A stretch of DNA of 64,000 nt, taken from positions 1,312,501-1,376,500 of the forward strand of contig NZ_CP042466.1 in the NCBI RefSeq assembly GCF_008330225.1, read 5' to 3'. The notes below the pieces were generated by a model, which did no database searches, was not told where the DNA came from, and saw only the letters and a program-made list of their open reading frames with translations. Positions 1 to 64,000 of the stretch are shown in pieces. The stretch is from Geobacter sp. FeAm09. GTDB taxonomy: Bacteria; Desulfobacterota; Desulfuromonadia; Geobacterales; Pseudopelobacteraceae. Made by a program: the position numbers and the translations under genes. Numbering within the stretch: position 1 is the stretch's first letter; every line of letters begins with the position of its first letter.

Positions 1-405
1 GCCGGACTTGAGCCATTTGCGGGCGATGTGCCGCATCAGGGCGAAGCCGTGGACGATGGTGCCGGCAAAGACGCAGATGCCGCACAGGCGGGTCGTTTCT
101 TCCTGCATCAGCCAGCAACTGACGATGGCGACCACCAGCATGGTGGCCAAAAAGGCCATCTCGATGCCGCGGAACGGGTTCTCGAACACCTTGGTGACAT
201 CTATGTAATAGCGGGTCAGTCCGGTTACGTGGCGCATGAATTCGCCGATCTCGCTGCCGGTGCATTTGAGATGGGCGTAGCTGAGAAAGCGCGAGCTGGC
301 GTGTTCCCGCCCGGCGGTCATGCGTTCGCTGACGTATCGGTCAATGGCTTCGTCGATAAGGTCGGTATTCATGGTGGTGCTCCCTGGTGCAATGGTGGTG
401 AACAT
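1..405 (-). CDS. Membrane protein of unknown function, cut by window edge
   Basis: The frame is open to the left edge, so the C terminus is missing; 135 residues are visible. The first ~75 residues are polar and probably helical (DLIDEAIDRYVSERM). Two hydrophobic segments follow at about residues 80-100 and 106-124, then a basic end (RHIARKWLKSG), so it is probably an integral inner-membrane protein. The ATG at 405 has GGGAGAGG just upstream. An in-frame ATG at 372 has its own GGGAG and could be the true start. I do not recognise the family. Codon use matches the high-GC host. Confidence 0.6.
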   Translation of the reverse strand, partial: MFTTIAPGSTTMNTDLIDEAIDRYVSERMTAGREHASSRFLSYAHLKCTGSEIGEFMRHVTGLTRYYIDVTKVFENPFRGIEMAFLATMLVVAIVSCWLMQEETTRLCGICVFAGTIVHGFALMRHIARKWLKSG

Positions 406-752
406 GAGTCCTCTCCCTTGCTTATCATTTTGAATCAAAGTCCAGGTGATACACAAGGATTATTAATGGATATACATAATACGTGCCGGGATGAAGCAAT
501 GAATGCGAAACCGAATGATGCCGGATGGTTGTGGTGATGTTGCGGGGCAGGAAGGGCGGGGAGCGATGCAGGAATGATACAGGGGTGCATCATTTTGACA
601 AGGGTTGCATCAATTCTCAGCACATGACTTTGCCAACTGCCGCTGCGTCACGGCAGTAACGAGAATAGCTTCAAGGCAATTACCTCACGCAACGGCGCAT
701 GAGATGGTTTTTGACATTCTCCCTGCCCCGGTGCTCTGTGGCAGATGGCGAA
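406..752. other. Intergenic stretch without recognised gene
   Basis: About 350 bases between the partial membrane gene and the terminator at 753-781, both belonging to minus-strand genes. It is AT-richer at its left end and should hold the promoter of the partial gene. TGCATCA occurs twice, about 20 bases apart, near 580-612. A short remnant resembling the GTGGCAGAT end of the dispersed repeat family lies near 738-748. I see no convincing coding frame. Confidence 0.4.
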
Positions 753-781
753 GAAAAAAGCCCCTCCGGTGGGGAGGGGCT
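753..781 (-). terminator. Rho-independent terminator of the OB-fold-like gene
   Basis: A 9-bp stem (AGCCCCTCC paired with GGGAGGGGCT, 759-781) has a 5-base loop. On the minus strand it is followed by a run of T, and it sits 28 bases past the stop of the gene at 809-1612. Confidence 0.8.
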
Positions 782-808
782 GGTGTGACCGGCTGCGTTG
801 AACGGCTG

Positions 809-1612
809 CTATTTGCCGATGGCGGCATTCTCGACGATCACGCTGTACCGGTAGCCGTACCCGAAATCCCGGTCCTTGGCCAGGGTTCCCCTGACCGTAA
901 CCACGTCGCCCACTCGGGCCGTGGCCGTGGTGGTGCAGACCAGATTGTGGGTTCCCTTGGCCTGGGAGCCGCTGCCGTCCTGGATGTGTATCCAGTTTTT
1001 CTTCATGATCCTGGGCGTGACCTTGACCACCTTGCCCCTGATGGCGACCTGCTTGTTGTTGAGCTTGGCGCTGTTGCGGTACGCCTCGGCAATGGTGTAG
1101 GCATTGGGGCCGACGGCCTTTTTGACCGAAATCTTCGCCTCTTTGGCCTTTACGGCGACCTTGCTGCCCATCGCCGCCGCCTGCGCCTTTGTCGGAGCTG
1201 CGGCTGCCGCCGGCGCTGCCGGGGCGGCGGCTTTCGCCTGGGGGATGACGCCGTTGGAGAAGATGATGGAATCAAAGGTGCGCTTGAGGGTCTTGCTCTC
1301 GAAGTTCTTCATGACAAGACCTTCCATGAAGCTCATGCGGTCCCCCACGTTCACCCTGGTTTCCGTCACGGCCAGCCAGACCTTCTCGCCGCTGTTCTTC
1401 TGGAGGTGGATATAACTGTAGCCGCCGCTGTTCATGGCCTGCAGCACCGTGCCCGAGATGGGGGCCGATTGCTGGTGGGTCGTGGATTGGGCGGGATAGT
1501 CGATCTTGGGGTGGCCGGCCGGCACGGCGGGGGCTGGAGGTGCGGCCAGGGCGACGGTGGCGCTGCTGCTGAAAACGATGAACGCAAGAAACGAAAGGCG
1601 ATTCTTTTTCAT
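809..1612 (-). CDS. Exported protein with two OB-fold-like domains
   Basis: 267 residues with a clear Sec signal peptide (KKN, hydrophobic core, cleavage near VALA-A at residues 22-24), so it is periplasmic or surface exposed. Domain one (about 50-118; GYSYIHLQ, KVWLAV, VGDRMSF) and domain two (about 175-265; VAIRGKVVKV, NWIHIQDG, VGDVVTVRG) both read as small beta-barrels of the OB type. They are joined by an Ala/Pro/Lys-rich linker (about 124-165). Similar tandem proteins occur in Geobacter-type genomes, some named NrfJ-like, with no firm role. A strong terminator follows it. The domain assignment rests on pattern only. Confidence 0.65.
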   Translation of the reverse strand: MKKNRLSFLAFIVFSSSATVALAAPPAPAVPAGHPKIDYPAQSTTHQQSAPISGTVLQAMNSGGYSYIHLQKNSGEKVWLAVTETRVNVGDRMSFMEGLVMKNFESKTLKRTFDSIIFSNGVIPQAKAAAPAAPAAAAAPTKAQAAAMGSKVAVKAKEAKISVKKAVGPNAYTIAEAYRNSAKLNNKQVAIRGKVVKVTPRIMKKNWIHIQDGSGSQAKGTHNLVCTTTATARVGDVVTVRGTLAKDRDFGYGYRYSVIVENAAIGK

Positions 1613-1707
1613 GGGGGCCTCATTTTTGAATTTACCAACTCGAATTTTTTGATACTATCACGAAAGCCTGATAACTGGCAGTTCAAAAATAGAGGGGACG
1701 GGATACC

Positions 1708-2388
1708 ATGCAACGCAAAGCGGTCGTTCTTTACAGCAGCGGTCTGGATTCAACCACCTGCCTGGCCATTGCCCGGGCCGAGGGGTTCACGCCCTACGCC
1801 ATCAGTTTTTCCTACGGCCAGCGGCACAGCTTTGAGCTGGCGGTGGCCAGGGCCAATGGGGTGCGCCTGGGGGCGGCCGAACACATGGTGGTGGATTTCG
1901 ACCTGCGCCTGATGGGGGGGAGCGCCCTGACGGCGGATATCGCCGTGCCCAAGGAGGGGGTGGGGAGCGAGATCCCAGTCACCTACGTGCCGGCCCGCAA
2001 CACCATTTTCCTCTCCTTTGCCCTGGGATGGGCCGAGGTGCTGGGGGCCTACGACATCTACATCGGGGTCAACGCCCTGGATTATTCCGGCTATCCCGAC
2101 TGCCGCCCCGCCTATATCCAGGCCTACGAAGCCATGGCCAACCTGGCCACCAAGGCGGGGGTGGAGGGGAGCGGGCGTTTCCGCATCCATACGCCGCTCA
2201 TCGACCTGACCAAGGCCCAGATCATCAAGAGGGGGATGGAGTTGGGGGTGGATTACGGCCTGACCCATTCCTGCTATGACCCGACGCCGGAGGGGCTCTC
2301 CTGCGGGGAATGCGATTCCTGCCGCCTGCGCCTGAAGGGGTTTGCCGAGGCGGGCCTCGCGGACCCGCTCGAATATGTGAAACGCTAG
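1708..2388 (+). CDS. queC: 7-cyano-7-deazaguanine synthase QueC
   Basis: 226 residues, the normal family length. QueC converts 7-carboxy-7-deazaguanine to preQ0 with ATP and ammonia in queuosine synthesis. The PP-loop motif SGLDSTT lies at residues 11-17, followed by SFSYGQRH and YVPARNT. The C-terminal zinc cysteines are visible in [18 protein letters not shown]. The ATG follows GAGGGGACGG. It stands alone: upstream is a divergent gene, downstream a bidirectional terminator. A run of seven G inside the gene (1914-1920) is in frame, a useful control for the broken homopolymers elsewhere. Confidence 0.96.
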
Positions 2389-2422
2389 GTACGGCGGGTG
2401 CCCCGCCATGGGGCGGCACGAC

Positions 2423-2455
2423 AAAAGGCGCATCCTCTCTTGGGGTGCGCCTTTT
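2423..2455. terminator. Bidirectional terminator between queC and a convergent gene
   Basis: AAAAGGCGCA pairs with TGCGCCTTTT around a short loop, giving a stem with A-run and T-run on both sides. It lies 35 bases past the queC stop and 28 bases past the stop of the convergent gene at 2483-2851. Confidence 0.85.
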
Positions 2456-2482
2456 CCGTTGCTTGCGTCATGTATCGGCAGG

Positions 2483-2851
2483 CTATTTTGTGGTGGTGAA
2501 GCGGTCGCGGAAAAACGACTTGATGGAATGTCCCATGTCGCTGAACCACTCCCCTACGGAACGGCCGGCCTTGCGGGCGGCCTGGCCCGATTCCCTGCCC
2601 CCTTCCTTCAGGGCCTTTCCGGTCTCGGTGCCGAGCTTTTTGACCCCCTGGCCGACCTCCTTGCCCCCTTCCCTGAAGGCGTGGCCCACCTCCCTGCCAC
2701 CCTCTTTCACGGCCTTTCCCGTATCCTTGCCCAGTTTCTTCAGCCCCTGGCCGATCTCCTTGCCGTCTTCCCTGATGGGGGAGGTGTCCCCGCGGCAGGG
2801 AATGGCAGGCAGCGCCATAAGCAGTACGGCAACGATCCATCTTCCTCCCAT
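2483..2851 (-). CDS. Small exported amphipathic repeat protein
   Basis: 122 residues: a signal peptide (residues 1-20, hydrophobic core VAVLLMALPAI) followed by a very regular charged region. Units of about 11 residues such as KEGGREVGHAF, REGGKEVGQGV and KKLGTETGKAL repeat, typical of amphipathic apolipoprotein- or LEA-like helices. There are no cysteines in the repeat region and no known catalytic motif. It lies downstream of the diguanylate cyclase (137-base gap), with its terminator at 2423-2455. A structural or stress role is only inferred. Confidence 0.6.
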   Translation of the reverse strand: MGGRWIVAVLLMALPAIPCRGDTSPIREDGKEIGQGLKKLGKDTGKAVKEGGREVGHAFREGGKEVGQGVKKLGTETGKALKEGGRESGQAARKAGRSVGEWFSDMGHSIKSFFRDRFTTTK

Positions 2852-2987
2852 GGGCGTCTCCTTTTCTCTTTAAATTCTATCAGGGATGGAGAGCGGGGTC
2901 AAAGCATCATCGCGGCCCTGCCGGGGCGGGGGCGCTTCCCCTTCAGGCGGGCACCGGCGGGGCGAAGGAAAACGGCGCACCGCGCGG

Positions 2988-3878
2988 TCAGAAACAGGGC
3001 TGGCCAGCCATGTGCGGGGTCGTTTCACCGTGTTCGGCGGCAGGCGGGGGATACACGGTAATCCGGTTTTTCCCTTCGTGTTTGGAACGATAGAGCGCCT
3101 TGTCGGCATGGTCCACCAGTTCGGACGGCTCCTTGAGCCCCGGGGACAGGGAGGCCACGCCGATGCTTACAGTCGTTCGGAATTCCTCGCGGCCGCTGTC
3201 GCCGGTCACGACGCTCCGTTCCACGAGCGAGCGGATCCGTTTCGCCAGTTCCAGGGCCGTGGCGTCGTTGGTGTGGGTGGCAATGATGCAGATCTCGTCC
3301 CCGCCATACCGGGTGATGATGTCCGTATCCCTGACGGATGCAAGCAGCAGGCGCCCCAGGTGTTTCAGGACCAGATCGCCGGCCAGGTGGCCGCTGACAT
3401 CGTTGATCCGCTTGAAGTCGTCGATATCGATGAGGAGGAGCGCGAGCGGCAACTGGTACCTTTGGGCGCGGTCGAACTCCTCTTTCAGCCGTTGTTCGAA
3501 GTAGCGGCGATTGTGGATGCCCATGGTGGCGTCGGTGATAATCTCCTGCTCCAGCAGGGTAATGCGGCGGATGTCCCGGGCCGTCCGATGGGAAAGGTAA
3601 TTGACGAGCAGGACAAAGCACGCCCCCAGGAAGAACACGGCCGAGACGATGAGGTCGGAAAAACGACAGGTGCCCTGCCACAACTCAAGGGCATACCAGA
3701 GATACCCTGCGATGAAGAAGACGATCAGGCCGGTCAGGATATACCAGTTGCGGCGGATTCCGCCGCCGGACGGCAGGCCCCGGATGAGCCCCTGAACCGG
3801 CGCCAGGGAGAGGACAAGGATGCCGGCCCCCAGGAGAATGGGTGAAATGACGAACACTTTGATCGAAATGTACGGCAT
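2988..3878 (-). CDS. Membrane-bound diguanylate cyclase (GGDEF)
   Basis: 296 residues. Three membrane segments (about 6-27, 46-64, 76-96) and a short linker precede a GGDEF domain (about 118-275), which makes c-di-GMP from two GTP. The active-site loop reads RYGGDEI, with Ile in place of the usual Phe; the two Gly, Asp and Glu are kept. An inhibitory I-site RxxD (RDTD) sits five residues upstream, so product inhibition is expected. LLIDIDDFKRIND carries the first metal-binding Asp. No periplasmic sensory domain is obvious; the membrane part may be the sensor. Confidence 0.88.
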   Translation of the reverse strand: MPYISIKVFVISPILLGAGILVLSLAPVQGLIRGLPSGGGIRRNWYILTGLIVFFIAGYLWYALELWQGTCRFSDLIVSAVFFLGACFVLLVNYLSHRTARDIRRITLLEQEIITDATMGIHNRRYFEQRLKEEFDRAQRYQLPLALLLIDIDDFKRINDVSGHLAGDLVLKHLGRLLLASVRDTDIITRYGGDEICIIATHTNDATALELAKRIRSLVERSVVTGDSGREEFRTTVSIGVASLSPGLKEPSELVDHADKALYRSKHEGKNRITVYPPPAAEHGETTPHMAGQPCF

Positions 3879-4078
3879 GGCGGTCCCTGGCGGGCATGGG
3901 GCGGTTGGTGATGATGTTTCGTTATGCTGAAATCATGTAAAGTGTGACTGAATGTGGCTTACACCACTTCGGTCATAAAAGCAACAGATTTGGTGGTTCC
4001 CATGGCGGCCCGCACCAATGGGCCTGGCCTGGCGACGGGGATGTGGAGCGGAGGGATACGGCTGCGGGGAGGGAAAGC

Positions 4079-4109
4079 GGCCCGGCGCGCCTGGGGAGCG
4101 CGCCGGGCC
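4079..4109 (-). terminator. Strong GC hairpin downstream of pta
   Basis: A perfect 12-bp stem (GGCCCGGCGCGC / GCGCGCCGGGCC) has a 7-base loop and begins 15 bases past the pta stop. The following T tract is weak (GCTTTCCC), so termination is likely but not certain. Confidence 0.65.
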
Positions 4110-4123
4110 GTCGCTGCGGGCTG

Positions 4124-5128
4124 CTAGCCCTGGGCCGCCTGGACGGCGGTGATGGCGGTGACGTTGACGATATCGTCCACGGAGCAGCCGCGGGACAGGT
4201 CGTTGACCGGCTTGGCCAACCCCTGAATGATCGGGCCGACCGCTTCGGCGCCGGCCACCCGCTCCACCAGCTTGTAGGCGATGTTGCCCGCATCCAGGTC
4301 CGGGAAGATCAGCACGTTGGCCCTGCCGGCCACGGCGCTGCCCGGGGCCTTTTTCTCGCCCACCTTGGGGAGCAGGGCGGCGTCGGCCTGGAGTTCGCCG
4401 TCGATCTGCAATTCCGGCTTGAGCTGCCGGGCGATCGCAAGGGCTTCCAGCACCTTGTCGCAGTCGGGATGGCTGGCGCTCCCCTTGGTGGAGAAGGAGA
4501 GCAGGGCCACCCGGGCGTCCACGTCCAAAAATGCCTTGCAGTTGCCGGCCGTGGCCACGGCGATCTCGGCCAGGGCCTGGGCGTCCGGGTTGGGGTTGAC
4601 GGCGCAGTCGGCGAACAGGATGATGCCGTTCTCGCCGAAGCTCTCTGTCTTGGTGACCATGAGGAAAAAGGAGGAGACGGTCTTGATCCCCTTGGCCGGG
4701 CCGACGGTCTGGAAGGCCGCCTTGAGCACGTTGCCGGTGGTGCCGGTGGCCCCGGCCACCTCTCCCCCGGCGTCGCCGTTACGCACCATCATGCCGGCGT
4801 AGTACAGGTTGTCCGGCGCGGTCAGGAGGGCGCGGGCCTCGTCGGGGGTCATGCCCTTGGCCTTGCGCAGTTCGACGAAATCGGCCACGTACTGCTCCAG
4901 CTTGGGGGATGCGGCCGGGTCGAGCAGTTCCACCCCGGCCAGGCTGACCCCTTTTGCCGCGGCATCGGCCTGGATCTTGGCCGGGTCGCCCAGGATGACG
5001 ACCCGGGCCAACCCCTCCCCGGTCACCTTCTCGGCGGCAAACAGCATCCGCTCGTCGTAGCTCTCCGGCAGCACCACGGTCTGCAGGTTCTTCCGGGCCT
5101 TATCCTTGATCTGGTCAACAAGATGCAT
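4124..5128 (-). CDS. pta: Phosphate acetyltransferase
   Basis: 334 residues, the short single-domain Pta form without the DRTGG regulatory domain. It interconverts acetyl-CoA and acetyl phosphate in the acetate pathway. Family features: [12 protein letters not shown] at the N terminus, [46 protein letters not shown] and the C-terminal [20 protein letters not shown]. The ATG follows GAGGAGGTAACTC. The usual partner ackA is not adjacent. A MITE-like repeat begins 19 bases upstream of the start codon, so the promoter must lie inside or beyond it. Confidence 0.95.
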
Positions 5129-5146
5129 GAGTTACCTCCTCGTGGG

Positions 5147-5346
5147 GGTTGTTGAAAAACAGCCACCTCGCCGCCGTCCTCGAACGCCCTTTCGCGCGGC
5201 GTAGCGCCCCTCATCCTATCCTTCTCCCAAAGGGAGAAGGGATACCGTTGCCCTCTCCCCCCGGGAGAGGGTGGCCAAAGGCCGGGTGAGGGCCTCTTCA
5301 GGGCTTGTCGAGCGGGTGCGACGATCTGACTATTTTTGAACAACCT
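5147..5346. repeat. MITE-like palindromic repeat, copy 1 (with nested REP)
   Basis: It starts GTTGTTGAAAAACAGCCA and ends TATTTTTGAACAACCT, an inverted pair. The outer arms match the copies at 58704-58823 and 63855-64000. The middle, which in copy 2 is a GGCGTAGC...GCTACGCC hairpin, is here interrupted by a REP-like palindrome (5207-5292). No protein is encoded, so any movement would need an enzyme in trans. Confidence 0.75.
5207..5292. repeat. REP-like palindrome nested in MITE copy 1
   Basis: CCCCTCATCC and CTTCTCCC...GGGAGAAGG, then CCCTCTCC...GGAGAGGG and GGCCGGGTGAGGG form two stacked hairpins. On the opposite strand the same family is seen inside nuoG at 15553-15642. Confidence 0.75.
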
Positions 5347-5420
5347 TAGTTTTTCAAGAGCCTGCTTGGCTGTAAATAGAACAAGGGTATATATAGTTGA
5401 AACATGGGTAGCGGTCAAAC

Positions 5421-5446
5421 AAAAAAGCCTGACCAGTCAGGCTTTT
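5421..5446 (-). terminator. Terminator of the trpF-trpB operon
   Basis: AGCCTGA pairs with TCAGGCT around a 4-base loop, with six A on the plus strand, which read as a U run after trpB on the minus strand. It lies 30 bases past the trpB stop. Confidence 0.85.
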
Positions 5447-5475
5447 CAGTACGGTTGAAATGTTTAAAACAGGAT

Positions 5476-6666
5476 TTAAAATTTAACCCCCATGGCATCG
5501 GCAACCGTGTGAATGTCCTTGTCTCCCCGCCCCGACAGGCAGACCACGATGCTCTTGTCCTTGGACAGGGTGGGGGCCAGCTTCAGGACGTGGGCAATGG
5601 CGTGGGACGACTCCAGGGCGGGCATGATCCCCTCCTCCCGGGTCAGCACATTGAACCCTTCCAGGGCCTCGTCGTCGGTGATGGATACGTACTCGGCGCG
5701 CAGGGTGTCCTTGAGCCAGGAGTGTTCCGGCCCCACGCCGGGGTAGTCCAAGCCGGCGGAGATGGAGTGGGCCGGCGTGATCTGGCCGTGCTCGTCCTGG
5801 AGCAGGTAGGTCTTGTTGCCGTGCAGGATGCCGGGGGAACCGGCGCTGAGCGAGGCGGCGTGCTTGCCGCTCTCGATGCCGAGGCCGGCCGCCTCTACCC
5901 CGATCATCTTGACCTTGTGGTTCTTCAGGAAGGGGTGGAACAGGCCCAGAGCGTTGCTGCCGCCGCCGACGCAGGCCACCAGGTAGTCGGGCAGGCGCCC
6001 TTCGATCTTCTGGTGCTGCTTTTTGACCTCGAGGCCTATGACCGACTGGAAGTCGCGCACCATCTGGGGGTAGGGGTGGGGGCCGGCCACGGTGCCGATG
6101 ACGTAGAAGGTATTCGCGATGGTGGTCACCCAATTGCGCATGGCCTCGTTCATGGCGTCCTTGAGGGTCGCCGTGCCGGCGGTGACCGGCGTGACCGTGG
6201 CCCCCAGAAGCCGCATGCGGAAGACGTTCAGGGCCTGGCGGCGGGTATCCTCCTCGCCCATGAACACCTCGCACTCCATGCCGAACAGGGCGGCGATGGT
6301 GGCGGTGGCCACGCCGTGCTGGCCCGCCCCGGTCTCGGCGATGACCCGTTTTTTGCCCATGCGTTTGGCCAGGAGCCCCTGGCCGATGGTGTTGTTCACC
6401 TTGTGGGCGCCGGTGTGGTTCAGGTCTTCCCGCTTCAGGTAGATTTTGGCGCCCCCAAGCTTCCTGGTCAGCTTCTCGGCATAATAGAGCGGGTTGGGGC
6501 GTCCCACGTACTGGCGCAGGTAGTACTGGAACTCTTCCTTGAACTCCTTGTCGTGACGGTAGTGTTCATAGGCCTTTTCCAGTTCCAGAAGCGCCGGCAT
6601 GAGGGTCTCGGGGACGTAGCGCCCGCCGAATGCGCCAAAGTGACCATATTTATCGGGGAATTTCAA
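5476..6666 (-). CDS. trpB: Tryptophan synthase beta chain (TrpB1)
   Basis: 396 residues. TrpB condenses indole and serine with PLP as partner of TrpA. The PLP lysine is K89 in HTGAHKVNN; the phosphate-binding loop is [20 protein letters not shown] marks the N terminus. The start is taken as TTG at 6666: AAGGAGG lies 7 bases upstream and the codon overlaps the trpF stop as TTGA, implying translational coupling. A longer frame continues upstream but is out of register with any TrpB sequence. trpA is not next door but about 43 kb away (49950-50753). A second TrpB-like gene lies at 7382-8737. Confidence 0.96.
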
Positions 6667-7280
6667 GGAACAACCTCCTTCGCCAATCTGATGAATTCTC
6701 GTATCTTGTCCGCATCCTTTTTCCCCGGCCCGCATTCCACGCCGCTGGAAACGTCCACGGCATAGGGGCGCACCCGGCGGACCGCCTCCGCCACATTCAG
6801 GGGGGTCAGCCCGCCGGCCAGGATGATGCGGTTGGACTGGGCCGCGCAGGCGGCGATCTCCCAGTTGAAGGTCCGGCCGGTGCCGCCGTGGGCGGCGGGG
6901 GACCAGGCGTCCAGCAGGAATGCCGCCACCCGGTAGTCCCGCATCGGTTCCAGGGAGGTGATGTCCTTGACCCGGAAGGACTTGACGACCCGGCGTCTGA
7001 CCGCGTCGCAGTACCCCGGCTTTTCCTCTCCGTGCAGCTGGACCAGGTCCAGGCCGCACAGGTCCACGGTGGCATTCACCTGATCCAGGGCCTCGTTGAC
7101 GAACAGGCCCACGGTCTGCACGAAGGGGGGCAGATGGCGGATGATGGCGGCGGCCTGCTCGGGAAACACATGCCGGGGGGATTGGGGATGAAAGACAAAG
7201 CCCAAGGCGTCGGCGCCGGCGTCGATGGCCGTCAGGGCGTCATCCAGGTTGGTTATGCCGCAGATCTTGACTTTTATCAT
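6663..7280 (-). CDS. trpF: Phosphoribosylanthranilate isomerase
   Basis: 205 residues. TrpF catalyses the Amadori rearrangement of phosphoribosylanthranilate in tryptophan synthesis. Motifs: KVKICGIT at the N terminus (catalytic Cys), [29 protein letters not shown] and [15 protein letters not shown] (catalytic Asp). I chose the ATG at 7280. A frame start at 7337 is possible but lies in the dispersed repeat. No strong ribosome-binding site is visible at 7280. The stop overlaps the TTG start of trpB by four bases. Confidence 0.93.
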
Positions 7281-7326
7281 ATCGTTTTTGCCACGATTAA
7301 TCCTGATTCGGCAGACAGACATAATC

Positions 7327-7365
7327 AAATCCGCCACTGAGACGCAGAGGACGTCAAAGACAGAA
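7327..7365. repeat. Dispersed CACAGAG-type repeat, single arm (R1)
   Basis: Reads CCGCCACTGAGACGCAGAGG then GACGTCAAAGACAGAACC. The second part is the reverse complement of the inner flank of the element at 31427-31637 (GGTTCTGCTTTTGACGTC), so this is one half of that element. It lies upstream of trpF. Confidence 0.65.
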
Positions 7366-7381
7366 CCTATTTGTCCGTTAT

Positions 7382-8737
7382 TTACAATTCAACCTTGGGC
7401 AGCCGCTCCAGCGCCTCGCGGATCTTCTGCTCCGGGTACTCGTAGTCCTCCAGGTTGCCCGAGAGATAGGCGTCGTAGGCGCCCATGTCCAGTTGGCCGT
7501 GGCCCGAGAGGCCGAAGAGGATGGTCCGTTCCTTTCCCTCCTCCTTGGCCAGCACCGCTTCGTCGATGGCGGCCCGCACGGCATGGGACGATTCGGGGGC
7601 CGGGACGATGCCTTCGCTGCGGGCGAAGAGCAGAGCGCCTTCGAAGCAGGCGTTCTGCTTGTAGGCTTTGGCCTCGATCTGCCCGGCGTGGTGCAGTTGG
7701 GAGACCAGGGGAGACTCGCCGTGGTAGCGCAAGCCGCCGGCATGGATGCCGGGGGGCATGAAGTCGTGCCCCAGGGTGTACATCATGGAGATGGGCGCCA
7801 TCTTGGCGGTATCGCCGTAGTCGAAGGCATAGACCCCCTTGGTCAGGGTCGGGCAGGAGGCCGGCTCCACCGCCAGGCAGCGTACGTTCTTGCCCGCGGC
7901 CCGGTCGGCGATGAAGGGGAAGGCCAGGCCGGCGAAGTTGGAGCCGCCACCGCAGCAGGCGATGACCACATCCGGGTAGTCGCCGGCGACCTTCATCTGC
8001 TCCCGCGCCTCCTGGCCGATCACGGTCTGGTGGAGGCAGACGTGGTTGAGCACGCTTCCCAGGGCGTAGTTGGTATCGGCGTGGGTTGCGGCATCCTCCA
8101 CCGCCTCGGAGATGGCGATCCCCAGGGAGCCGAGGCATTCCGGGTCGTGGGCCAGGATGGCGCGCCCAGCATTGGTGAATTCCGACGGGGAGGGGATGAC
8201 CTGGGCGCCCCACAACTGCATCATGCTCTTGCGGTAGGGCTTCTGGGTGCAGGAGATCTTGACCATGTACACCGTGCACTCGAGGCCGAACAGGGAGCAG
8301 GCCAGGGCCAGGGAACTGCCCCATTGGCCGGCGCCGGTCTCGGTGGCCAGGCGGCGGATGCCGGCCTGCTTGTTGTACCATGCCTGGGGTATGGCCGAGT
8401 TGGGCTTGTGGGAACCGGCCGGGGAAACCCCTTCGAACTTGTAATAGATCTTGGCCGGGGTGCCGAGGGCCTTTTCCAGGCGATGGGCGCGGAAGAGGGG
8501 CGACGGCCTCCAGAGCTTGTAGATCTCCCTGACCTCGTCCGGGATGTCGATCCAGCGGTTGGGGGACATCTCCTGTTCGATCAGCGCCATGGGGAAGATG
8601 GCCAGCATGTCGTCCGGAGTGATCGGCTTGAGGGTCTGGGGATTGATGACCGGGGCCAGGGGGCCGGGCATGTCGGGGATGATGTTGTACCACTGGCGGG
8701 GGATCTGGTCTTCGCTGAGGAGAATCTTGGTGTTCAT
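7382..8737 (-). CDS. TrpB2-type tryptophan synthase beta-like protein
   Basis: 451 residues, longer than TrpB1, as usual for the TrpB2 group. PLP-binding motif SHKPNSA (TrpB1 has AHKVNN), [19 protein letters not shown] phosphate loop, and PESSHAVRA near the C terminus. Family knowledge: TrpB2 enzymes bind TrpA poorly and may recycle indole or use other amino acids. The ATG at 8737 has CGGGAGCGACCGC upstream; longer frames begin in repeat DNA. The gene lies upstream of trpF-trpB in the same direction, separated by repeat R1. Its symbol varies between genomes, so I leave it blank. Confidence 0.92.
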
Positions 8738-8777
8738 GCGGTCGCTCCCGAAATGAAGTTTAACCTGCAAAGGCTGA

Positions 8778-8968
8778 CATCTGCCACAGAGACACTGAGG
8801 AAAGGCAAAACTATCAAACCGGATAAAATCCAACGTCTGCCACGGAGACACGGAGACACAGAGAAAACCAATACAATCAAACTGAAGGGTAAAACGAATC
8901 TCAGGCCGTTAGCAAAATGGACTTCGCTTTGTCTCTATGCAGTTCTCTGTGTCTCCGTGGCAGATGTG
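8778..8968. repeat. Dispersed CACAGAG-type repeat with three arms (R2)
   Basis: Two direct arms (8779-8806 CTGCCACAGAGACACTGAGG and 8835-8868 CTGCCACGGAGACACGGAGA) face one inverted arm (8927-8966, ending TCTCCGTGGCAGATG). It fills the gap between hom and the TrpB2 gene and may carry the TrpB2 promoter. Confidence 0.8.
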
Positions 8969-8984
8969 CTTTTATTCAGTGCCC

Positions 8985-10301
8985 CTATTCCAGATTATCC
9001 TCGATTCTGATGAAGCCGGTCTTCTGGCAGATGACGTCGAAACGGTCGATCTCCGCCAGGGCGGCCTGCACGGCCCCTTCCCGCGCTTCGTGGGTCATGA
9101 TGACGATGGGTACCGGCGCTGCGTCGTCCGCCTGGTGCGAGGTCTGGACCATGGATTCGATGCTGATGCCGTGCCTGCCGAGGGCCCCGGCGATGGCAGC
9201 CAGCACGCCCGGTTGGTCCAGGGCGCTGAAACGGAGCATGTACTTGCTGACGATCTCGGCCATGGGCTTGAGCGGCAGCGTGGTCACATGGTCATCCATG
9301 AAGCCCAGCGGCGCCATCCTGCGGCCAGCCCCGGCCATCATGCTGCGGGAGAGCCCGATCAGGTCCCCCACGATGGCGCTGGCGGTGGGGTTCTGCCCGG
9401 CGCCCCGGCCGTAGAACATCACCGGACCGACGAAATCGCCGTTCAGACGGATGGCGTTGAAGACGCCGTTCACCTCGGCCAGGGGGTTGTGCAGCGGGAT
9501 CATGGTAGGGTGGACCCGTGCCTCCACCTGGCCGTTGATCAGCTTGCCGATGGCCAAAAGCTTGATGCGGTAGCCGAATTCGCTGGCGAACTTCACGTCC
9601 AGGGCGCTGATGCGGGAGATCCCCTCGGTGTAGATGCTGCCAAAGTCGATGCGCGTGCCGAAGCAGAGGGAAACCAGGATGGCTAGCTTGTGGGCCGTAT
9701 CCACCCCCTCGATGTCGAAGGTCGGGTCGGGCTCGGCGTAGCCCAACTCCTGCGCGGCTTTGAGCATGTCGGCGAAACCAGCCCCTTCCTGGGTCATGCG
9801 GGTCAGGATGTAGTTGCAGGTGCCGTTCATGATGCCGAACACGGAACCGATGCGGTTGGCGGCCAGGTTGCCCTTGATGGAGGTGAGCACCGGGATGCCG
9901 CCCCCTACCGAGGCCTCGAACTGAACCTCCACACCCTTGCGCGCCGCGGCGGCGAAGATCTCGTCGCCGTGCAGGGCCAAAAGCGCCTTGTTGGCGGTGA
10001 CGATGTGCTTCCCCTTCTCGATGGCCTTGAGCACAAAGGTCTTGGCAGGCTCGTAACCGCCCACCAGTTCGATCACCACCGAGATTTCCGGGTCGTCGAA
10101 GATGGCATTGACGTCGGTGGTCAGGCAGGCGGGGTCCACCGTGACGCCACGGTCGCTGGTGATGTCCAGGTCCGCGATCCTCTTCAGCGTGATGCCCGTT
10201 CCCACCTTGCTGCGGATCACGTCCGCGTTCTGCTGGAGCAGCTTGACCACCCCGGCCCCGATATTGCCGTATCCTATCAGACCAACCTTAATGTCGCTCA
10301 T
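8985..10301 (-). CDS. hom: Homoserine dehydrogenase
   Basis: 438 residues. It reduces aspartate semialdehyde to homoserine in threonine/methionine synthesis. Rossmann motif GLIGYGNIGAG at the N terminus, TANKALLA, the catalytic region ASVGGGIPVLTSIKG, GIMNGTCNYILTRM, and a C-terminal ACT domain (about 355-430, LRFSALDQPGVLAAIAGALG) that normally gives threonine feedback control. The ATG at 10301 follows AGAGG nine bases upstream. Both flanks are dispersed repeats (8778-8968 and 10334-10539), so it is probably its own transcription unit. Confidence 0.96.
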   Translation of the reverse strand: MSDIKVGLIGYGNIGAGVVKLLQQNADVIRSKVGTGITLKRIADLDITSDRGVTVDPACLTTDVNAIFDDPEISVVIELVGGYEPAKTFVLKAIEKGKHIVTANKALLALHGDEIFAAAARKGVEVQFEASVGGGIPVLTSIKGNLAANRIGSVFGIMNGTCNYILTRMTQEGAGFADMLKAAQELGYAEPDPTFDIEGVDTAHKLAILVSLCFGTRIDFGSIYTEGISRISALDVKFASEFGYRIKLLAIGKLINGQVEARVHPTMIPLHNPLAEVNGVFNAIRLNGDFVGPVMFYGRGAGQNPTASAIVGDLIGLSRSMMAGAGRRMAPLGFMDDHVTTLPLKPMAEIVSKYMLRFSALDQPGVLAAIAGALGRHGISIESMVQTSHQADDAAPVPIVIMTHEAREGAVQAALAEIDRFDVICQKTGFIRIEDNLE

Positions 10302-10333
10302 TGACTAAAACCTCTTTGAATATAAACTCTAAC

Positions 10334-10539
10334 TTCTGCCACAGAGACACGGAGACACAGAGAAAACCAAAAACATTTTTACATGGATGAACAGGATGAA
10401 AGGGATAAAACTTGAAAACCGGTTATAGATAAAATCTTAAAGCTGTTTATGTCGTTATCCTGTTTATCCTGTTCATCCATGTAAAATAGGTTCTGCTTTT
10501 GACTTTCTCTGTGTCTCCGTGTCTCTGTGGCAGATTTTA
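10334..10539. repeat. Nested palindromic element of the CACAGAG family (R3)
   Basis: Outer arms TTCTGCCACAGAGACACGGA (10334) and TCTGTGTCTCCGTGTCTC...GGCAGATTTTA (to 10539) face each other. Inside is a second inverted pair: TTTACATGGATGAACAGGAT (10377) and ATCCTGTTCATCCATGTAAA (near 10485). The right end contains the TAA stop of nusB (10537-10539). Same layout as the element at 31427-31637. Confidence 0.85.
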
Positions 10540-10971
10540 TTGTTCTTCCGCTGCTTCCTCGGTCTTGGCGCACGCCTCGATCTCGTCCAGGATGCCGTTC
10601 ACAAAGGCCGGCGAATCTTTGTCGCCGAAACGACGGGCGATCTCGATGGCCTCGTTGATGGTGACCTTCTTGGGGATGTCGCTTCTGAACATCAACTCGT
10701 AAGCGGCCAAGCGCATGACGTTCAGGTCCACCCGCGGCATGCGGGCCAGAGCCCAGTTCTTGGAGCGGGCCTTGATGGCCGTATCGATGGCCTCGCGGTG
10801 CTGGTGCACCCCGGTCACCAGCCCTTCGGCGAACTCCCTGGTCCTGGCCGGGATTTCATTATGCTCTTCGCGGAAGGTCTGCATGGTTTCGCGCAGCCCC
10901 ATGGCCGTATTGGCATCCAGGGCGTACAGCATCTGCAGCGCCAGTTCGCGCGCTTCCCGTCGGATGCCCAT
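10537..10971 (-). CDS. nusB: Transcription antitermination factor NusB
   Basis: 144 residues, all-helical RNA-binding protein acting with NusE (S10) on boxA in rRNA leaders. Motifs: [16 protein letters not shown] at the start, [32 protein letters not shown] and [12 protein letters not shown]. It follows ribH directly: the ribH TAA and nusB ATG overlap as TAATG. The C terminus ends EEAAEEQ. The stop codon TAA belongs to the end of repeat R3, so the native 3' end may have been changed by its insertion. Confidence 0.95.
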
Positions 10972-11438
10972 TATTTGAGAGCCTTCAGCAGGTTGGCGGT
11001 TTCGATGGCCCCGGTGGCGGCCTCGAAGCCCTTGTTGCCCGCCTTGGTGCCGGCGCGCTCCACGGCCTGCTCGATGGTGTCGGTGGTCAGAACGCCGAAG
11101 ATGACCGGCACGCCGCTCTCCAGGGAGACCATGGCCACCCCCTTGGATACCTCGGCGGAAACGAAATCGAAATGGGGCGTGGAGCCGCGGATCACCGCGC
11201 CCAGACAGATGACGGCGTCATACTTCCGGGACTCGGCCAGCTTCTTGGCGGCCAGGGGGATCTCGAAAGCGCCCGGCACGCGGGCCACATGGATGTCCTT
11301 GTCGCTGGCGCCGTGGCGGACCAGGGAATCCAGCGCGCCTTCCAGGAGACGGTCGGAGATGAAGCTGTTGAAACGGGCTACGACGATGCCGACTTTCAGC
11401 CCTTTGGCATCGAGGTTACCTTCAAAGAATTGCGGCAT
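10971..11438 (-). CDS. ribH: 6,7-dimethyl-8-ribityllumazine synthase
   Basis: 155 residues. It joins ribitylaminouracil and dihydroxybutanone phosphate, the penultimate riboflavin step, in an icosahedral or pentameric assembly. Motifs: [48 protein letters not shown] (catalytic His), [25 protein letters not shown]. The ATG at 11438 has AAGGAG eight bases upstream, so the longer frame is rejected. It is coupled to nusB; the other rib genes are not in the window. Confidence 0.96.
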
Positions 11439-11565
11439 GGCGATCTCCTTGTGCATGGCGCCGAAAACCGTCCCTGCGGGGAGGATTTTCAACAGCCGGG
11501 ATTTGTGGCGTAAAGAAACACAAATATTAGCATAATTTTTTGAGACAAGGGAGAAAAAAGTGCAC

Positions 11566-12687
11566 TCAAAGCCCTTGGGGACGGCCGTGGAAGGCGATGG
11601 CCCCGCCGTAGTCGGCCACCAGGAACTGGGGGCTCAACTCCGGCGCATGGCGTTGGGCGGCGGCGATGGCGTGGCCGCAGACCAGCTCCAGCAGGCTCGG
11701 GGCGAAGTTCGCGGCAATGACGATCTCCCGGGCGGTATTGGCCGGGGCGATGGTGGCGGTGATGGCCTCGGGCAGTCCCGCCTCGCCGGCCCACCCCAGC
11801 AGGTGGGACAGGTCCAGCTCCGACGCGGCGGCATGGGTATTCTCGTGGCCGCAGGCGATCTTGAGCAGCTTGGCGAACTGGCAGGCCACCAGCGGCTGGC
11901 GAAAACCGCGCCGGGCGCAGGATTGCAGGGCATAGGCCACGTGATCCCCCATCATGACGAAAGCTTCGTCCGGGAGCAGCACCCGTTCCCCGGTGGCGGG
12001 GTCCGTGGCCGTGTGGTTCAGGTGGTGCTGGGCCGCCAGTTCGCTGGTGCGGCCGGTGGAGAGGACCACGTTTTGGCAGCCGCAGGCGCGGGCCACGTCC
12101 AGGGCGGCATCGATGGTATCGGTCCACGCCTGGGCCGACAGGGGGTGGACGATGCCGGTGGTGCCCAGGATGGAAAGGCCCCCCACAATGCCGAGGCGGG
12201 CGTTCAGGGTCTTGTGCGCCCGCAGTTCGCCGTCCGGGATGCTGATGGTGACGCGAACCGGGGTGGGGGAAGCGGCGAGGGCGTCGCGCACCGCCTGTTC
12301 GATCATGCGGCGGGGCACCGGGTTGATGGCCCATTCCCCCGGCGCCACGGCCAGGCCCGGTTTGGTGGCCTTGCCGACGCCGGGGCCCCCCTCGATGACG
12401 ACGGCACCCCCGCCTGCGGACAGGGAAGGGATGAGCGCCACTGTGGCGTGCAGTTCGGCCCCATTGGTCACGTCCGGGTCGTCCCCCGCATCCTTCACCA
12501 CGAAGCAGGATGCCTCGTCAGGGGTGAACTGCCGGCCGTGCAGCGGGAAGGTGGCCGAGACCCCGGCGGGCAGGTCGATGGTGACCTCCGCGACCTCCGC
12601 CTGGCGCACGAGCATCTGGGCCGCGCCCTTGGCGGCGGCAGCGGCGCAGGCGCCGGTGGTGTAGCCGTGTCGCAGGGGCTTGTCCAT
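11566..12687 (-). CDS. cbiD: Cobalt-precorrin-5B C1-methyltransferase CbiD
   Basis: 373 residues. CbiD methylates C1 during ring contraction in anaerobic cobalamin synthesis using S-adenosylmethionine. Motifs: [18 protein letters not shown] at the N terminus, [39 protein letters not shown] and STGRTSE. The ATG lies directly after the cbiC stop. It is the last gene of cbiX-cbiC-cbiD. No cobalamin riboswitch is visible ahead of cbiX. Confidence 0.95.
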
Positions 12688-13332
12688 TTATGCCCCCGCG
12701 GCCATGATCGCCAGGGCGTTCACCACCGCCGCCGCCACGTTGGAGCCCCCCTTGCGCCCCATGTTGGTGATGAAGGGGATGGAGCCGTCCGTGGCCGCCA
12801 GGGCGTTCTTGCTCTCCTCGGCCCCCACGAAGCCCACCGGCAGGCCGATGATCAGGGCCGGATGGGCTTTGCCTTCCCCGACGAGACGCAACAGCTCGAA
12901 CAGGGCCGTGGGGGCGTTGCCGATGACGAAGATGCGGTTGTCCGGGTTTGCCGTCGCCTTGCGCATGGCCGCGATGGAGCGGGTGATCCCTTCGCGACGG
13001 GCCGTCTCGGCCACATCCGGGTCGGCCACGTGGCAGGTTGCCCGGCAGCCGAAGGGGGCCAGGCGGGCCTTGCCGATGCCGGACAAGGCCATGGTGGTGT
13101 CGGTGACGATGCTGGCGCCGCTCTTGATGGCCGCCACCCCTTTCTCCACCGCCCCGTCGGAGAAGACCAGGGAGCCGGCATATTCGAAATCGGCGCTGGT
13201 GTGAATGCTGCGGCGCACCACCTGCCACTCGGCCACGGGCCAGCCGTGGTCCCCGGCCTCCTTGTCGATGATGCGGAACGATTCGGCCTCGATCTCCTCA
13301 GGTTGCATGGTCAGTGAGTCCATCAGCGCCAC
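12688..13332 (-). CDS. cbiC: Precorrin-8X methylmutase CbiC
   Basis: 214 residues. It moves the C11 methyl to C12, giving hydrogenobyrinate or cobyrinate. The catalytic His is seen in RRSIHTSADF; other motifs are TDTTMALSGI, GNAPTALFELLRLV, GLPVGFVGAEESK and PFITNMGRKGGSNVAAA. The start overlaps the end of cbiX by 10 bases and the stop abuts cbiD, so the three genes are translated as a coupled operon. Confidence 0.95.
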   Translation of the reverse strand: MALMDSLTMQPEEIEAESFRIIDKEAGDHGWPVAEWQVVRRSIHTSADFEYAGSLVFSDGAVEKGVAAIKSGASIVTDTTMALSGIGKARLAPFGCRATCHVADPDVAETARREGITRSIAAMRKATANPDNRIFVIGNAPTALFELLRLVGEGKAHPALIIGLPVGFVGAEESKNALAATDGSIPFITNMGRKGGSNVAAAVVNALAIMAAGA

Positions 13333-13706
13333 CCCAGGGAGTCCAGCGCCTCGCCGATCCGCTCGCTCTCCACCTCGGCCAGCTTGCGGTGCACGCCCAG
13401 GTGCGGGCCCATCTCCATGACCAGGCCGGGGTGGCGTTTCTGGGCTGCTTCGATCTCCTCGGGCAGGTCGTGGAGCACGTGGGCGCCCATGAAAAGGAAG
13501 TAGGGCATGAGCAGAATACGCTCGGCCCCGCGGTTCACGCAGGCGTCTATGCCGTGTTGGATGTTCGGTTCGTGCATCTCGCGGAACGAGACTTCAACGA
13601 TCTCGAAGCCAGTCATTTCCTGCACCATCTTCGCCACCTCGCGGGCGGCGTCGTTTGCCTGGGGGATGCGGCTGCCGTGGGCCATCAGCAGAATTGCGGT
13701 TTTCAT
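13323..13706 (-). CDS. cbiX: Sirohydrochlorin cobaltochelatase, short form CbiX
   Basis: 127 residues. It inserts Co2+ into sirohydrochlorin, the entry step of the anaerobic corrin branch. MKTAILLMAHGSR carries the metal-binding His; the second active-site region is LMPYFLFMGAHVLHDLP. The length matches the ancestral homodimeric CbiXS. The ATG at 13706 has GAGG seven bases upstream. A frame start at 13760 would add a His-rich leader (HKTTHHPHSH), but it has no ribosome-binding site. Confidence 0.93.
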   Translation of the reverse strand: MKTAILLMAHGSRIPQANDAAREVAKMVQEMTGFEIVEVSFREMHEPNIQHGIDACVNRGAERILLMPYFLFMGAHVLHDLPEEIEAAQKRHPGLVMEMGPHLGVHRKLAEVESERIGEALDSLGWR

Positions 13707-13774
13707 TGTACCTCGCTTTTGATGTGAGTGGGGGTGATGGGTGGTTTTGTGCTCGGTCATAGTCCGTGTCGTGG

Positions 13775-14206
13775 TTAGACGGCGGCCTTATCTTGTTTCT
13801 TCGCAGCTAAACGACTACCCATCTCAGTAAAGATGAAAACTGAAAATCCAACAGCTATAAATTGTCCTAATAATACCGACATGCTAAATGCTTTGAATGG
13901 GGGCATTTGAAAAAACGTGTAGACTGGAAAGCACTCAATTGAAACTATAAAAAGAATGGCAATAATTCTTGCTTGTTTCCCTGCCAGGTAACCACTAGGA
14001 AATGCTGTGATAAGCGCTGTAATAATAGCACTGATGAGGTTGGTGATAATTATTATTACAAAGGCTATTTTCGACTTGGCTTGGAATGAATTTACTACAG
14101 AGGATTCAACATTGATGGTAAAATATGACAGAACTTCAATGCAGATAAGAGGAGCAATTAAAATTAATATGGCAATCAGGCTCCATCTTAAGATGTTTTT
14201 TGTCAT
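13775..14206 (-). CDS. AT-rich membrane protein of unknown function
   Basis: 143 residues with four likely membrane segments (about 8-30, 46-68, 82-100, 108-128) and a polar C terminus (SRLAAKKQDKAAV). The coding DNA is much AT-richer than its neighbours and uses many Ile/Phe ATA and TTT codons, which suggests transfer. The ATG has CGAGGTAAAA upstream. It lies between the cobalamin operon and a DUF2442/DUF4160 pair in the same direction. I do not recognise the family. Confidence 0.65.
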   Translation of the reverse strand: MTKNILRWSLIAILILIAPLICIEVLSYFTINVESSVVNSFQAKSKIAFVIIIITNLISAIITALITAFPSGYLAGKQARIIAILFIVSIECFPVYTFFQMPPFKAFSMSVLLGQFIAVGFSVFIFTEMGSRLAAKKQDKAAV

Positions 14207-14288
14207 TTTTACCTCGATGATTTGCAGTCTAACGGTTTAGAGAGTAATGGTAAAATCAAGGAGCCGGCCCTTGGCATGAGACATTTTT

Positions 14289-14534
14289 CTATGTTGCCTT
14301 ACTCGACATACATCTCGCGTAGACATATTCCGGGTCCAGATCAACTCCGCAATCCCATTCGATAGTGTCGAAAGATACCCGAACCCGCCTGAAAGCATCA
14401 TGGTCCTTGATTCTCTGAAATATGCCGAAATCGAGTACCGGCTTCATGTCAAGATGCCCCTTCTCGCCATTGTCGAAAACAACCGAAAGGGTATAGTTGT
14501 CACCCGGTGTGACTTCTTTCACGGAAGGATACAT
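14289..14534 (-). CDS. DUF2442 domain protein
   Basis: 81 residues. PSVKEVTPGDNYTLSVVFDNGEKGHLDM and WDCGVDLDPEYVYA (shown in parts of the gene) fit DUF2442, a small beta-rich family. The ATG at 14534 follows AAGGAGCGGGAAC; longer frames run into the upstream gene. It lies 11 bases after the DUF4160 gene. DUF4160/DUF2442 pairs recur across bacteria and are often suspected to be toxin-antitoxin-like, but no function is proved. Confidence 0.8.
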   Translation of the reverse strand: MYPSVKEVTPGDNYTLSVVFDNGEKGHLDMKPVLDFGIFQRIKDHDAFRRVRVSFDTIEWDCGVDLDPEYVYARCMSSKAT

Positions 14535-14545
14535 GTTCCCGCTCC

Positions 14546-14812
14546 TTATTGAAGAGGTTGAATTTTGAAAGGTTCCTCGCCGTTTATCACGAGTTGCCAG
14601 TCTGCCATCAACTCTTCCTGATGCAACTCGGCCCACGCAAGCGCCAATTTTGTCTGCCGACTTGGAAGTTCACCTTCAACTATCTCACAAGTGCGAATAT
14701 CGACACATGCTTTATACTCATTATAGTACACATGGAAATGTGGGGGCGGATGTTCGCCCGGCGCAAAGTACATTCGGATAATGATCCCGTAGAACATTGA
14801 GATAGTTGGCAT
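14546..14812 (-). CDS. DUF4160 domain protein
   Basis: 88 residues. The family signature is plain: PTISMFYGIIIRMYF, then EHPPPHFHVYYNEYKA and LALAWAELHQEELMADW. The ATG at 14812 has AGGA six bases upstream; a TTG directly before it is an alternative. It is the first gene of a two-gene unit with DUF2442 and slightly AT-richer than the chromosome genes around it. The partner relation is family knowledge; any toxin role is inference. Confidence 0.85.
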   Translation of the reverse strand: MPTISMFYGIIIRMYFAPGEHPPPHFHVYYNEYKACVDIRTCEIVEGELPSRQTKLALAWAELHQEELMADWQLVINGEEPFKIQPLQ

Positions 14813-14896
14813 CAATTTTCCTTTCAGTCAGTACCATTGTAATTCTAAAGCAGGAGGTCAACATTCTACAAGGTTATCTGATTGTGTTTCAAAGAA

Positions 14897-16858
14897 CTAC
14901 ACCGACTCCTTCAACCTCTTCCCATCCCCCTTCACATCCAACCCCTTTAACCCTGCCCAAGGCCCGCTCAGCGGCTCCTCCACCTCTGCCTCGCCCAGGC
15001 GCTGCATGAGGGCGGCGATGAGCCGTGCCGACGGGGCCACGTCGCCGCCGGGGGCTGCCTTGCCGTGGGTGCGGGGCGGGTGCAGTTCGGGGGTGAGCCC
15101 CTTGATGGGGAGGCCGGGGTTCATCACCTTGTTGAACCGTTGGGCGCGCCCCTCGTTATTGACGTAGATCCCCTCCTGCTCCACCCAGGCGGTGGTGGGG
15201 AGGAACACCCCGGCCCGCGCCGTGAGCCGGGTGGACCGCCAGTCGGCGGCGGCCAGCACGTCGATCCCCGGCGACAGGTCGCGGGGGAGGTCGGCCTCAA
15301 AGGAGATGATCCCCCTGATCCGGCTGTCGGCCAGGGCCGTGGAGAGCGCCACGGCGTTGTGTTGCCGCGCCAGTTCGGCGCAGCCGAAGGCGTTGGGGCC
15401 GTCCAGGATAAAGGCCAGTTTGGCGGTGCGGGGGACTGACTGCACCGCCTCCAGTCCTTCCGTGGTGGCGCCGCAGATGACGACCGGGCGCTTGGCCTGT
15501 GCCAGGGGGACGTCTGAAATGGCGGCGACGTGCTCGAATGGGAAGGGCAGTTCTCCCCTCACCCGGCCTTCGGCCACCCTCTCCCGTAGGGCGAGGGTAT
15601 GATTTGTGCCTTCTCCCTCGGGGAGAAGGTCGGGATGAGGGGTTATGACGTAAATTTTTGCCCCGCTCCGCCACGCCTGGCGCACGGCCAGGGCCATCAT
15701 GGGGGCCTCATTCAGCAGGTCGCACCCCACGATGGCGATCAGGTCGGCCTTGCGCACGTCCTCCTGAGAGGCGCTGTTGTCCGCCATCAGCAATGCGGTT
15801 GCCGTGCCGGTCAGTTCGGCCTGCTCCGGATCATCGAAATAGCAGAGCGCCCCGGCACCCAGCAGTTCCGCCAGGCGCGCCGCCATGATGTTCCCCTCCA
15901 GGTCCATGCGGGGCGAGCCGACGATGGCCAGGGCCTGGGGGCCGTGCAGTTCCAGGAAATCGCCCAGGCGGGTCGCCACCGCGTCCAGCGCCTCGTCCAG
16001 GCCGACCGGCCTGCCGTCCACCAATGCTTGGCGGGGGCGTTCCGGGGCGTTGACCATGGCGTTGGCAAAGCGTCCCTTGTCGCAGATGAACCAGCCGTTG
16101 ACCTGGTCGTTCCTGCGGGCCGTGGTCTTGAGCAGTTCCCGGTAGCGGGCCATGGGGACAGTGTTGCACCCCAGGGAGCAGTGGGGGCAGATGGAGGGGG
16201 CCATGTCGTAGTCCCAGTAACGGGCGCGGAAGCGGGCGGTCTTGTCGGTGAAGACCCCGGTGGGGCAGATGTCCACCAGGTTGCCGGAGAAGGGGGACTC
16301 AAGCGGCCCCTCTTCCTGGCGGCCGAAATAGATCGTGGCGGCCCTGCCCATGACGCCGAAGTCGGTGCCCCCGGCGTACTCCTGGTAGAAGCGGGCGCAG
16401 CGGTAGCACTGGATGCAGCGGTTCATCTCGTGCTCGATGTACTCGCCCAGGTACTGGTTGGTGTAGGTGCGCTTCTTGCCGTCGTAGCGCCGGATGCCGT
16501 GGCCGCCGGCGATGGTGAAGTCCTGCAACTGGCACTCGCCCCCCTCGTCGCACACCGGGCAGTCGTGGGGGTGGTTGATCATCAGCCATTCGATGACGCT
16601 CTTGCGCATGGCCACAGCCTCGCCGTCGGTGGTGGATACCACCATGCCGTCCTGGGCCGGGAGCATGCAGGACATCTGCACCCCCTTCACCGGGCCGTCC
16701 AGCATCTTAACGGCACAAACCCGGCACGCGCCGGCCTTGCCCAGGGCAGGATGCCAGCAGAAATGGGGGATGGGGATGTCCACGGATTGGGCGGCCTCCA
16801 GCACCGTGGTGCCCTCGGGGACTTCAACCGGTATGTCGTCGATGATGAGCTTTGGCAT
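14897..16858 (-). CDS. nuoG: NADH-quinone oxidoreductase subunit G-like protein, with in-frame REP insertion
   Basis: 653 residues. N-terminal [2Fe-2S] domain (HFCWHPALGKAGACRVCA...SCMLPAQ), His-ligated cluster motif HPHDCPVCDEGGECQLQD, CIQCYRCARF and DICPTGVFTDK cluster sites, then CPHCSLGCNT of the molybdopterin-oxidoreductase-like domain. It passes electrons from NuoF through a chain of iron-sulfur clusters. Residues about 405-437 (PHPDLLPEGEG...ALRERVAEGRVRG) are encoded by a REP-like palindrome inserted in frame. It follows nuoE and nuoF but is separated from nuoF by a GxxExxY element. No membrane nuo genes are in the window, so the partner complex could be complex I or a soluble NADH-linked enzyme. 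Confidence 0.9.
   Translation of the reverse strand: MPKLIIDDIPVEVPEGTTVLEAAQSVDIPIPHFCWHPALGKAGACRVCAVKMLDGPVKGVQMSCMLPAQDGMVVSTTDGEAVAMRKSVIEWLMINHPHDCPVCDEGGECQLQDFTIAGGHGIRRYDGKKRTYTNQYLGEYIEHEMNRCIQCYRCARFYQEYAGGTDFGVMGRAATIYFGRQEEGPLESPFSGNLVDICPTGVFTDKTARFRARYWDYDMAPSICPHCSLGCNTVPMARYRELLKTTARRNDQVNGWFICDKGRFANAMVNAPERPRQALVDGRPVGLDEALDAVATRLGDFLELHGPQALAIVGSPRMDLEGNIMAARLAELLGAGALCYFDDPEQAELTGTATALLMADNSASQEDVRKADLIAIVGCDLLNEAPMMALAVRQAWRSGAKIYVITPHPDLLPEGEGTNHTLALRERVAEGRVRGELPFPFEHVAAISDVPLAQAKRPVVICGATTEGLEAVQSVPRTAKLAFILDGPNAFGCAELARQHNAVALSTALADSRIRGIISFEADLPRDLSPGIDVLAAADWRSTRLTARAGVFLPTTAWVEQEGIYVNNEGRAQRFNKVMNPGLPIKGLTPELHPPRTHGKAAPGGDVAPSARLIAALMQRLGEAEVEEPLSGPWAGLKGLDVKGDGKRLKESV
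15553..15642. repeat. REP-like palindrome inside the nuoG reading frame
   Basis: CCCTCACCCGGCCTTCGGCC, CCCTCTCCCGTAGGGCGAGGG, CTTCTCCCTCGGGGAGAAGG (in part) and GGGATGAGGGG form stacked hairpins. It matches the nested palindrome at 5207-5292 in reverse orientation. It keeps the frame open and adds about 30 residues. Confidence 0.85.
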
Positions 16859-16877
16859 GGCTTCTCAATTCAAAAAC

Positions 16878-17443
16878 AAAATCTGCCACAGAGACACGGA
16901 GACACAGAGGAAGTCAAAGGCGAAAGGCTTTGGGTAAAGATAATTCAGTCCCGGCCGTGGTGTCTTAGAGAATAATCCTTGTGACTCCGTCTTTCAGTAC
17001 AGGAACGTTGAAATTTATGAGCAGACCCAACTTTTTTCTGTCAGTTTCAGATAGCTTAAAAGCTGGGCCTTGAACACTGATTCGATTCTTTCGACAGCCT
17101 TGAGTTCAACGATGATCTCATCTTCTACCAGCAAGTCGAGACGGTGGTCTCCCAAGCTGGTACCCTTATAAACAATCGGTATGACGGCTTGGCTCTGAAA
17201 GCTCAAGCCACTGGAATGCAGTTCATGGCACAACGCTTTTTCGTAAATGCCTTCCAAAAGCCCCGGCCCCAGATTTCGGTGAACCTCAATGGCGCAGCCA
17301 ATAATTTTATCCGTGAGTCCGTTAATGGCTTTCTCCTTGTCCCGAGTCAGATGTCAGCCTGTAAGGTTAAACCCTATAAACGTTTTTATGCATCTGCCGT
17401 TAAAGGTTTTCTCTGTGTCTCCGTGTCTCTGTGGCAGATTTTA
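16878..17443. mobile_element. CACAGAG-end element carrying a GxxExxY gene (R4)
   Basis: Left arm AAAATCTGCCACAGAGACAC (from 16878) and right arm GTGTCTCTGTGGCAGATTTT (to 17442) are inverted copies. Between them lies one decayed GxxExxY gene. The element sits exactly between nuoF and nuoG. Its right end gives the TAA stop of nuoF. The other loci with the same ends lack the gene, so this may be the full-length member of the family. Confidence 0.7.
16965..17350 (-). pseudogene. GxxExxY protein, PD-(D/E)XK-like, frameshifted
   Basis: The longest clean frame is 17015-17257, but homology-like sequence runs further on both sides. Upstream, in frame, lie LTDKIIGCAIEVHRNLGPG and LLEGIYEKAL (the GxxExxY signature), with no ATG/GTG/TTG before the in-frame TGA at 17354-17356; CTG at 17350 is the only near-start. 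Downstream, the frame breaks at a run of six A (17032-17037). One extra A, or a -1 slip, restores GLLINFNVPVLKDGVTRII and ends at 16965. Nuclease-like residues are visible in RLDLLV...IIVELKAV. It is either a decayed gene or one needing slippage. Confidence 0.75.
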
Positions 17444-18718
17444 GCCTTTAGCCGTTAGCCTTACAGGGCATTTCCCCCGGGTGATATGTTCCCGCACCTC
17501 GTCCTCGAACAGTCTCAGCAGCCCTTCCACCGGGCCCATGGCGCCGGGGGCCAGGGCGCAGAAGGCGTAGTTCAGCTTGGCTACGTGCTCCCGCAGAACC
17601 TCGATGTCGGCCATGTCGCCGCGGCCCGCCTCGATCCGTTCCAGGATATGCCGCACAAAGGGGAGCCCCTCCCGGCAGGGAGTGCACCAGCCACAGGATT
17701 CGCGGGCAAAGAAGCGGACCAGGTTGAGGGTGGCGGCCACCATGCAGGTGGTCTGGTCGAAGACCACGATCCCGCCGGTACCCAGGCGCGAACCGGCCTT
17801 GGCCACCGGGTCGAAATCCATGGGCACTGTCCAGTGGTCCCGGGTGAAATAGGGGGTGGAGGCACCGCCGGGGATGCAGGCCTTGAAGGTGCTGCCGGGC
17901 CGCATGCCGCCGCAGTGGCTGTCGATGATCTCCCCCAGGGGGGTGCCGATGGGCAGTTCCAGGCAGAGTGGCCGCTGCACGTGGCCGCTGACGCAGAAGA
18001 GTTTGGTGCCTGCCCCCTCCGGGGTGGCGGCCAGGGCCTTGAACCAGTCCGGGCCGTGGGCGACGATGGCCGGGATGTTGGCCAGGGTCTCCACGTTGTT
18101 CACCACCGTGGGCTGGCCCCACAGCCCCTTGACGGCGGGAAAGGGGGGTTTGGAGCGGGGATTGGCCCGGATGCCCTCCAGGGCGTTCATGAGGGCGGTC
18201 TCCTCGCCGCAGATGTAGCGGCCGGCCGACTGGTGCACGTCCAGATCCAGATTGAATGTGCTGCCGCAGATGTTGGCGCCCAGGAAGCCGGCCTTGTGGG
18301 CCTCGGCGATGGAGCTCTTCAGGTTGAGGGCGGCCAGTTCGTAGCCGCGCCGGATGAAGATGAAGGCGTGTTCCACCCCCAGGGCGTAGCAGGCCAGGGC
18401 CATCCCCTCCACCAGCAGGTGGGGGTTGTGCTCCAGGAGTACCCGGTCCTTGTAGGTACCCGGCTCCATCTCGTCGCAGTTGCAGATCAGGTAGCGGGGA
18501 CCCGGCAGGTTGCGGGGGACGAAGGACCACTTTTTGCCCGTGGGGAACCCGGCCCCGCCGCGCCCCCGCAGGCCCGAGTCGATCACCGCCTGCTGCACCG
18601 CGTCGGGGGAGAGGTCGGCCAGGGCCGTTTCCAGGGCCCGGAAACCGCCTTGGGCCCGGTATTCGGCAAAGGTCACGGCCCGGTCGAGGCGGTCGTGTCT
18701 GAAGAGGATCTGGCTCAT
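17441..18718 (-). CDS. nuoF: NADH-quinone oxidoreductase subunit F
   Basis: 425 residues. NuoF oxidises NADH through FMN and passes electrons to a [4Fe-4S] cluster. FMN/NADH site: GLRGRGGAGFPTGKKW and CNCDEMEPGTYKDR; then ICGEETALMNALEG and the cluster motif ESCGWCTPCREG with a fourth Cys in NYAFCALAPGA. It starts one base after nuoE ends. Its stop TAA (17441-17443) is part of the end of repeat element R4, so the last residues (RLTAKG) may be altered relative to an element-free ancestor. Confidence 0.95.
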   Translation of the reverse strand: MSQILFRHDRLDRAVTFAEYRAQGGFRALETALADLSPDAVQQAVIDSGLRGRGGAGFPTGKKWSFVPRNLPGPRYLICNCDEMEPGTYKDRVLLEHNPHLLVEGMALACYALGVEHAFIFIRRGYELAALNLKSSIAEAHKAGFLGANICGSTFNLDLDVHQSAGRYICGEETALMNALEGIRANPRSKPPFPAVKGLWGQPTVVNNVETLANIPAIVAHGPDWFKALAATPEGAGTKLFCVSGHVQRPLCLELPIGTPLGEIIDSHCGGMRPGSTFKACIPGGASTPYFTRDHWTVPMDFDPVAKAGSRLGTGGIVVFDQTTCMVAATLNLVRFFARESCGWCTPCREGLPFVRHILERIEAGRGDMADIEVLREHVAKLNYAFCALAPGAMGPVEGLLRLFEDEVREHITRGKCPVRLTAKG

Positions 18719-18719
18719 G

Positions 18720-19193
18720 TTATCCGGCCTCCCGGTGGTCGGCGACGATGGCCGCCGCCTGTTCCGGGGAAACCGGGCCGAAGAGCCGGTCCCCGATCAT
18801 GAGGGAGGGGCCGGTGCCGCAGTTGCCCAGGCAGGAGCAGGGGAGCAGGGTGAAGGCGTCGTCGGCGGTGGTGCCGCCGGCCTCGATCCCCAGCAGGTGC
18901 TCCAGGTGGCGCAGGAGGGTTTCGCCCCCCATGGCCCAGCAGGAGATGGAGTCGCACACGTGGATCACCGTCCGGCCCACGGGACGGCGGTAGATCATCT
19001 CGTAGAACGTGGCAAGCTCCTCCACCTGGAGGGGGGAGAGCCCCAGGAGGGCGGCGGCCTCGGCCACGGCCTCGTCGGTCAGCCAGCCGTAGTGGCGCTG
19101 CAACTCCTTCATCACGTCCACCGCCGCTTCCCGGGGGGTGATGGCCTGGGCCACGCGTTGTTCCAGCTGCTGTCTCAGGTGGGTCGGGATCAT
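18720..19193 (-). CDS. nuoE: NADH-quinone oxidoreductase subunit E
   Basis: 157 residues. NuoE is the thioredoxin-fold [2Fe-2S] subunit that pairs with NuoF. The four ligands are seen in HVCDSISCWAMGG and PCSCLGNCGTGP. The N-terminal helical part (ITPREAAVDVMKELQRHYG) is typical. I take the ATG at 19193; a frame start at 19229 falls in repeat DNA. It begins the nuoE-nuoF-nuoG set. None of the membrane subunits nuoA-D or nuoH-N are nearby. Confidence 0.93.
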   Translation of the reverse strand: MIPTHLRQQLEQRVAQAITPREAAVDVMKELQRHYGWLTDEAVAEAAALLGLSPLQVEELATFYEMIYRRPVGRTVIHVCDSISCWAMGGETLLRHLEHLLGIEAGGTTADDAFTLLPCSCLGNCGTGPSLMIGDRLFGPVSPEQAAAIVADHREAG

Positions 19194-19217
19194 GGTGATC
19201 GATTGTCCTGGAAAACG

Positions 19218-19252
19218 TATTTGCCACACAGTCGCAGGGACGCGGAGGAAAC
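19218..19252. repeat. Dispersed CACAGAG-type repeat, single degenerate arm (R5)
   Basis: TTGCCACACAGTCGCAGGGA followed by CGCGGAGGAAAC, just upstream of nuoE. It is a worn single copy without a facing arm. Confidence 0.5.
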
Positions 19253-19362
19253 AGGATCGAATGAGCGCGCCTGCAATGGGGATTATCCCGATGTCTTCAT
19301 GACCCTGTGGCCTGACTGCCGTAAAGGGATTATAGTTGGTTTACCGGCCGTGGCAAGGGAAA

Positions 19363-20508
19363 TCACGGCAGAAAACGGGCGAAGACCTGGTTGGAGAGGA
19401 GCATGCCGCGCCGGGTGAGGCGGACCCTGGTGCCGGCAGGTTCCAGCAGGCCCTGGGCGGTCAGCCTGGCCAGGATCTCCCCGAAGGTTTCGTCCGGGCT
19501 GACGCCGAATTCCTGCCGGAAACCGTCATCCCCGATGCCGTCCGCCATGCGCAGCCCCAGGAACATGAATTCGGCCATGGCGTCCTGCCGCGTGAGACTC
19601 TGCTCCTCCCCGTGGGGAAGCTGGCCCTGGGCCACTGCTTCCATATAGGCGTCCAGGTCGGCCGGGTTGCCGAAACGGACGCCGTACCCCTTCCGCAGGA
19701 AGGAGTGTGCCCCGCACCCCAGCCCCAGGTAGCCGTCCCGGCGCCAGTAGCCGCTGTTGTGGGCCGAACGGCGGCCGGGGAGGGCGTAGTTGGCGATCTC
19801 GTAATGCTCGTAGCCGGCGGCGGTCAACAGGCTGTCCGCCTCCTCGAACATGGCCACCGCCAGGTCCTCGTCGGGCAGGAGCGGGCTGTCCTCGCCGTAT
19901 TGCACGGCAAAGGGGGTCCCCTCCTCCACGGTCAGCCCGTACACGGATATATGCTCCGGCCCCAAGGACAGGGCCTGTTCCAGCTCGCGGCGCCACATGG
20001 GGAGGGTCTGGCCCGGCAGGGCGTGGATCAGGTCGATGCCGATGTCGGTAAAGCCGGCGGTCCGCGCGGCCCGAAATGCCTCCTGCGCCTGTGCCCCGCT
20101 GTGGATGCGTCCCAGGGTTTTCAGCAGAGGGTCGTGGAAGGACTGCACTCCCAGGGAGAGGCGGTTGACGCCGGCGCTGCGGAAGGCCGCCAGGCGCTCC
20201 TGGTCCACGGTGCCCGGGTTGGCCTCGAGGGTGATCTCGGCCTGCGGTCCCAGGCCGAACAGGCTCTCCGCCCGCTCCAGAAGCCGGCCTATCTGCCGGG
20301 GAGCGAGCAGGGAGGGGGTGCCGCCGCCGAAGTACACCGATTCCAGCGCTCTCTCCGCTGTGAAGGCTTGGGCCGCCAGGCCCATCTCCGCCAACAGGGT
20401 GCGGGCGTAGCCGTCCCGGTCGGCGGCGGTGGACTCCCGGGAGACAAAGGCGCAGTAGGGGCATTTGCGGCGACAGAAGGGGATATGGAGGTAAAGGCGC
20501 GTGAACAT
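19363..20508 (-). CDS. hemW: Radical SAM heme chaperone HemW
   Basis: 381 residues. Family members insert heme into target proteins and were long misnamed oxygen-independent coproporphyrinogen oxidases. The radical SAM cluster motif CRRKCPYC lies at residues 12-19 after YLHIPF. GGGTPSLL (SAM binding), EANPGT, RLSLGVQSFHD and GIDLIHALPGQT are present. The C-terminal HemN-type domain follows (FMFLGLRMADGI). The extra N-terminal segment of true HemN is absent, supporting HemW. It is divergent from the cytochrome c gene, sharing a 131-base gap. Confidence 0.92.
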   Translation of the reverse strand: MFTRLYLHIPFCRRKCPYCAFVSRESTAADRDGYARTLLAEMGLAAQAFTAERALESVYFGGGTPSLLAPRQIGRLLERAESLFGLGPQAEITLEANPGTVDQERLAAFRSAGVNRLSLGVQSFHDPLLKTLGRIHSGAQAQEAFRAARTAGFTDIGIDLIHALPGQTLPMWRRELEQALSLGPEHISVYGLTVEEGTPFAVQYGEDSPLLPDEDLAVAMFEEADSLLTAAGYEHYEIANYALPGRRSAHNSGYWRRDGYLGLGCGAHSFLRKGYGVRFGNPADLDAYMEAVAQGQLPHGEEQSLTRQDAMAEFMFLGLRMADGIGDDGFRQEFGVSPDETFGEILARLTAQGLLEPAGTRVRLTRRGMLLSNQVFARFLP

Positions 20509-20575
20509 TTTAGATATGGGGACCGTGGTATTGCTGTTATGATAACGGGATTATTGCCGGTGAAGCGGTTAAGGA

Positions 20576-20603
20576 TTGCAATTTTAACCGGATTGGGTAC
20601 AAT
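20576..20603 (+). promoter_or_regulatory. Sigma70-type promoter of the cytochrome c gene
   Basis: TTGCAA (20576-20581) and TACAAT (20598-20603) are 16 bases apart and lie 37 bases before the ATG. The match is good but untested. Confidence 0.5.
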
Positions 20604-20639
20604 GTGTCCACTTTCAATTTAACTTCAAGGAGATTCGTC

Positions 20640-20947
20640 ATGAAACGTGCAGTTGCCATCCTGGTCGCTTTTGTCGCCGTAGCGTTCGTAACGGTTGCAG
20701 CCCAGGCTGAGAACAAGGGCGAGCAAATCTTCAAGCAGAAATGTGCCATGTGTCACATCGTCAAGGGCAAGGGGGGGCCATCGGTCCGGAACTGACCAAG
20801 ATCGCCGCCAAGTTGAAGGAAGGCGACCTCAAGGCCCAGTTGGAAAACCCCAAGAAGAGGAACCCGTCCACCTCCATGCCTTCTTTCAAGACCCTGCCCA
20901 AGGCCGACATGGATGCCCTGCTGGGGTATTTGAAGACCTTGAAATAA
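20640..20947 (+). pseudogene. Single-heme c-type cytochrome, frame broken at a G7 run
   Basis: The ATG follows AAGGAGATTCGTC. Signal peptide residues 1-23 (cleavage AQA-EN), heme motif CAMCH at residues 35-39. After KGKGG the frame is lost at seven G (20771-20777). One more G restores AIGPELTKIAAKL and the rest to TAA at 20947, including the likely Met ligand in STSMPSF. Restored length is about 102 residues, a normal small cytochrome c. It has a good promoter and terminator, so the locus looks maintained. Sequence error or on/off slippage fits better than old decay. Confidence 0.8.
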
Positions 20948-20961
20948 CCGGCCGCACATCG

Positions 20962-20990
20962 AAGGCCTGCCGCGAGGCGGGCCTTTTTTC
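20962..20990 (+). terminator. Terminator of the cytochrome c gene
   Basis: AAGGCCTGCC pairs with GGCGGGCCTT around GCGA, followed by a T run. It starts 15 bases past the stop. Confidence 0.9.
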
Positions 20991-21001
20991 TTTGGGGGAT
21001 T

Positions 21002-21289
21002 ATGCGACTGAGGGATGATCAGATACACCGCCTGGCGGAAAAGGTGTACAATGACTTGGCCGCCGAGGGGCTCATCACGCCCAAGGGTGAGCGGGGCGCC
21101 GTGGTGGCCGGGATCGCCGGGGCCATCAGCCGGGATTTCAGCCGCGAGCAGGTGCTGGAGCGGGACGCCGAACGGCTGCTGGACGAGACCGTTGCCGCCA
21201 TGGGGCGGGGCGCCGCGGACATCGACCGGCGCAAGATGCTCAGGATGATCAAGGAAAAGTTGGCAAAAGAACGGAAGATCGTACTATGA
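21002..21289 (+). CDS. DUF507 family protein (first of a tandem pair)
   Basis: 95 residues. LRDDQIHRLAEKVYNDL at the N terminus and IDRRKMLRMIKEKLAKER at the C terminus are typical of the small helical DUF507 family, common in Geobacter-type and Aquifex-type genomes. Its function is unknown. The ATG follows GGGGGATT. The stop overlaps the ATG of the next DUF507 gene (ATGA), so the two are co-translated and may form a heteromer. Confidence 0.85.
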   Translation: MRLRDDQIHRLAEKVYNDLAAEGLITPKGERGAVVAGIAGAISRDFSREQVLERDAERLLDETVAAMGRGAADIDRRKMLRMIKEKLAKERKIVL

Positions 21290-21546
21290 GCCTCTCCGAA
21301 GACCGCATATCCAACATGGCCCATGAGGTCGTCAATTGCATCTGGCGCGACGACCTGGCCGATGTGACCGACGAAAGCCGGGCGCTGGCACGGGTCAAAC
21401 AATCCCTGGGCGCCTTTTTCGGTGCCGTGGAGGAAATCGACGGGACGGTGCGCGCCAAGCTGCGGAACCATGCCCAGGGGAGCCGGGATTGGGAGCTCCT
21501 CTACCAGAAGTTCTACCAGGAAGAGTTGGCCAAGCGGCACCTGTAA
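21286..21546 (+). CDS. DUF507 family protein (second of a tandem pair)
   Basis: 86 residues. SEDRISNMAHEVVNCIW at the start and DWELLYQKFYQEELAKR at the end mirror its upstream partner and the DUF507 pattern. It is mostly charged helix and no catalytic motif is visible. Translation is coupled to the first copy through the 4-base overlap. Downstream is a long inverted repeat and then a DUF815 ATPase gene in the same direction. Confidence 0.85.
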   Translation: MSLSEDRISNMAHEVVNCIWRDDLADVTDESRALARVKQSLGAFFGAVEEIDGTVRAKLRNHAQGSRDWELLYQKFYQEELAKRHL

Positions 21547-21549
21547 CTA

Positions 21550-21722
21550 CCTGAATCCGTGGCTCCCTCACGGCTTCGCTCGCTTCCCGCCTCTGTCTTT
21601 GCGTGGCCGGCCGTGTCTTCTCCTGGGCGGAGGACGAACGGCGCAGGCGGCATGGTGCTTCATGAGCGGCGTTGGACTCCGGCCAGTCGCTCGCTCCGCC
21701 GGTCGGGCGCCACGGATTCAGG
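21550..21722. repeat. Long imperfect palindrome between DUF507 and DUF815 genes
   Basis: CCTGAATCCGTGGC (21550-21563) faces GCCACGGATTCAGG (21709-21722), with further partial pairing inside (TCGCTCGC...). It is about 173 bases, codes for nothing convincing, and looks like another small mobile or REP-type unit. I see no second copy of it in this window. Confidence 0.6.
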
Positions 21723-21756
21723 CAACAGCCACTTCACAACAGAAAGACCACAGCCC

Positions 21757-22638
21757 ATGCTCGATCCCGAACTGACCGCCCAACTCAGGCGGGTGCTGAC
21801 CTCGATTGAACAGCTTCTCCCGCCGCCGGTGCCGGCCATCGACTGGACCGTCACCACGGCCGCCAACTGGCACCGCCATTCCTTTGCCGGATACCTGGAG
21901 CCGCTGGAGGTGGTGGAGAGCATCCGTCTGGACGACCTCCTGGGTATCGACGAGCAGAAACGGGTGGTGGAGGAGAATACCCGCCAGTTCCTGGCAGGGT
22001 TGCCGGCCAACAACTGCCTGCTGTGGGGGACCCGGGGGACCGGCAAGTCGTCCCTGGTGCGGGCCATCCTCAACAGCTACGCGCCCCGTGGGCTGCGGGT
22101 GATCCAGGTGGACAAGGACGATCTGGTGCACCTGCCGGATATCGTGGACGCCATCAAGGCCGAGCCGTACCGGTTTCTGGTGTTCTCCGACGATGTTTCC
22201 TTCGAAACAGGGGAATCCAGCTACAAGATGCTGAAGAGCGCCCTGGACGGGTCGGTGTACGCGCCGCCGGAGAACGCGCTGATCTACGTCACCTCCAACC
22301 GCCGCCACCTGCTGCCCGAGTACGAGAGCGACAACCGGGGCGCCATGCTGCACAACAACGAGATCCACCACGGCGAGGCGGTGGAGGAGAAAATCTCCCT
22401 CTCGGGCCGGTTCGGGCTCTGGGTGGGGTTCCACCCCTTCAGCCAGGATCAATACGTGGAGGGGGTCCGCCAGTGGGTCGGCAAGCTGTGCGCCAAGCTG
22501 GATACGGCGTCCATCTGGGACGACGAAGCCCGGCAGGCGGCCATCCTCTGGTCCCAGCAGAAGGGGGACCGCAGCGGCCGCATCGCCTACCAGTTCGCCA
22601 GCCACTGGGTGGGAAAGCGGCTTCTGGCCGGGGTGTAG
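21757..22638 (+). CDS. DUF815 family P-loop ATPase
   Basis: 293 residues. Walker A is WGTRGTGKSSLV (about residues 90-101); Walker B-like acid residues are in FLVFSDDVSFE; sensor-type YVTSNRRHLLPEY follows. DLLGIDEQKRVVEENTRQF before the P-loop is the family signature. DUF815 ATPases are AAA+-like and widely conserved; their cellular role is not settled. I chose the ATG at 21757 because upstream codons lie in the palindrome at 21550-21722; the ribosome-binding site is weak (AGAAAG). It lies downstream of the DUF507 pair. Confidence 0.88.
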   Translation: MLDPELTAQLRRVLTSIEQLLPPPVPAIDWTVTTAANWHRHSFAGYLEPLEVVESIRLDDLLGIDEQKRVVEENTRQFLAGLPANNCLLWGTRGTGKSSLVRAILNSYAPRGLRVIQVDKDDLVHLPDIVDAIKAEPYRFLVFSDDVSFETGESSYKMLKSALDGSVYAPPENALIYVTSNRRHLLPEYESDNRGAMLHNNEIHHGEAVEEKISLSGRFGLWVGFHPFSQDQYVEGVRQWVGKLCAKLDTASIWDDEARQAAILWSQQKGDRSGRIAYQFASHWVGKRLLAGV

Positions 22639-22652
22639 TAGGAAAAAACTAC

Positions 22653-22875
22653 TTCCGCCACAGAGACGCGGAGACACAGAGGTACACAGAGAAAAACGGA
22701 AAGACAATCAAAGCAAAAGCAAGGTAATCAAACTGAATAGGTAACAACGAATCATTCAGGAATTAGTTATGCGCCTCGGAACCACTGAGATAAATATTCC
22801 AGAGGGTTAGACAGTATTTTGGCCGAATAAAAAACTCTGTGATTTACTCTGTGTCTCTGCGTCTCTGTGGCAAAA
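22653..22875. repeat. CACAGAG-family element with two facing arms (R6)
   Basis: TTCCGCCACAGAGACGCGGA at 22653 and TCTGTGTCTCTGCGTCTCTG near 22846-22868 face each other across about 170 bases. It lies 15 bases past the DUF815 stop and just upstream of the transglycosylase gene. No gene is inside. Confidence 0.8.
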
Positions 22876-22949
22876 TTGTCGATTACATAATCAATTACAG
22901 CAGGGCCATGGGCACTCGCCCGCGGCCTTTTTTCTCGAAAGGCAGGTAC

Positions 22950-25040
22950 ATGCAGTTTCCGTATAAACCGTTCCTTATCGCCGTCACCGGCGTTTCCCTC
23001 TTTGCCCTGTCCGCAGTCCCATCCCGTGCCGACGATCTCATTGCCCAGGCTGCCTCCCGGTTCCGGGAGAAGGATTACAACGATGCCTATGCCCTGGCCA
23101 AGAGGAGCGCCGAATCGCCCCAGCGCACCTTCCTCCTCGGCGTGGCCGCCCTGCGCCTGGGCAAGGCCGACGAGGCCCTGCCCCTGCTGGCCGGGGCCGA
23201 GCAGAAGCTCCCCCTGGCGGCCGACTATGCGGCCCTGTATCAGGCCGAAGCGCTGCTGAAGCAGAAACGGTATGCCGAGGCCGCCGCCAAGGCGGGGGGC
23301 ATTGCCCGGGCCTATCCCGGCTCCCTGCTGATCCGTCGCGCCGACAAGTTGACTGCGGACAGCCTGTTCGGCGCCGGTGACTACCGCGGGGCGTTCAAGG
23401 CGTACCAGAGTTTCGTGGAACGGTACGCGGCCGGCGCCGATTCGGTGGACGCCCTGTTCCAGGCGGCCCGCAGCCGGGAAGAGTACGGGGACAAGAACGG
23501 TGCCGCCCAGAACTATCGGAGCATCTGGCTGAACAACCCGACCGCGCCCCAGGCGAAGCAGGCCCGGGACCGGCTGGCCGACCTGGAGAAGGGCGGCGCC
23601 AGGACCACCCCGTTCACCCCCGAGGAACTCCTGCGCCGGGCCTCCAGCCTGTACACCCAGAACGAATTCACCGCGGCCCTGAAGGCGCTGGCGGGGATAC
23701 CGACCGATGGCCAGCCCGCGGGCTTTGCCAGCCGGGTGGATTTTCGCACCGGCATGACCCAGTACCGCCTGCGGAACTTCAAGCTGGCCGAGAAATCTTT
23801 CCTGCGGGCAACCGATACCCCCCTGGCGGGCATCCGCTCCGAGGCGCGCTTCTGGCGGGCCAAGTCGCTGGAGCGCCAGGAGCAGAACGAGCAGGCCTTC
23901 AGTCTCTACATGGAATTGGCCGGCGAGGGGAAACGGCAGGAGTTTGCCGACGACGCCCTGATGGAGGCGGCCGGCCTGCGCAAGAACCTGGGGAGCTTTG
24001 CCGAGGCGGCGCGTCTCTATGAGCAGCTTCCCAAAAACTTCCCCGGTTCCCGGTTCCTGCCCCGTTCCGCCTGGGAGGCCGCCTGGTGCCACTACCTGGC
24101 CGCCGAGTACGCCGTGGCGGCCGAAGCGTTCAAGGCCCTGCTCAAGGACGACAACGTGCGGGAAAAGGCGCTCTATTGGCTGGCCCGGACCCTGGAAAGC
24201 ACCGCCCCGGCCGATGCCGCTCCCTATTACCGCCAGCTTCTGGACGAATACCCGGCAGGTTTCTATGCCACCTGGTATCGGGACCGGAAGGGGATTGCGG
24301 ACCTGCGCGAGCCCTTGGGCAAGCGCAATGCCCTGGCGGAGCTGCCGCTGCCGGCCGGCTTCGAGAAGCCGCGTTTTCTGGCGGCCCTGGGGATGCTGGA
24401 CGAGGCCCGGGTCGAGATGGCGGCCGCCCGCAAAAAAGTCGGCGACAGGAAAACCCCCTTTCCCGGTCTGGCCCGCATCTACGTGGAGATGGGGGACTAC
24501 GGCTCCGCCATCGCCCTGTTCATGCAGAACCGGCCGATCAAGTGGGAAACGGCGAGCCTGCCGCTCTGGACGGTGGGCTATCCGGTGGCCTATGCGGACC
24601 ATATCGGGCAGCAGGCCGTTGCCAACTCCCTCTCTGAAGGGCTGGTCTATGCCCTGGTCCGGGCCGAGAGCGGCTTTTCGCCAACCATCAAGTCCGGCGC
24701 CGGGGCCATCGGCCTGATGCAGCTCATGCCGGCCACGGCCAGGCAGACGGCGCGGGAGAAGGGGAACTTCAACCCCCAGCGACTGGTCGTGGCCGATTAC
24801 AACATCATGCTGGGAACGAAGCACCTACGGGAATTGCTCAAGGGGTTTGACGGGGACGTGGTCTACTCCATAGCCGCCTACAACGCCGGGGCGGCGGCGG
24901 TCGAGCGCTGGCGGAAGAACTTCAGGAATCTGAAGAAGGACGAATTCGTCGAAAGTATCCCCTACCAGGAGACCCGTGACTATGTGAAGAAAGTCTACGC
25001 CTCGGCCGCCACCTACCGGCAGTTGTACGGCATCAAGTAG
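22950..25040 (+). CDS. Soluble lytic murein transglycosylase (Slt70-like)
   Basis: 696 residues. A signal peptide (residues 1-28, ending VPSRA-DD) sends it to the periplasm. Residues about 30-500 are TPR-like alpha-helical repeats forming the Slt superhelix. The catalytic SLT domain is at about 540-680: ALVRAESGFSP (catalytic Glu), GAIGLMQLMPATA, LGTKHLRELL and SIAAYNAGAAAVERW. It cleaves peptidoglycan to anhydromuropeptides. The ATG at 22950 has GGCAGG upstream; the longer frame begins in repeat DNA. Its size matches the Geobacter-type family. Confidence 0.93.
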   Translation: MQFPYKPFLIAVTGVSLFALSAVPSRADDLIAQAASRFREKDYNDAYALAKRSAESPQRTFLLGVAALRLGKADEALPLLAGAEQKLPLAADYAALYQAEALLKQKRYAEAAAKAGGIARAYPGSLLIRRADKLTADSLFGAGDYRGAFKAYQSFVERYAAGADSVDALFQAARSREEYGDKNGAAQNYRSIWLNNPTAPQAKQARDRLADLEKGGARTTPFTPEELLRRASSLYTQNEFTAALKALAGIPTDGQPAGFASRVDFRTGMTQYRLRNFKLAEKSFLRATDTPLAGIRSEARFWRAKSLERQEQNEQAFSLYMELAGEGKRQEFADDALMEAAGLRKNLGSFAEAARLYEQLPKNFPGSRFLPRSAWEAAWCHYLAAEYAVAAEAFKALLKDDNVREKALYWLARTLESTAPADAAPYYRQLLDEYPAGFYATWYRDRKGIADLREPLGKRNALAELPLPAGFEKPRFLAALGMLDEARVEMAAARKKVGDRKTPFPGLARIYVEMGDYGSAIALFMQNRPIKWETASLPLWTVGYPVAYADHIGQQAVANSLSEGLVYALVRAESGFSPTIKSGAGAIGLMQLMPATARQTAREKGNFNPQRLVVADYNIMLGTKHLRELLKGFDGDVVYSIAAYNAGAAAVERWRKNFRNLKKDEFVESIPYQETRDYVKKVYASAATYRQLYGIK

Positions 25041-25063
25041 GCTCGACCGGCCCGATCCGGCAC

Positions 25064-25099
25064 CAAAAAAGGCCTTCCCGTCCGGGAGGGCCTTTTTGT
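25064..25099. terminator. Bidirectional terminator after slt
   Basis: AAAAAGGCCTTCCC pairs with GGGAGGGCCTTTTT, with A and T runs on either side. It lies between the convergent transglycosylase and HD-GYP genes. Confidence 0.88.
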
Positions 25100-25136
25100 T
25101 TTTGGCGTGCGCGCCCGCCACCGGCCGTGCGGGAGA

Positions 25137-26120
25137 TCAGAGCCGGGGGGGAAGAGGATGGTCGCCCGTCGCGTCCCGGTACTCGTCGAGCCCGTCGAAG
25201 AGGGTCGCCAGGATGGCCGGGTCCAGTTGATTGCCCGACATGGCTTCCATGATGCCCCGGGTATCGCTGTAGGAAAAACCGGGACGGTAGGGGCGGGAGG
25301 AACGCAGGGCGTCGTACACGTCGGCCGCCGCCACGATCCGGGCTTCCAGCGGGATGGCGTCTGTCCCGAGCCCCATGGGGTAGCCCCGGCCGTTATAGTA
25401 TTCGTGGTGGTGCAGGATGATGTTCACCACCGCAGCCGGCAGGTTGGCGGCCTCGGCCACGGTCGCTCCCCAGAGCGGGTGTTTGCGGATCACCTCCATC
25501 TCCTGGTCGGTCAGACCCCGCTCGGCATTCAGGATGGCCTCCGGGACGCCGATCTTGCCGCAGTCGTGGAGCCAGCTTCCCACCTTGAGGTCGTGCTTCG
25601 TTTCCATATCCAGCCCCATTCGCCGGGCGATGATCTCCGCATAGGTCGCCACCCGCTCGCAATGCCCCTTGGTGAGCGGGTCCTTCAGTTCGATGGTCTG
25701 CCCCAGGGCATGGAGGAGGAACTCCATGTCCTCGCTGGAGGCCCGCAGCATCCGGTAACGGCGCACTCCGTCACGCACGGCGGCAATCATCTGCGTATCC
25801 TGCCACGGTTTGGAGAGGAACCGGAACACCTCGCCGCTGTTGATGGCGCCCACCGCCATGGCCAGGTCGGCCTTGGAGGTCATGAGGATCTTGACGATGC
25901 TGTGGGAAAACTCCCGCATGCGGCTGAAGAGTTCAAGCCCGGTCATCTCGGGCATGTAGTAGTCGGAAACCACGATGGCCACCGACTTTTCCCTGATGAT
26001 CTCCAGGGCCTCCACGGGAGAATTGCAGGCAAGGACATTGGCGCCCATCCCGGTCAAAAGCTCGGCCGTATAGTTCAAGATGGTTTTGTCGTCATCCACG
26101 ACAAGAACGACTTCCTGCAT
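25137..26120 (-). CDS. Response regulator with HD-GYP c-di-GMP phosphodiesterase domain
   Basis: 327 residues. Receiver domain residues 1-120: LVVDDDKTIL (acidic pocket), VSDYYMPEM (phospho-Asp), ILMTSKAD and FLSKPW (conserved Lys). HD-GYP domain about 140-320: HCERVATYAEI, WLHDCGKIGVP (HD pair), HHHEYYNGRGYP (GYP loop) and ADVYDALRSSRPYRP. All metal ligands expected for hydrolysis are present. The ATG at 26120 has GGAGGGGGCTGC upstream. There is no kinase gene next to it. It may oppose the diguanylate cyclase at 2988-3878. Confidence 0.94.
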   Translation of the reverse strand: MQEVVLVVDDDKTILNYTAELLTGMGANVLACNSPVEALEIIREKSVAIVVSDYYMPEMTGLELFSRMREFSHSIVKILMTSKADLAMAVGAINSGEVFRFLSKPWQDTQMIAAVRDGVRRYRMLRASSEDMEFLLHALGQTIELKDPLTKGHCERVATYAEIIARRMGLDMETKHDLKVGSWLHDCGKIGVPEAILNAERGLTDQEMEVIRKHPLWGATVAEAANLPAAVVNIILHHHEYYNGRGYPMGLGTDAIPLEARIVAAADVYDALRSSRPYRPGFSYSDTRGIMEAMSGNQLDPAILATLFDGLDEYRDATGDHPLPPRL

Positions 26121-26225
26121 GCAGCCCCCTCCAGCCGTTGGTATATAACTGATTAAAATATGTCCCCGGCGGGCTACCGTCAATTATAATTAACTTAATG
26201 ATTGCCGGCTAACCCCTCTTGCTAA

Positions 26226-26254
26226 TTGCATTTGCCGAGGTATTTTCGTATAGT
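26226..26254 (+). promoter_or_regulatory. Possible promoter of hisI
   Basis: TTGCAT and TATAGT are 17 bases apart, 30 bases before the hisI start. Moderate match. Confidence 0.4.
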
Positions 26255-26284
26255 CTCGAACTCAAACTATTTATGGGGGCGCAG

Positions 26285-26665
26285 ATGATTCAGATCGATT
26301 TCGACAAGATGGGCGGCCTGATCCCGGCCGTTATCCAGGACCATGTGTCCGGTGAGGTGCTCATGGTGGCCTTCATGGACAAAAAGACCCTGGACCTGAC
26401 CCTGGAAAGCGGCAAGACCTGGTTTTTCAGCCGCACCCGCAACAAGTACTGGATGAAGGGCGAGGAGTCGGGCAACACCCAGGAGGTGGTGGAGGTCCTG
26501 ACCGACTGCGACGCCGACACCGTGGTGATCAAGGTGAAGCAGAACGGCCCGGCCGCCTGCCATACGGGCAACCGCAGCTGCTTTTACGTCAAGTGGGAAA
26601 ATGGCGAGTGGGTGGAGCATTCGAATCCGCTTTTTAACCCGGACGAGGTCTATAAGAAAGGATGA
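26285..26665 (+). CDS. hisI: Phosphoribosyl-AMP cyclohydrolase
   Basis: 126 residues, the stand-alone HisI without the HisE pyrophosphatase domain. It opens the purine ring of PR-AMP in histidine synthesis using Zn and Mg. Motifs: PAVIQDHVSGEVLMVAFMD, SGKTWFFSRTRNKYWMKGE, LTDCDADTV (metal Asp/Cys) and ACHTGNRSCFY (zinc Cys). The ATG at 26285 follows GGGGGCGCAG; an ATG at 26273 is also in frame. It is followed by a palindromic repeat and then hisG in the same direction. Confidence 0.95.
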   Translation: MIQIDFDKMGGLIPAVIQDHVSGEVLMVAFMDKKTLDLTLESGKTWFFSRTRNKYWMKGEESGNTQEVVEVLTDCDADTVVIKVKQNGPAACHTGNRSCFYVKWENGEWVEHSNPLFNPDEVYKKG

Positions 26666-26785
26666 ATGCGCCTTTTCCGCAATCCCGGCGTTGACCTTCG
26701 GGATGCTGTCGTGCGGCGTAGCGCTGCTACGCCTCCTCGGCATCCCTCGGTCGCCTTGGCCTTGCGAAAAAATCGCATCCACTAG
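26661..26785. repeat. Palindromic repeat between hisI and hisG
   Basis: The centre GGCGTAGCGCTGCTACGCC is a perfect hairpin identical to the core of MITE copy 2 (58704-58823), framed by GGATGC...GCATCC. Weaker outer arms (TGCGCCTTTTCCGCAA / TTGCGAAAAAATCGCA) differ from the AGGTTGTTG ends. It is therefore a relative or a hybrid. It begins at the end of hisI and may affect hisI-hisG read-through. Confidence 0.65.
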
Positions 26786-26811
26786 GAAATTCAAAGCCAT
26801 GCGAGGTTGCA

Positions 26812-27687
26812 ATGTCTGATATTTTAAATTTCGGTATTCCTAAAGGTAGTTTGGAAAACGCCACCGTCGAGCTGTTCAAAAAGGCCGGCTGGCAGATCAG
26901 CATCTCCTCCCGCAGCTACTTTCCCGGCGTTGACGATGCAGAGATGAACTGCAAGCTCATCCGCCCCCAGGAGATGGGCAAGTATGTGGAGCGGGGCACC
27001 ATCGATGCCGGGATCGCCGGCCGCGACTGGGTGCGGGAGAACGAGGCGGACGTGGTGGAGGTCTGCGAGATGGTCTACTCCAAGGTGTCACGCCGCCCGG
27101 CCCGCTGGGTGCTGGTGGTGGGGAGCGACTCCAAGGTCCAGGGGCCGGAAGACCTGCACGGCGCCACCATCTCCACCGAACTGGTCGGTTTCACCAAACG
27201 CTACTTTGCCGAGCGCAACATCCCGGTGAACGTGGAGTTCTCCTGGGGCGCCACCGAGGCCAAGGTGGTTGACGGCCTGTGCGACGCCATCGTGGAGGTG
27301 ACCGAAACCGGCTCCACCATCAAGGCCAACGGCCTGCGCATCGTCTGCGACCTGATGGAGTCGGTGCCGGTCCTGCTCGCCAGCTCGTCGGCCTGGGCGG
27401 ACCCCTGGAAGCGGGAGAAGATCGAGCAGATCGCCACCCTCCTGAAATCATCCCTGGCCGCCGAGGGGATGGTGGGGCTCAAGATGAACGCCCCGGCCGA
27501 CCGGATCGAGGCCATCACCAAGGTCCTCCCCAGCCTGAAGAACCCCACCGTGTCGCACCTGTACAACTCCGACTGGCTCTCGGTGGAGAGCATCATGTCC
27601 GAGAAGGAGGTGCGCCGCGTCGTGCCGGAGCTGTTGAAGCTGGGCGCGGAGGGGATTATCGAGTATCCGCTGAATAAAATTATTTAA
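26812..27687 (+). CDS. hisG: ATP phosphoribosyltransferase, long form
   Basis: 291 residues, the hexameric HisG_L with a C-terminal regulatory domain, so no HisZ partner is needed. It commits PRPP and ATP to histidine synthesis and is inhibited by histidine. Motifs: [39 protein letters not shown] (in parts), [36 protein letters not shown]; the C-terminal ACT-like part is about 215-290. The ATG follows GAGGTTGCA. It is downstream of hisI across a repeat. Confidence 0.95.
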
Positions 27688-27696
27688 GATAGAGAC

Positions 27697-27855
27697 GAAG
27701 CTCACCACGGAGGACACAGAGGACACGGAGGAAGGCGAAAATCTTGATAAACAGGGAAGCCCATTTTGACTTTCCCCTGTTGATCGCTGCTTCCTCCGTC
27801 TTATTGAGTTTTGATTTTCCTCAGTGTCCCTCCGTGTCCTCCGTGGTAAAGCTTT
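27697..27855. repeat. CACAGAG-family element with two facing arms (R7)
   Basis: CTCACCACGGAGGACACAGA (27701) faces TCCCTCCGTGTCCTCCGTGG (27826-27845). An inner pair GATAAACAGGG / CCCCTGTTGATC is present. It begins about ten bases after the hisG stop and ends just before the next gene. No gene is inside. Confidence 0.78.
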
Positions 27856-27873
27856 TGTAAAGGAGACGTACCC

Positions 27874-28071
27874 ATGTCCTGTACCAGAACCGGCGACGAC
27901 TGTCACTGCACCTATACCCCGGCCTGCCCGCGACGCGGCAACTGCTGCCAGTGCGTGGCCTATCACCGCGACAAAGGCCAGGCTACCGGCTGCATGTTCA
28001 CCCCGGAAGGGGAGAAGAGCTATGACCGCTCCCTGGCCAACCTGATGCGGGACCGCAAGATCTCCCTGTAG
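27874..28071 (+). CDS. Small Cys-rich protein (DUF6485-like)
   Basis: 65 residues with eight cysteines in a compact pattern (SCTRTGDDCHCTYTPACPRR, then GNCCQCVAYH and TGCMF), suggesting zinc or iron-sulfur binding. The ATG follows AAAGGAGACGTACCC, a strong ribosome-binding site, so it is a real gene despite its size. I associate it with DUF6485, whose role is unknown. It stands alone after repeat R7 and has a hairpin terminator. Confidence 0.75.
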   Translation: MSCTRTGDDCHCTYTPACPRRGNCCQCVAYHRDKGQATGCMFTPEGEKSYDRSLANLMRDRKISL

Positions 28072-28116
28072 GGCGCGGTCCCTGTGGCAGAATCAACAAC
28101 CGGCGACCACCCCTGG

Positions 28117-28145
28117 CCCCTCCTGAATCAAGGAGGGGGATTTTA
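28117..28145 (+). terminator. Hairpin after the Cys-rich gene
   Basis: CCCCTCCT pairs with AGGAGGGG around six bases, followed by GATTTT. Moderate terminator. Confidence 0.55.
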
Positions 28146-28163
28146 ATTGGCCCCCAAAAAACT

Positions 28164-29063
28164 ATGCTCACCTTTGAAGTAACCCACAACGACCATTGCC
28201 GCAGGCTGGAAAGCTTCCTGCGCACCCTCATGCCCAGCGCCTCCCCCGGCTATTGCCGCAAGCTGATCAAGAACGGCGCGGCCAAGCTCAACGCCGCCGT
28301 TGCCACGCCCGACACCCTGCTGGCCGTGAACGACCGGGTCACCCTCAAGGAGAGTGCCGCCACCACCTCGCTGCTCAGCCCGACCCGCCCGGAGCTGGAT
28401 CTGCTCTATGAGGACGACCAGGTGGCTATGGTCAACAAACCGGCCGGCCTCCCCATGCACCGTACCGCGGAGCGGGAGGCCAACCTGGTTGATGCGGGGA
28501 TGGCCTATATGGCCTGGCGCGGCACTCCGTGCAAGCTCTACCCGGTGAACCGCCTGGACCGGGGGACCTCGGGGGCCGTGATCCTGGCCAAGAGTTCCTC
28601 GGCAGCCGGCATGTTCGGCCGCCAGGTCAAGGAAACCGGCCTGGACAAGCTCTACCTGGCGCTGGTGGCGGAAATTCCCGACGAGAGCGGCGTCATCGCC
28701 GAGCCGCTGGACGGCAAGGAGTCCGAGACCCGCTATACGGTCCTGCTGCACGGCGCGGGGAACGCCCTGTTGGCCGTGACCCCCATCAGCGGGCGCATGC
28801 ATCAGATCAGGCGGCATCTGGGGATGATCGGCCACCCGGTGCTGGGCGACAAACGCTACGGCCTGGGGGAACTGCCCGATTACGACGGGTTTGCCCTCCA
28901 TTCGTTCCGCACGGTCGTAGTGCGCCCGGAGGCGGGGCCGCTGACGGTCTGCGCGCCGTTGCCGGAGGGGTTCTGGGGGCTGGTGGAGCGGTATCTGGGG
29001 GAACAGCCTGAGGCTGTTGTGAGGCGGCTGGATGCGTGTTTGGGAGGGATGGACGGCATGTAG
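28164..29063 (+). CDS. RluA-family pseudouridine synthase
   Basis: 299 residues. An S4-like N-terminal part (RRLESFLRTLMPSAS, CRKLIKNGAAKLN) precedes the catalytic domain. The catalytic Asp lies in NRLDRGTSGAV; other motifs are VNKPAGLPMH, KLYLALV, GRMHQIRRHL and GHPVLGDKRYG. It isomerises uridine in rRNA or tRNA; the site cannot be told from sequence. No clear ribosome-binding site precedes the ATG, so leaderless or coupled translation is possible. The C terminus is about 30 residues longer than RluA itself. Confidence 0.9.
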   Translation: MLTFEVTHNDHCRRLESFLRTLMPSASPGYCRKLIKNGAAKLNAAVATPDTLLAVNDRVTLKESAATTSLLSPTRPELDLLYEDDQVAMVNKPAGLPMHRTAEREANLVDAGMAYMAWRGTPCKLYPVNRLDRGTSGAVILAKSSSAAGMFGRQVKETGLDKLYLALVAEIPDESGVIAEPLDGKESETRYTVLLHGAGNALLAVTPISGRMHQIRRHLGMIGHPVLGDKRYGLGELPDYDGFALHSFRTVVVRPEAGPLTVCAPLPEGFWGLVERYLGEQPEAVVRRLDACLGGMDGM

Positions 29064-29125
29064 TGGGGCGGTCCCGTTTTCCTTTCGGGTGCCTCCTCGC
29101 GGGAGTGTTTTTGTGGTTGATGGTT

Positions 29126-29163
29126 CCCTCTGTGTCTCCGCGTCTCTGTAGAGGCCGATTTCA
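29126..29163. repeat. Dispersed CACAGAG-type repeat, single arm (R8)
   Basis: CCCTCTGTGTCTCCGCGTCT then CTGTAGAGGCCGATTT, a single worn arm after the pseudouridine synthase gene. Confidence 0.55.
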
Positions 29164-29249
29164 AATTTTTTATGTCGCGTAAATTATTTAATTTGTGCAC
29201 GAAATATGTCGGTCAACGAATTCTACACCGGCTTGTGGGCATTTTCCGG

Positions 29250-29278
29250 TTGATCGACGGGGCGGATGGGATTATAAA
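29250..29278 (+). promoter_or_regulatory. Sigma70-type promoter of the LEA-like gene
   Basis: TTGATC and TATAAA are 17 bases apart, 37 bases before the ATG of the gene at 29315. Good match by eye. Confidence 0.55.
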
Positions 29279-29314
29279 AGTTCAATTTTAACCTATTCCA
29301 AAGGAGGAATAACG

Positions 29315-29746
29315 ATGAAAAGGAACATTGCTGTCTGTGCCGCGATTCTTGCCAACCTGATGTTTGCCGCCGGTGTCATGGCTGCCGACCCGCTGCAGAA
29401 AACCGACGACGTGCTGAACAAGTCGGCCGCAACCGTGGACAAGGCCGCCAAGAAGAAAGCCGATGCAAAAGCCAAGGCAACCGATGTGAAAGCCAAGGCT
29501 GGCCAGAAAGAAGCCGATGTAAAGGCAAAGGCTACCCAGAAAGAAGCCGACGTGAAAGCCAAGGCTGCCAAGAAAGAGGCCGACGTCAAGGATAAGGCAA
29601 AGGCCAAAACCGATGCCGCCAAGGCCAAGAAGCAGCAGGCCGAAGGCAAGGTTGACGCCGCCAAGAAAAAGAAAGATGCCGTGACCAAGGATGCCAAGGA
29701 TCTCAAGGAAGGCACCATGAAAGATATGCAGGACATGAAAAAATAG
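29315..29746 (+). CDS. Exported Ala/Lys-rich LEA-like protein
   Basis: 143 residues. Signal peptide residues 1-25 (KRN, hydrophobic core, cleavage VMA-AD). The mature part is almost only A, K, D, E, T, V and Q. It contains 11-residue repeats KAKAGQKEADV, KAKATQKEADV and KAKAAKKEADV, the hallmark period of group 3 LEA proteins and long amphipathic helices. No cysteine or catalytic motif follows the signal peptide. The ATG follows AAAGGAGGAATAACG, a very strong ribosome-binding site, and promoter and terminator are both good, so high expression is likely. A role in desiccation, membrane or envelope protection is inferred. Confidence 0.72.
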   Translation: MKRNIAVCAAILANLMFAAGVMAADPLQKTDDVLNKSAATVDKAAKKKADAKAKATDVKAKAGQKEADVKAKATQKEADVKAKAAKKEADVKDKAKAKTDAAKAKKQQAEGKVDAAKKKKDAVTKDAKDLKEGTMKDMQDMKK

Positions 29747-29778
29747 TCGATCAGTATCGGCACTGATCGCTTCATGTG

Positions 29779-29808
29779 AAAAGCCGCACATCCCCGTGCG
29801 GCTTTTTC
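29779..29808 (+). terminator. Terminator of the LEA-like gene
   Basis: AAAAGCCGCAC pairs with GTGCGGCTTTT around six bases, with a T run. Confidence 0.9.
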
Positions 29809-29870
29809 TGTTTTATCCCTGCCCGTAATGTAGTACAAAGCAGACACCATACACCGAAGGAGGGGCAAGC

Positions 29871-30653
29871 ATGAGCGGACAGACCATCTTCATCACCGGG
29901 GCATCGGCAGGCTTCGGCGCAGCCTGTGCCCGTATCTTCGCCCAGACGGCCCGTCAGGATCAAGCGATTGTCCGCCTGATCCTGACGGCCCGGCGCATCG
30001 ATCCTTTGCTGGCCTTGCAGAAAGAGTTGGCCGGCATGGCCGATATCCACATCATCCCGCTGGACGTGCGCGACCGGGAGGCGGTGAAGGGCGCGGTGGA
30101 CGCGCTGCCGCCGGCCTTCCGCGAGATCGACGTGCTGATCAACAACGCCGGCCTGGCCCTGGGACTGGAACCGGCCCACCAGGTCAACCTGGACGATTGG
30201 GAGACCATGGTGGACACCAACATCAAGGGGCTGATGTACTGCACCCGCCTGATCCTGCCCGGCATGGTGGCCCGCAACCGGGGGCACATCGTCAATATCA
30301 GCTCGACCGCCAGTTCGTGGCCCTATCCGGGGGGCAACGTGTACGGCGGCACCAAGGCCTTTGTGACCCAGTTCTCCCGCAACCTGCGCTGCGACCTGTT
30401 GGGGACCAAGGTGCGGGTGACCTGCATCCAGCCCGGCATGGCCGAGACCGAGTTTTCCAAGGTCCGCTTCAAGGGGGACGATGCAAAGGCGGCCCAGGTG
30501 TACGAAGGGGTCGAAGCCCTGACGGCCGTGGATATCGCCGAGACGGTGCTGTGGACGGTGAACCGCCCGGCCCACGTGAACATCAACACCCTGGAGGTCA
30601 TGTCCATCGACCAGGCCTGGGCGCCGTTCGCCATCCACCGGGAGACACAATAA
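29871..30653 (+). CDS. Short-chain dehydrogenase (YdfG-like)
   Basis: 260 residues. NAD(P) motif TGASAGFG (residues 10-17), NNAGLALG, catalytic Ser in ISSTASS and Tyr/Lys in YGGTKAF. LINNAGLALGLEPAH and VRVTCIQPGMAETEFS resemble the YdfG group, NADP-dependent 3-hydroxy acid or malonic semialdehyde reductases. The basic residues after strand 2 (ARR) suggest NADPH. The ATG follows AAGGAGGGGCAAGC. It appears monocistronic. Confidence 0.88.
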   Translation: MSGQTIFITGASAGFGAACARIFAQTARQDQAIVRLILTARRIDPLLALQKELAGMADIHIIPLDVRDREAVKGAVDALPPAFREIDVLINNAGLALGLEPAHQVNLDDWETMVDTNIKGLMYCTRLILPGMVARNRGHIVNISSTASSWPYPGGNVYGGTKAFVTQFSRNLRCDLLGTKVRVTCIQPGMAETEFSKVRFKGDDAKAAQVYEGVEALTAVDIAETVLWTVNRPAHVNINTLEVMSIDQAWAPFAIHRETQ

Positions 30654-30672
30654 CGGCACTGGCCCACCGTGG

Positions 30673-30700
30673 TTCCCCCCTTTGATAAAGAGGGAAGATT
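30673..30700 (+). terminator. Weak hairpin after the SDR gene
   Basis: TTCCCCCCTTT pairs imperfectly with AAGAGGGAA, followed by GATTGTTTA. Possible terminator. Confidence 0.4.
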
Positions 30701-30734
30701 GTTTATATCAACCGCAGGATGAAGAGGATAAGGC

Positions 30735-31409
30735 ATGGCTAAGGAATTATACGTAGGGCATCTGTCGGAAGAGGTGACGGAAGAGGACCTGTACCGGTTG
30801 TTCTCGGTGATGGGGGTGGTCACCTCGGTGCACCTGATCGTCGACCCCGAGACCAGGGAGTTCAAGCGCTGCGGCTACGTGCGCATGGCGGCCACCGTGG
30901 ACCCCAAGGAGGTGGCCGAGACCCTGGACGGCGCGTACCTGATCGACCGGGTCATCACGGTGAGCATCGCCCGGGAGCAGAAACCGGACAAGCCGGGCAA
31001 AGGGGGCAAAGGGGGCAAGGCGGGTGGGCCCCGGAGAACGGGACCCGGCGGCGGGGCCAAAGCAGGGGCCGGAGCGAAGTTCGGTGCGAAGCCGAAGCCG
31101 GCTGCGGGCGCAAAGCCGGGGGTTGGCACAAGGCCGGCTGCGGGGCTCAAACCTGCTGTCGAAGCGAGAACCGGTGCCGGGGTGCGGGCTGAGGCCGGAA
31201 CGAGGAGTGGCACAGGACCCCGGGGCAATGCCGGGGTAAAGGGTGCCACGGGGGGAAGGGCTGGTGCGGCGACAAGGGCTGGTGCGGAAACCCGATCCTC
31301 CGGTGCCGGAACGAGGTCTGGCGCCGGTGCAAGGCCGGCAAGCGGTGACCGCAGCGGCAGGCCCTCCCGTCCCGGCGGCGACAGGAAAGGGCCGCGCAAA
31401 GGGCGTTAA
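30735..31409 (+). CDS. RRM RNA-binding protein with long disordered basic tail
   Basis: 224 residues. One RNA-recognition motif (residues 1-82): RNP2 is LYVGHL, RNP1 is KRCGYVRM, with Cys-Gly-Tyr where Gly-Phe-Gly/Ala-Phe is usual. Residues 85-224 are a low-complexity tail of G, A, R, K, P, T and S (GKGGKGGKAGG, then GAGTRSG-like units, ending GDRKGPRKGR). Bacterial RRM proteins normally have a short Gly tail; this one is about 140 residues. The tail should be disordered and bind RNA non-specifically. The DNA stays in one frame despite many repeats. Confidence 0.82.
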   Translation: MAKELYVGHLSEEVTEEDLYRLFSVMGVVTSVHLIVDPETREFKRCGYVRMAATVDPKEVAETLDGAYLIDRVITVSIAREQKPDKPGKGGKGGKAGGPRRTGPGGGAKAGAGAKFGAKPKPAAGAKPGVGTRPAAGLKPAVEARTGAGVRAEAGTRSGTGPRGNAGVKGATGGRAGAATRAGAETRSSGAGTRSGAGARPASGDRSGRPSRPGGDRKGPRKGR

Positions 31410-31426
31410 CGATTATTCAAGAAAGA

Positions 31427-31637
31427 CAAATCTGCATCTCACAGAGCGCACAGAGGCACAGAGAAAAATCGAATTTACAGGGATGAACAGGATAACAACA
31501 TATAATCATGAAAAAGGTTATGTCTTTACCCAAAATCTGGTTTCAGGTTATATCCCCTTCATCCTGTTCATCCTTGTAAATAGGTTCTGCTTTTGACGTC
31601 CTCTGTGCCTCTGTGCGCTCTGTGAGATGCAGATTTA
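31427..31637. repeat. Nested palindromic element of the CACAGAG family (R9)
   Basis: Outer arms CTGCATCTCACAGAGCGCAC (31432) and GTGCGCTCTGTGAGATGCAG (to 31632) are perfect inverted copies. An inner pair TTTACAGGGATGAACAGGAT / ATCCTGTTCATCCTTGTAAA lies inside. The layout is as in R3 (10334-10539). The right end carries the TAA stop (31635-31637) of the alcohol dehydrogenase. Confidence 0.88.
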
Positions 31638-32617
31638 CGGCACCAGCACCCCGGCTCCCCTGATCCTCCCCGCCCGCAGGGCCGCCAACGCCTCGTTGGC
31701 CTGCTCCAGGGAGAAGATCTCCACCTCGGTCTTGACCGGCACCCGGGGCGCCAGTTTCAGGAACTCCTCCCCATCGCGGCGGGTCAGGTTGGCCACCGAG
31801 ACGATGCTTCGCTCCCCCCACAGGAGGTTGTAGGAAAAGGCCGGTATGTCGCTCATGTGGATGCCGCCGCAGACCACGATCCCCCTTTGTCCACCGCGCG
31901 GAGCGCCGCCGGCACCAGCTCCCCCGCCGGGGCGAAGATGATGGCCGCGTCCAGGGGGAACGGTGGCGGATCGAAGGAACCGCCCGCCCAACATGCCCCC
32001 ATCTCCCGCGCAAAACTTTGCCCCGCCGCGTCTCTCGGGCGGGTGAAGGCGTACACCTCCCGCCCCTGCCAGACCGCCACCTGGGTCACGATGTGGGCTG
32101 CGGCCCCGAAACCGTAGATGCCGAGCCGTTTTCCTGCCCCGGCCATGCGCAGGCAGCGGTAGCCGATGAGCCCGGCGCAGAGGAGCGGCGCGGCCTGGGT
32201 GTCGGGATACCCCGCCGGCAGGGGGAAGCAGAAGCGGCTGTCGGCGGTGCAGTAGTCGGCAAAGCCGCCGTTCTTCTGGTAGCCGGTGAACAGCGCCCGG
32301 TCGCAGAGGTTTTCCCGCCCCGACCGGCAAAAATCACACTCCCCGCAGGTGCCCCCCAGCCAGGGGACCCCCACCCGGTCGCCGGGCCGGAACCCGGTCA
32401 CACCCTCCCCAAGCGCCGCAACGACCCCCACGATCTGATGCCCCGGTATCAATGGCAGCCTGGGCTCGGTCAACTCCCCGTCCACCACGTGCAGATCGGT
32501 ACGGCAGATGCCGCACGCCGCAACCTTCAGGAGCAGTTCTCCGGCAGACGGCTGGGGGATGGGGATCTCCCGCAGCTCCAGCGCACTTCCCCCATGTTCC
32601 ATGACCATTGCCCGCAT
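31635..32617 (-). pseudogene. Zinc alcohol dehydrogenase, frame broken at a G5 run
   Basis: The ATG at 32617 follows GAGGGAGTAGCC, two bases after the MocR gene. The first ~245 residues are a clear MDR enzyme: catalytic zinc GICRTDLH and PGHQIVGVV, structural zinc CGECDFCRSGRENLC, and coenzyme loop IYGFGAAAH. The frame ends early after KGGSWS. One extra G in the run of five (plus-strand C 31881-31885) restores IVVCGGIHMSDIPAF and the remaining ~80 residues to 31635. Restored length is about 327, fitting the AdhA-type family. As written, it would lack the C-terminal substrate/dimer region. Confidence 0.8.
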
Positions 32618-32619
32618 GG

Positions 32620-34070
32620 CTACTCCCTCAGCAACTGGTGGGCCAGTTCGCCCAGTTTTCTTACGCCCAGTTCGATCCCGTCGTCCCAGGTGGCGGTGGA
32701 GAGGCGGATGAAGTTGCGGTACTTGTTCTCCGTCAGGGTAAAGAGCGAGCCGGGGGCGATGCCGATCCCCTGCTCCAGGGCCCGGTGATACAGGGCGATG
32801 GAGTCGATCCGCTCCGGCATCTCCACCCAGAGGATGAAGCTCCCCGCCGGGTGGGTCATGCGGGTCCCCTCGGGGAAGAAGCGGACCACGGCGTCCCGCA
32901 TGAGGGACATGTTGCGGCTGTAGAGGCGGCGTACCGTGCGCAGATGATGGTCGTAGCCGCCGGTGGCCAGGAATTCGGCCACGGCGAGCTGGGTGGGGGA
33001 GGAGCAGGCCAGGTTCATCATCATCTTGAGCCGCTCCATGCGTTCCTGGTAGCGCCCGGCGATGGCCCACCCCACCCGGTAGCCGGGGGAGAGGGTCTTG
33101 GAGAAGGAGGAACAGTAGATGACCAGCCCCTTGCGGTCGAAGGACTTGGCCGCCACCGGGCGTTCGTTGCCGAATACCAGGTCGCCGTAGATGTCGTCCT
33201 CGATCAGGGGGATCTCGTGGCTGGCCAGCAGTTCCACCAGTTCGCGCTTGCGCTCCACCGGCATGAGGCTCCCCAGGGGGTTGCCGAAGTTGGGGATCAC
33301 CAGGCAGGCGCTCACCCGGTTGTGCTCGATGGCGTAGCGCAGCGCTTCGATGCTGATCCCCTCCCGCGGGGTGGCGGGGATTTCCAGGGCCTTCAGCCCC
33401 AGTTCCGCGATCATCTGGAGGAAATTGAAATAGAAGGGAGATTCCACCGCAATGGTGTCGCCGCTGCGGCAGGTGGCCCGCAGCGCCAGAATGACCGCTT
33501 CGACGCAGCCGGCGGTGACCAGAACCCCGTCGGGGGTGACGCTGATCCCGGTCTCCAGTGAGCGCCGGGCGATCTGCACCCTGAGCCGCTCCCAGCCGGG
33601 GGGCATGAGGTAGGATACGCTCAGGTCGCCGTAGCGGCGCGTCTCGCCGGCCAGCATCCGGTTCAGTTTGTCCACCGGCAGGTGACGCGGGTTGGGGATG
33701 GCGCCCCCCAGGGGGAGGAGGTCCCGATTCATCATGTTGCGGATCACCTGGTGGCAGAGCTCGCTGATGGTGACCGTGGCCGGCCTGATGCGCGCCGATG
33801 GTGAGTGGGGGGCGAGGCGATCTCCGGGGCGCGGGCGCGCACGTAGTAGCCGGACTGGGGGCGGGCCTCGATCAGGCGCTGGTCTTCCAGCAGCGCATAG
33901 GCCTGCATGGCCGTATTGATGCTCACGTCGAAGCGTCGGCTGAGCTGCCGGATTGACGGCACCCGGTCGCCGGCCCGGAAGGTGCCTTGGCCGATGAGGG
34001 TAGCCATCTCGCCGGCAACCCGCTCGTAGAGGGGCGCCATGCTGTCGGGAACCGTGGTCGCGTCTATCAT
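32620..34070 (-). pseudogene. MocR/GntR-type regulator with aminotransferase domain, frame broken at a G6 run
   Basis: The N-terminal winged-helix domain (PLYERVAGEMATLIGQ, RVPSIRQLSRRFDVS, YALLEDQRLIEARP) is in one frame. The fold-type I aminotransferase domain (LPLGGAIPNP, ESPFYFNFLQM, FGNPLG, EDDIYGDL, SSFSKTLSPGYRVGW with the PLP Lys) is in another. The switch falls at a run of six G (plus strand 33807-33812); one extra base joins them into about 484 residues. MocR regulators use PLP or a ligand adduct to control neighbouring genes. It is transcribed with the alcohol dehydrogenase and diverges from the DUF2917 gene. The start at 34070 lacks a good ribosome-binding site. Confidence 0.8.
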
Positions 34071-34106
34071 GGTGTCGGGATACCTTACTGTATTGGTAAG
34101 AGAATA

Positions 34107-34148
34107 GGTACAGTTGGGCCGCTTTTGTTTGGATACAGATACTGTACC
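34107..34148. promoter_or_regulatory. Candidate operator repeats between MocR and DUF2917 genes
   Basis: GGTACAGTTG (34107) faces ACTGTACC (34141-34148), and GGATACAGATACTGTACC reads as overlapping half-sites. A further ACAGATTTTCTGT palindrome lies near 34171. Such clusters suit a MocR regulator acting on both promoters. Inferred from position and symmetry only. Confidence 0.45.
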
Positions 34149-34242
34149 ATACAACTGTTATGGTTACAAAACAGATTTTCTGTATCTGTTTTTTTTGCGC
34201 GGTTAGGCGTAGGGTCATAGCATCAGAAGAGGAGGCATGGTC

Positions 34243-34638
34243 ATGGAGTGTTATCTGGCAGAAGGCGAATTGGTACGTCTCAACGGCGGGCCATCGGGGT
34301 TGCGGGTGCGTTGCTCGTCTGGGACGGTGTGGCTGACCCGGGGCGATGCCGCGGATTACATCATCGCCGTGGGTGATTATTTCGACGTGGCGGCGGGGCA
34401 GGTGGCGCTGGTGGAGGCCCTGAAGCCGGCCGAGATCCGTCTGGGCGAACTGCCCATGGCGGGGGGGTACCCCACAAAGCCGCCATCGGTTTGGCGGCCT
34501 GCTGATCACGACGGTCCTGACGTCAGCGAAATGACGGCAATGCCGTCCGGTGTAGTGAATTTTAGACGCTGTGACATGGCGTGGATGAGGCAGAGGAGCG
34601 CCCCGGTTGGGGCGCTTTTTTTGGTTTTTTCAAAATAG
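34243..34638 (+). CDS. DUF2917 protein, 3' end uncertain (G7 run)
   Basis: 131 residues as written. The first ~80 fit DUF2917, a small beta-rich family (YLAEGELVRL, GLRVRCSSGTVWLTRGD, DYFDVAAGQVALVEAL). I use the ATG at 34243, which has AGAGGAGG seven bases upstream; an ATG at 34237 is too close to it. After AGG, at a run of seven G (34461-34467), the sequence stops looking like a protein, and the frame runs through a terminator hairpin (34597-34626). One extra G would end the protein at 34505 after VPHKAAIGLAAC (about 88 residues), before the terminator. Divergent from the MocR gene and possibly its target. Confidence 0.65.
   Translation: MECYLAEGELVRLNGGPSGLRVRCSSGTVWLTRGDAADYIIAVGDYFDVAAGQVALVEALKPAEIRLGELPMAGGYPTKPPSVWRPADHDGPDVSEMTAMPSGVVNFRRCDMAWMRQRSAPVGALFLVFSK
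34597..34626 (+). terminator. Terminator after the DUF2917 gene
   Basis: AGCGCCCC pairs with GGGGCGCT around GGTT, then seven T. It lies inside the written reading frame, which argues that the true stop is upstream. Confidence 0.88.
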
Positions 34639-34843
34639 AATTTGTGGTGTAGGGCCAAATATGCAGCGATGCCGATATGATGCTCCTCTAAAGTCTGAAA
34701 TATGTGATCGTTGTGTGTCATTTTCTTGTGTATACAGTTGCCAGGTCGCAGGGGATTGATGCTATTATGCCGGGTCGCGGCTACGTGGAATGACGTGTCT
34801 GTAGTGCCGCACGAGCTACGAGAGAGATATGGGGAGTAACCGT

Positions 34844-36448
34844 ATGAAGTTGAGTCACAAGTTTTTCATCGCCAACGTTATTGTCGTCCTTTTGGCCGTC
34901 GCCGCCACGTCGTCGCTGAGCCTCTACGAGATGCGCAGGGAATTCATCCGCAAGGCCGCGGTTGACCTGGACGCGCGCATGAGCACCTTTCACCGGCTGC
35001 TTAACGCCAAAGGGGGAGAGGTGCGGGTGGTGGACGGCAAGCTGAAGCAGGGCGATTATGTCATCAACGATAATTTCGAACTGCCGGACAGCATCAAGGA
35101 ACTTTTCGGCGGGGCCGCCACCATCTTCATGGGTGATGTGCGCGTCTCCACCAACGTCATGAAGCCGGACGGCAGCCGTGCCGTGGGAACCAAGCTTCAG
35201 GGGGCCGCCTATGACGCCGTCATCAGGGATGGCAAGCCCTATCGCGGCGCAGCGCCCATCCTGGGCGTTCCCTATTTCACCGCCTACGACCCGTTGAAAA
35301 ACGCCGCCGGCGAGGTGGTGGGCGTCCTCTACGTGGGAGAAAAACAGAGCGAATACCTGGCGGTCTATGACCGTCTGAAGTATGTCACCGCCGCTGTGGC
35401 CGCCCTCTTGGCGGCCCTGTTGTCGTTCCTCTCCTTCCTGTTCGTCCGCCGGGCGTTGCAGCCCCTGGGGCGCATGGTGTCCCTGATGCACGACATCGCC
35501 CAGGGCGAGGGGGACCTGACGGTCAGGCTGAACATCAGGGCCAACGACGAGATCGGCGAGGCGGCAGGCTATTTCGACCGGTTCGTGGACAAGCTGCAGA
35601 CGGTCATCCGCAAGGTGGCCGACAGCACCCACGATGTGGCTGCCGCATCCGCGGACCTGCACGATACCGCCACCCAGATCGCCACCGGCACCGAAGAACT
35701 GGCCTGTCAGGCTGCTACCGTATCGACCTCGGGCGAGGAGATGGCGGCCACCTCTCACAGCATTGCCGACAACTGCAACGCCGCCGCCGGCAACTCCCAC
35801 CATGCCGGCACCCTCGCCGCCAGCGGCTCCGAGATCGTCATGCAGACGGTCGAGGGGATGCACCGCATCTCCGCCAGGGTTCAGGATACGGCCCGTCAGG
35901 TGGAAGGGCTCGGCGCGCGTTCCGATGAGATCGGCGCCATTGTGGGCACCATCGAGGACATTGCCGACCAGACCAACCTGCTGGCGCTCAACGCCGCCAT
36001 CGAGGCCGCCCGTGCCGGGGAGCAGGGCAGAGGGTTCGCCGTTGTCGCCGACGAGGTCAGGGCTCTGGCCGAACGGACCACCCGCGCCACCCAGGAGATC
36101 GCCGGGATGATCCGGGCGATTCAGGGGGAAACCCAGAAAGCGGTGGCTTCCATGGAGGCGGGCGTGCAGGAGGTGGAGGCGGGGACCGCCGAAGCCGCGC
36201 GTTCGGGGAGCGCCTTGCAGGAAATCCTCGACCAGGTCAACGAGGTGACGAGCCAGATCAATCAGATCGCCACCGCGGCCGAGCAGCAGAGCGCCACCAG
36301 CAGCGAAATCAGCAACAACATGCACCAGATCACCGAGGTGATCACCACCACGGCCCAATCGACCCACGACACCACCCGGGCCGCCGACAAGCTGGCACAC
36401 CTGGCTGACGAACTGAGCAAGCTGGTTGGGCAATTCAAGCTGTCCTGA
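34844..36448 (+). CDS. Methyl-accepting chemotaxis protein with Cache sensor
   Basis: 534 residues. TM1 about 5-27; periplasmic single-Cache domain about 28-178 ([36 protein letters not shown]); TM2 about 182-204; HAMP about 205-258; cytoplasmic signalling rod to the end. The hairpin tip is [20 protein letters not shown], the standard form for binding CheW and CheA. No C-terminal CheR-binding pentapeptide is visible. The ATG at 34844 follows GGGGAGTAACCGT. A small-molecule ligand (organic acid type) is likely for this Cache class but cannot be named. Confidence 0.93.
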
Positions 36449-36470
36449 CCGCCCCTGCCCGCGTTATCCC

Positions 36471-36512
36471 AAAAAGAGGCTGTACGGCACCGGGCCGCAC
36501 AGCCTCTTTTTT
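36471..36512. terminator. Bidirectional terminator after the chemoreceptor
   Basis: AAAAAGAGGCTGT pairs with ACAGCCTCTTTTTTT around a GC-rich loop. It serves the chemoreceptor gene and the convergent small exported gene. Confidence 0.88.
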
Positions 36513-36535
36513 TGCCGAAGGAGCTGGCAGCAGGA

Positions 36536-36856
36536 TCATTCGGTGATGTAGATGTTGTCGCTATCCTCGTTGATCCACTTCAACTGTTCCTTGAGCTGTT
36601 GCAACTCCCTATCGGTGTACACCGCGTTCCCCTTGTCAATCTCCCTGTTCAGCCTGTCGATCCTCTGCTGGACCGTATCCACCTGGCCGGTGGGGCAGTT
36701 CATGGCCACCAGCAGGCATTCGTCCTTCTGCCCCTGCTGCATCGCTTTCATATCCGGGTTCATGGTCGTGCCCGTATAATCGTCAGCCATCAGCGGCACG
36801 GCCGAGAAGGCCATGGCTGCCGCCAGCACTGAAAGTATTCCGCGTGTCCTTGTCAT
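36536..36856 (-). CDS. Small exported protein with Fur-type control
   Basis: 106 residues. Signal peptide residues 1-24 (TRTRG start, cleavage LMA-DD), then a short linker with two Cys (ECLLVAMNC) and a charged helix (VQQRIDRLNREIDKGN, LKEQLKWINEDSD). The ATG at 36856 follows GGGAGGTATGTC. Its promoter has a near-consensus Fur box (36927-36945). I know no function; two cysteines and Fur control suggest a link to metal or redox stress, which is inference. Confidence 0.7.
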   Translation of the reverse strand: MTRTRGILSVLAAAMAFSAVPLMADDYTGTTMNPDMKAMQQGQKDECLLVAMNCPTGQVDTVQQRIDRLNREIDKGNAVYTDRELQQLKEQLKWINEDSDNIYITE

Positions 36857-36896
36857 GACATACCTCCCTCGCGTTGTGTCTGTTCCGTATGTTTTC

Positions 36897-36925
36897 ATGG
36901 TAGCCAATTCGGAGGCCGATGTAAA
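36897..36925 (-). promoter_or_regulatory. Promoter of the small exported gene
   Basis: Read on the minus strand, TTTACA and TACCAT are 17 bases apart. The Fur-like box lies directly upstream of the -35. Confidence 0.5.
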
Positions 36926-36926
36926 C

Positions 36927-36945
36927 GATAATGATAATCCGTATC
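36927..36945. promoter_or_regulatory. Fur box
   Basis: GATAATGATAATCCGTATC matches the classic 19-base Fur consensus (GATAATGATAATCATTATC) at 17 of 19 positions. It lies 71-89 bases upstream of the small exported gene, next to its -35, and also in the upstream region of the histidine kinase gene. Confidence 0.75.
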
Positions 36946-37179
36946 GATAGCGGGGCGAAACAGGCAGAAGGGGTGCTCCGGGGCGATAGCAAGGTGCCGC
37001 CAGGCGTAAAAAAACGGCGGTTTCCGGGGCGAAGGCGCAGGATAAGCATTGACTGCGGATGACTTCTGCGGGAATATGAACCGGCCAGGGACGTGTGCTG
37101 GCCGGTCGCGACGCTTGGCCGCCGGCCCGCTTCCCCATGGCCTCCTTGCCGGGCACCCCCTACTTCGGGATGAACACCG
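36946..37179. other. Intergenic region upstream of histidine kinase
   Basis: The remaining part of a 323-base gap between divergent genes. Beyond the Fur box and promoter I see no further symmetric site and no gene. Confidence 0.35.
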
Positions 37180-39033
37180 ATGGCGATTAATCTGTTCATA
37201 CCTGCGCAGCTTTTTCTGGCCGGCGTCTGCGCCTCTACGGCGATCCAGCATTGCACCCTGGCGCAGCACCGGCGGCAGCGCCGCGTCCATTACCTGTTCG
37301 CCGCCCTATCCCTTTTGATGGCGCTGTTCGCCCTGTCCAGCGTCCAGACCTACCGGATCGCGGCCGTATCGCCCAACTTCCAGGCGCTCCGCCTGAATCT
37401 GGCCATCTTCAACCTGTACATCGCCCTGTGGCCCTGGTTCATCGCCGAGTATACCGGGGTGCGTCCCCGGTGGGCACTGGCCGGCATCACCGGGATGTTC
37501 GCCCTGCTGTTCCTGGCCAATCTCACCCAGCCGTACACCCACACCTTTTCGGAATTCAGCGGGGTGGAGCGGGTGCCGCTTCCCTGGGGAGAGAGCATCT
37601 ATCGCCCCCAGGGTACCAGGGGCGTGTGGAAACCGGTGATCGTGGCAGCCATTCTCTCCACGTACGCCTACAGCTTCTATGCCCTGGCGGTCCGCTTTCG
37701 CCGGGACCACCGGCGCACCGCCCTGTTCATGATGGCTGCCGTCGGACTGTCCCTGGCCGGTTCCGCGGTGGGCTTCCTGTTCCGGTTGGGGATCGGCAGC
37801 GTCCCGCCCCTGGGGCCGTTGGCGTACCTGGGCATGATCGTCGTCATGGGGCTGACCCTGAACTACGAGATCCAGGAGAACCGCCGGCATATGGAGGCGG
37901 TCCTGGACCACGTGCCGGCGCAAATCTTCATGAAGGATACCCAGGGGCGTTACCTGATGGTCAACCGCCATTTCGAGGAGATGTTTCATGTCTCCGACGC
38001 CACGGTGTACGGCGCGACCGATTACGGTCTTTTCCCCCCGGAAGAGGCCGACGTCATGCGTGCCGCCGACCGGCAGGCACTCGCCACCGGCCGTCCCCTG
38101 GAATACGAGGTGGACGGTACCCGGGACGGGCAGACCCGCACCTTCTCCGCCACCATGGTCCCGCTCCATTATTCCGACGGCTCTCCCTTCGCCGTCTGCG
38201 GCATCGCCACGGACATCACCGGGCGCAAGCGGCAGGAGCAGGATCTGAAACAGGCCAAGGAGCAGGCGGAATCGGCCAGCCGGGCCAAGAGCGAGTTTCT
38301 GGCTAACATGAGCCATGAGATGCGGACCCCCATGAACGGCATCATGGGGGTGGCCAGCCTCATGAAGCTGACGGATCTGAGCGACGAACAGAAGGAGTAC
38401 CTGGAATGCATCCAGCTCTCCTCGGAAAACCTCCTGACGCTCATCAACGACATCCTGGACCTTTCCAAGATCGAGGCCGGGAAGGTCGTGCTGGAACTGG
38501 CCCCCTTCAGCCTGCGGGGATGCATCGGCGACGCCGTCCGGGTCCACCTTGCCACCATCCGCACCAAGGGGCTGACCCTGAAAACCCATATCCCGGCCCG
38601 GGTGCCCGACGCCCTGACCGGGGACCAACTGCGGCTGAAACAGGTGCTGATCAACCTGATCGGCAATGCCGCCAAGTTCACGGAAGCGGGGGAGATCACG
38701 GTTTCGGCCGCGCTTCTGGAAACCTCTGGCGATAGGGCGCTCATCCGGCTCGACGTCGCGGATACCGGCATCGGCATCCCGTCAGACGCCCTTGAAACCA
38801 TCTTCGCCCCCTTCAGCCAGGCGGATTCGTCCACCACCCGCCGTTACGGCGGCACCGGGCTCGGGCTCTCCATCAGCAGGCGCTTCGTGGAGCTCATGGG
38901 GGGGAACATCCGGGTGGACAGCCGGGTAGAGGAGGGGAGCCTCTTCCGGGTGACGATCCCCTTCGCGCTCGACGATCCCCGCCCGGAGCGGCATGGTCGC
39001 CGCCGCGACGGCACGCCCCCGTCATCGACCTGA
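37180..39033 (+). CDS. Seven-TM PAS sensor histidine kinase
   Basis: 617 residues. Seven hydrophobic segments (about 5-28, 40-62, 70-92, 98-118, 150-172, 180-202, 207-228) form a membrane input domain. A PAS domain follows (about 240-350, VPAQIFMKDTQGRYLMVN), then HisKA with phospho-His H379 in NMSHEMRTPMNGI, and HATPase (NLIGNAAKFTEAG, DTGIGIPSD, YGGTGLGLSISRR). There is no receiver domain and no regulator gene next door, so it is an orphan kinase. The ribosome-binding site is weak. The 7-TM part resembles bacterial small-molecule sensing modules, but the ligand is unknown. Confidence 0.9.
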   Translation: MAINLFIPAQLFLAGVCASTAIQHCTLAQHRRQRRVHYLFAALSLLMALFALSSVQTYRIAAVSPNFQALRLNLAIFNLYIALWPWFIAEYTGVRPRWALAGITGMFALLFLANLTQPYTHTFSEFSGVERVPLPWGESIYRPQGTRGVWKPVIVAAILSTYAYSFYALAVRFRRDHRRTALFMMAAVGLSLAGSAVGFLFRLGIGSVPPLGPLAYLGMIVVMGLTLNYEIQENRRHMEAVLDHVPAQIFMKDTQGRYLMVNRHFEEMFHVSDATVYGATDYGLFPPEEADVMRAADRQALATGRPLEYEVDGTRDGQTRTFSATMVPLHYSDGSPFAVCGIATDITGRKRQEQDLKQAKEQAESASRAKSEFLANMSHEMRTPMNGIMGVASLMKLTDLSDEQKEYLECIQLSSENLLTLINDILDLSKIEAGKVVLELAPFSLRGCIGDAVRVHLATIRTKGLTLKTHIPARVPDALTGDQLRLKQVLINLIGNAAKFTEAGEITVSAALLETSGDRALIRLDVADTGIGIPSDALETIFAPFSQADSSTTRRYGGTGLGLSISRRFVELMGGNIRVDSRVEEGSLFRVTIPFALDDPRPERHGRRRDGTPPSST

Positions 39034-39243
39034 CGGCCCGGGCGTTCCGGAGGGATCGGATGGCTTCCTGGAACAGGGTGCGACGACCACATGCCGAAGC
39101 CGCCGGAGGCCGGGACGCTGAACGAAAAGCTGCCGCGGCTGGCCCTGGCATCCGGGTGGCGGCGTTTGCGTACTCCCCGTTTTTCTGTGGTATAGTAGTT
39201 CCGTCTAACCATTTTTCGGGCATTTTGCCACCAGGGGGACACC

Positions 39244-39837
39244 ATGAAGAAGATTGCGCTCGTGCTGCAGGTTTTCTGTCTTGTCACCGTCGCCTCGCTC
39301 GCCCATGCAGACCAGCCCCTTGCCAAGCCGGGTGTTCTGAACGAAGAAGCGGTCATGACCTCCCAGCGTCTCTCCGGCTACGACACCATCGTCATCAGGG
39401 ACTTCTCCACGGCCGGCACCGTATATGACCGGATCGACGACGAGGAAAAGCCGAAGGTGGATGCCATGAAGCCGCTCATCGTGAAGTCCCTGACCCTGAG
39501 CATCGAGGCGGAGATGGCGAAACGCAAGCTGTTCAAGCGTGTTCTCGTCAACAGCGAACCGCAGGGGAGTGCGGTGATCCTGGAGGGGGCTTTCACGGAA
39601 TTCAACGGCGGCAGCCGCGCTCTCAGATTCTGGGTCGGATTCGGCGCGGGCAAAACCTACCTGAAGGTGAAAGGACGCCTGCTCGATGCCGCAAGCGGCA
39701 AGGAACTGGCGACCTTCGAGGACCAGGAGACCGGTTACCGGGGAGTGGCAAGCATGGAAAGCTTCGAGGACCTCTTCCCCCACCAGGCCCAGAGTCTTGG
39801 CCAGAACATCGGGGAGTTCCTTGAAAAGCTCTATTGA
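39244..39837 (+). CDS. Exported DUF4410-like protein
   Basis: 197 residues with signal peptide 1-22 (cleavage AHA-DQ). The body (YDTIVIRDFSTAGTVYD, KRKLFKRVLVN, VILEGAFTEFNGGSRALRF, YLKVKGRLLDAASGKELA) fits DUF4410, a periplasmic family of unknown role related to the GNA1162/LPP20-like envelope proteins. The ATG follows AGGGGGACACC. An extended -10 (TGGTATAGT near 39189-39196) lies about 50 bases upstream. It is followed by the TPR-glycosyltransferase in the same direction. Confidence 0.75.
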   Translation: MKKIALVLQVFCLVTVASLAHADQPLAKPGVLNEEAVMTSQRLSGYDTIVIRDFSTAGTVYDRIDDEEKPKVDAMKPLIVKSLTLSIEAEMAKRKLFKRVLVNSEPQGSAVILEGAFTEFNGGSRALRFWVGFGAGKTYLKVKGRLLDAASGKELATFEDQETGYRGVASMESFEDLFPHQAQSLGQNIGEFLEKLY

Positions 39838-39906
39838 ACCTGCTACCGCCGGAGATCGCTCAGCCGGCGGCATGGGGAGTACTATGAACAGGGGGCACAG
39901 TTCATT

Positions 39907-42648
39907 TTGACCGAAAAACCTAAGCCGGGACAGGCGAGGCCGCTCACCGCCGCTCCCCTGGAAACCGCTCTCAACCTGTATTCTTCCGGGCGATTCGAAG
40001 AAGCCTTGGCGATGGCCGTGGGTACGCTGGGCACCGAACCCCGGAACGGCATGGCCCTGAACATAGCCGCCGCCTGCTCCCGATGCCTGGGCAGGGGGGC
40101 AGACGCCGAAGCCTACTGGACGAAGGTGGTGCAGCTCAACCCCAGCTCGGCCGAGGCGTACAATAACCTGGGGGTCCTGTACCAGGAGCAGCAACGCTTT
40201 GCCGAGGCTGAAGCCTGCCACCAGCGCGCCATCGTCATCCGCCCGGATTACGTGGAAGCGTACAGCAACCTGGGCAGCCTGTTCCAGGCGGTGGAACGCC
40301 TCGACGATGCCGAGGCCCGTTACCGGCAGGCGCTGGCCATCTCACCCGACTGTGCCGAGGTTCACAACAACCTGGCCAACCTGCTCCAGCGAATGGAGCG
40401 CTTCAGGGAGGCCGAGACCTGCTATCGGCACGCCCTGTCCGTTCGCCCGGCGTACGGGGAGGCGCATTACAACTACGGCAACCTGCTCAAGCGGGTGCAG
40501 CGCCCGGACGAGGCCGAAGCCAGCTACCGGCGGGCCCTGGCCATCCATCCGAACCACGCCGAGGCGCACTACAATCTGGGCGTCCTGCTCAGGGAGCAGG
40601 GGCGTTCCGGCGAGGCCGAGGCCTGCTGCCGGCAGGCGCTGGCCCTGCGCCCCAACTACGCCGAGGCGTACAACACCCTGGGTGGGGTGTTCAGGGAACA
40701 GAAGCGCCCCGGTGATGCCGAAGCCAGCTACCGGCGCGCCCTTGCCCTCCTGCCGGACTATCGGGATGCCCACTGCAATCTGGGGGAGCTGCTCCAGGAG
40801 CAAAAACGCTTTAGGGAGGCCGAGGCTGCCTATCGCCAGGCGTTGGCCCTGCGCCCCGGGGATGCGGAGACCTTACTCAATCTGGGGGTCGTGCTCCACG
40901 AACAGCAGCGTCGGGACGAAGCCGAGGCCTGTTATCGCCAGGCGCTGGCCTCACGCCCCGATTACGGCGAGGCCTGGTACAACCTGGCCGTTCTTCTCCA
41001 GGGGCAGAAACGCCTGGCCGAGGCCGAGGCGGCCTACCGGCAGGTCCTTGCCGTTCGCCCCGACTGGGTGGCCGCCCACTACAATCTGGGGGTCCTGCTC
41101 CGGGAACAGGGCCGCTTCACGGAGGCTGAAGCCTGTTACCGGCAGGCGCTCGCCCTCTGCCCCGACTCCGGGGATGCCCTCTACAACCTGGCGGGACTGC
41201 TCAAGGAGCTGGGGCGTTCCGACGAGTCCGAGGAGTATTACCGGCGTTTTTTGGCTCTGCATCCCGATCACGGCGAGGCGCACAATAATCTGGCCATTCT
41301 CCTCCAGGGGCTGAAACGCTACGGCGAGGCCGAGGCCTGTTACCGCCGGGCGCTGGCCCTTCATCCCGGCCGGGTGGAAACGTACCTGAATCTGGGGAAC
41401 CTGTTCAAGGAACAGCAACGCCCGGGTGAGGCCGAGACCTGCTACCGTCAGGCGCTCGCCCTCCAGCCCGAACGTGCGGAGACGTACTACAACCTGGGGG
41501 TGCTGCTCTATGAGCAGGATCGCTACGACGAGGCAGAGGCCCGTTACCGGCAGGCCCTGGCCCTGTGCCCGGACCACGCGGAAGCGCTGTACAACCTGGG
41601 GGCCCTGGTGCGGGACCTGCGGCGGTTCGACGAGGCCGAGGCCTGCTACCGGCGCGCCGCTGCCCTGCGTCCCGACTATGCGGAGGCGCGCTGGAACCTG
41701 GGGCTTCTCCTTCTTTTCCTGGGGCGGTTCGCCGAGGGGTGGCGGCTCTACGAGATGCGCTACGATACAAGCTGGGAGCACGCGCCGTGCCGAGCGCCGC
41801 AGGTCGCCTGTCCTCCCTGGAGGGGGCAGGACCTGCGCGGCACGTCGCTCCTCATCTGGCCGGAGCAGGGGTTCGGCGACGAGATCCAGTTTGTCCGCTA
41901 TGTCCCGCTTTTGAAGGCGCGCGGCGCCGCCCGGATCACCCTGGTGTGCAAGGGGGCGCTGAAATCGCTCTTCCTCCATGCCGCCACCGGGGCCGACCAG
42001 ATCCTCTCCCTGGATGAGGCGGGGGAGGCGGGACCTCACGATTACTGGACCAGCCTGCTCAGTCTCCCGCACCATCTGGGGACGGCGCTGGAGACCATTC
42101 CTGCCGGACTTCCCTACCTTGGGGCGGGGAGCGACGGACTCCGCCAGTGGAAGGGACGGCTCCCCGCGGCGGGACGAAAGGTCGGGCTGGTATGGAAGGG
42201 GGCGGCCGGCCACAAAAACGACGCCCACCGTTCGCTCCCGGGGCTCGCCGCCCTCGCCCCCCTCTGGTCGGTCGCCGGGGTTGCCTTTGTCAGCCTGCAA
42301 AAGGGCATGGGAGAGGAAGAAGGGCTCGCCCCGCCCCCCGGCCAGCCGCTCGTGCACCTCGGGTCGGAGGTCGGGGATTTCGCCGATACGGCGGCCATTG
42401 TGGCGCAGCTCGATCTGGTGATCTGCGTGGATACGGCCGTGGCCCATGTGGCCGGGGCGCTCGGCAAGCCGTGCTGGGTGCTGCTCCCCTTCATCGGTAC
42501 GGACTGGCGCTGGCTGGACAATCGCGAGGACTCCCCCTGGTATCCGGGAGTTATGCGCCTGTTCCGTCAGACGGCCATGGGTGATTGGGATGGGGTGGTG
42601 CGACGGGTGAGCGGTGCGTTGGCGCGGTTTGCCGCCGGGGCGGCGTGA
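39907..42648 (+). CDS. Giant TPR protein with C-terminal glycosyltransferase domain
   Basis: 913 residues with a TTG start; ATT just before it and a later in-frame start are alternatives. Residues about 45-600 are some sixteen nearly identical 34-residue TPR units of the type EAEACYRQALALRPDYAEA. Residues about 610-905 are a GT-B-like domain: LLIWPEQGFGDEIQFVRYVP, GLVWKGAAGHKNDAHRS, FVSLQKGMGEEE, DLVICVDTAVAHVAGALGKP and DWRWL. This resembles heptosyltransferase (GT9)/OGT-like TPR enzymes. It probably glycosylates a protein or envelope glycan. No signal peptide is visible. The repeats at DNA level make copy-number change likely. Confidence 0.88.
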   Translation: MTEKPKPGQARPLTAAPLETALNLYSSGRFEEALAMAVGTLGTEPRNGMALNIAAACSRCLGRGADAEAYWTKVVQLNPSSAEAYNNLGVLYQEQQRFAEAEACHQRAIVIRPDYVEAYSNLGSLFQAVERLDDAEARYRQALAISPDCAEVHNNLANLLQRMERFREAETCYRHALSVRPAYGEAHYNYGNLLKRVQRPDEAEASYRRALAIHPNHAEAHYNLGVLLREQGRSGEAEACCRQALALRPNYAEAYNTLGGVFREQKRPGDAEASYRRALALLPDYRDAHCNLGELLQEQKRFREAEAAYRQALALRPGDAETLLNLGVVLHEQQRRDEAEACYRQALASRPDYGEAWYNLAVLLQGQKRLAEAEAAYRQVLAVRPDWVAAHYNLGVLLREQGRFTEAEACYRQALALCPDSGDALYNLAGLLKELGRSDESEEYYRRFLALHPDHGEAHNNLAILLQGLKRYGEAEACYRRALALHPGRVETYLNLGNLFKEQQRPGEAETCYRQALALQPERAETYYNLGVLLYEQDRYDEAEARYRQALALCPDHAEALYNLGALVRDLRRFDEAEACYRRAAALRPDYAEARWNLGLLLLFLGRFAEGWRLYEMRYDTSWEHAPCRAPQVACPPWRGQDLRGTSLLIWPEQGFGDEIQFVRYVPLLKARGAARITLVCKGALKSLFLHAATGADQILSLDEAGEAGPHDYWTSLLSLPHHLGTALETIPAGLPYLGAGSDGLRQWKGRLPAAGRKVGLVWKGAAGHKNDAHRSLPGLAALAPLWSVAGVAFVSLQKGMGEEEGLAPPPGQPLVHLGSEVGDFADTAAIVAQLDLVICVDTAVAHVAGALGKPCWVLLPFIGTDWRWLDNREDSPWYPGVMRLFRQTAMGDWDGVVRRVSGALARFAAGAA

Positions 42649-42668
42649 TTTCCGCCAGACAGGCAACG

Positions 42669-42706
42669 AAAAAGCCCGGCAGCTGTAACGGCTGACCGGG
42701 CTTTTT
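42669..42706 (+). terminator. Terminator of the TPR-glycosyltransferase gene
   Basis: AAAAAGCCCGG pairs with CCGGGCTTTTT over a 16-base loop, 20 bases past the stop. The A run on the other side would let it also end transcripts from the tRNA side before the island came in. Confidence 0.85.
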
Positions 42707-42712
42707 AATTGG

Positions 42713-42793
42713 GGCGCAGGGACTTGAACCCCGGACAACACGGATATGAGCCGTGTGCTCTAACCAACTGGCGAAAGAATGAACTACGCCGCC
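42713..42793 (-). pseudogene. Decayed tRNA-Met copy at the island's left edge
   Basis: From the T arm to the D loop (GCGCAGGGACTTGAACCCC... through CTCTAACCAACTGG on the plus strand) it matches the intact tRNA at 45528-45604. It then has about 11 extra bases (CGAAAGAATGA) before ACTACGCCGCC, the 5' acceptor strand. The 3' acceptor strand has lost two bases. It cannot fold into a normal tRNA. Probable attachment-site duplicate. Confidence 0.8.
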
Positions 42794-43243
42794 GGAATTA
42801 AAGAGCTTTATGTTGTTGTTCCGCCACTCACTATGACCGCCTCATTCTTGTGTACAACCTGATTTTGATGGCCGTGTGTGTCAATTTGTGTGTCAATTTT
42901 TAACAGGGAAATGGTGGGAAGTCCATCTTTTTGGATCAATCGGGGCAAATGTCTGTGTGGCATCATGTGAAAGGTTTGAGCAACACATTTATGTGTCAAA
43001 ATGATGCAAACCAGAGCAAAAATACAGGGTTTTTGTGGCATTTATTCATTAATATCAGGTGGATATGGTTCAGGTTGTTTAATGTTAAAAAATTTAACAT
43101 ACTGTTTTTACATTGAAATTTCGGACGATGTCGGATAGAAAGGACACATTTCTAATAGGTCCGTGTTTTCATCATTGTGTAGTGTAAGGGAAGCGGAAGC
43201 CGGTATGCATTCTGACGTACCAGTCCTCCCGCTATATGGAGGT
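42794..43243. other. AT-rich island DNA without recognised gene
   Basis: GTGTGTCAATTTGTGTGTCAAT is a short internal duplication near 42877. Many short A/T runs occur. The promoter of the P-loop ATPase gene should lie here. No convincing coding frame. Confidence 0.4.
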
Positions 43244-43894
43244 ATGGTGAGTGTTCTAAATTTACTTAGAGAAGCCAGTTTTGGTCAGAGAGTGGCGGAA
43301 GAAGAAGGAGACAGCCTAGTCTCCTATTTCGTTGAAACTGATCACTGGCATCGCCTTTATTCTGACAAAGTGGATGTAATCTATGGTCAAAAAGGGACTG
43401 GTAAAAGTGCCTTATACTCTTTGCTTGTAACAAGGAGAGACGAACTCTTTGATAGAGGGGTGTTGCTTGCTCCCGGCGAAAATCCACGAGGAGCACCTGC
43501 TTTTAGGGCTCTCGTTACTGATCCCCCTGCATCAGAAAGAGAGTTTACAGCCCTCTGGAAACTTTACATTGTTTGCCTAGTTTCTGAGTCATTGAGTGAT
43601 TATGGTATACCTGGGGATGCAGCTACTGAGTTGCGATTACACTTAGAACAGAGTGGGTTACGTGAGAAGCACAGGAATCTCCAAAGTGTTCTTCTCTCGG
43701 CTTTTGAATATGTGAAGAGGCTCCTTCGCCCATCTGCATTTGAGACAGAAACTCTCAAGGGGGTCGCATCTACATTTTTCACTTTATGTAGGAAACTCTC
43801 AAGGGGGTCGCATCTACATTTTTCACTTTATGTAGAGTGTAGACCCAACCCTTCTGGAATTTATATTCGAGGGAGAGTGAACAACACGTTCTGA
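43244..43894 (+). pseudogene. Truncated P-loop ATPase (Sll1717-like)
   Basis: The N-terminal ~170 residues are coherent: LNLLREASFGQRVAEEEGD, FVETDHWHRLYSDKVDVIYG and Walker A GQKGTGKSALYSLL, then FTALWKLYIVCLVSESL. This pattern is that of the P-loop ATPase family named after cyanobacterial Sll1717, often seen in accessory and defence regions. From residue ~170 the frame runs into a 44-base tandem duplication (43748-43835) and the remaining C-terminal half of such proteins is absent. The start may be ATG 43244 or GTG 43247, both after TGGAGG. Probably non-functional. Confidence 0.6.
43748..43835. repeat. Perfect 44-base tandem duplication
   Basis: Two adjoining copies (43748-43791, 43792-43835) begin GAAACTCTCAAGGGGGTCGC and end CACTTTATGTAG. 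The unit is not a multiple of three, so it shifts the ATPase frame. Identity of the copies suggests a recent event or an assembly artefact. Confidence 0.9.
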
Positions 43895-44011
43895 TTGTTC
43901 ACTTTGACCCCAGAATATAAATGCAGCTAACCATCGGGTAGTGCGGTGAACCCGCACACCCTCAATCCGTTGGACAAGCGATTCAAAAATAAAACACCAC
44001 TGGAGGAAGCT

Positions 44012-44740
44012 ATGTTTTCAAGATTGTGCCAGATTATTTTTCTAGCGCTGATTTCTACAATCATTTCGTCTTGTGGTAGCGGAGGTAAAACCAATACTGC
44101 CGTCAACGAGACCCCCGTTAAGGTATCTGCATCCCAAATTGTTTTTAAGAGCGCTAATGGTGTACAACTCGCAAGTCTCTCAGGAGGGGTGGTTGACCCT
44201 TCTATAAAGGTTCTGGCTGAAAACGTTACTATCGATAATACATCTAATGCACTAAAATCAGATAACCTCCAAGATGCCCTTGACAAAGAAATAGCGGTAA
44301 GTCTTCAAAAGACATTGACCGGGCAGACATGGAATATCACCAATAAGACCAGTGACACCACTTATGCTGGGACAACTGGTGTTGGTGTAGTCAAATTCAA
44401 TGATGATGGAACTATGACCCTTCTGAGCGGAGGTTTTGCCGCAATTGGAAAGGTTAGTGGTAGCGAAAACAGTTTTTGCAACATCCCGCAGACCATAAAT
44501 TATGAACTTATAAGCAATGATATTGTATATGTGAGTGCCTCTGTAAAATCAAGAACAGATAGTAATACATATACTGAGGATACCGTCTTGAAAATTGCAT
44601 CAAGAACAAAGGACAAAATCGTAGTAACCGGCACAGGCGGATGTGGAAATCTTGGCTTCGAAAGAATTTCTGTTCTTACACCTCAAAACGACTCTACAAC
44701 TGTAAACAAGCGTATCTCCAAAGCTATGAGTCACATCTGA
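44012..44740 (+). CDS. Lipoprotein of unknown function in the island
   Basis: 242 residues. A lipoprotein signal peptide (MFSRLCQIIFLALISTIISS with lipobox ISSC-G) is followed by GSGGKTN. The mature part is Ser/Thr/Asn-rich; a coiled, collagen-stalk-like stretch (SNALKSDNLQDALDKEIA) resembles phage tail-fibre or adhesin trimer stalk sequence. Residues about 110-230 look like a single beta domain (TWNITNKTSDTTYAG, GVVKFNDDGTMTLLSGG). The ATG follows GGAGGAAGCT. AT-rich, foreign codon use. Surface anchoring is likely; the function is unknown. Confidence 0.7.
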   Translation: MFSRLCQIIFLALISTIISSCGSGGKTNTAVNETPVKVSASQIVFKSANGVQLASLSGGVVDPSIKVLAENVTIDNTSNALKSDNLQDALDKEIAVSLQKTLTGQTWNITNKTSDTTYAGTTGVGVVKFNDDGTMTLLSGGFAAIGKVSGSENSFCNIPQTINYELISNDIVYVSASVKSRTDSNTYTEDTVLKIASRTKDKIVVTGTGGCGNLGFERISVLTPQNDSTTVNKRISKAMSHI

Positions 44741-45468
44741 CGTCGTTGTGGAGCTGGAATCGATGATGTCCAACACGCGCTCAGACCTTGGCCGGGCGAT
44801 GAATCCACCCGGCAGGTCAAGCTCAGCCCCGTTATAATGACGTTAGCTCTTCCCAGTGCCCTGATTTGTCCGCATCGGGGAGCCAATAATTCGGCAGAGT
44901 ACGCTGCTGTTGCGCAGTATTGCGGAGAACCTGACGGGAAGTCCGTTTTGTTCGCTCTTGAGGCACGATGAAACGGAGGATGAAAGGTTGGTCTGGTTTG
45001 CCCCGCGTGAGCGGTTGCGAGGGTGGGGTACGTCGACCGGGCAGAGTCAAAGGCGGTTGTTTGTCTTCGACCCATCAGCATGATGACAGTCTGTCTCCGA
45101 ACTTATGCGGCGGGTTATTCGGTGCTCCGGTACCCTTTCTCATTATTTGCCTGTCAAGCCGTCCGTTTAAGCACCCAGGGAAAGTTGTTTCACTTTTCCG
45201 TTGTAGCTGTATTTCATTCGCCACAATTTACTTCCCGTGGGCGTTACCAGCAGATTGCCGCCGCCATCGAAAAGCCGGTATTCTGTTTTCTGGGGCTTGG
45301 CATTTCTGATTTGCACTTCAGGGAGGGGGGACGATTCGTTTTGGCATGGCCTTTATCTCCATTTTAGGAGCATCCTGTTTGGGGATCATGCGAAATGATC
45401 CCAAAGATGCCCCCTTAATTGGTGGATATCAGCATGCCAAAGCGGACCATATCGGACAATAGGAAAAG
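44741..45468. other. 728-base stretch without recognised gene
   Basis: Base composition changes here: 44741-45100 is GC-richer than the island genes on its left. Frames at 44731-45081 (minus) and 45023-45367 (plus) are open but have no family pattern, no ribosome-binding site and low-quality composition. It may be the non-coding remains of another mobile element. Confidence 0.4.
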
Positions 45469-45496
45469 AAAAAGCCCTTATTTCTAAGGGCTTTTT
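45469..45496. terminator. Bidirectional terminator beside tRNA-Met
   Basis: AAAAAGCCCTTA pairs with TAAGGGCTTTTT around TTTC. It lies just past the 3' end of the tRNA gene, at the right end of the island. Confidence 0.85.
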
Positions 45497-45527
45497 GGTC
45501 TTGTCCGGACTAACCCGGACTTTTTAA

Positions 45528-45604
45528 TGGTGGCGGCGCAGGGACTTGAACCCCGGACAACACGGATATGAGCCGTGTGCTCTAACCAGCTGAGCTACGC
45601 CGCC
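45528..45604 (-). tRNA. tRNA-Met (anticodon CAT)
   Basis: A full cloverleaf: acceptor GGCGGCG / CGCCGCC, D arm GCTC...GAGC, anticodon arm CACGG-CTCATAT-CCGTG with CAT at 45568-45570, T arm CCGGG-TTCAAGT-CCCTG (one mismatch), encoded CCA. Elongator Met is most likely; the lysidine-modified Ile2 type also has CAT and cannot be fully excluded without a search. Its 3' end is the insertion edge of the island. Confidence 0.9.
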
Positions 45605-45677
45605 AAAATCATTGAGTAAGGCCCTACTTTTTAATTCATATGGGCCGCTGTGTCAAGAGAAAATATTCCAGCCCCGA

Positions 45678-47732
45678 TTATTTGCTCGTCATCAGCCCTT
45701 CCAGGTTGAAACCGAAGTGGAAGGAGAAGTTTCCTCCCGGCCGGTCGCCGATGGACAGGCTCACGCTCCAGCACTTCTGGCGGTATTCCACGCTGTAGAC
45801 CGATTCGAGAAAATTGCCGCGGTCAAAGGAGTAGCGGGTGGTATACCCCAGGGTCCAGGGGTTGAAGTACTTGGTGGCCAGCTTGGCCTCCAGGTATTCC
45901 ACCTGGTTGCGGGCCATGCGGTAGCTCACGGCTGCACTGTTCCCCTGTTTGTCGTCCAGTTCGATCCCCGGCGCGGCGCTGGAGAAACGGTTGTCGTAGA
46001 GGTTGTAGCGGGTGTCGACGGTCAGCTTGGCCTGGGGATGGAGCCAGGTCTCCGATTCCAGGGTCAGGTCGGTCCAGGGGCGATTGGCGTCCACCATGGA
46101 GAGCAGGTCGCGCCGCGTTCCCCCCACGCTGTACCCCTGGGTCAGCCTGACGAGGGAGATGTCGCGGTAGGTCGTGGTGTCGCCCGTCTGGAACTTGCCC
46201 CCCAGAAAGCTGGTCACGGAGGCGGAAAAGATGTTCTGCCCCACGAGGCGGTCGTTGTAGTCGTAGAAGGGGAGCCGGGACTGGTCGTGGCTCGGGGCGT
46301 AGGTGTAGGACACCTCCGGGGTGATCTCGTGGCGTAGCTTTTTGAGGGCGGCGCCGTTTATGTCGTAGACCCGGCTCAGCGACGTGGAGGCGCGGGCGCC
46401 CAGTTCGGGCAGCAGGTCGCCGTCGGTTTCCTTTGTCGTGGCGCTGCGGTTGTCCTGGGTGACATAGCCGCGTACGTGCAGGCCGGCATAGGCCGAAGCG
46501 TTCAGGTAGCCGGGCAGGCCGGACACGTAGGTGAGGCGCGGAAAGGCGTTCAGGCGCTGGCCGGTGGGATCGACCTCGCGGTACAGGTTGGCGGCGCTGG
46601 AATCCAGGTCGAAATAGATCGGGGTGGAGAAGACCTGCTGGCGGACGCCGGCCAGGGACACCTCCGGCAGGGTCTGGAGCGTGCGGCTGTTGTCCGTGGC
46701 GTACAGGTCCTCGGCGAAGCGCAGGTAGCCGGAGAGGGCGTAGTTCTGCCATGTTTTCAGGGCGTTGACGATGGTATCGTTGGACTGGCGGTTGTAATCG
46801 CCGCTCTTTTCCCCGAAATCACCCAGAAAGCTCCGGTCGCTGGTCAGGTTGATCTCCGTCCGCAGATTCATGGTCGGGGAGAAAATCTCCTTGTGGCTGA
46901 GGCTTGCCTGGCCGCGCCAGCGCTCCTTGTCCAGGTCGTAGATCAGGTAGCCCCCGAAATGCCCCTCGCTCCCCCTGTTCCAGATATAGCGGTAGTCAAC
47001 CCCGGTGCCGACGCCGCGTTTGGTCTGGGTGTCCAGGTCGAGCAGCAGGTCCTGGCTGGGGGAGATGACCAGGTAGAGCGGGATGTCCAGTTGTGCGCCG
47101 CGGCTGCTGGAGTAGCCGAAGCGGGGAAAGAGCAGCCCGGTCTTGCGCTCCCGCACCACCGGAAACGCCATCCAGGGGAGATAGAGGACCGGCACCTCCT
47201 TGATGTAGAAGGTGACCCCCCGGCCGACGGCGTACCCCAGCAGGTTGACCTTGAGGTGGTCCGCGCCGAATTTCCAGCTCGGGTCCGGCAGGTCGCAGGT
47301 GGTCAGCTCGGTGGTGGTGAGCTCCACTTCGTTGTCGTTGATCCGGGTGATCCTGTCGCCGATAAAGGTGACGTTGGACGTGGCGGAGGTGAGCACCCCC
47401 TTTTCCAGTTCGCCCCGGCCGGTGTCCATGTCCAGTTTGATGGAGTCCCCCCGCAGGGTTTCGTCCCCCTTGACCACGAGGACGTTGTCGGTGGCGTGCA
47501 GCACCCTGGTCTTGCGGTCATAGGTCGCCTTGTCCGCCGTGAGGGTCATGCCCTGCCATCTGATGGTGACGTGGCCGGTGGCGGTGAACACCTCGTTGGC
47601 CGTGTCCTGGCTCATGCTGTCGGAGTTGATGGAGATGTTGCCCTCGGTCGGCATGGGGACCGCTCCCTGGGCCGGGACGGCAGTGAACAAGGCCAGGCAG
47701 ATCAGCAGTATGTACAGGCGTGTGGGTGTCAC
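45678..47732 (-). CDS. lptD: LPS-assembly protein LptD
   Basis: 684 residues from the GTG at 47732, which overlaps the folC stop (TAGTG); an ATG at 47771 would add 13 residues. A signal peptide ends near PAQGA. OstA/LptA-like jellyroll at about 30-130 (ISINSDSMSQ, TATGHVTIRWQGMTLTADKA, YDRKTRVLHATDNV), then a long beta-barrel domain ending with aromatic strands (FSFHFGFNLEGL). Cys are seen in LTTCDLPDPSW and QKCWSV, fewer than the four of E. coli. It inserts lipopolysaccharide into the outer leaflet with LptE. Last gene of trpA-accD-folC-lptD. Confidence 0.92.
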   Translation of the reverse strand: MTPTRLYILLICLALFTAVPAQGAVPMPTEGNISINSDSMSQDTANEVFTATGHVTIRWQGMTLTADKATYDRKTRVLHATDNVLVVKGDETLRGDSIKLDMDTGRGELEKGVLTSATSNVTFIGDRITRINDNEVELTTTELTTCDLPDPSWKFGADHLKVNLLGYAVGRGVTFYIKEVPVLYLPWMAFPVVRERKTGLLFPRFGYSSSRGAQLDIPLYLVISPSQDLLLDLDTQTKRGVGTGVDYRYIWNRGSEGHFGGYLIYDLDKERWRGQASLSHKEIFSPTMNLRTEINLTSDRSFLGDFGEKSGDYNRQSNDTIVNALKTWQNYALSGYLRFAEDLYATDNSRTLQTLPEVSLAGVRQQVFSTPIYFDLDSSAANLYREVDPTGQRLNAFPRLTYVSGLPGYLNASAYAGLHVRGYVTQDNRSATTKETDGDLLPELGARASTSLSRVYDINGAALKKLRHEITPEVSYTYAPSHDQSRLPFYDYNDRLVGQNIFSASVTSFLGGKFQTGDTTTYRDISLVRLTQGYSVGGTRRDLLSMVDANRPWTDLTLESETWLHPQAKLTVDTRYNLYDNRFSSAAPGIELDDKQGNSAAVSYRMARNQVEYLEAKLATKYFNPWTLGYTTRYSFDRGNFLESVYSVEYRQKCWSVSLSIGDRPGGNFSFHFGFNLEGLMTSK

Positions 47733-49009
47733 TAGCCGCGTATCCCTTCGAAGTGGTCCCCGGCGAGCCATGCTTTGGTCTCACCTACCGTGAACAGCGA
47801 TCCGCACACCAGGATCAGGTCGTCCGCCCCTGCCTCGCGTCGTGCTGTTTCTATGCCGTTGCCGACGCTCCCGCAGGCCGTGGCCCGAAAGCCGAGGCCG
47901 TTCAGGATGCCGGCCAGGACCGCGTCGTTCAGCGCCCGCTCCACGGCGGGGGTGACGGCGTAGGCGTGGTGGACCTTGCCCGCCAGGGGGGCGAATATGG
48001 CCGGGACATCCTTGTCGGACATGACCCCGGTGACCAGGATGAGCCGCCGGCAGCGGTACGCGTCGAGCGCCTCGGCAAGGGCGGCGGCGCCGGCCGGATT
48101 GTGGGCACCGTCCAGCAAAAGGCGCGGAGGGCCAGGAACCAGTTCCATGCGGCCGGGCCACCGGGCGGCGGCGATGCCTGCCGTGAGGGCGTCCGGGGCG
48201 ATGGTCATTCCGGATGCGCCGAGCACCTCCGCCGCAGTCAGAGCCAGGGAGGCGTTCTGGGACTGGTAGCGTCCCGGGATGCCGGGGAGCAGCCGGGATA
48301 ACTCCACGCCGAGGCCGTGGTAATCGAGGGAGCCGTCGTCCATCCAGAAGGCGCGGAAGTCGTCCCCCTCGTGGACGAACCGGTTGCCCCCCGCGGCGCA
48401 GGTCCGCCGGATCACCTCCAGGGCCTCGGCCGGCTGGCGGGCGGAGACCACCGGGGTGCCCGGTTCGGCGATGGCGCTCTTTTCGGCGGCGATGAGGGGA
48501 AGGGTCGCCCCCAGGTAGTCGCAGTGGTCCAGAGCGATGGGGGTGATGACCGTCATCAGGGCGGGGATGACGGCGGTGGCGTCCGACCTCCCTCCCATGC
48601 CGGCCTCCATGACCGCCACCTCGGCCCGCTCTTCGGCAAAACAGAGGGCGGCCAGGGCGGTGACGATCTCGAAGAAGGTGGCCTCTGCCGGGGCCGCTGC
48701 CAGCACCGTGGCGAGCAGCGTTTCCAGGCGTTCCGGGGGCGGCTCCTGCCCGTCGATGCGGAAACGCTCGCTGAAGTTTACCAGATGGGGAGAGGTGAAC
48801 AGGGCGGTACGGACCCCGGCCGCGCTCAGTATGGCGGCGAGAAAGGCCGAGGTGGAGCCTTTGCCGTTGGTGCCGACCACGTGGATGCTGCGAAAGGAGC
48901 GCTCCGGGTGTCCCAGGCGCTCCAGGACGAGCCGGACCCGGTCCACACCGGGACGAATGCCGAAGCGCCGGCGGGCGTAGAGTTTCTCGAGTATGCCGGC
49001 CAGGGACAT
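47732..49009 (-). CDS. folC: Dihydrofolate/folylpolyglutamate synthase
   Basis: 425 residues. It adds glutamate to dihydropteroate and to folates using ATP. Motifs: GTNGKGSTSAFLAAIL (P-loop), FTSPHLVNFSERFRIDG, EAGMGGRSDATA, VITPIALDHCDYLG (metal His/Asp) and LLDGAHNPAGA. It starts one base after accD ends, as in Geobacter-type genomes, and its stop overlaps the GTG of lptD. Confidence 0.95.
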   Translation of the reverse strand: MSLAGILEKLYARRRFGIRPGVDRVRLVLERLGHPERSFRSIHVVGTNGKGSTSAFLAAILSAAGVRTALFTSPHLVNFSERFRIDGQEPPPERLETLLATVLAAAPAEATFFEIVTALAALCFAEERAEVAVMEAGMGGRSDATAVIPALMTVITPIALDHCDYLGATLPLIAAEKSAIAEPGTPVVSARQPAEALEVIRRTCAAGGNRFVHEGDDFRAFWMDDGSLDYHGLGVELSRLLPGIPGRYQSQNASLALTAAEVLGASGMTIAPDALTAGIAAARWPGRMELVPGPPRLLLDGAHNPAGAAALAEALDAYRCRRLILVTGVMSDKDVPAIFAPLAGKVHHAYAVTPAVERALNDAVLAGILNGLGFRATACGSVGNGIETARREAGADDLILVCGSLFTVGETKAWLAGDHFEGIRG

Positions 49010-49010
49010 C

Positions 49011-49865
49011 TCAGGCGGCGGGGCGGTGGAGCATTTTCAGGATTGAAGCCAGTTTGGGGCGCATCTCCGTACGGGGAATGATGGCATCCACCATGCCGTG
49101 GTCCAGCAGGTATTCGGCCCGCTGAAACCCTTCCGGCAGCTTCTGGCGGATGGTCTGCTCGATAACCCTCGGCCCGGCAAAGCCGATGAGGGCCTTGGGC
49201 TCGGCGATGTTCAGATCCCCCAGCATGGCGAAACTGGCGGTGACGCCGCCGGTGGTGGGATCGGTCAGGATGGAGATGAAGGGGATGCCCGCCTGCTTCA
49301 GCTTGGCCAGGGCGGCCGAGGTCTTGGCCATCTGCATGAGCGACAGGATGCTTTCCTGCATGCGCGCGCCGCCCGAAGCGGAGATGATGAGCACCGGCTG
49401 GCGCTGTTTGAGGCCCCGTTCGATGGAGCGGGTGATCTTTTCGCCCACCACGCTCCCCATGCTCCCCCCCATGAAGGAGAAATCGAAGCAGGCGACCTGT
49501 ACGCCGATCCCCTCGATGGCCCCCTCGACGCAGATGACGGCGTCTTTCGACCCCCCCTTGGCCAGGGCGGCATCGATACGCTCCTGATAGCTCTTGGCAT
49601 CCTTGAAATCGAGAAAGTCCACCGACTTCATGTCGGCGTCGTACTCCTGCCAGGTCCCGTTGTCCAACAGAATCTCCAGGCGCTTGCGGGCCGGGATGCG
49701 GTAATGGTGGCCGCACTTGGGGCAAACGTTGAGGTTGGCTTCGATCTCCTTGCCCAGGATGGTTTCCGAACATCCCTGGCATTTGACCCACATCCCCTCG
49801 GGAACCTTGACCTTCTTTTCCGTATTCTTCTCTATCCCTGCCTTGTCCCGATTGAACCAGCTCAT
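49011..49865 (-). CDS. accD: Acetyl-CoA carboxylase carboxyltransferase beta subunit
   Basis: 284 residues. N-terminal zinc ribbon CQGC...CPKCGHHYRIPARKR, then the crotonase-fold carboxyltransferase domain (FDFSFMGGSMGSVVGEKI, ISASGGARMQE, DPTTGGVTASFAMLGD, GFAGPRVIEQTI). With AccA it transfers CO2 from biotin to acetyl-CoA. The ATG at 49865 has GAGG five bases upstream. It lies between trpA and folC in one transcription unit. Confidence 0.96.
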   Translation of the reverse strand: MSWFNRDKAGIEKNTEKKVKVPEGMWVKCQGCSETILGKEIEANLNVCPKCGHHYRIPARKRLEILLDNGTWQEYDADMKSVDFLDFKDAKSYQERIDAALAKGGSKDAVICVEGAIEGIGVQVACFDFSFMGGSMGSVVGEKITRSIERGLKQRQPVLIISASGGARMQESILSLMQMAKTSAALAKLKQAGIPFISILTDPTTGGVTASFAMLGDLNIAEPKALIGFAGPRVIEQTIRQKLPEGFQRAEYLLDHGMVDAIIPRTEMRPKLASILKMLHRPAA

Positions 49866-49949
49866 AATAACCTCGCGATCTGTCGAAAACGTTACTGAAG
49901 TGAATGGGGGTGGTAGCAAAAAAGCGGCAGCCTGTCAAGCAGGCATATC

Positions 49950-50753
49950 TCAGGCCGAGCCGGAAGAGATGGCCCGTTTCAGCTCGCCGACCAGTTGGCG
50001 CAGCTCGTTTTTCAGCCTGGCGCCGGAATGCTTCTCGAGCAGTTTGACGATGGCGCTGCCGACGACGACGCCGTCGGCCATGGCCGCCACCCGGGAGGCC
50101 TGCTCCGGGGTGGAGATGCCGAAGCCGGCCATGACCGGCAGGCGGATCTTTTTGCGCACCTTGGCCAGTTCTGCCGCCAGGGTGGCGGAGGTCTCCTGGC
50201 GCATGCCGGTGACGCCGGTGACGGTGACGTAATAGACGAAACCGCGTCCCAATTTATCCACGGTGGCGATGCGGGATTTGTCCGAGGTCGGGGTAAGGAG
50301 GAAGATGACGTTCAGCCCGCAGGGAGCGGCGTAGTCGAGGAATTCGCCCGACTCCTCGGGGGGCATGTCCACTACGAGGACGCCGTCCACCCCCGCCCGG
50401 GCGGCGTCGCGGCAAAAACGCTCATAACCGTAGGCATGGATGGGGTTGAGGTAGCCCATGAGGATGATCGGTATGTCGTGCGAGGCCCTCACCTTCGTTA
50501 CGGTGGCGAGAATCCCCTCCAGGGTGGTGCCGGCCGCCAGGGCGCGTTCGGACGAGAGCTGGATGGTCGGCCCGTCGGCCATGGGGTCGGAAAAGGGAAC
50601 CCCCAGTTCGATGATATCGGCGCCGGCATCCGCCAGCAGAGAGATCATTTCTTCGGTGGTGCCCAAATCCGGGTCGCCGGCGGTGATGAAGGTGACCAGT
50701 GCTTTGTCGTTATGTGTGGCCAGTGTGGCGAGCCGTGTGGTAAGTCGGTCCAT
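49950..50753 (-). CDS. trpA: Tryptophan synthase alpha chain
   Basis: 267 residues. It cleaves indole-3-glycerol phosphate to indole, channelled to TrpB. Catalytic Glu in [19 protein letters not shown] and Asp in [10 protein letters not shown]; also [18 protein letters not shown] and GFGISTPEQ (phosphate binding). It lies 84 bases ahead of accD. It is separated from trpF-trpB by about 43 kb, although in relatives these genes usually adjoin, so a rearrangement has split the cluster. Confidence 0.96.
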
Positions 50754-50783
50754 GGGGTTGCAGTCTCCGGGGTGGTATGCTGG

Positions 50784-52943
50784 CTAAATTTTGAAACCGT
50801 CCATCTCTTTCTCCAGCAGGTCGATCTGCCTGGAGAGGCTGGTGACGGCCTGCTCCATGAGATCGGCGGCCTTGGCGTTGGCGGTGGAGGAAAGCTGGAT
50901 ATTGCCCATCGCCTTGAGGATCTGGGCGCTGTTGAGGCCTTGGGAGCGGCACGCATCGCGGATCTGATCGACCATGGAGGTCATATCTTCGGTGGAGCGG
51001 GCAATCAGGTTGCTGGCGCGGCTCTGTTCGCGGGTCGAGGTGCGCACGTGGACGGTCAGGTCCTTCATGCACTCAACCGCCGACGAGATCAGGTCGCTCC
51101 CCTTGGAGTGCTCCCGGGCCGAGGTGGCGATGTGGCCGACCATCTCCTCGACGCTGGTCATGGCCTCCTTGATGCTCTGGCTGCCCCGCGCCTGTTCCAC
51201 GGTGGCGCGCGCTATCTCCCGCGTCTGGATGCTGGCCTTCTGGACGCCGCTGACGATCTTTTCCAGGGCGGTGCCGGAGCGCTGGGAGAGCTTCTCCCCC
51301 TCCGAGATATAGTGCTCCGCCAGGCTGATCGCCTCGACCGCGCGCGCAGTCTCGTTCTGCACCCCCTTGATGACGGCGGCTATCTCCCGGGTGGAACTGC
51401 TGGTCCGTTCGGAGAGTTCGCGAATCTCGTCGGCCACCACCGCGAACCCCTTGCCGTGCTCGCCGGCCTGGGCGGCGATGATGGCGGCGTTGAGGGCCAG
51501 CAGGTTGGTCTGCTCCGCCACCTCGTCGATGACCGAGAGGATGGTGCCGATGTCGTTGGCCTTGAGGGACAGGTTCTCGATGACCTCGGCGGTGATATGG
51601 GACGAGCGGCGGATGTCCTGCATGCCGGCAATGGCCTCTTCCACCGCCTGTTTGCCGGTTTCGGCGTCGTTTTTGACCCCCTCGGAGATGGCCGAGGTGT
51701 CCATGGCGCTCTTCTCCACCTGCTTGATGGTGGCGTCCATCTCGGCGATGGATGAGGCGGTGGTGCTGGAGGCGTCCAGCAGATTGGCGATGCTGACGTC
51801 GATCTCCTTGATGGAGGTGGCCATCTCGATGATCGAAGAGCTGACCTCGTTGACCGTTACCCCCAGTTTGTCGGCGTTGATGGCCACTTCCTCGATGCTG
51901 GCCGCCATCTCCAGGATGGAGGAGGATGTTTCCGATGCCGAGACGGCAAGCTTGTCGATGTCGTTGGAGACGTCCAGGACCGACATGTTGATGAGTTCCA
52001 CCGCCCGGGAGGTCTCCGCGACCGTATCCTTCTGGAGCTTGGCGGAGTTGACCACCTGGCGGGAGGCCTTCTCGATGTTGTTGTCGATGGCCGTGAGCTC
52101 ATCGGAGGCGGTCGTGACCCGGGTCACCATGTTTTGCAGGTTCTCGGCCATGGTGTTCATGGTCGCAGCCAAGGCGCCGATCTCGCCCCCGGCCTTGGTT
52201 TCGAGGCGGGTGTCGAGCCTGCCCCCGGCCACGGTGCCGGCAAAAGCGACGCATGCCCGCAGCGGCCGGGTGATGGACAGGGTGATCAGGTACGAGAGCA
52301 GGGCGATCAGGGCGATCACCACAAGGCCGACGACGGCGGTCGTCATGATCTTGACCGCGATGCTGGTGGCCACCTGTTGTTCGGCGGCGTTCACGTCACG
52401 GTGGAGGGTTTCCACCATCGCCGCGACGGTGGCGCTGAAACTGTTGAAACGCTGGGTCTGAAGGCCGGTCATGAGGTAACTGGCCTTGAGCACGTCCCCC
52501 TTTTCGGCGGCGGGCAGGACCTCGTTCAGCAGCGTTTTCTTGTAATCCGACCAGATGGTGTAGGCCTTGTTGATGTTCTCCCGCTCTCCGGGGGCGCTCA
52601 CCGCCGTGAGGACGACGCCGAATTTGCCGTCGATATCACGGATGAGCAGCTTTACGGTCGTCACGATCTTGTTGATGGCGGCGCTGTCGGTTTCCAGCAT
52701 GAAATTCTGCATCTCGTTGCTGATCTGGTAGAGGTCGGATTTGAGGAGGGCGATACTTTCGAGGGCGTTGTTGTTGGCCCGGATGGTTCGGTAGGTCGCC
52801 CCCCCGATCCGCACCTCGTTGAGGAGCAGGATGCTGAGGACAGCCACGAGCAGGATGCCGGAAAAGGCCGCCGTCGAGAGCAGCATCATCTTGGCGCGCA
52901 GGCTGAAACCGTTGCCGCTGGTCGGATTCAATGTGGTCTCCAC
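50784..52943 (-). CDS. Methyl-accepting chemotaxis protein with variant signalling tip
   Basis: About 719 residues. TM1 about 18-42, a helical periplasmic sensor to about 200 (4-helix-bundle type), TM2 about 203-226, HAMP to about 280, then a long cytoplasmic rod. The hairpin tip reads [20 protein letters not shown]: the usual Glu-x-x-Arg (EAAR) is Ile-x-x-Gln. The first possible start, TTG at 52952, touches the AAGGAG; I prefer GTG at 52943. No CheR tether is seen. It follows trpA in orientation but is probably separately expressed. Confidence 0.9.
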
Positions 52944-53115
52944 TTGGTGCAAGCTCCTTGCTCTGCGAAGTTATGGTCGAAACGCCAAGGGGATGTTCGC
53001 GGCCCGTGCGCATGTGGGCTGCAGGGAAAAATCCGCACAACTATACCAGAGCCCGCGCTTTCATATCAAGCAAAAACGCCGGAAAACCGTTGTGCGGCAC
53101 GCTTCCGGCAGCTCG

Positions 53116-53616
53116 TCAGCGCACGCCCTTCAGGATGTCTCCGATGCGGTTCAGGTAGGTGCCGGGCCGGTATGCCTCCGGCAGGGAAAGGGTGTCGTCG
53201 CTGGTCACCGGTATGACCATCTCCCCAAGGGGGGTATCCAGGTGCAGCCGGGCATCCAGGCGGTAGGGGATCCTGTCCGGGGCGGGCAGGCGCTTGAGGA
53301 TCTCGATCAGGTCATGGTACCTGATCCGTACCGGAAGGCGCAGGTCCGTCTCCCGCCCCGCCGGGAAGACGACGGTCTGCTGGAGACCGCCGGCGGCGAG
53401 AGGCAGGGCCATGACCTGGAGGTCATAGGAATAGCCCCGCAACGAGATGTCGAAAGAATTGGGGTTGGTTACCCCCAGGTGACATTCCACGTCGAAGCCG
53501 GCGGTGTCCAGCGCGACGAGATTCGTGTGTTTGAGTGCCACCTGGGGGGGCGTGACGAGCGCGGCGCAGGCCGTCAGGTGAAAAACCAGGATGAAAAGGA
53601 TGATGAGACGTCCCAT
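53116..53616 (-). CDS. LEA14-type (LEA_2/WHy) lipoprotein
   Basis: 166 residues. Signal peptide with lipobox HLTAC-A, so it is lipid-anchored in the envelope. The single beta domain (VALKHTNLVALDTAGFDV, CHLGVTNPNSFDISLRGYS, FPAGRETDLRLPVRIRY) is the LEA_2/WHy fold of desiccation-related LEA14 proteins. It starts five bases after the SLT lipoprotein gene, so the two are co-transcribed. No strong ribosome-binding site; coupled translation is likely. Confidence 0.85.
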   Translation of the reverse strand: MGRLIILFILVFHLTACAALVTPPQVALKHTNLVALDTAGFDVECHLGVTNPNSFDISLRGYSYDLQVMALPLAAGGLQQTVVFPAGRETDLRLPVRIRYHDLIEILKRLPAPDRIPYRLDARLHLDTPLGEMVIPVTSDDTLSLPEAYRPGTYLNRIGDILKGVR

Positions 53617-53621
53617 GGCGA

Positions 53622-54269
53622 TCAGGGGGTTTTGATGCCGGACTCTTCCATGGCGATATGCTCGGTCTGGCGTTCCATCTCGGTAAGCATCTCCAGGCGG
53701 AGATGCCGGATCTTTTTCAGATAGGCGTTGGCTTGGGGCCCCTGGCCGCAGTAGAGCTTTTTGGCCCGTTCCAGGTTGCCGTCGGCGATGTGCAGCTTGG
53801 TGAACAGCTCGCGGACGGCGGCTTCGGCGCACTTCTCGTCGTTTTCCATGTCCTGGGGGGTGTAGCCGTGGCTTTTGGCCCGCTGCGGCATGAGCTGCCA
53901 CACGCCAAGAGCCCCCTTGGAAGAAACGGCCACGCCGGAGAGGCGGCTTCCGCCGGTCTCGGCCAGGGCGATCTCGGCCAGGTCAAAGGGCATGAAAGGG
54001 GTGCCGAGGGTTTTGGTGAAACAGAGGGCTGCCAGTTGGCGTGCCCGTTGTGGGGTTGTGCGGCGGGTGAAAGCGGCTTCTATGGCGCTTACCTGACGCT
54101 TGCGTTCGCTCATGGAGATGCCTTTCTCCAGGAGGCTCTTGATCTCCCGGTCCAAAGGCGATTCGATGGGAGTGGTGGCAGCGGCCTGCGGCTCCGTCTT
54201 TTTGACCGGAGTGTTTTCGCAGCCTGCCAGCACCAGCAGGCATGTTAAGCAGAGTAGTTTTTTTCGCAT
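53622..54269 (-). CDS. SLT-domain transglycosylase lipoprotein
   Basis: 215 residues. Lipoprotein signal MRKKLLCLTCLLVLAGCENT (lipobox LAGC). A catalytic SLT-like domain is in the second half: EIALAETGGSRLSG with the likely catalytic Glu, SSKGALGVWQLMPQRA and AVRELFTKLHIADGN. It probably trims peptidoglycan. The ATG at 54269 lacks a clear ribosome-binding site; a longer frame to 54422 crosses a hairpin and is rejected. It is followed by the LEA14 lipoprotein. Confidence 0.82.
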   Translation of the reverse strand: MRKKLLCLTCLLVLAGCENTPVKKTEPQAAATTPIESPLDREIKSLLEKGISMSERKRQVSAIEAAFTRRTTPQRARQLAALCFTKTLGTPFMPFDLAEIALAETGGSRLSGVAVSSKGALGVWQLMPQRAKSHGYTPQDMENDEKCAEAAVRELFTKLHIADGNLERAKKLYCGQGPQANAYLKKIRHLRLEMLTEMERQTEHIAMEESGIKTP

Positions 54270-54382
54270 AAGAAAGAGTGGGGTCGGTTGTATCGGCTTT
54301 GCCGGAATGGCGTACACGCCTGGAAGTGTTGTCGGGGGGCTCCGGCTGGGTGCTCCTTTCTCGTTGTATTTGCCCTGAAACG

Positions 54383-54410
54383 CCAAAGTCCCGGTTGGCC
54401 GGGACTTTGG
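54383..54410. other. Perfect 12-bp hairpin between cydB and SLT gene
   Basis: CCAAAGTCCCGG pairs with CCGGGACTTTGG around TTGG. It has no clean T tail on either strand. It may be a weak cydAB terminator or a leader structure of the SLT gene. A second small stem TTGGCTTG/CAAGCCAA lies at 54449-54465. Confidence 0.5.
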
Positions 54411-54507
54411 ATCGTTGTTCAAGGTAGGGATACTTATACTTCATGATCGTTGGCTTGTCAAGCCAAACGGGGTGATGTTTAATGATTTCAATATTTTATA
54501 AGCGGTT

Positions 54508-55563
54508 TTAGTACGCCTCCGGGCTTCCCAGCACGTCCTCGTTGCTGACCGGCGCCCGGAAGAGACGGTATACCCAAATCTTGTAGGCGATGACGGTCGG
54601 AACGAAGATCAGCGCCACCACGGTCATGATCTGCAGAGTCAGCAGGCTGGACGAGGAGTTGAAGATGGTCAGGTTGGAGGCCGGGTCGATACTGGAGGGG
54701 ATCAGGTTGGGGAACAGCCCGGTCACGCCGGTAAAGACCACGAAGACGATGGTCAGACAGGAGAAGGTGAAGGCTTTGTAGCATTCGCCTTTTGCCGCGA
54801 AGAGCTTGACCAGAAGGAGCGACGCCACGGCAATGACCGGAATGATCAACAGTACCGGTGCCTTGAGGAAGTTGCCGTACAGTTTGGTGGCCGGGTAGGT
54901 GTAGCCGAGGAATACGACCGCAATCACCAGGAGCGGCAGCCAGAGTTTGTTGGCCAGGGCGGCAGCCCGCTTGCTCAGGTCGCCGGTGGTCTTGATGGCG
55001 GCGTAGAGCGAGCCGTGCACGGCAAAGAGCAGGACGAACAGCACGCCGGTCACCAGGCCGTAGGGGTTGAGCAGACCGATCAGGGTGCCGTCGTAGGTGA
55101 AGTTCACGGCGGCGAAATCGTTCTTCATGGGAATGCCTTTGAAGATGTTGCCGAAAGCGACCCCGAACAGGAGGGCCGGGAGAAAGCTGGAGACGGTGAT
55201 GGCCGTGTCCCAGGAGCCTTTCCAGGTGGCACTGTCCAGTTTGCCCCTGAACTCGAAGGAGACCCCGCGGACGATCAGGGAGAACAGGAGCAGCAGCAGG
55301 GCCGAGTACAGGTTGCTGAACATCAGGGCATAGGTGGTGGGGAAGGCCGCAAAGGTGGCGCCGCCGGCGGTGATCAGCCAGACCTCGTTGCCGTCCCACA
55401 CCGGACCCACCGCGTTGATCAGGACCCGCTTTTCCGTGTCGTTCTTGGCCAGGAACCCCGACAGGAAGCCGGTGCCGAGCACAAAGCCGTCAAGCATGAA
55501 ATAAACCGCCCACAAAACTCCCCACAGCACGAACCAGATGATCTGGAATACGGATACGTCCAT
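54508..55563 (-). CDS. cydB: Cytochrome bd ubiquinol oxidase subunit II
   Basis: 351 residues with about nine membrane segments. FQIIWFVLWGVLWAVYFMLDGFVLGTG, GPVWDGNEVWLITAGGATFAAFP and YDGTLIGLLNPYGL are typical of CydB (quoted in parts). With CydA it reduces O2 to water without proton pumping. It starts three bases after cydA ends. The length and type match the CydB of anaerobes with O2 tolerance. No cydX-like small gene is seen after it. Confidence 0.95.
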   Translation of the reverse strand: MDVSVFQIIWFVLWGVLWAVYFMLDGFVLGTGFLSGFLAKNDTEKRVLINAVGPVWDGNEVWLITAGGATFAAFPTTYALMFSNLYSALLLLLFSLIVRGVSFEFRGKLDSATWKGSWDTAITVSSFLPALLFGVAFGNIFKGIPMKNDFAAVNFTYDGTLIGLLNPYGLVTGVLFVLLFAVHGSLYAAIKTTGDLSKRAAALANKLWLPLLVIAVVFLGYTYPATKLYGNFLKAPVLLIIPVIAVASLLLVKLFAAKGECYKAFTFSCLTIVFVVFTGVTGLFPNLIPSSIDPASNLTIFNSSSSLLTLQIMTVVALIFVPTVIAYKIWVYRLFRAPVSNEDVLGSPEAY

Positions 55564-55566
55564 AGC

Positions 55567-56913
55567 CTATGCCCTCCCCTGAACGTTGATGATGGCGGAA
55601 AGATCCTTGTCCGGCCCTTTTTTGGCGTATTTGACCAACAGGAAGATGTCGATGGCGCCCAACAGGCCGTACAGAACTGTGAAACCCAAAAGAGACAGGG
55701 CCACCTGGGTGGCGGAAACGGACTTGGAAACCGCGTCGGCGGTCTTGAACACGCCGTAGACGATCCAGGGCTGGCGCCCCAGTTCGGCGACGAGCCAACC
55801 GAACTGTTCAGCCAGGTAGGGGGCCGGGATGGCGAAGACCATGAGCGTCAGGAACCAGCGCTGCCGCTCCAGGTTCTGTCTGCGCGACAGGAAGATGGCT
55901 ATCAGGCTGGCGAGGATCATGAAGCTGCCCAGGCCGACCATGAGGCGGAAGCTGAGGAAGGTCGGGGTCACCATGGGGCGCAGTTCCTTGGGGAAGTCCT
56001 TGAGCCCCTTGATTTCGGCGTTTGGATCGTGGAAGGCCAGCATGCTGAGTGCGTTGGGCACGCAGAGCGCTTCCACGGCGTTACATTCCTGGGCCACGTT
56101 CGGCAGGATCAAGAGGTTCATGCCGACGCCCCGTTTGGTTTCCCACTGGGATTCCATGGCGGCGAACTTGGTCGGTTGGGTCTTGGCGATCTCCACGGCG
56201 TGAAAGTCCCCGGTCAGGGCGGTGCCGAGGGAGGCGACAAAGGCCCAGACCGCAGCCAGCCTGAAGGAGCGTTTGAAGAAGTCGTTCTCGTTGTTGCGCA
56301 GGAGGTGCCAGGCGGAAACCCCCATAATGAGGAATGCGGCCAGGGCATAGCCCGAAAGCAGGGTATGGGTGAACTTGATCCAGCCGTAGGGGTTGGTGAG
56401 GACGGTGAGGAAGTTTTCCATCTCGGCCCGGTTGTTGCGCAGCACGTAGCCGACCGGTTTCTGCATCCAGGCGTTGGCCAGCAGGATGATCAGGGCGGAA
56501 ACGTTGGTGGCCACCGAGGCCAGCCAGATGGTTATCATGTGGGCCTTCTTGGAGATCTTGTTCCAGCCGAAGATCCAGACGCCGATGAAGACCGATTCGA
56601 GGAAGAAGGCCAGGGTCGCCTCAATGGCCAGCGGCGCACCGAAGATATCACCCACGTAGCGGGAATACTCGGACCAGTTCATGCCGAACTGGAACTCCAT
56701 GGTGATGCCGGTCACGACGCCCAGGGCAAAGTTGATCAGAAACAGTTTGCCCCAGAACTTGGTCATGCGGAGCCACATCTCATCCCCGGTGTTCACATAC
56801 TTGGTCTCCATCCAGGCGGTCAGGATCGAGAGGCCGAGCGTCAGGGGGACGAAAATCCAGTGGAACATGCCTGTTGCCGCGAACTGCAGCTGACTGAGGG
56901 TTACGACGTCCAT
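55567..56913 (-). CDS. cydA: Cytochrome bd ubiquinol oxidase subunit I
   Basis: 448 residues. Heme b595 ligand His18 (GMFHWIFVPLTLG), a short Q-loop form, FKFTHTLLSGY-like region (WIKFTHTLLSGYALA) with the b558 His, GWLVAELGRQPWIVYG near the quinol site, and a periplasmic segment with two Cys (AQECNAVEALCVP), unusual compared with E. coli. It oxidises quinol and carries hemes b558, b595 and d. It lies downstream of an Rrf2-family regulator in the same direction, which may repress it until oxygen or NO arrives. Confidence 0.95.
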   Translation of the reverse strand: MDVVTLSQLQFAATGMFHWIFVPLTLGLSILTAWMETKYVNTGDEMWLRMTKFWGKLFLINFALGVVTGITMEFQFGMNWSEYSRYVGDIFGAPLAIEATLAFFLESVFIGVWIFGWNKISKKAHMITIWLASVATNVSALIILLANAWMQKPVGYVLRNNRAEMENFLTVLTNPYGWIKFTHTLLSGYALAAFLIMGVSAWHLLRNNENDFFKRSFRLAAVWAFVASLGTALTGDFHAVEIAKTQPTKFAAMESQWETKRGVGMNLLILPNVAQECNAVEALCVPNALSMLAFHDPNAEIKGLKDFPKELRPMVTPTFLSFRLMVGLGSFMILASLIAIFLSRRQNLERQRWFLTLMVFAIPAPYLAEQFGWLVAELGRQPWIVYGVFKTADAVSKSVSATQVALSLLGFTVLYGLLGAIDIFLLVKYAKKGPDKDLSAIINVQGRA

Positions 56914-57099
56914 ACTTCCTCCTTGTTAAGATAGTGGTGCTGAGAGGGGGCTCGAGACTGAATTGTAATTTGGCGTAATCAAACCAATATTTGCAATACT
57001 ATAACTTTTTTTCGTAAATGCAACAGATTTATGCACAAAAGGGCCTATTTTGTCCTGTTTACGGCAAAATTTTTTTGGCCGGAGCCGGAAGGCCGAAGG

Positions 57100-57501
57100 T
57101 TACCCCTCGGCCAGCTCTTTCAGCGTTACCTTGTCAAGGATGCCCCGGACCTGGGATTGCACGTTCATCCATACCGGGTGCACGTTGCAACTGCTGCTGC
57201 GATCGCAATCGACTCCGTTGGTGACGCATCTGTTGGGGATAATCGGCCCTTCCACGGCTTCCACCACCTCCAGAAGGGTGATCTTGTCCGCCGTGCGGCC
57301 GAGAATGAAGCCGCCGCCGGTGCCGCGGTATGATTTTACCAGCCCGATTTTGCTGAATTGCTGGAAGATTTTGGCAAGAAAGGTGGGGGGGACGTCAACC
57401 GCCGCAGCGATATCGCTCAGCAGGCAGACTTGGTCGGCAGGGCGGGATGCCAGATAGACAATGCCGCGAATTGCATATTCACCCTTGCGGGTAAGTTCCA
57501 T
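57100..57501 (-). CDS. Rrf2-family iron-sulfur transcriptional regulator
   Basis: 133 residues. Winged helix at residues 1-75 (TRKGEYAIRGIVYLA, VPPTFLAKIFQQFSKIGLV, SYRGTGGGFILGR). Three Cys ligands in RCVTNGVDCDRSSSC suit an oxygen- or NO-sensitive cluster as in IscR/NsrR. Of two adjacent ATGs I use 57501 (GAGG seven bases upstream). It lies 186 bases ahead of cydA, same strand, with a very AT-rich gap holding probable promoter and operator. Control of cydAB is inferred from position. Confidence 0.88.
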   Translation of the reverse strand: MELTRKGEYAIRGIVYLASRPADQVCLLSDIAAAVDVPPTFLAKIFQQFSKIGLVKSYRGTGGGFILGRTADKITLLEVVEAVEGPIIPNRCVTNGVDCDRSSSCNVHPVWMNVQSQVRGILDKVTLKELAEG

Positions 57502-57599
57502 CATGGGACCTCAAAAAGGACTTTTTTTATCTTTTTATGGGTTTTTCCATTATTTGTCAACAGAAATTTTTGCCGATACTCCGGAGCGGGCGCCGTCGG

Positions 57600-58688
57600 T
57601 CAGCGGCCAAGCATGATGCCGAGCTCTTCGGCGGTCTGGACGATCTCCCCGGCGGGATCCACCAGCTTCAGGTCGCTGATGGCGTCCTCCATGGGGACCG
57701 AGGTGATGGCGCGGCCCTTCAGGCAGGCCATGCGCCCGAATTCTCCGGCGGCCACCATCTGCACCGCCTTGGTGCCGAAGCGGCTTCCCAGGGCCCGGTC
57801 GAAGGTGGTGGGGGAGCCGCCCCGCTGCAGGTGCCCCAGCACGGTGACGCGCACATCCATGTCCAGGCATTGTTCGATGCGCTTTGCCACGAACTGTCCG
57901 ATGCCCCCCAGGCGTTCGATGGCCTGGCGTTCGTCCGCCTTCTGGGTCACAACCCTGCTGCCGCCCGCCGGAAAAGCCCCCTCGGCGACCACGATGATGC
58001 TGAAGCGGCTGCCCCGGGCCGAACGGCTGCTGACGGCGTCGCAGATGCGGTCGATATGGAAGGGGATCTCCGGGATGAGGATGACGTCGGCGCCGCCGGC
58101 GATGCCCGATTCCAGGGCGATCCAGCCGGCATAGCGTCCCATGACCTCCAGGATCATCACCCGGTGGTGGCTCTCGGCGGTGGTGTGCAGTTTGTCCAGG
58201 GCGTCGGTGGCCGTTTCCAGGGCGGTGTTGTAGCCGAAGGTGAAATCGGTCTCCCGCAGGTCGTTGTCGATGGTCTTGGGCACTCCCACCACCGGGATCC
58301 CCTTTTTGTACAGTTCCAGGGCGATCTTGAGGGAACCCTCGCCCCCCACGGCCACCAGGGCGTCGATCCCCAGGGCCTTGATGTTTGCGACGACCGCGTC
58401 GGAACGGTCGACGCGAACGATGGCGCCGTCCTGTTCCACCGGATAGGAGAAGGGGTTGCCGCGGTTGGTGGTACCCAGGATGGTACCCCCGCGGGGGAGG
58501 ATGCCGCGCACGCTTTCCAGGGTGAGCGGCGTGCATTTGTCCAGGCTCAGCAGGCCGTCGAAACCGTCCTCGATGCCCAACACCCGCCAGCCGTGGCGGA
58601 TGATGGCGCTCTTGACCACGCCGCGGATAACGGCGTTCAAGCCGGGGCAGTCGCCGCCTCCGGTGAGGATGCCGATGGTTTGCGTCAT
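57600..58688 (-). CDS. pfkA: 6-phosphofructokinase
   Basis: 362 residues, longer than E. coli PfkA. Motifs: GILTGGGDCPGLNAVIRG, GTTNRGNPF, AVGGEGSLKIA, PKTIDNDL, EVMGRYAGWIAL and LGHLQRGGSPTTFDR. The donor-site Gly in GGEGS points to ATP, while Lys in PKTIDND is a mark of the mixed PPi/ATP groups, so the donor is uncertain. The ATG at 58688 follows GGGAGGTTCCCC. A MITE-like repeat lies directly upstream and must contain or displace the promoter. Confidence 0.93.
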   Translation of the reverse strand: MTQTIGILTGGGDCPGLNAVIRGVVKSAIIRHGWRVLGIEDGFDGLLSLDKCTPLTLESVRGILPRGGTILGTTNRGNPFSYPVEQDGAIVRVDRSDAVVANIKALGIDALVAVGGEGSLKIALELYKKGIPVVGVPKTIDNDLRETDFTFGYNTALETATDALDKLHTTAESHHRVMILEVMGRYAGWIALESGIAGGADVILIPEIPFHIDRICDAVSSRSARGSRFSIIVVAEGAFPAGGSRVVTQKADERQAIERLGGIGQFVAKRIEQCLDMDVRVTVLGHLQRGGSPTTFDRALGSRFGTKAVQMVAAGEFGRMACLKGRAITSVPMEDAISDLKLVDPAGEIVQTAEELGIMLGR

Positions 58689-58703
58689 GGGGAACCTCCC
58701 GGC

Positions 58704-58823
58704 AGGTTGTTGAAAAACAGCCATCTCGCCGCCTCCTCGAAAGCCCCTTTGTGCGGCGTAGCGCTGCTACGCCTCCGTGGGACTTCCTCCGGGGGCGACG
58801 ATCTGACTGTTTTTGAACAACCT
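58704..58823. repeat. MITE-like palindromic repeat, copy 2 (simplest form)
   Basis: AGGTTGTTGAAAAACAG and CTGTTTTTGAACAACCT are inverted ends matching at 16 of 17 bases, with a central GGCGTAGCGCTGCTACGCC hairpin. It is 120 bases long, between pfkA and tatC, and ends two bases before the tatC stop codon. Confidence 0.85.
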
Positions 58824-58825
58824 GG

Positions 58826-59677
58826 TTAGATCGTTTCACCCTCCGCTTCGGGTGGGGCGATAACCTTTTTCTTGCCGAAGATGAGCGCCACCCAGATGCT
58901 GATCTCGTACATCAGGTACATGGGGACCATGATGACGAACATGGTGATCAGGTCGGCGTGGAAGGCGGCCACGATGGAACTGGCCAAAAGGGCGTATTTG
59001 CGCTTGGGGGCCAGCATCTTGTAGCTGACGATGCCGAAGCGGGACAGGATCAGGGTCAGGATCGGCAGTTCGAAGATCAGGCCGAAGATCAGGATCAGGC
59101 GCAGGCAGAAGTTGATGTAGGAACTGATGTTGAACCAGCTCTGCAGCCCCTCCGCCTCGTAGGAGAGGGAGAAGTTGATGATGACCGGCCAGATCACGAT
59201 GAGGAAGAACATGGCCCCGACGCAGAAGGTGAGGGTGGCGGCAGTGATGAAGGGGACCACCATGCGTCGTTCCTTGCGGGTGAGGCCGGGGGCGATGAAC
59301 ATCCAGAGTTGCAGGAAGACCACCGGCAGGACCAGCACGAAGCCGAGCAGCATGGAGATCTTGCACTGGATGAAGAACGGCTCCAGGGGAGCGCTGTAGT
59401 TGAGGGGGCGTTTCTTCTCGGGGGCGTTGATCTCCTGTTCCAGCTTGTAGCGGGTATAGAGTTCGGGAGCCCGTTCCTTGACCTTGGCGTAGACCATCTT
59501 TTTGATCTCGGTCAGGTAGGTCTTGCCGGTCAGGGGTTTTTCCACGAAGTTGAGGACCGGACCGGAGAAGTTCCAGGCCACGCCCATGCCGATAACCACG
59601 GCGACGACGATGATGACGAGCCGCTTGCGCAACTCGACCAGATGCTCGATGAAGGGGGCAACTTTTTCTTCGCTCAT
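58826..59677 (-). CDS. tatC: Sec-independent protein translocase TatC
   Basis: 283 residues, six membrane segments. APFIEHLVELRKRL is the conserved N-terminal signal-binding region; PLEPFFIQCK, LPVVFLQLWMFIAPGL and IFELPILTLILSRFG are family marks. The first periplasmic loop (about 38-105) carries an extra charged insert of some 30 residues (VYAKVKERAPELYTRYKLEQ) relative to E. coli. It is followed by the MITE copy 2; tatA lies 148 bases upstream in the same direction. Confidence 0.94.
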   Translation of the reverse strand: MSEEKVAPFIEHLVELRKRLVIIVVAVVIGMGVAWNFSGPVLNFVEKPLTGKTYLTEIKKMVYAKVKERAPELYTRYKLEQEINAPEKKRPLNYSAPLEPFFIQCKISMLLGFVLVLPVVFLQLWMFIAPGLTRKERRMVVPFITAATLTFCVGAMFFLIVIWPVIINFSLSYEAEGLQSWFNISSYINFCLRLILIFGLIFELPILTLILSRFGIVSYKMLAPKRKYALLASSIVAAFHADLITMFVIMVPMYLMYEISIWVALIFGKKKVIAPPEAEGETI

Positions 59678-59825
59678 GGGCTCTTTCCTACCACAGGGGT
59701 ACGCGGTCGCGCAACCGCTTTTTGCCGGGCGGCCCGGTCGTCAGGCCGGCTGGGCAACGGCTCGATAGTACGCCCCATGGGGGCAAGAGCCGGCCAGGGA
59801 GCAGAGAAAACTGCGGCGAGTCCGG

Positions 59826-59999
59826 TTACGACTCTTTTTGGGGGGGGAGTTCGGCGGTATCCTTGTCGTTGGCGGCCTTTCTGAAGTTGCTGATGGCCTT
59901 GCCGAAGGAACTGCCGATTTCCGGAAGTTTCCCCACGCCGAACACCAGCATCACGATAGCTGCGATAATAATCAATTCCGGGGTGCCGAAACCAAACAT
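59826..59999 (-). CDS. tatA: Tat translocase pore subunit TatA/E
   Basis: 57 residues: one membrane helix (TPELIIIAAIVMLVFGVGKL), then the amphipathic helix PEIGSSFGKAISNFRKA and a short charged tail. The FGxGKLPEIG hinge is diagnostic. The ATG at 59999 follows AAGGAG; the longer frame is rejected. It oligomerises with TatC to move folded proteins. It is upstream of tatC. Confidence 0.93.
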   Translation of the reverse strand: MFGFGTPELIIIAAIVMLVFGVGKLPEIGSSFGKAISNFRKAANDKDTAELPPQKES

Positions 60000-60260
60000 G
60001 ACCTTGATCTCCTTTGTATTGAACATATAACGGCGCAGAAGGCCCATGGAGAAAGGAGGAGCAGCTCCACGGGCCTTTTGCTGACGGAATTCCTGCCTAA
60101 AGGGCACTGGTACAAAACGCACCCATGCTATACTAAGAACATTCGCAAATCAAGCGTCATTATTGGTGTATTCAGATCCCGATGGGGACGTCTCCATGCC
60201 GGGAAGCGGCGGTATATCCTGGCGGTCCCGTACGCCATGGAGGACAAAAGGCTTACGGCG

Positions 60261-62582
60261 TCAATGCCGTTTTTTGCCGCTACTGCGCCCCTTTTCCTTC
60301 GCTTTACCTTTACCCCTGCCGGACGCCGCCCCTTTGGACTCAGCGCCGCCGCCCCGCGTGAGGCCGCTCACCCGCTTGCCCTTGATCGGTATGCGCGGGT
60401 ACTCCTCGGCCGGTCCGGCACCGGCCGGGATTTTGGGCGGGGCGGAGGGGGTGTGGGCCGCCAGGGTGAACTCGATGCGCCGGGTGGCCGGGGAGACCGC
60501 CGCCACCGTGACCCGCGCCTTGTCGCCGATGCGGAAGACGCGCCGCAACCGGTTGCCCACCAGGGAGTGCTGCTTCTCCTGAAAGGTGTACAGGTCGTCG
60601 TCCAGGGTGGAGATGTGCACCAGCCCCTCCACGAACAGCTCCTCCAGCTCCACGAAAAAACCGAAAGCGGTCGCGCCGGTGATATAGCCGTCGAACTCCT
60701 CCCCCAGATGCTGCTGCATGTACTGGACCTTCTTCATCTCCACCACGTCCCGCTCGGCCTCCATGGCCACCCGCTCCCGCTTGCTGGTATGCTCGGCCGT
60801 CTCACCCAGGTGTTCGGTGGCGATGGCCAGTTGTTTGGCGCGGCGCTTGTCGTCCTTCTTCTCATCCAGGGCCAGGAGCGCCTTGAGGATGCGGTGCACC
60901 ACCAGATCGGGGTAGCGCCGGATGGGTGAGGTAAAGTGGCAGTAGCAGGGAGAGGCCAGGCCGAAGTGCCCCAGGTTTTCGGCGGCGTAACGGGCCTGCT
61001 TCATGCAGCGCAACAGGGCGTAGTTGAGCATGCGCTCCTCGGGCCTCCCGTCGGCCTGGGCCAGCAGGCGCTGCAGTTCGGCCGGATTGACCCGGTCCCC
61101 CACCAGGGCGAACTCGTAGCCGAAGCCGTAGATGAATTCCTGGAAGTCGTGCAGCTTGGCCGGGTCCGGGTTTTCGTGGATGCGGTAGAGGAACGGGACC
61201 TGCCGGGAGGTGACGAAGGCGGCCACCGCCTCGTTGGCCGCCAGCATGAACTCTTCGATCAACTGGTGCGCCAGGTTGCGCTCGGCCCGGACGATCCCCT
61301 CGGTCCGGCCGGTCAGGCCGATGATGATCTCCGGCTCGGGCAGGTCGAAGTCGATGCTGCCCCGCTTTTTGCGCATGGCCATCAGGATCAGGGCCAATTC
61401 CTTCATCTCTCCCAGCATGGGGGTCAGGGGGCGGTGCTTGTCCGCCACCTCCCGGTCGTTGTCCACGATGATCTGTTTGACGGTGGTGTAGGTCAGGCGG
61501 GCACTGCTCTTGATGACGCTGGGGTAGAAGGCGCTCTCCACCATGCGGCCGGCGGCGTCGAAGAGCATCTCGGCCGTCATGGTCAGGCGCTCCACCTGGG
61601 GGTTGAGGGAGCAGATGCCGTTGGAGAGCCGTTCGGGGAGCATGGGGATGCAGCGGTCCGGAAAATAGACCGAGGTGCCGCGCAGGTAGGCCTCCCGGTC
61701 CAGGGGGCTGCCGGGGGTGACATAGGCGGAGACGTCGGCGATGGAGACCCACAACCGGAAATTGGCCCCCTCCCGGCGCAGGGCCACGGCGTCGTCGAAG
61801 TCCCGGGCCGTTTCGCCGTCGATGGTGACGGTGGTCATGCCCCGCAGGTCCACGCGCCCCTTCAATTCCCCTTTGCCCACGGCTTCGGGCACGGCGTCGG
61901 CCTCGGCCAACACGTCCGGGCCGAACACATGGGGCAGCTCGAAGCGGCGGATCACCGACTGGACTTCCACCTCCGGGTCGTCGGGCCACCCGAGGATCTC
62001 CACGATGCGCCCCTCGGCCGGCCGGCCGCCCACCGGATAGGCGGTGAGTTCGGCCACCACCTGCTGGCCGTCCTCGGCCCTGCCGCGCCCCTTGGGGGGA
62101 ATGAGGACCGCCAGATTGAGACGCTGGTCGTCGGAGATGACCAGCGCGCCGCGGCGGCTCTCGTCGTACCTCCCCACGACCCGGGTGGTGCTCCGTTCCA
62201 CCACGTTGACGATTCGTCCGTCCAGTTTGTTACCCCCCATGCGGCTCTGATTGGCGGTGGCCTCCACCAGGTCGCCGTGCAGGGCGCCTTTCATGAATTT
62301 GGCCGGGATGAAGATGTCCTCGCCGCCCCCTTCGGGCGCCACGAAGCCGTAGCCGTCCCGGTGGACCGTGATCCGGCCGCGCACGGTCCTTACCTGCCCC
62401 GGCAGGACGTAGCTGTTGCCCCGCTGGCGGATTACCTCGCCGTTGTCCGCCATGTCCTCCAGCAGGTTCTGCAACTCGCGCTTCAGGTGGCGGCCGCCGA
62501 AGTCGCGCAACAGGGTTGAAAAATGGACTGGGCCCCCGTATTCCTTGAGGAGCGCCAGAATATGCTTTTTTGATACGGTCAT
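60261..62582 (-). CDS. rnr: Ribonuclease R
   Basis: 773 residues. N-terminal winged helix (1-60), two cold-shock OB domains (about 65-220, GYGFVAPEGGGEDIFIP), RNB catalytic domain (TVTIDGETARDFDDAVAL with the four-Asp cluster, about 250-580), a C-terminal S1 domain (DGYITGATAFGFFVELEE) and a Lys/Gly-rich tail (GKGKAKEKGRSSGKKRH). It degrades structured RNA 3' to 5'. The ATG has no strong ribosome-binding site. It is single and the next gene is 261 bases away. Confidence 0.95.
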   Translation of the reverse strand: MTVSKKHILALLKEYGGPVHFSTLLRDFGGRHLKRELQNLLEDMADNGEVIRQRGNSYVLPGQVRTVRGRITVHRDGYGFVAPEGGGEDIFIPAKFMKGALHGDLVEATANQSRMGGNKLDGRIVNVVERSTTRVVGRYDESRRGALVISDDQRLNLAVLIPPKGRGRAEDGQQVVAELTAYPVGGRPAEGRIVEILGWPDDPEVEVQSVIRRFELPHVFGPDVLAEADAVPEAVGKGELKGRVDLRGMTTVTIDGETARDFDDAVALRREGANFRLWVSIADVSAYVTPGSPLDREAYLRGTSVYFPDRCIPMLPERLSNGICSLNPQVERLTMTAEMLFDAAGRMVESAFYPSVIKSSARLTYTTVKQIIVDNDREVADKHRPLTPMLGEMKELALILMAMRKKRGSIDFDLPEPEIIIGLTGRTEGIVRAERNLAHQLIEEFMLAANEAVAAFVTSRQVPFLYRIHENPDPAKLHDFQEFIYGFGYEFALVGDRVNPAELQRLLAQADGRPEERMLNYALLRCMKQARYAAENLGHFGLASPCYCHFTSPIRRYPDLVVHRILKALLALDEKKDDKRRAKQLAIATEHLGETAEHTSKRERVAMEAERDVVEMKKVQYMQQHLGEEFDGYITGATAFGFFVELEELFVEGLVHISTLDDDLYTFQEKQHSLVGNRLRRVFRIGDKARVTVAAVSPATRRIEFTLAAHTPSAPPKIPAGAGPAEEYPRIPIKGKRVSGLTRGGGAESKGAASGRGKGKAKEKGRSSGKKRH

Positions 62583-62879
62583 AATTTATATATCCCATCG
62601 TAGTCTGGTGTTGTGGTGCGCTGTGAGGCGCATGATATGCCTTTTTTCCGCGATTTGCGATATTTTCCTGCGGTTTGCCCGGCCGGGAGCGCCGCGCCGG
62701 CCGCATCGGCCCTGGCCGGCACGGATTTTTGGGGTTGCCTGGTCGGCCGGGTGGGGTAGAATGAGAAGAAAGGGAGCGTTGGCAGCCCCCTCGTCCGGCT
62801 TTCGGTCACCTTCTCCCCCAGGGAGCAGAGTTTTCAGGGGAACGACGATTGCCACGTCGAAGGAAAGGAGTGGATGGGG
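62583..62879. other. Intergenic region between divergent rnr and quinone reductase
   Basis: 297 bases with no credible gene. It should hold both promoters. The short minus frame inside (to 62809) has no ribosome-binding site and unnatural composition. Confidence 0.4.
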
Positions 62880-63842
62880 ATGAAAGTGATACACGTTACG
62901 CAATTCGGACCTCCCGAGGTCATGGTACTGAAAGATGTGGCCGACCTGGAGCCGGGGCCGGGCCAGGTGGTGGTGACGGTCAAGGCCGCCGGGGTCAACC
63001 CGGTGGATACCTATATCCGTTCCGGTCTGTACCAACACGCCGCGACACCCCCCTATACGCCGGGAATCGACGCCGCCGGGGTGATCGCCGCGGTGGGGCC
63101 GGAGGTGAAGCATCGCCGGGTGGGCGACCGGGTGTACGTGGCCTGGTCCGTCTCCGGCACCTATGCCGAGCAGGTGCTCTGCGCCGAGGCCCAGACCCAT
63201 CCCCTGCCCGAGGGGATCACCTTTGGCCAGGGAGCTGCCATCGGGGTGCCCTACGGCGCGGCCTATCGCGCCCTGTTCCAGCGGGCCCGCGCCCAGGCCG
63301 GGGAAACGGTGCTGGTGCATGGCGCCAGCGGTGGGGTGGGGCTTGGCGCGGTGCAGTTGGCCCGGGCCGCCGGGTTGTGGGTGATCGGCACGGCCGGTTC
63401 CGATCAAGGGCGGGCGCTGGTACAGGCCCAGGGGGCGCATCATGTGCTCAACCACCACGAACCGGGCTATCTGGACAAACTGGCCGACCTGACCTGCGGT
63501 CATGGGGTGGATGTGATCCTGGAGATGCTGGCCAACGTGAACCTGGCCAAGGACCTGACGGTGCTGGCCACGGGTGGCCGGGTGGCGGTGATCGGCAGCC
63601 GCGGCCGGGTCGAAATCGACCCGCGGGACACCATGGGGCGCGAGGCCTCGATCCTGGGGGTCACCCTCTACCAGGCTACGCCCCAGGACTTGGGTTCCAT
63701 GCACGCCGCCTTCGTGGCCGGCCTGGAAAACGGCACCCTGCGGCCGGTGGTGAGCAGGGAACTCCCCCTGGCCGAGGCTGCGACGGCCCATCACGCCGTC
63801 ATGGAGACCAACACCCTGGGCAAGATTGTGCTGGTCCCCTGA
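62880..63842 (+). CDS. Zinc-free quinone oxidoreductase (zeta-crystallin-like MDR)
   Basis: 320 residues. N-terminal GroES-like part (GVNPVDTYIRSGLY, PYTPGIDAAGVI), then the NADPH site VLVHGASGGVGLGAVQLA (about 143-160) and TLGKIVLVP at the end. No structural or catalytic zinc cysteines, so it is the quinone reductase class using NADPH. GGVGxGAVQLA is a hallmark of the zeta-crystallin group. I use the ATG at 62880 (AAGGAG nine bases upstream); the ATG at 62874 is too close to it. A MITE-like repeat starts 12 bases after the stop. Confidence 0.93.
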   Translation: MKVIHVTQFGPPEVMVLKDVADLEPGPGQVVVTVKAAGVNPVDTYIRSGLYQHAATPPYTPGIDAAGVIAAVGPEVKHRRVGDRVYVAWSVSGTYAEQVLCAEAQTHPLPEGITFGQGAAIGVPYGAAYRALFQRARAQAGETVLVHGASGGVGLGAVQLARAAGLWVIGTAGSDQGRALVQAQGAHHVLNHHEPGYLDKLADLTCGHGVDVILEMLANVNLAKDLTVLATGGRVAVIGSRGRVEIDPRDTMGREASILGVTLYQATPQDLGSMHAAFVAGLENGTLRPVVSRELPLAEAATAHHAVMETNTLGKIVLVP

Positions 63843-63854
63843 CACAAGTTTGAG

Positions 63855-64000
63855 AGGTTGTCGAAAAACAGCCATCAGGCCTTCGTCCTCGAAAGCCCTT
63901 TCGTGCGGCGTAGCGCCCGGCCTTCGCAGCCAACGCTGCTTCGGCGGAGTAGGCCTGCTACGCCTCCTCAGGGCTTGTCGAGCGGGTGCAGCGATCTGAC
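63855..64000. repeat. MITE-like palindromic repeat, copy 3 (cut by window end)
   Basis: It begins AGGTTGTCGAAAAACAG and shares CTCAGGGCTTGTCGAGCGGG with copy 1 near its right end. The core GCGGCGTAGCGCC...GGCCTGCTACGCC is longer than in copy 2. The closing arm lies beyond the window. Confidence 0.75.

Follow-up and report, generated by a model that had tools for sequence, protein, structure and literature searches.

The unit between nuoF and nuoG

The 64,000-nucleotide stretch of DNA analysed here (the window) carries a small unit between nuoF and nuoG, at positions 16878-17442. Two inverted arms of 35 nt each face one another across a single GxxExxY reading frame, and the unit contains no gene besides that frame. 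The features of the locus are as follows.

14897..16858, minus strand: nuoG, downstream neighbour of the unit; reading frame not broken by the unit
16878..16912, plus strand: inverted end on the nuoG side; AAAATCT, then three heptamers GCCACAGAG ACACGGAG ACACAGAG at 8-nt spacing
16965..17040, minus strand: C-terminal part of the GxxExxY domain (KKLGLLINFNVPVLKDGVTRIIL), shifted by a frameshift in the A6 run at 17032-17037
17018..17350, minus strand: main part of the domain of a GxxExxY (TIGR04256/PF13366) pseudogene, without start codon; E, D..ExK and QxxxY residues retained
17408..17442, minus strand: inverted end on the nuoF side, 97% complementary to the nuoG-side arm
17441..18718, minus strand: nuoF, upstream neighbour of the unit; its stop codon abuts the end of the unit

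A sequence-only reading of this DNA had described facing ends of some thirty bases around one GxxExxY gene. The arms bear this out, as do profile searches in which the frame scored 124.9 bits against TIGR04256 (cut-off 35, E = 2e-36) and 119.3 bits against PF13366 (cut-off 22). The same reading had the unit splitting nuoF and nuoG; it does sit between the two genes, but neither of them is interrupted.

The window copy is the only match to PF13366 in the 4.10-Mb genome at E ≤ 0.001, and it is dead: a pseudogene of the family in which the start codon is missing and one frameshift has occurred. The first TTG (17257) falls within the motif, leaving no usable start ahead of the domain, and the C-terminal stop (16965-16967) lies in another frame owing to the A6 frameshift. 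We rejected programmed frameshifting as an explanation for the A6 run: its phase does not match that of the usual slippery heptamer, and a start codon is absent as well. The protein is 70% identical to that of locus L096, whose ends likewise start with GCCACAG (left arm). Folded as RNA, the whole unit is far more stable than 100 shuffles of it (z = -7.7).

In 30 aligned GxxExxY proteins E23 (of the GxxExxY motif), D63, E73, K75, Q87 and Y91 are invariant. A more diverse alignment, holding 45 proteins from the 80 named loci, keeps E73 and Y91 in at least 90% of sequences and the other four without exception. A PD-(D/E)XK core together with a QxxxY motif is known from Cas4 and RecB. The PD-(D/E)XK plus QxxxY signature is thus complete in the family. 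A structure model of a relative (L122, pLDDT 95.5) was nearest to SSO0001, which we take to be a Cas4 protein (Z 9.1, rmsd 3.8 over 98 residues; Foldseek E 1.8e-3), and Foldseek gave no match to this model at E ≤ 0.001. The next structures were restriction-enzyme-like, Hjc and AddB at Z 6-8, graded middling by the tool. Judged by its core residues and the modelled fold of the relative, GxxExxY is a Cas4/RecB-like member of the PD-(D/E)XK superfamily, and its proteins are putative nucleases. The fold and the E, D, ExK and QxxxY residues are shared with Cas4, RecB, AddB and lambda exonuclease, whereas GxxExxY is a single domain of ~115 residues that is linked to its own DNA ends.

Related ends in the window, the genome and its congeners

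Allowing up to 3 mismatches, a 20-mer from the end matches the window 9 times, where 0.01 matches would be expected. A looser 16-mer scan located eight further loci, four of them facing pairs, in agreement with the earlier statement that related ends occur alone or as empty pairs at eight other places in the window. These loci are listed below.

7334..7372, plus strand: solitary related end, decayed; congener G002 has a gene-less pair with a nested inner repeat at this site
8783..8802, plus strand: solitary end, 20-mer match (8784 in the 16-mer scan)
8839..8961, no strand: gene-less facing pair, 123 bp; 16-mer matches at 8840 and 8945
10338..10531, no strand: gene-less facing pair, 194 bp, inside which lies an inverted pair of a second unit type (ACATGGATGAACAGGAT); 16-mer matches at 10339 and 10515
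22657..22871, no strand: gene-less facing pair, 215 bp; 16-mer matches at 22658 and 22855
29133..29152, minus strand: solitary end, 20-mer match (29136 in the 16-mer scan)
31428..31636, no strand: gene-less pair, arms of 36 nt perfectly complementary, variant units CACAGAGCGCACAGAGGCACAGAG; 16-mer matches at 31448 and 31601
39175..39190, minus strand: solitary weak end match from the 16-mer scan, 3 mismatches in 16

Across the genome the end was matched 153 times at up to 3 mismatches (28 perfect), overlapping matches 8 nt apart being counted separately. The reversed pattern, used as a control, gave 81 matches; these are probably the same periodic repeats, because the reversed word itself resembles the 8-nt periodic pattern. 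From the genome list of end matches we picked by hand and read 41 facing pairs that have related ends and no gene, against one gene-bearing unit. Their lengths range from 93 to 278 bp (n = 38). When the ends of 40 units (39 gene-less and that of the window) are pooled, conservation runs inwards from AAAATCT, just outside GCCACAGAG; further out the sequence is AT-rich, with another AAA at -13 to -11. A GCCACAG start is present in 79 of these 80 ends (the search pattern began with G, mismatches being allowed), and the typical end in the genome consists of three heptamers in 8-nt steps.

The fourth base of each heptamer (positions 6, 14 and 22) is freely A or G, and T now and then. At these positions the two arms of a unit agree at 0.70, 0.50 and 0.55, against 0.67, 0.47 and 0.54 expected, a pattern more in keeping with a purine-reading protein than with a helix that has to pair. 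At the spacer base, position 10, the arms agree at 0.85 against 0.71 expected, and this leaves room for a hairpin. Overall, own arms agree at 21.2 of 24 positions and permuted arms at 20.9 (p = 0.03), the difference residing mainly in position 10. Arm covariation was therefore set aside as proof of a selected hairpin: it is weak when all positions are taken together and is not seen at the degenerate ones, though it is present at the spacer.

A nested second pair with the word GATGAACAGGAT is found in 8 of 38 gene-less pairs. It may derive from another GxxExxY lineage, since ends of a similar kind flank two GxxExxY genes elsewhere (L206, L215). The interiors of the gene-less pairs are related to one another: 230 of 1482 comparisons (741 pairs, both orientations) beat the best of up to 400 single-base shuffles, as would be expected of copies.

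Unit content at orthologous sites varies among congeners, as the sequence-only reading had proposed should be looked for. At the site of a GxxExxY unit with CACAAAG ends in G005, congener G004 has six bases and no unit between flanks that are 95% and 86% identical. The same site holds gene-less CACAGAG-type pairs in G000, G002 and G003 and a CGCGGAT-type hairpin in G001. A single ancestral unit could hardly have given rise to such different ends at the same site, and separate arrivals therefore seem the likelier history. This is the one gene-bearing unit with a clean empty site, at 86-95% flank identity. The gap between nuoF and nuoG measures 22-27 bases and holds no unit in G002, G004 and G005; G003 and G001 have remnants or a short pair there, and G026, from another family, has a GxxExxY unit of its own (L055). 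Gain and loss are indistinguishable at this site. By eye, the L055 copy seems to be without the ExK stretch and so looks decayed too. The other units of the window likewise differ among the five congeners. Together with the facing pairs, this turnover upholds the picture of a family of scattered units that have defined ends and include gene-less derivatives. At sites of window units in G002, G003 and G005 a further palindrome class with TATAGGAC/TTATGGGTC-like words was also seen (L190-L192).

Near-identical copies occur in two genomes. G009 has three units, 95-97% identical, in one array, and G112 has two within a 660-bp duplication. These may be products of plain duplication, because in G009 the identity extends past the right arm and in G112 the duplication borders are without heptamers. 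A target-site duplication was sought in two ways. With fixed offsets, the 40 genome units (39 gene-less and that of the window) gave no signal in 2798 offset tests (top z 2.8). With free offsets, 109 GxxExxY, 40 IVP, 24 DUF559 and 38 gene-less units gave no population signal; at k = 5 there were 24 own cases against 17.6 permuted (p = 0.06).

Gene families between inverted arms

Of the 141 genomes of the order, 116 contain PF13366, each in 1-10 copies. GxxExxY loci were taken from the genomes of the order, from seven genomes that were searched again and from 80 named loci of many phyla. Of 137 fetched, three that were asymmetric and four with less than 250 nt of flank were left out, giving 130 (L079 and L138, which share both protein and left arm, may be a single locus counted twice). 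Inverted arms with a score of at least 16 enclose the gene in 109 of the 130. At random positions with the same spacing this score was reached in 8/600 cases in the window, 14/600 in congener regions and 18/405 on the far side of named loci, and far windows of the same GxxExxY loci reached it once in 59. Pairing arms across different loci gave a score of 16 in 60/400, which is no clean control, as a common consensus runs through the ends of different loci. The idea that GxxExxY genes elsewhere would be flanked by such ends thus holds as regards facing arms; the end sequence, however, varies by protein lineage, and 21 loci fall below the threshold. Heptamer words can be seen by eye in L072, L128, L134, L144, L160 and L216 though these are sub-threshold, and some of the 109 have other inverted repeats without heptamers (e.g. 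L110, L117, L141).

At least two heptamers of the form C[AG]CN[AG]A[GAT] are present in 164 of 218 arms. Three per arm is the commonest number (107/218), and the steps are mostly 8 or 9 nt (117 and 124 cases), followed by 10 and 11 (35 and 17). The median span from arm to arm is 486 bp with the gene domain inside (109 loci), and therefore leaves no room for a usual transposase gene. Clear arms were found in Parachlamydiales, Spirochaetota, Planctomycetes, Acidobacteria, Chloroflexota, Nitrospinota, Verrucomicrobia, Ignavibacteria and Alpha- and Betaproteobacteria. The one archaeal locus in the set (L131) has none.

Eight of 72,556 plasmid records contain a GxxExxY gene. Five plasmid copies were viewed: arms surround those of Bacteroides finegoldii (between radA and the gene for a FAD-dependent protein), Sphingomonas (between fabD and fabG), Bernardetia and Gemmatirosa, and heptamer words are absent from the Prevotella copy. 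For plasmid matches H5 and H6 no near-identical empty site for GxxExxY was found. Carriage by phages was set aside, as neither a scan of IMG/VR with one GxxExxY protein as query nor tblastn against 50,697 phage records found a relative.

Two further gene families have the same layout. IVP (PF05635), a four-helix bundle, occurs in 41 of 60 genomes of the family and 69 of 118 of the phylum; G000 has no match at E ≤ 0.001. After 4 weak loci and 10 that were asymmetric or short of flank had been left out of 60, 40 of 46 IVP loci have arms, with words such as GTGAATG, TGGGGAC and TAGTGAC. DUF559 genes, found in 40 of 58 genomes of the order, were meant as a negative control. This failed, with arms of their own in 24 of 28 loci (2 of 30 left out), and random positions were used instead. 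The DUF559 arms form a third class (CCCTCCCC..GGGGAGGG and similar). A three-way leave-one-out 4-mer classifier assigned arms to families with an accuracy of 0.86, against 0.63 for the majority class (GxxExxY 94/109, IVP 31/40, DUF559 23/24). Because each of the three families has its own end class, DUF559 appears to be a third system and not background.

For IVP, related cyanobacterial plasmids with and without a unit could be compared. At site 1 (L346/L350-L354; ~97% identical, three empty records fetched) the empty sequence AAAAAGTAATTAAC becomes AAAAAGTAAT-unit-GTAATTAAC when occupied, a clear 5-base duplication. At site 2 (L347/L355-L358; 91-92% identical) TTCTA stands on either side of the unit in L347; the right copy is off by one base in L358, and TTCTA is present in only one of three empty sites. 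Both duplications, clear at site 1 and less so at site 2, overlap the stop codon of the upstream gene. From these two plasmid sites the IVP system seems to insert via a short staggered cut. We know of no nuclease activity for the four-helix-bundle fold of IVP, and the protein may instead act through host enzymes; with a different fold in the same architecture, nuclease activity may not be the common factor.

Within the GxxExxY family the spelling of the heptamers was compared with the protein tree. A heptamer label could be counted in 78 of the 109 armed loci (at least two heptamers in both arms), while in the rest the words are variant or the inverted repeats are of another kind. G is the last base in 68 loci, A in 7 and T in 3. 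On the protein tree this base changes twice, the minimum possible, against a mean of 9.7 when shuffled (0/200 as low), and the branch that separates G from the others has 97% support in a tree of few columns with many open forks. Protein and ends therefore look co-adapted; joint inheritance of the two would also be expected from physical linkage alone. The second base fits much more loosely (12 changes for 19 G rows). Inside the G group, clades are spelled CACAAAG (L088, L094, L120), CACGAAG (L107, L115, L143, L148) and CAACNGAG (the CAAC spelling; L075, L085, L090, L091), with CACGAAG also outside its clade in L086 and L176 and CACAAAG in L181. In G009 three units are of the CACGAAA type and a fourth is CGCGGAT, and G112 has CACGAAG, CACGAAA and CACGGAG units. 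As one genome can contain several types, the end type follows the protein rather than the host.

Tandem CAACNGAG was counted in 76 genomes of the family, 33 of which have any. Eight genomes, in which the best protein among those listed reaches 66% identity or more to a CAAC-type protein, have 9-60 tandem matches; of the remaining 68, 13 have more than two. Count and protein identity are correlated (Spearman 0.61, relatedness uncorrected and the gene's own arms included), the identities being those among the matches listed and genomes without a listed match (18/76) being set to 0. CAAC words occur in at least one arm of 10 of the 30 loci examined, all in genomes with 3-60 tandem CAAC matches. 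Among the 20 examined loci without CAAC arms, 8 are also in genomes with at least 3 CAAC matches, and G095, G118 and G097 have 20-51 matches with no CAAC-flanked gene among the loci examined.

Proposed mobility of the units and alternative explanations

The reading we favour, with moderate confidence, is a mobile system of gene plus ends, comparable to RAYT/REPIN and built on a Cas4/RecB-like PD-(D/E)XK protein. The architecture and its generality, the tie between clade and heptamer, the related interiors of the gene-less pairs and the turnover at orthologous sites are all matters of observation. They partly support the interpretation given in the sequence-only reading, whereas recognition of the heptamers by the GxxExxY protein, its nuclease activity and a part for it in movement are inferred. 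On this model the window unit would be a defunct copy of a small mobile element, with a single GxxExxY gene enclosed by inverted arrays of about three heptamers. In a live copy the protein would hold both arms by recognising in their arrays the heptamers that belong to its own lineage, and cutting at the heptamers, or the replication and repair functions of the host, would move or copy the unit. Its destination would be tight intergenic gaps, often within operons, where a strong RNA hairpin may let units sit. Gene-less pairs with the same ends would be non-autonomous copies moved in trans, which in the genome of the window far outnumber the gene. Weighing against this model are the absence of a target-site duplication signal for GxxExxY and gene-less units, the occurrence of such ends in G002 and G003, which have no GxxExxY gene, and the same architecture around IVP, a protein of another fold. 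That heptamer words differ between branches of the protein suggests a widespread, little-noticed kind of bacterial mobile unit.

As in RAYT/REPIN systems, the gene stands between inverted copies of a short repeat of its own, and many dispersed gene-less inverted pairs of ~100-200 bp accompany a scarce gene. RAYT is an HUH single-strand endonuclease, whereas the GxxExxY protein is of PF13366 with PD-(D/E)XK residues and no HUH/Y1 transposase. Moreover, the ends are tandem heptamers in place of the REP hairpin, and gene-bearing genomes of the order have 1-10 copies of the gene. Insertion sequences and MITEs also have terminal inverted repeats, gene-bearing and gene-less copies and site polymorphism. 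However, the only gene in a GxxExxY unit is no known transposase, there is no demonstrable target-site duplication, and the ends are short tandem words. With the rRNA intervening sequences (S23p/IVP, PF05635) the units share one small ORF between inverted ends and tolerance inside transcripts, but the ORF is PF13366 rather than a four-helix bundle and the unit class differs; nor do the units lie in rRNA, none of which was found in the window or in the 20 scanned of the 80 named loci. None of the literature matches listed ties GxxExxY or DUF559 to such repeat ends, and PDDEXK_3 is mentioned in none of the papers searched. There is a fair chance that the gene-plus-ends arrangement is a class of its own.

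It is possible, although unlikely, that the ends are themselves the mobile entity, spreading via host functions or at the RNA level, and that the GxxExxY gene is a passenger which binds the hairpin or guards the transcript. RNase III cutting of the long hairpin, as in rRNA intervening sequences, would then make insertions in operons tolerable. The folding of the whole unit as RNA and the slight excess of agreement between own arms lend this some weight, as does IVP, a family known from rRNA intervening sequences that has the same design. An intervening sequence of Coxiella is reported to have terminal repeats that form a 28-bp stem, to be excised by RNase III and to carry tandem heptamers next to its S23p ORF (PMC4990558). 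Gene-less pairs also persist in genomes without the gene: G002 and G003 have such ends and no GxxExxY gene. Yet the degenerate purine of the heptamer is near-independent between arms, contrary to selection for base pairing there, the last heptamer base tracks the protein clade, and the catalytic residues are invariant or nearly so.

A second alternative, which we judge improbable, sees the repeats as sites fixed in place, with a regulatory or structural role such as that of REP/BIME or terminators, and GxxExxY as a host protein acting on them without any transposition. The lack of a target-site duplication in GxxExxY and gene-less units would suit it. So would multicopy sequences of Geobacter, which in the accessible parts of two papers include four tandem heptanucleotides as putative regulatory elements (PMC2700814), palindromic and direct-repeat families of intergenic regions (PMC2996986) and octanucleotides, two per strand (PMC2700814, PMC2996986). 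Like the GxxExxY ends these are dispersed families, some with tandem hepta- or octanucleotides and some with inverted ends; in contrast to GxxExxY units, those parts do not link them to GxxExxY, IVP or DUF559 genes (PMC2700814, PMC2996986). Stationary sites are, however, at odds with the turnover among congeners, in which differing unit types occupy one site, with the related interiors of unlinked copies and with the presence of the gene inside arms in 109 of 130 loci. That the association is due to chance, or is shared by any small intergenic gene in repeat-rich genomes, is scarcely credible: DUF559, the intended negative control, is also armed and the remaining controls are random positions only, but those reach just 1.3-4.4% and the three gene families carry different end classes.

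Under the mobile-system reading, a wider proposal may be put forward tentatively. GxxExxY, IVP and DUF559, to our knowledge multicopy families without known function, could found a class of mobile units without a transposase, in which each protein reads its own tandem-word spelling in the inverted ends and protein and words co-evolve like key and lock. Much of the unexplained palindromic intergenic repeat content would then be their gene-less progeny. In many bacteria the spaces between genes are full of short palindromic repeats that are so far unexplained. With each protein family tied to its own end class, the function of the protein and the origin of the repeats both become testable, and the position of a protein in the tree would predict which repeats it served. 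If movement is true, a PD-(D/E)XK-based design would join the known ways in which small DNA units spread.

Several other repeats were seen in the window. Within the nuoG frame, at 15551-15650, there is an in-frame palindromic repeat of the CCCTCACCC/CCCTCTCCC type, like those flanking DUF559 at L325; its peptide reads PHPDLLPEGEG...LRERVAEGRVRG, and in congeners G001 and G004 this region seems to be of another length. A dispersed repeat of ~175 bp (CTGAATCCGTGG..CCACGGATTCAGG near its ends) lies at 21550-21723 and is ~72-85% alike at many sites in five congeners. At 40069-41694 there are fourteen tandem copies with a period of 102 nt, 60-72% alike to the reference, which we guess to be a 34-residue protein repeat. 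A 63-nt repeat starting GGTTGTTGAAAAACAGCCA occurs at 5147-5209, 58705-58767 and 63856-63918 (62-87% alike). The palindrome GTGCGGCGTAGCGCTGCTACGCC is present at 26711-26736, 58751-58776 and 63942-63967, and its core is that of a family of 24 predicted short RNAs of Geobacter metallireducens, according to the legend of Additional file 4 of PMC2700814.
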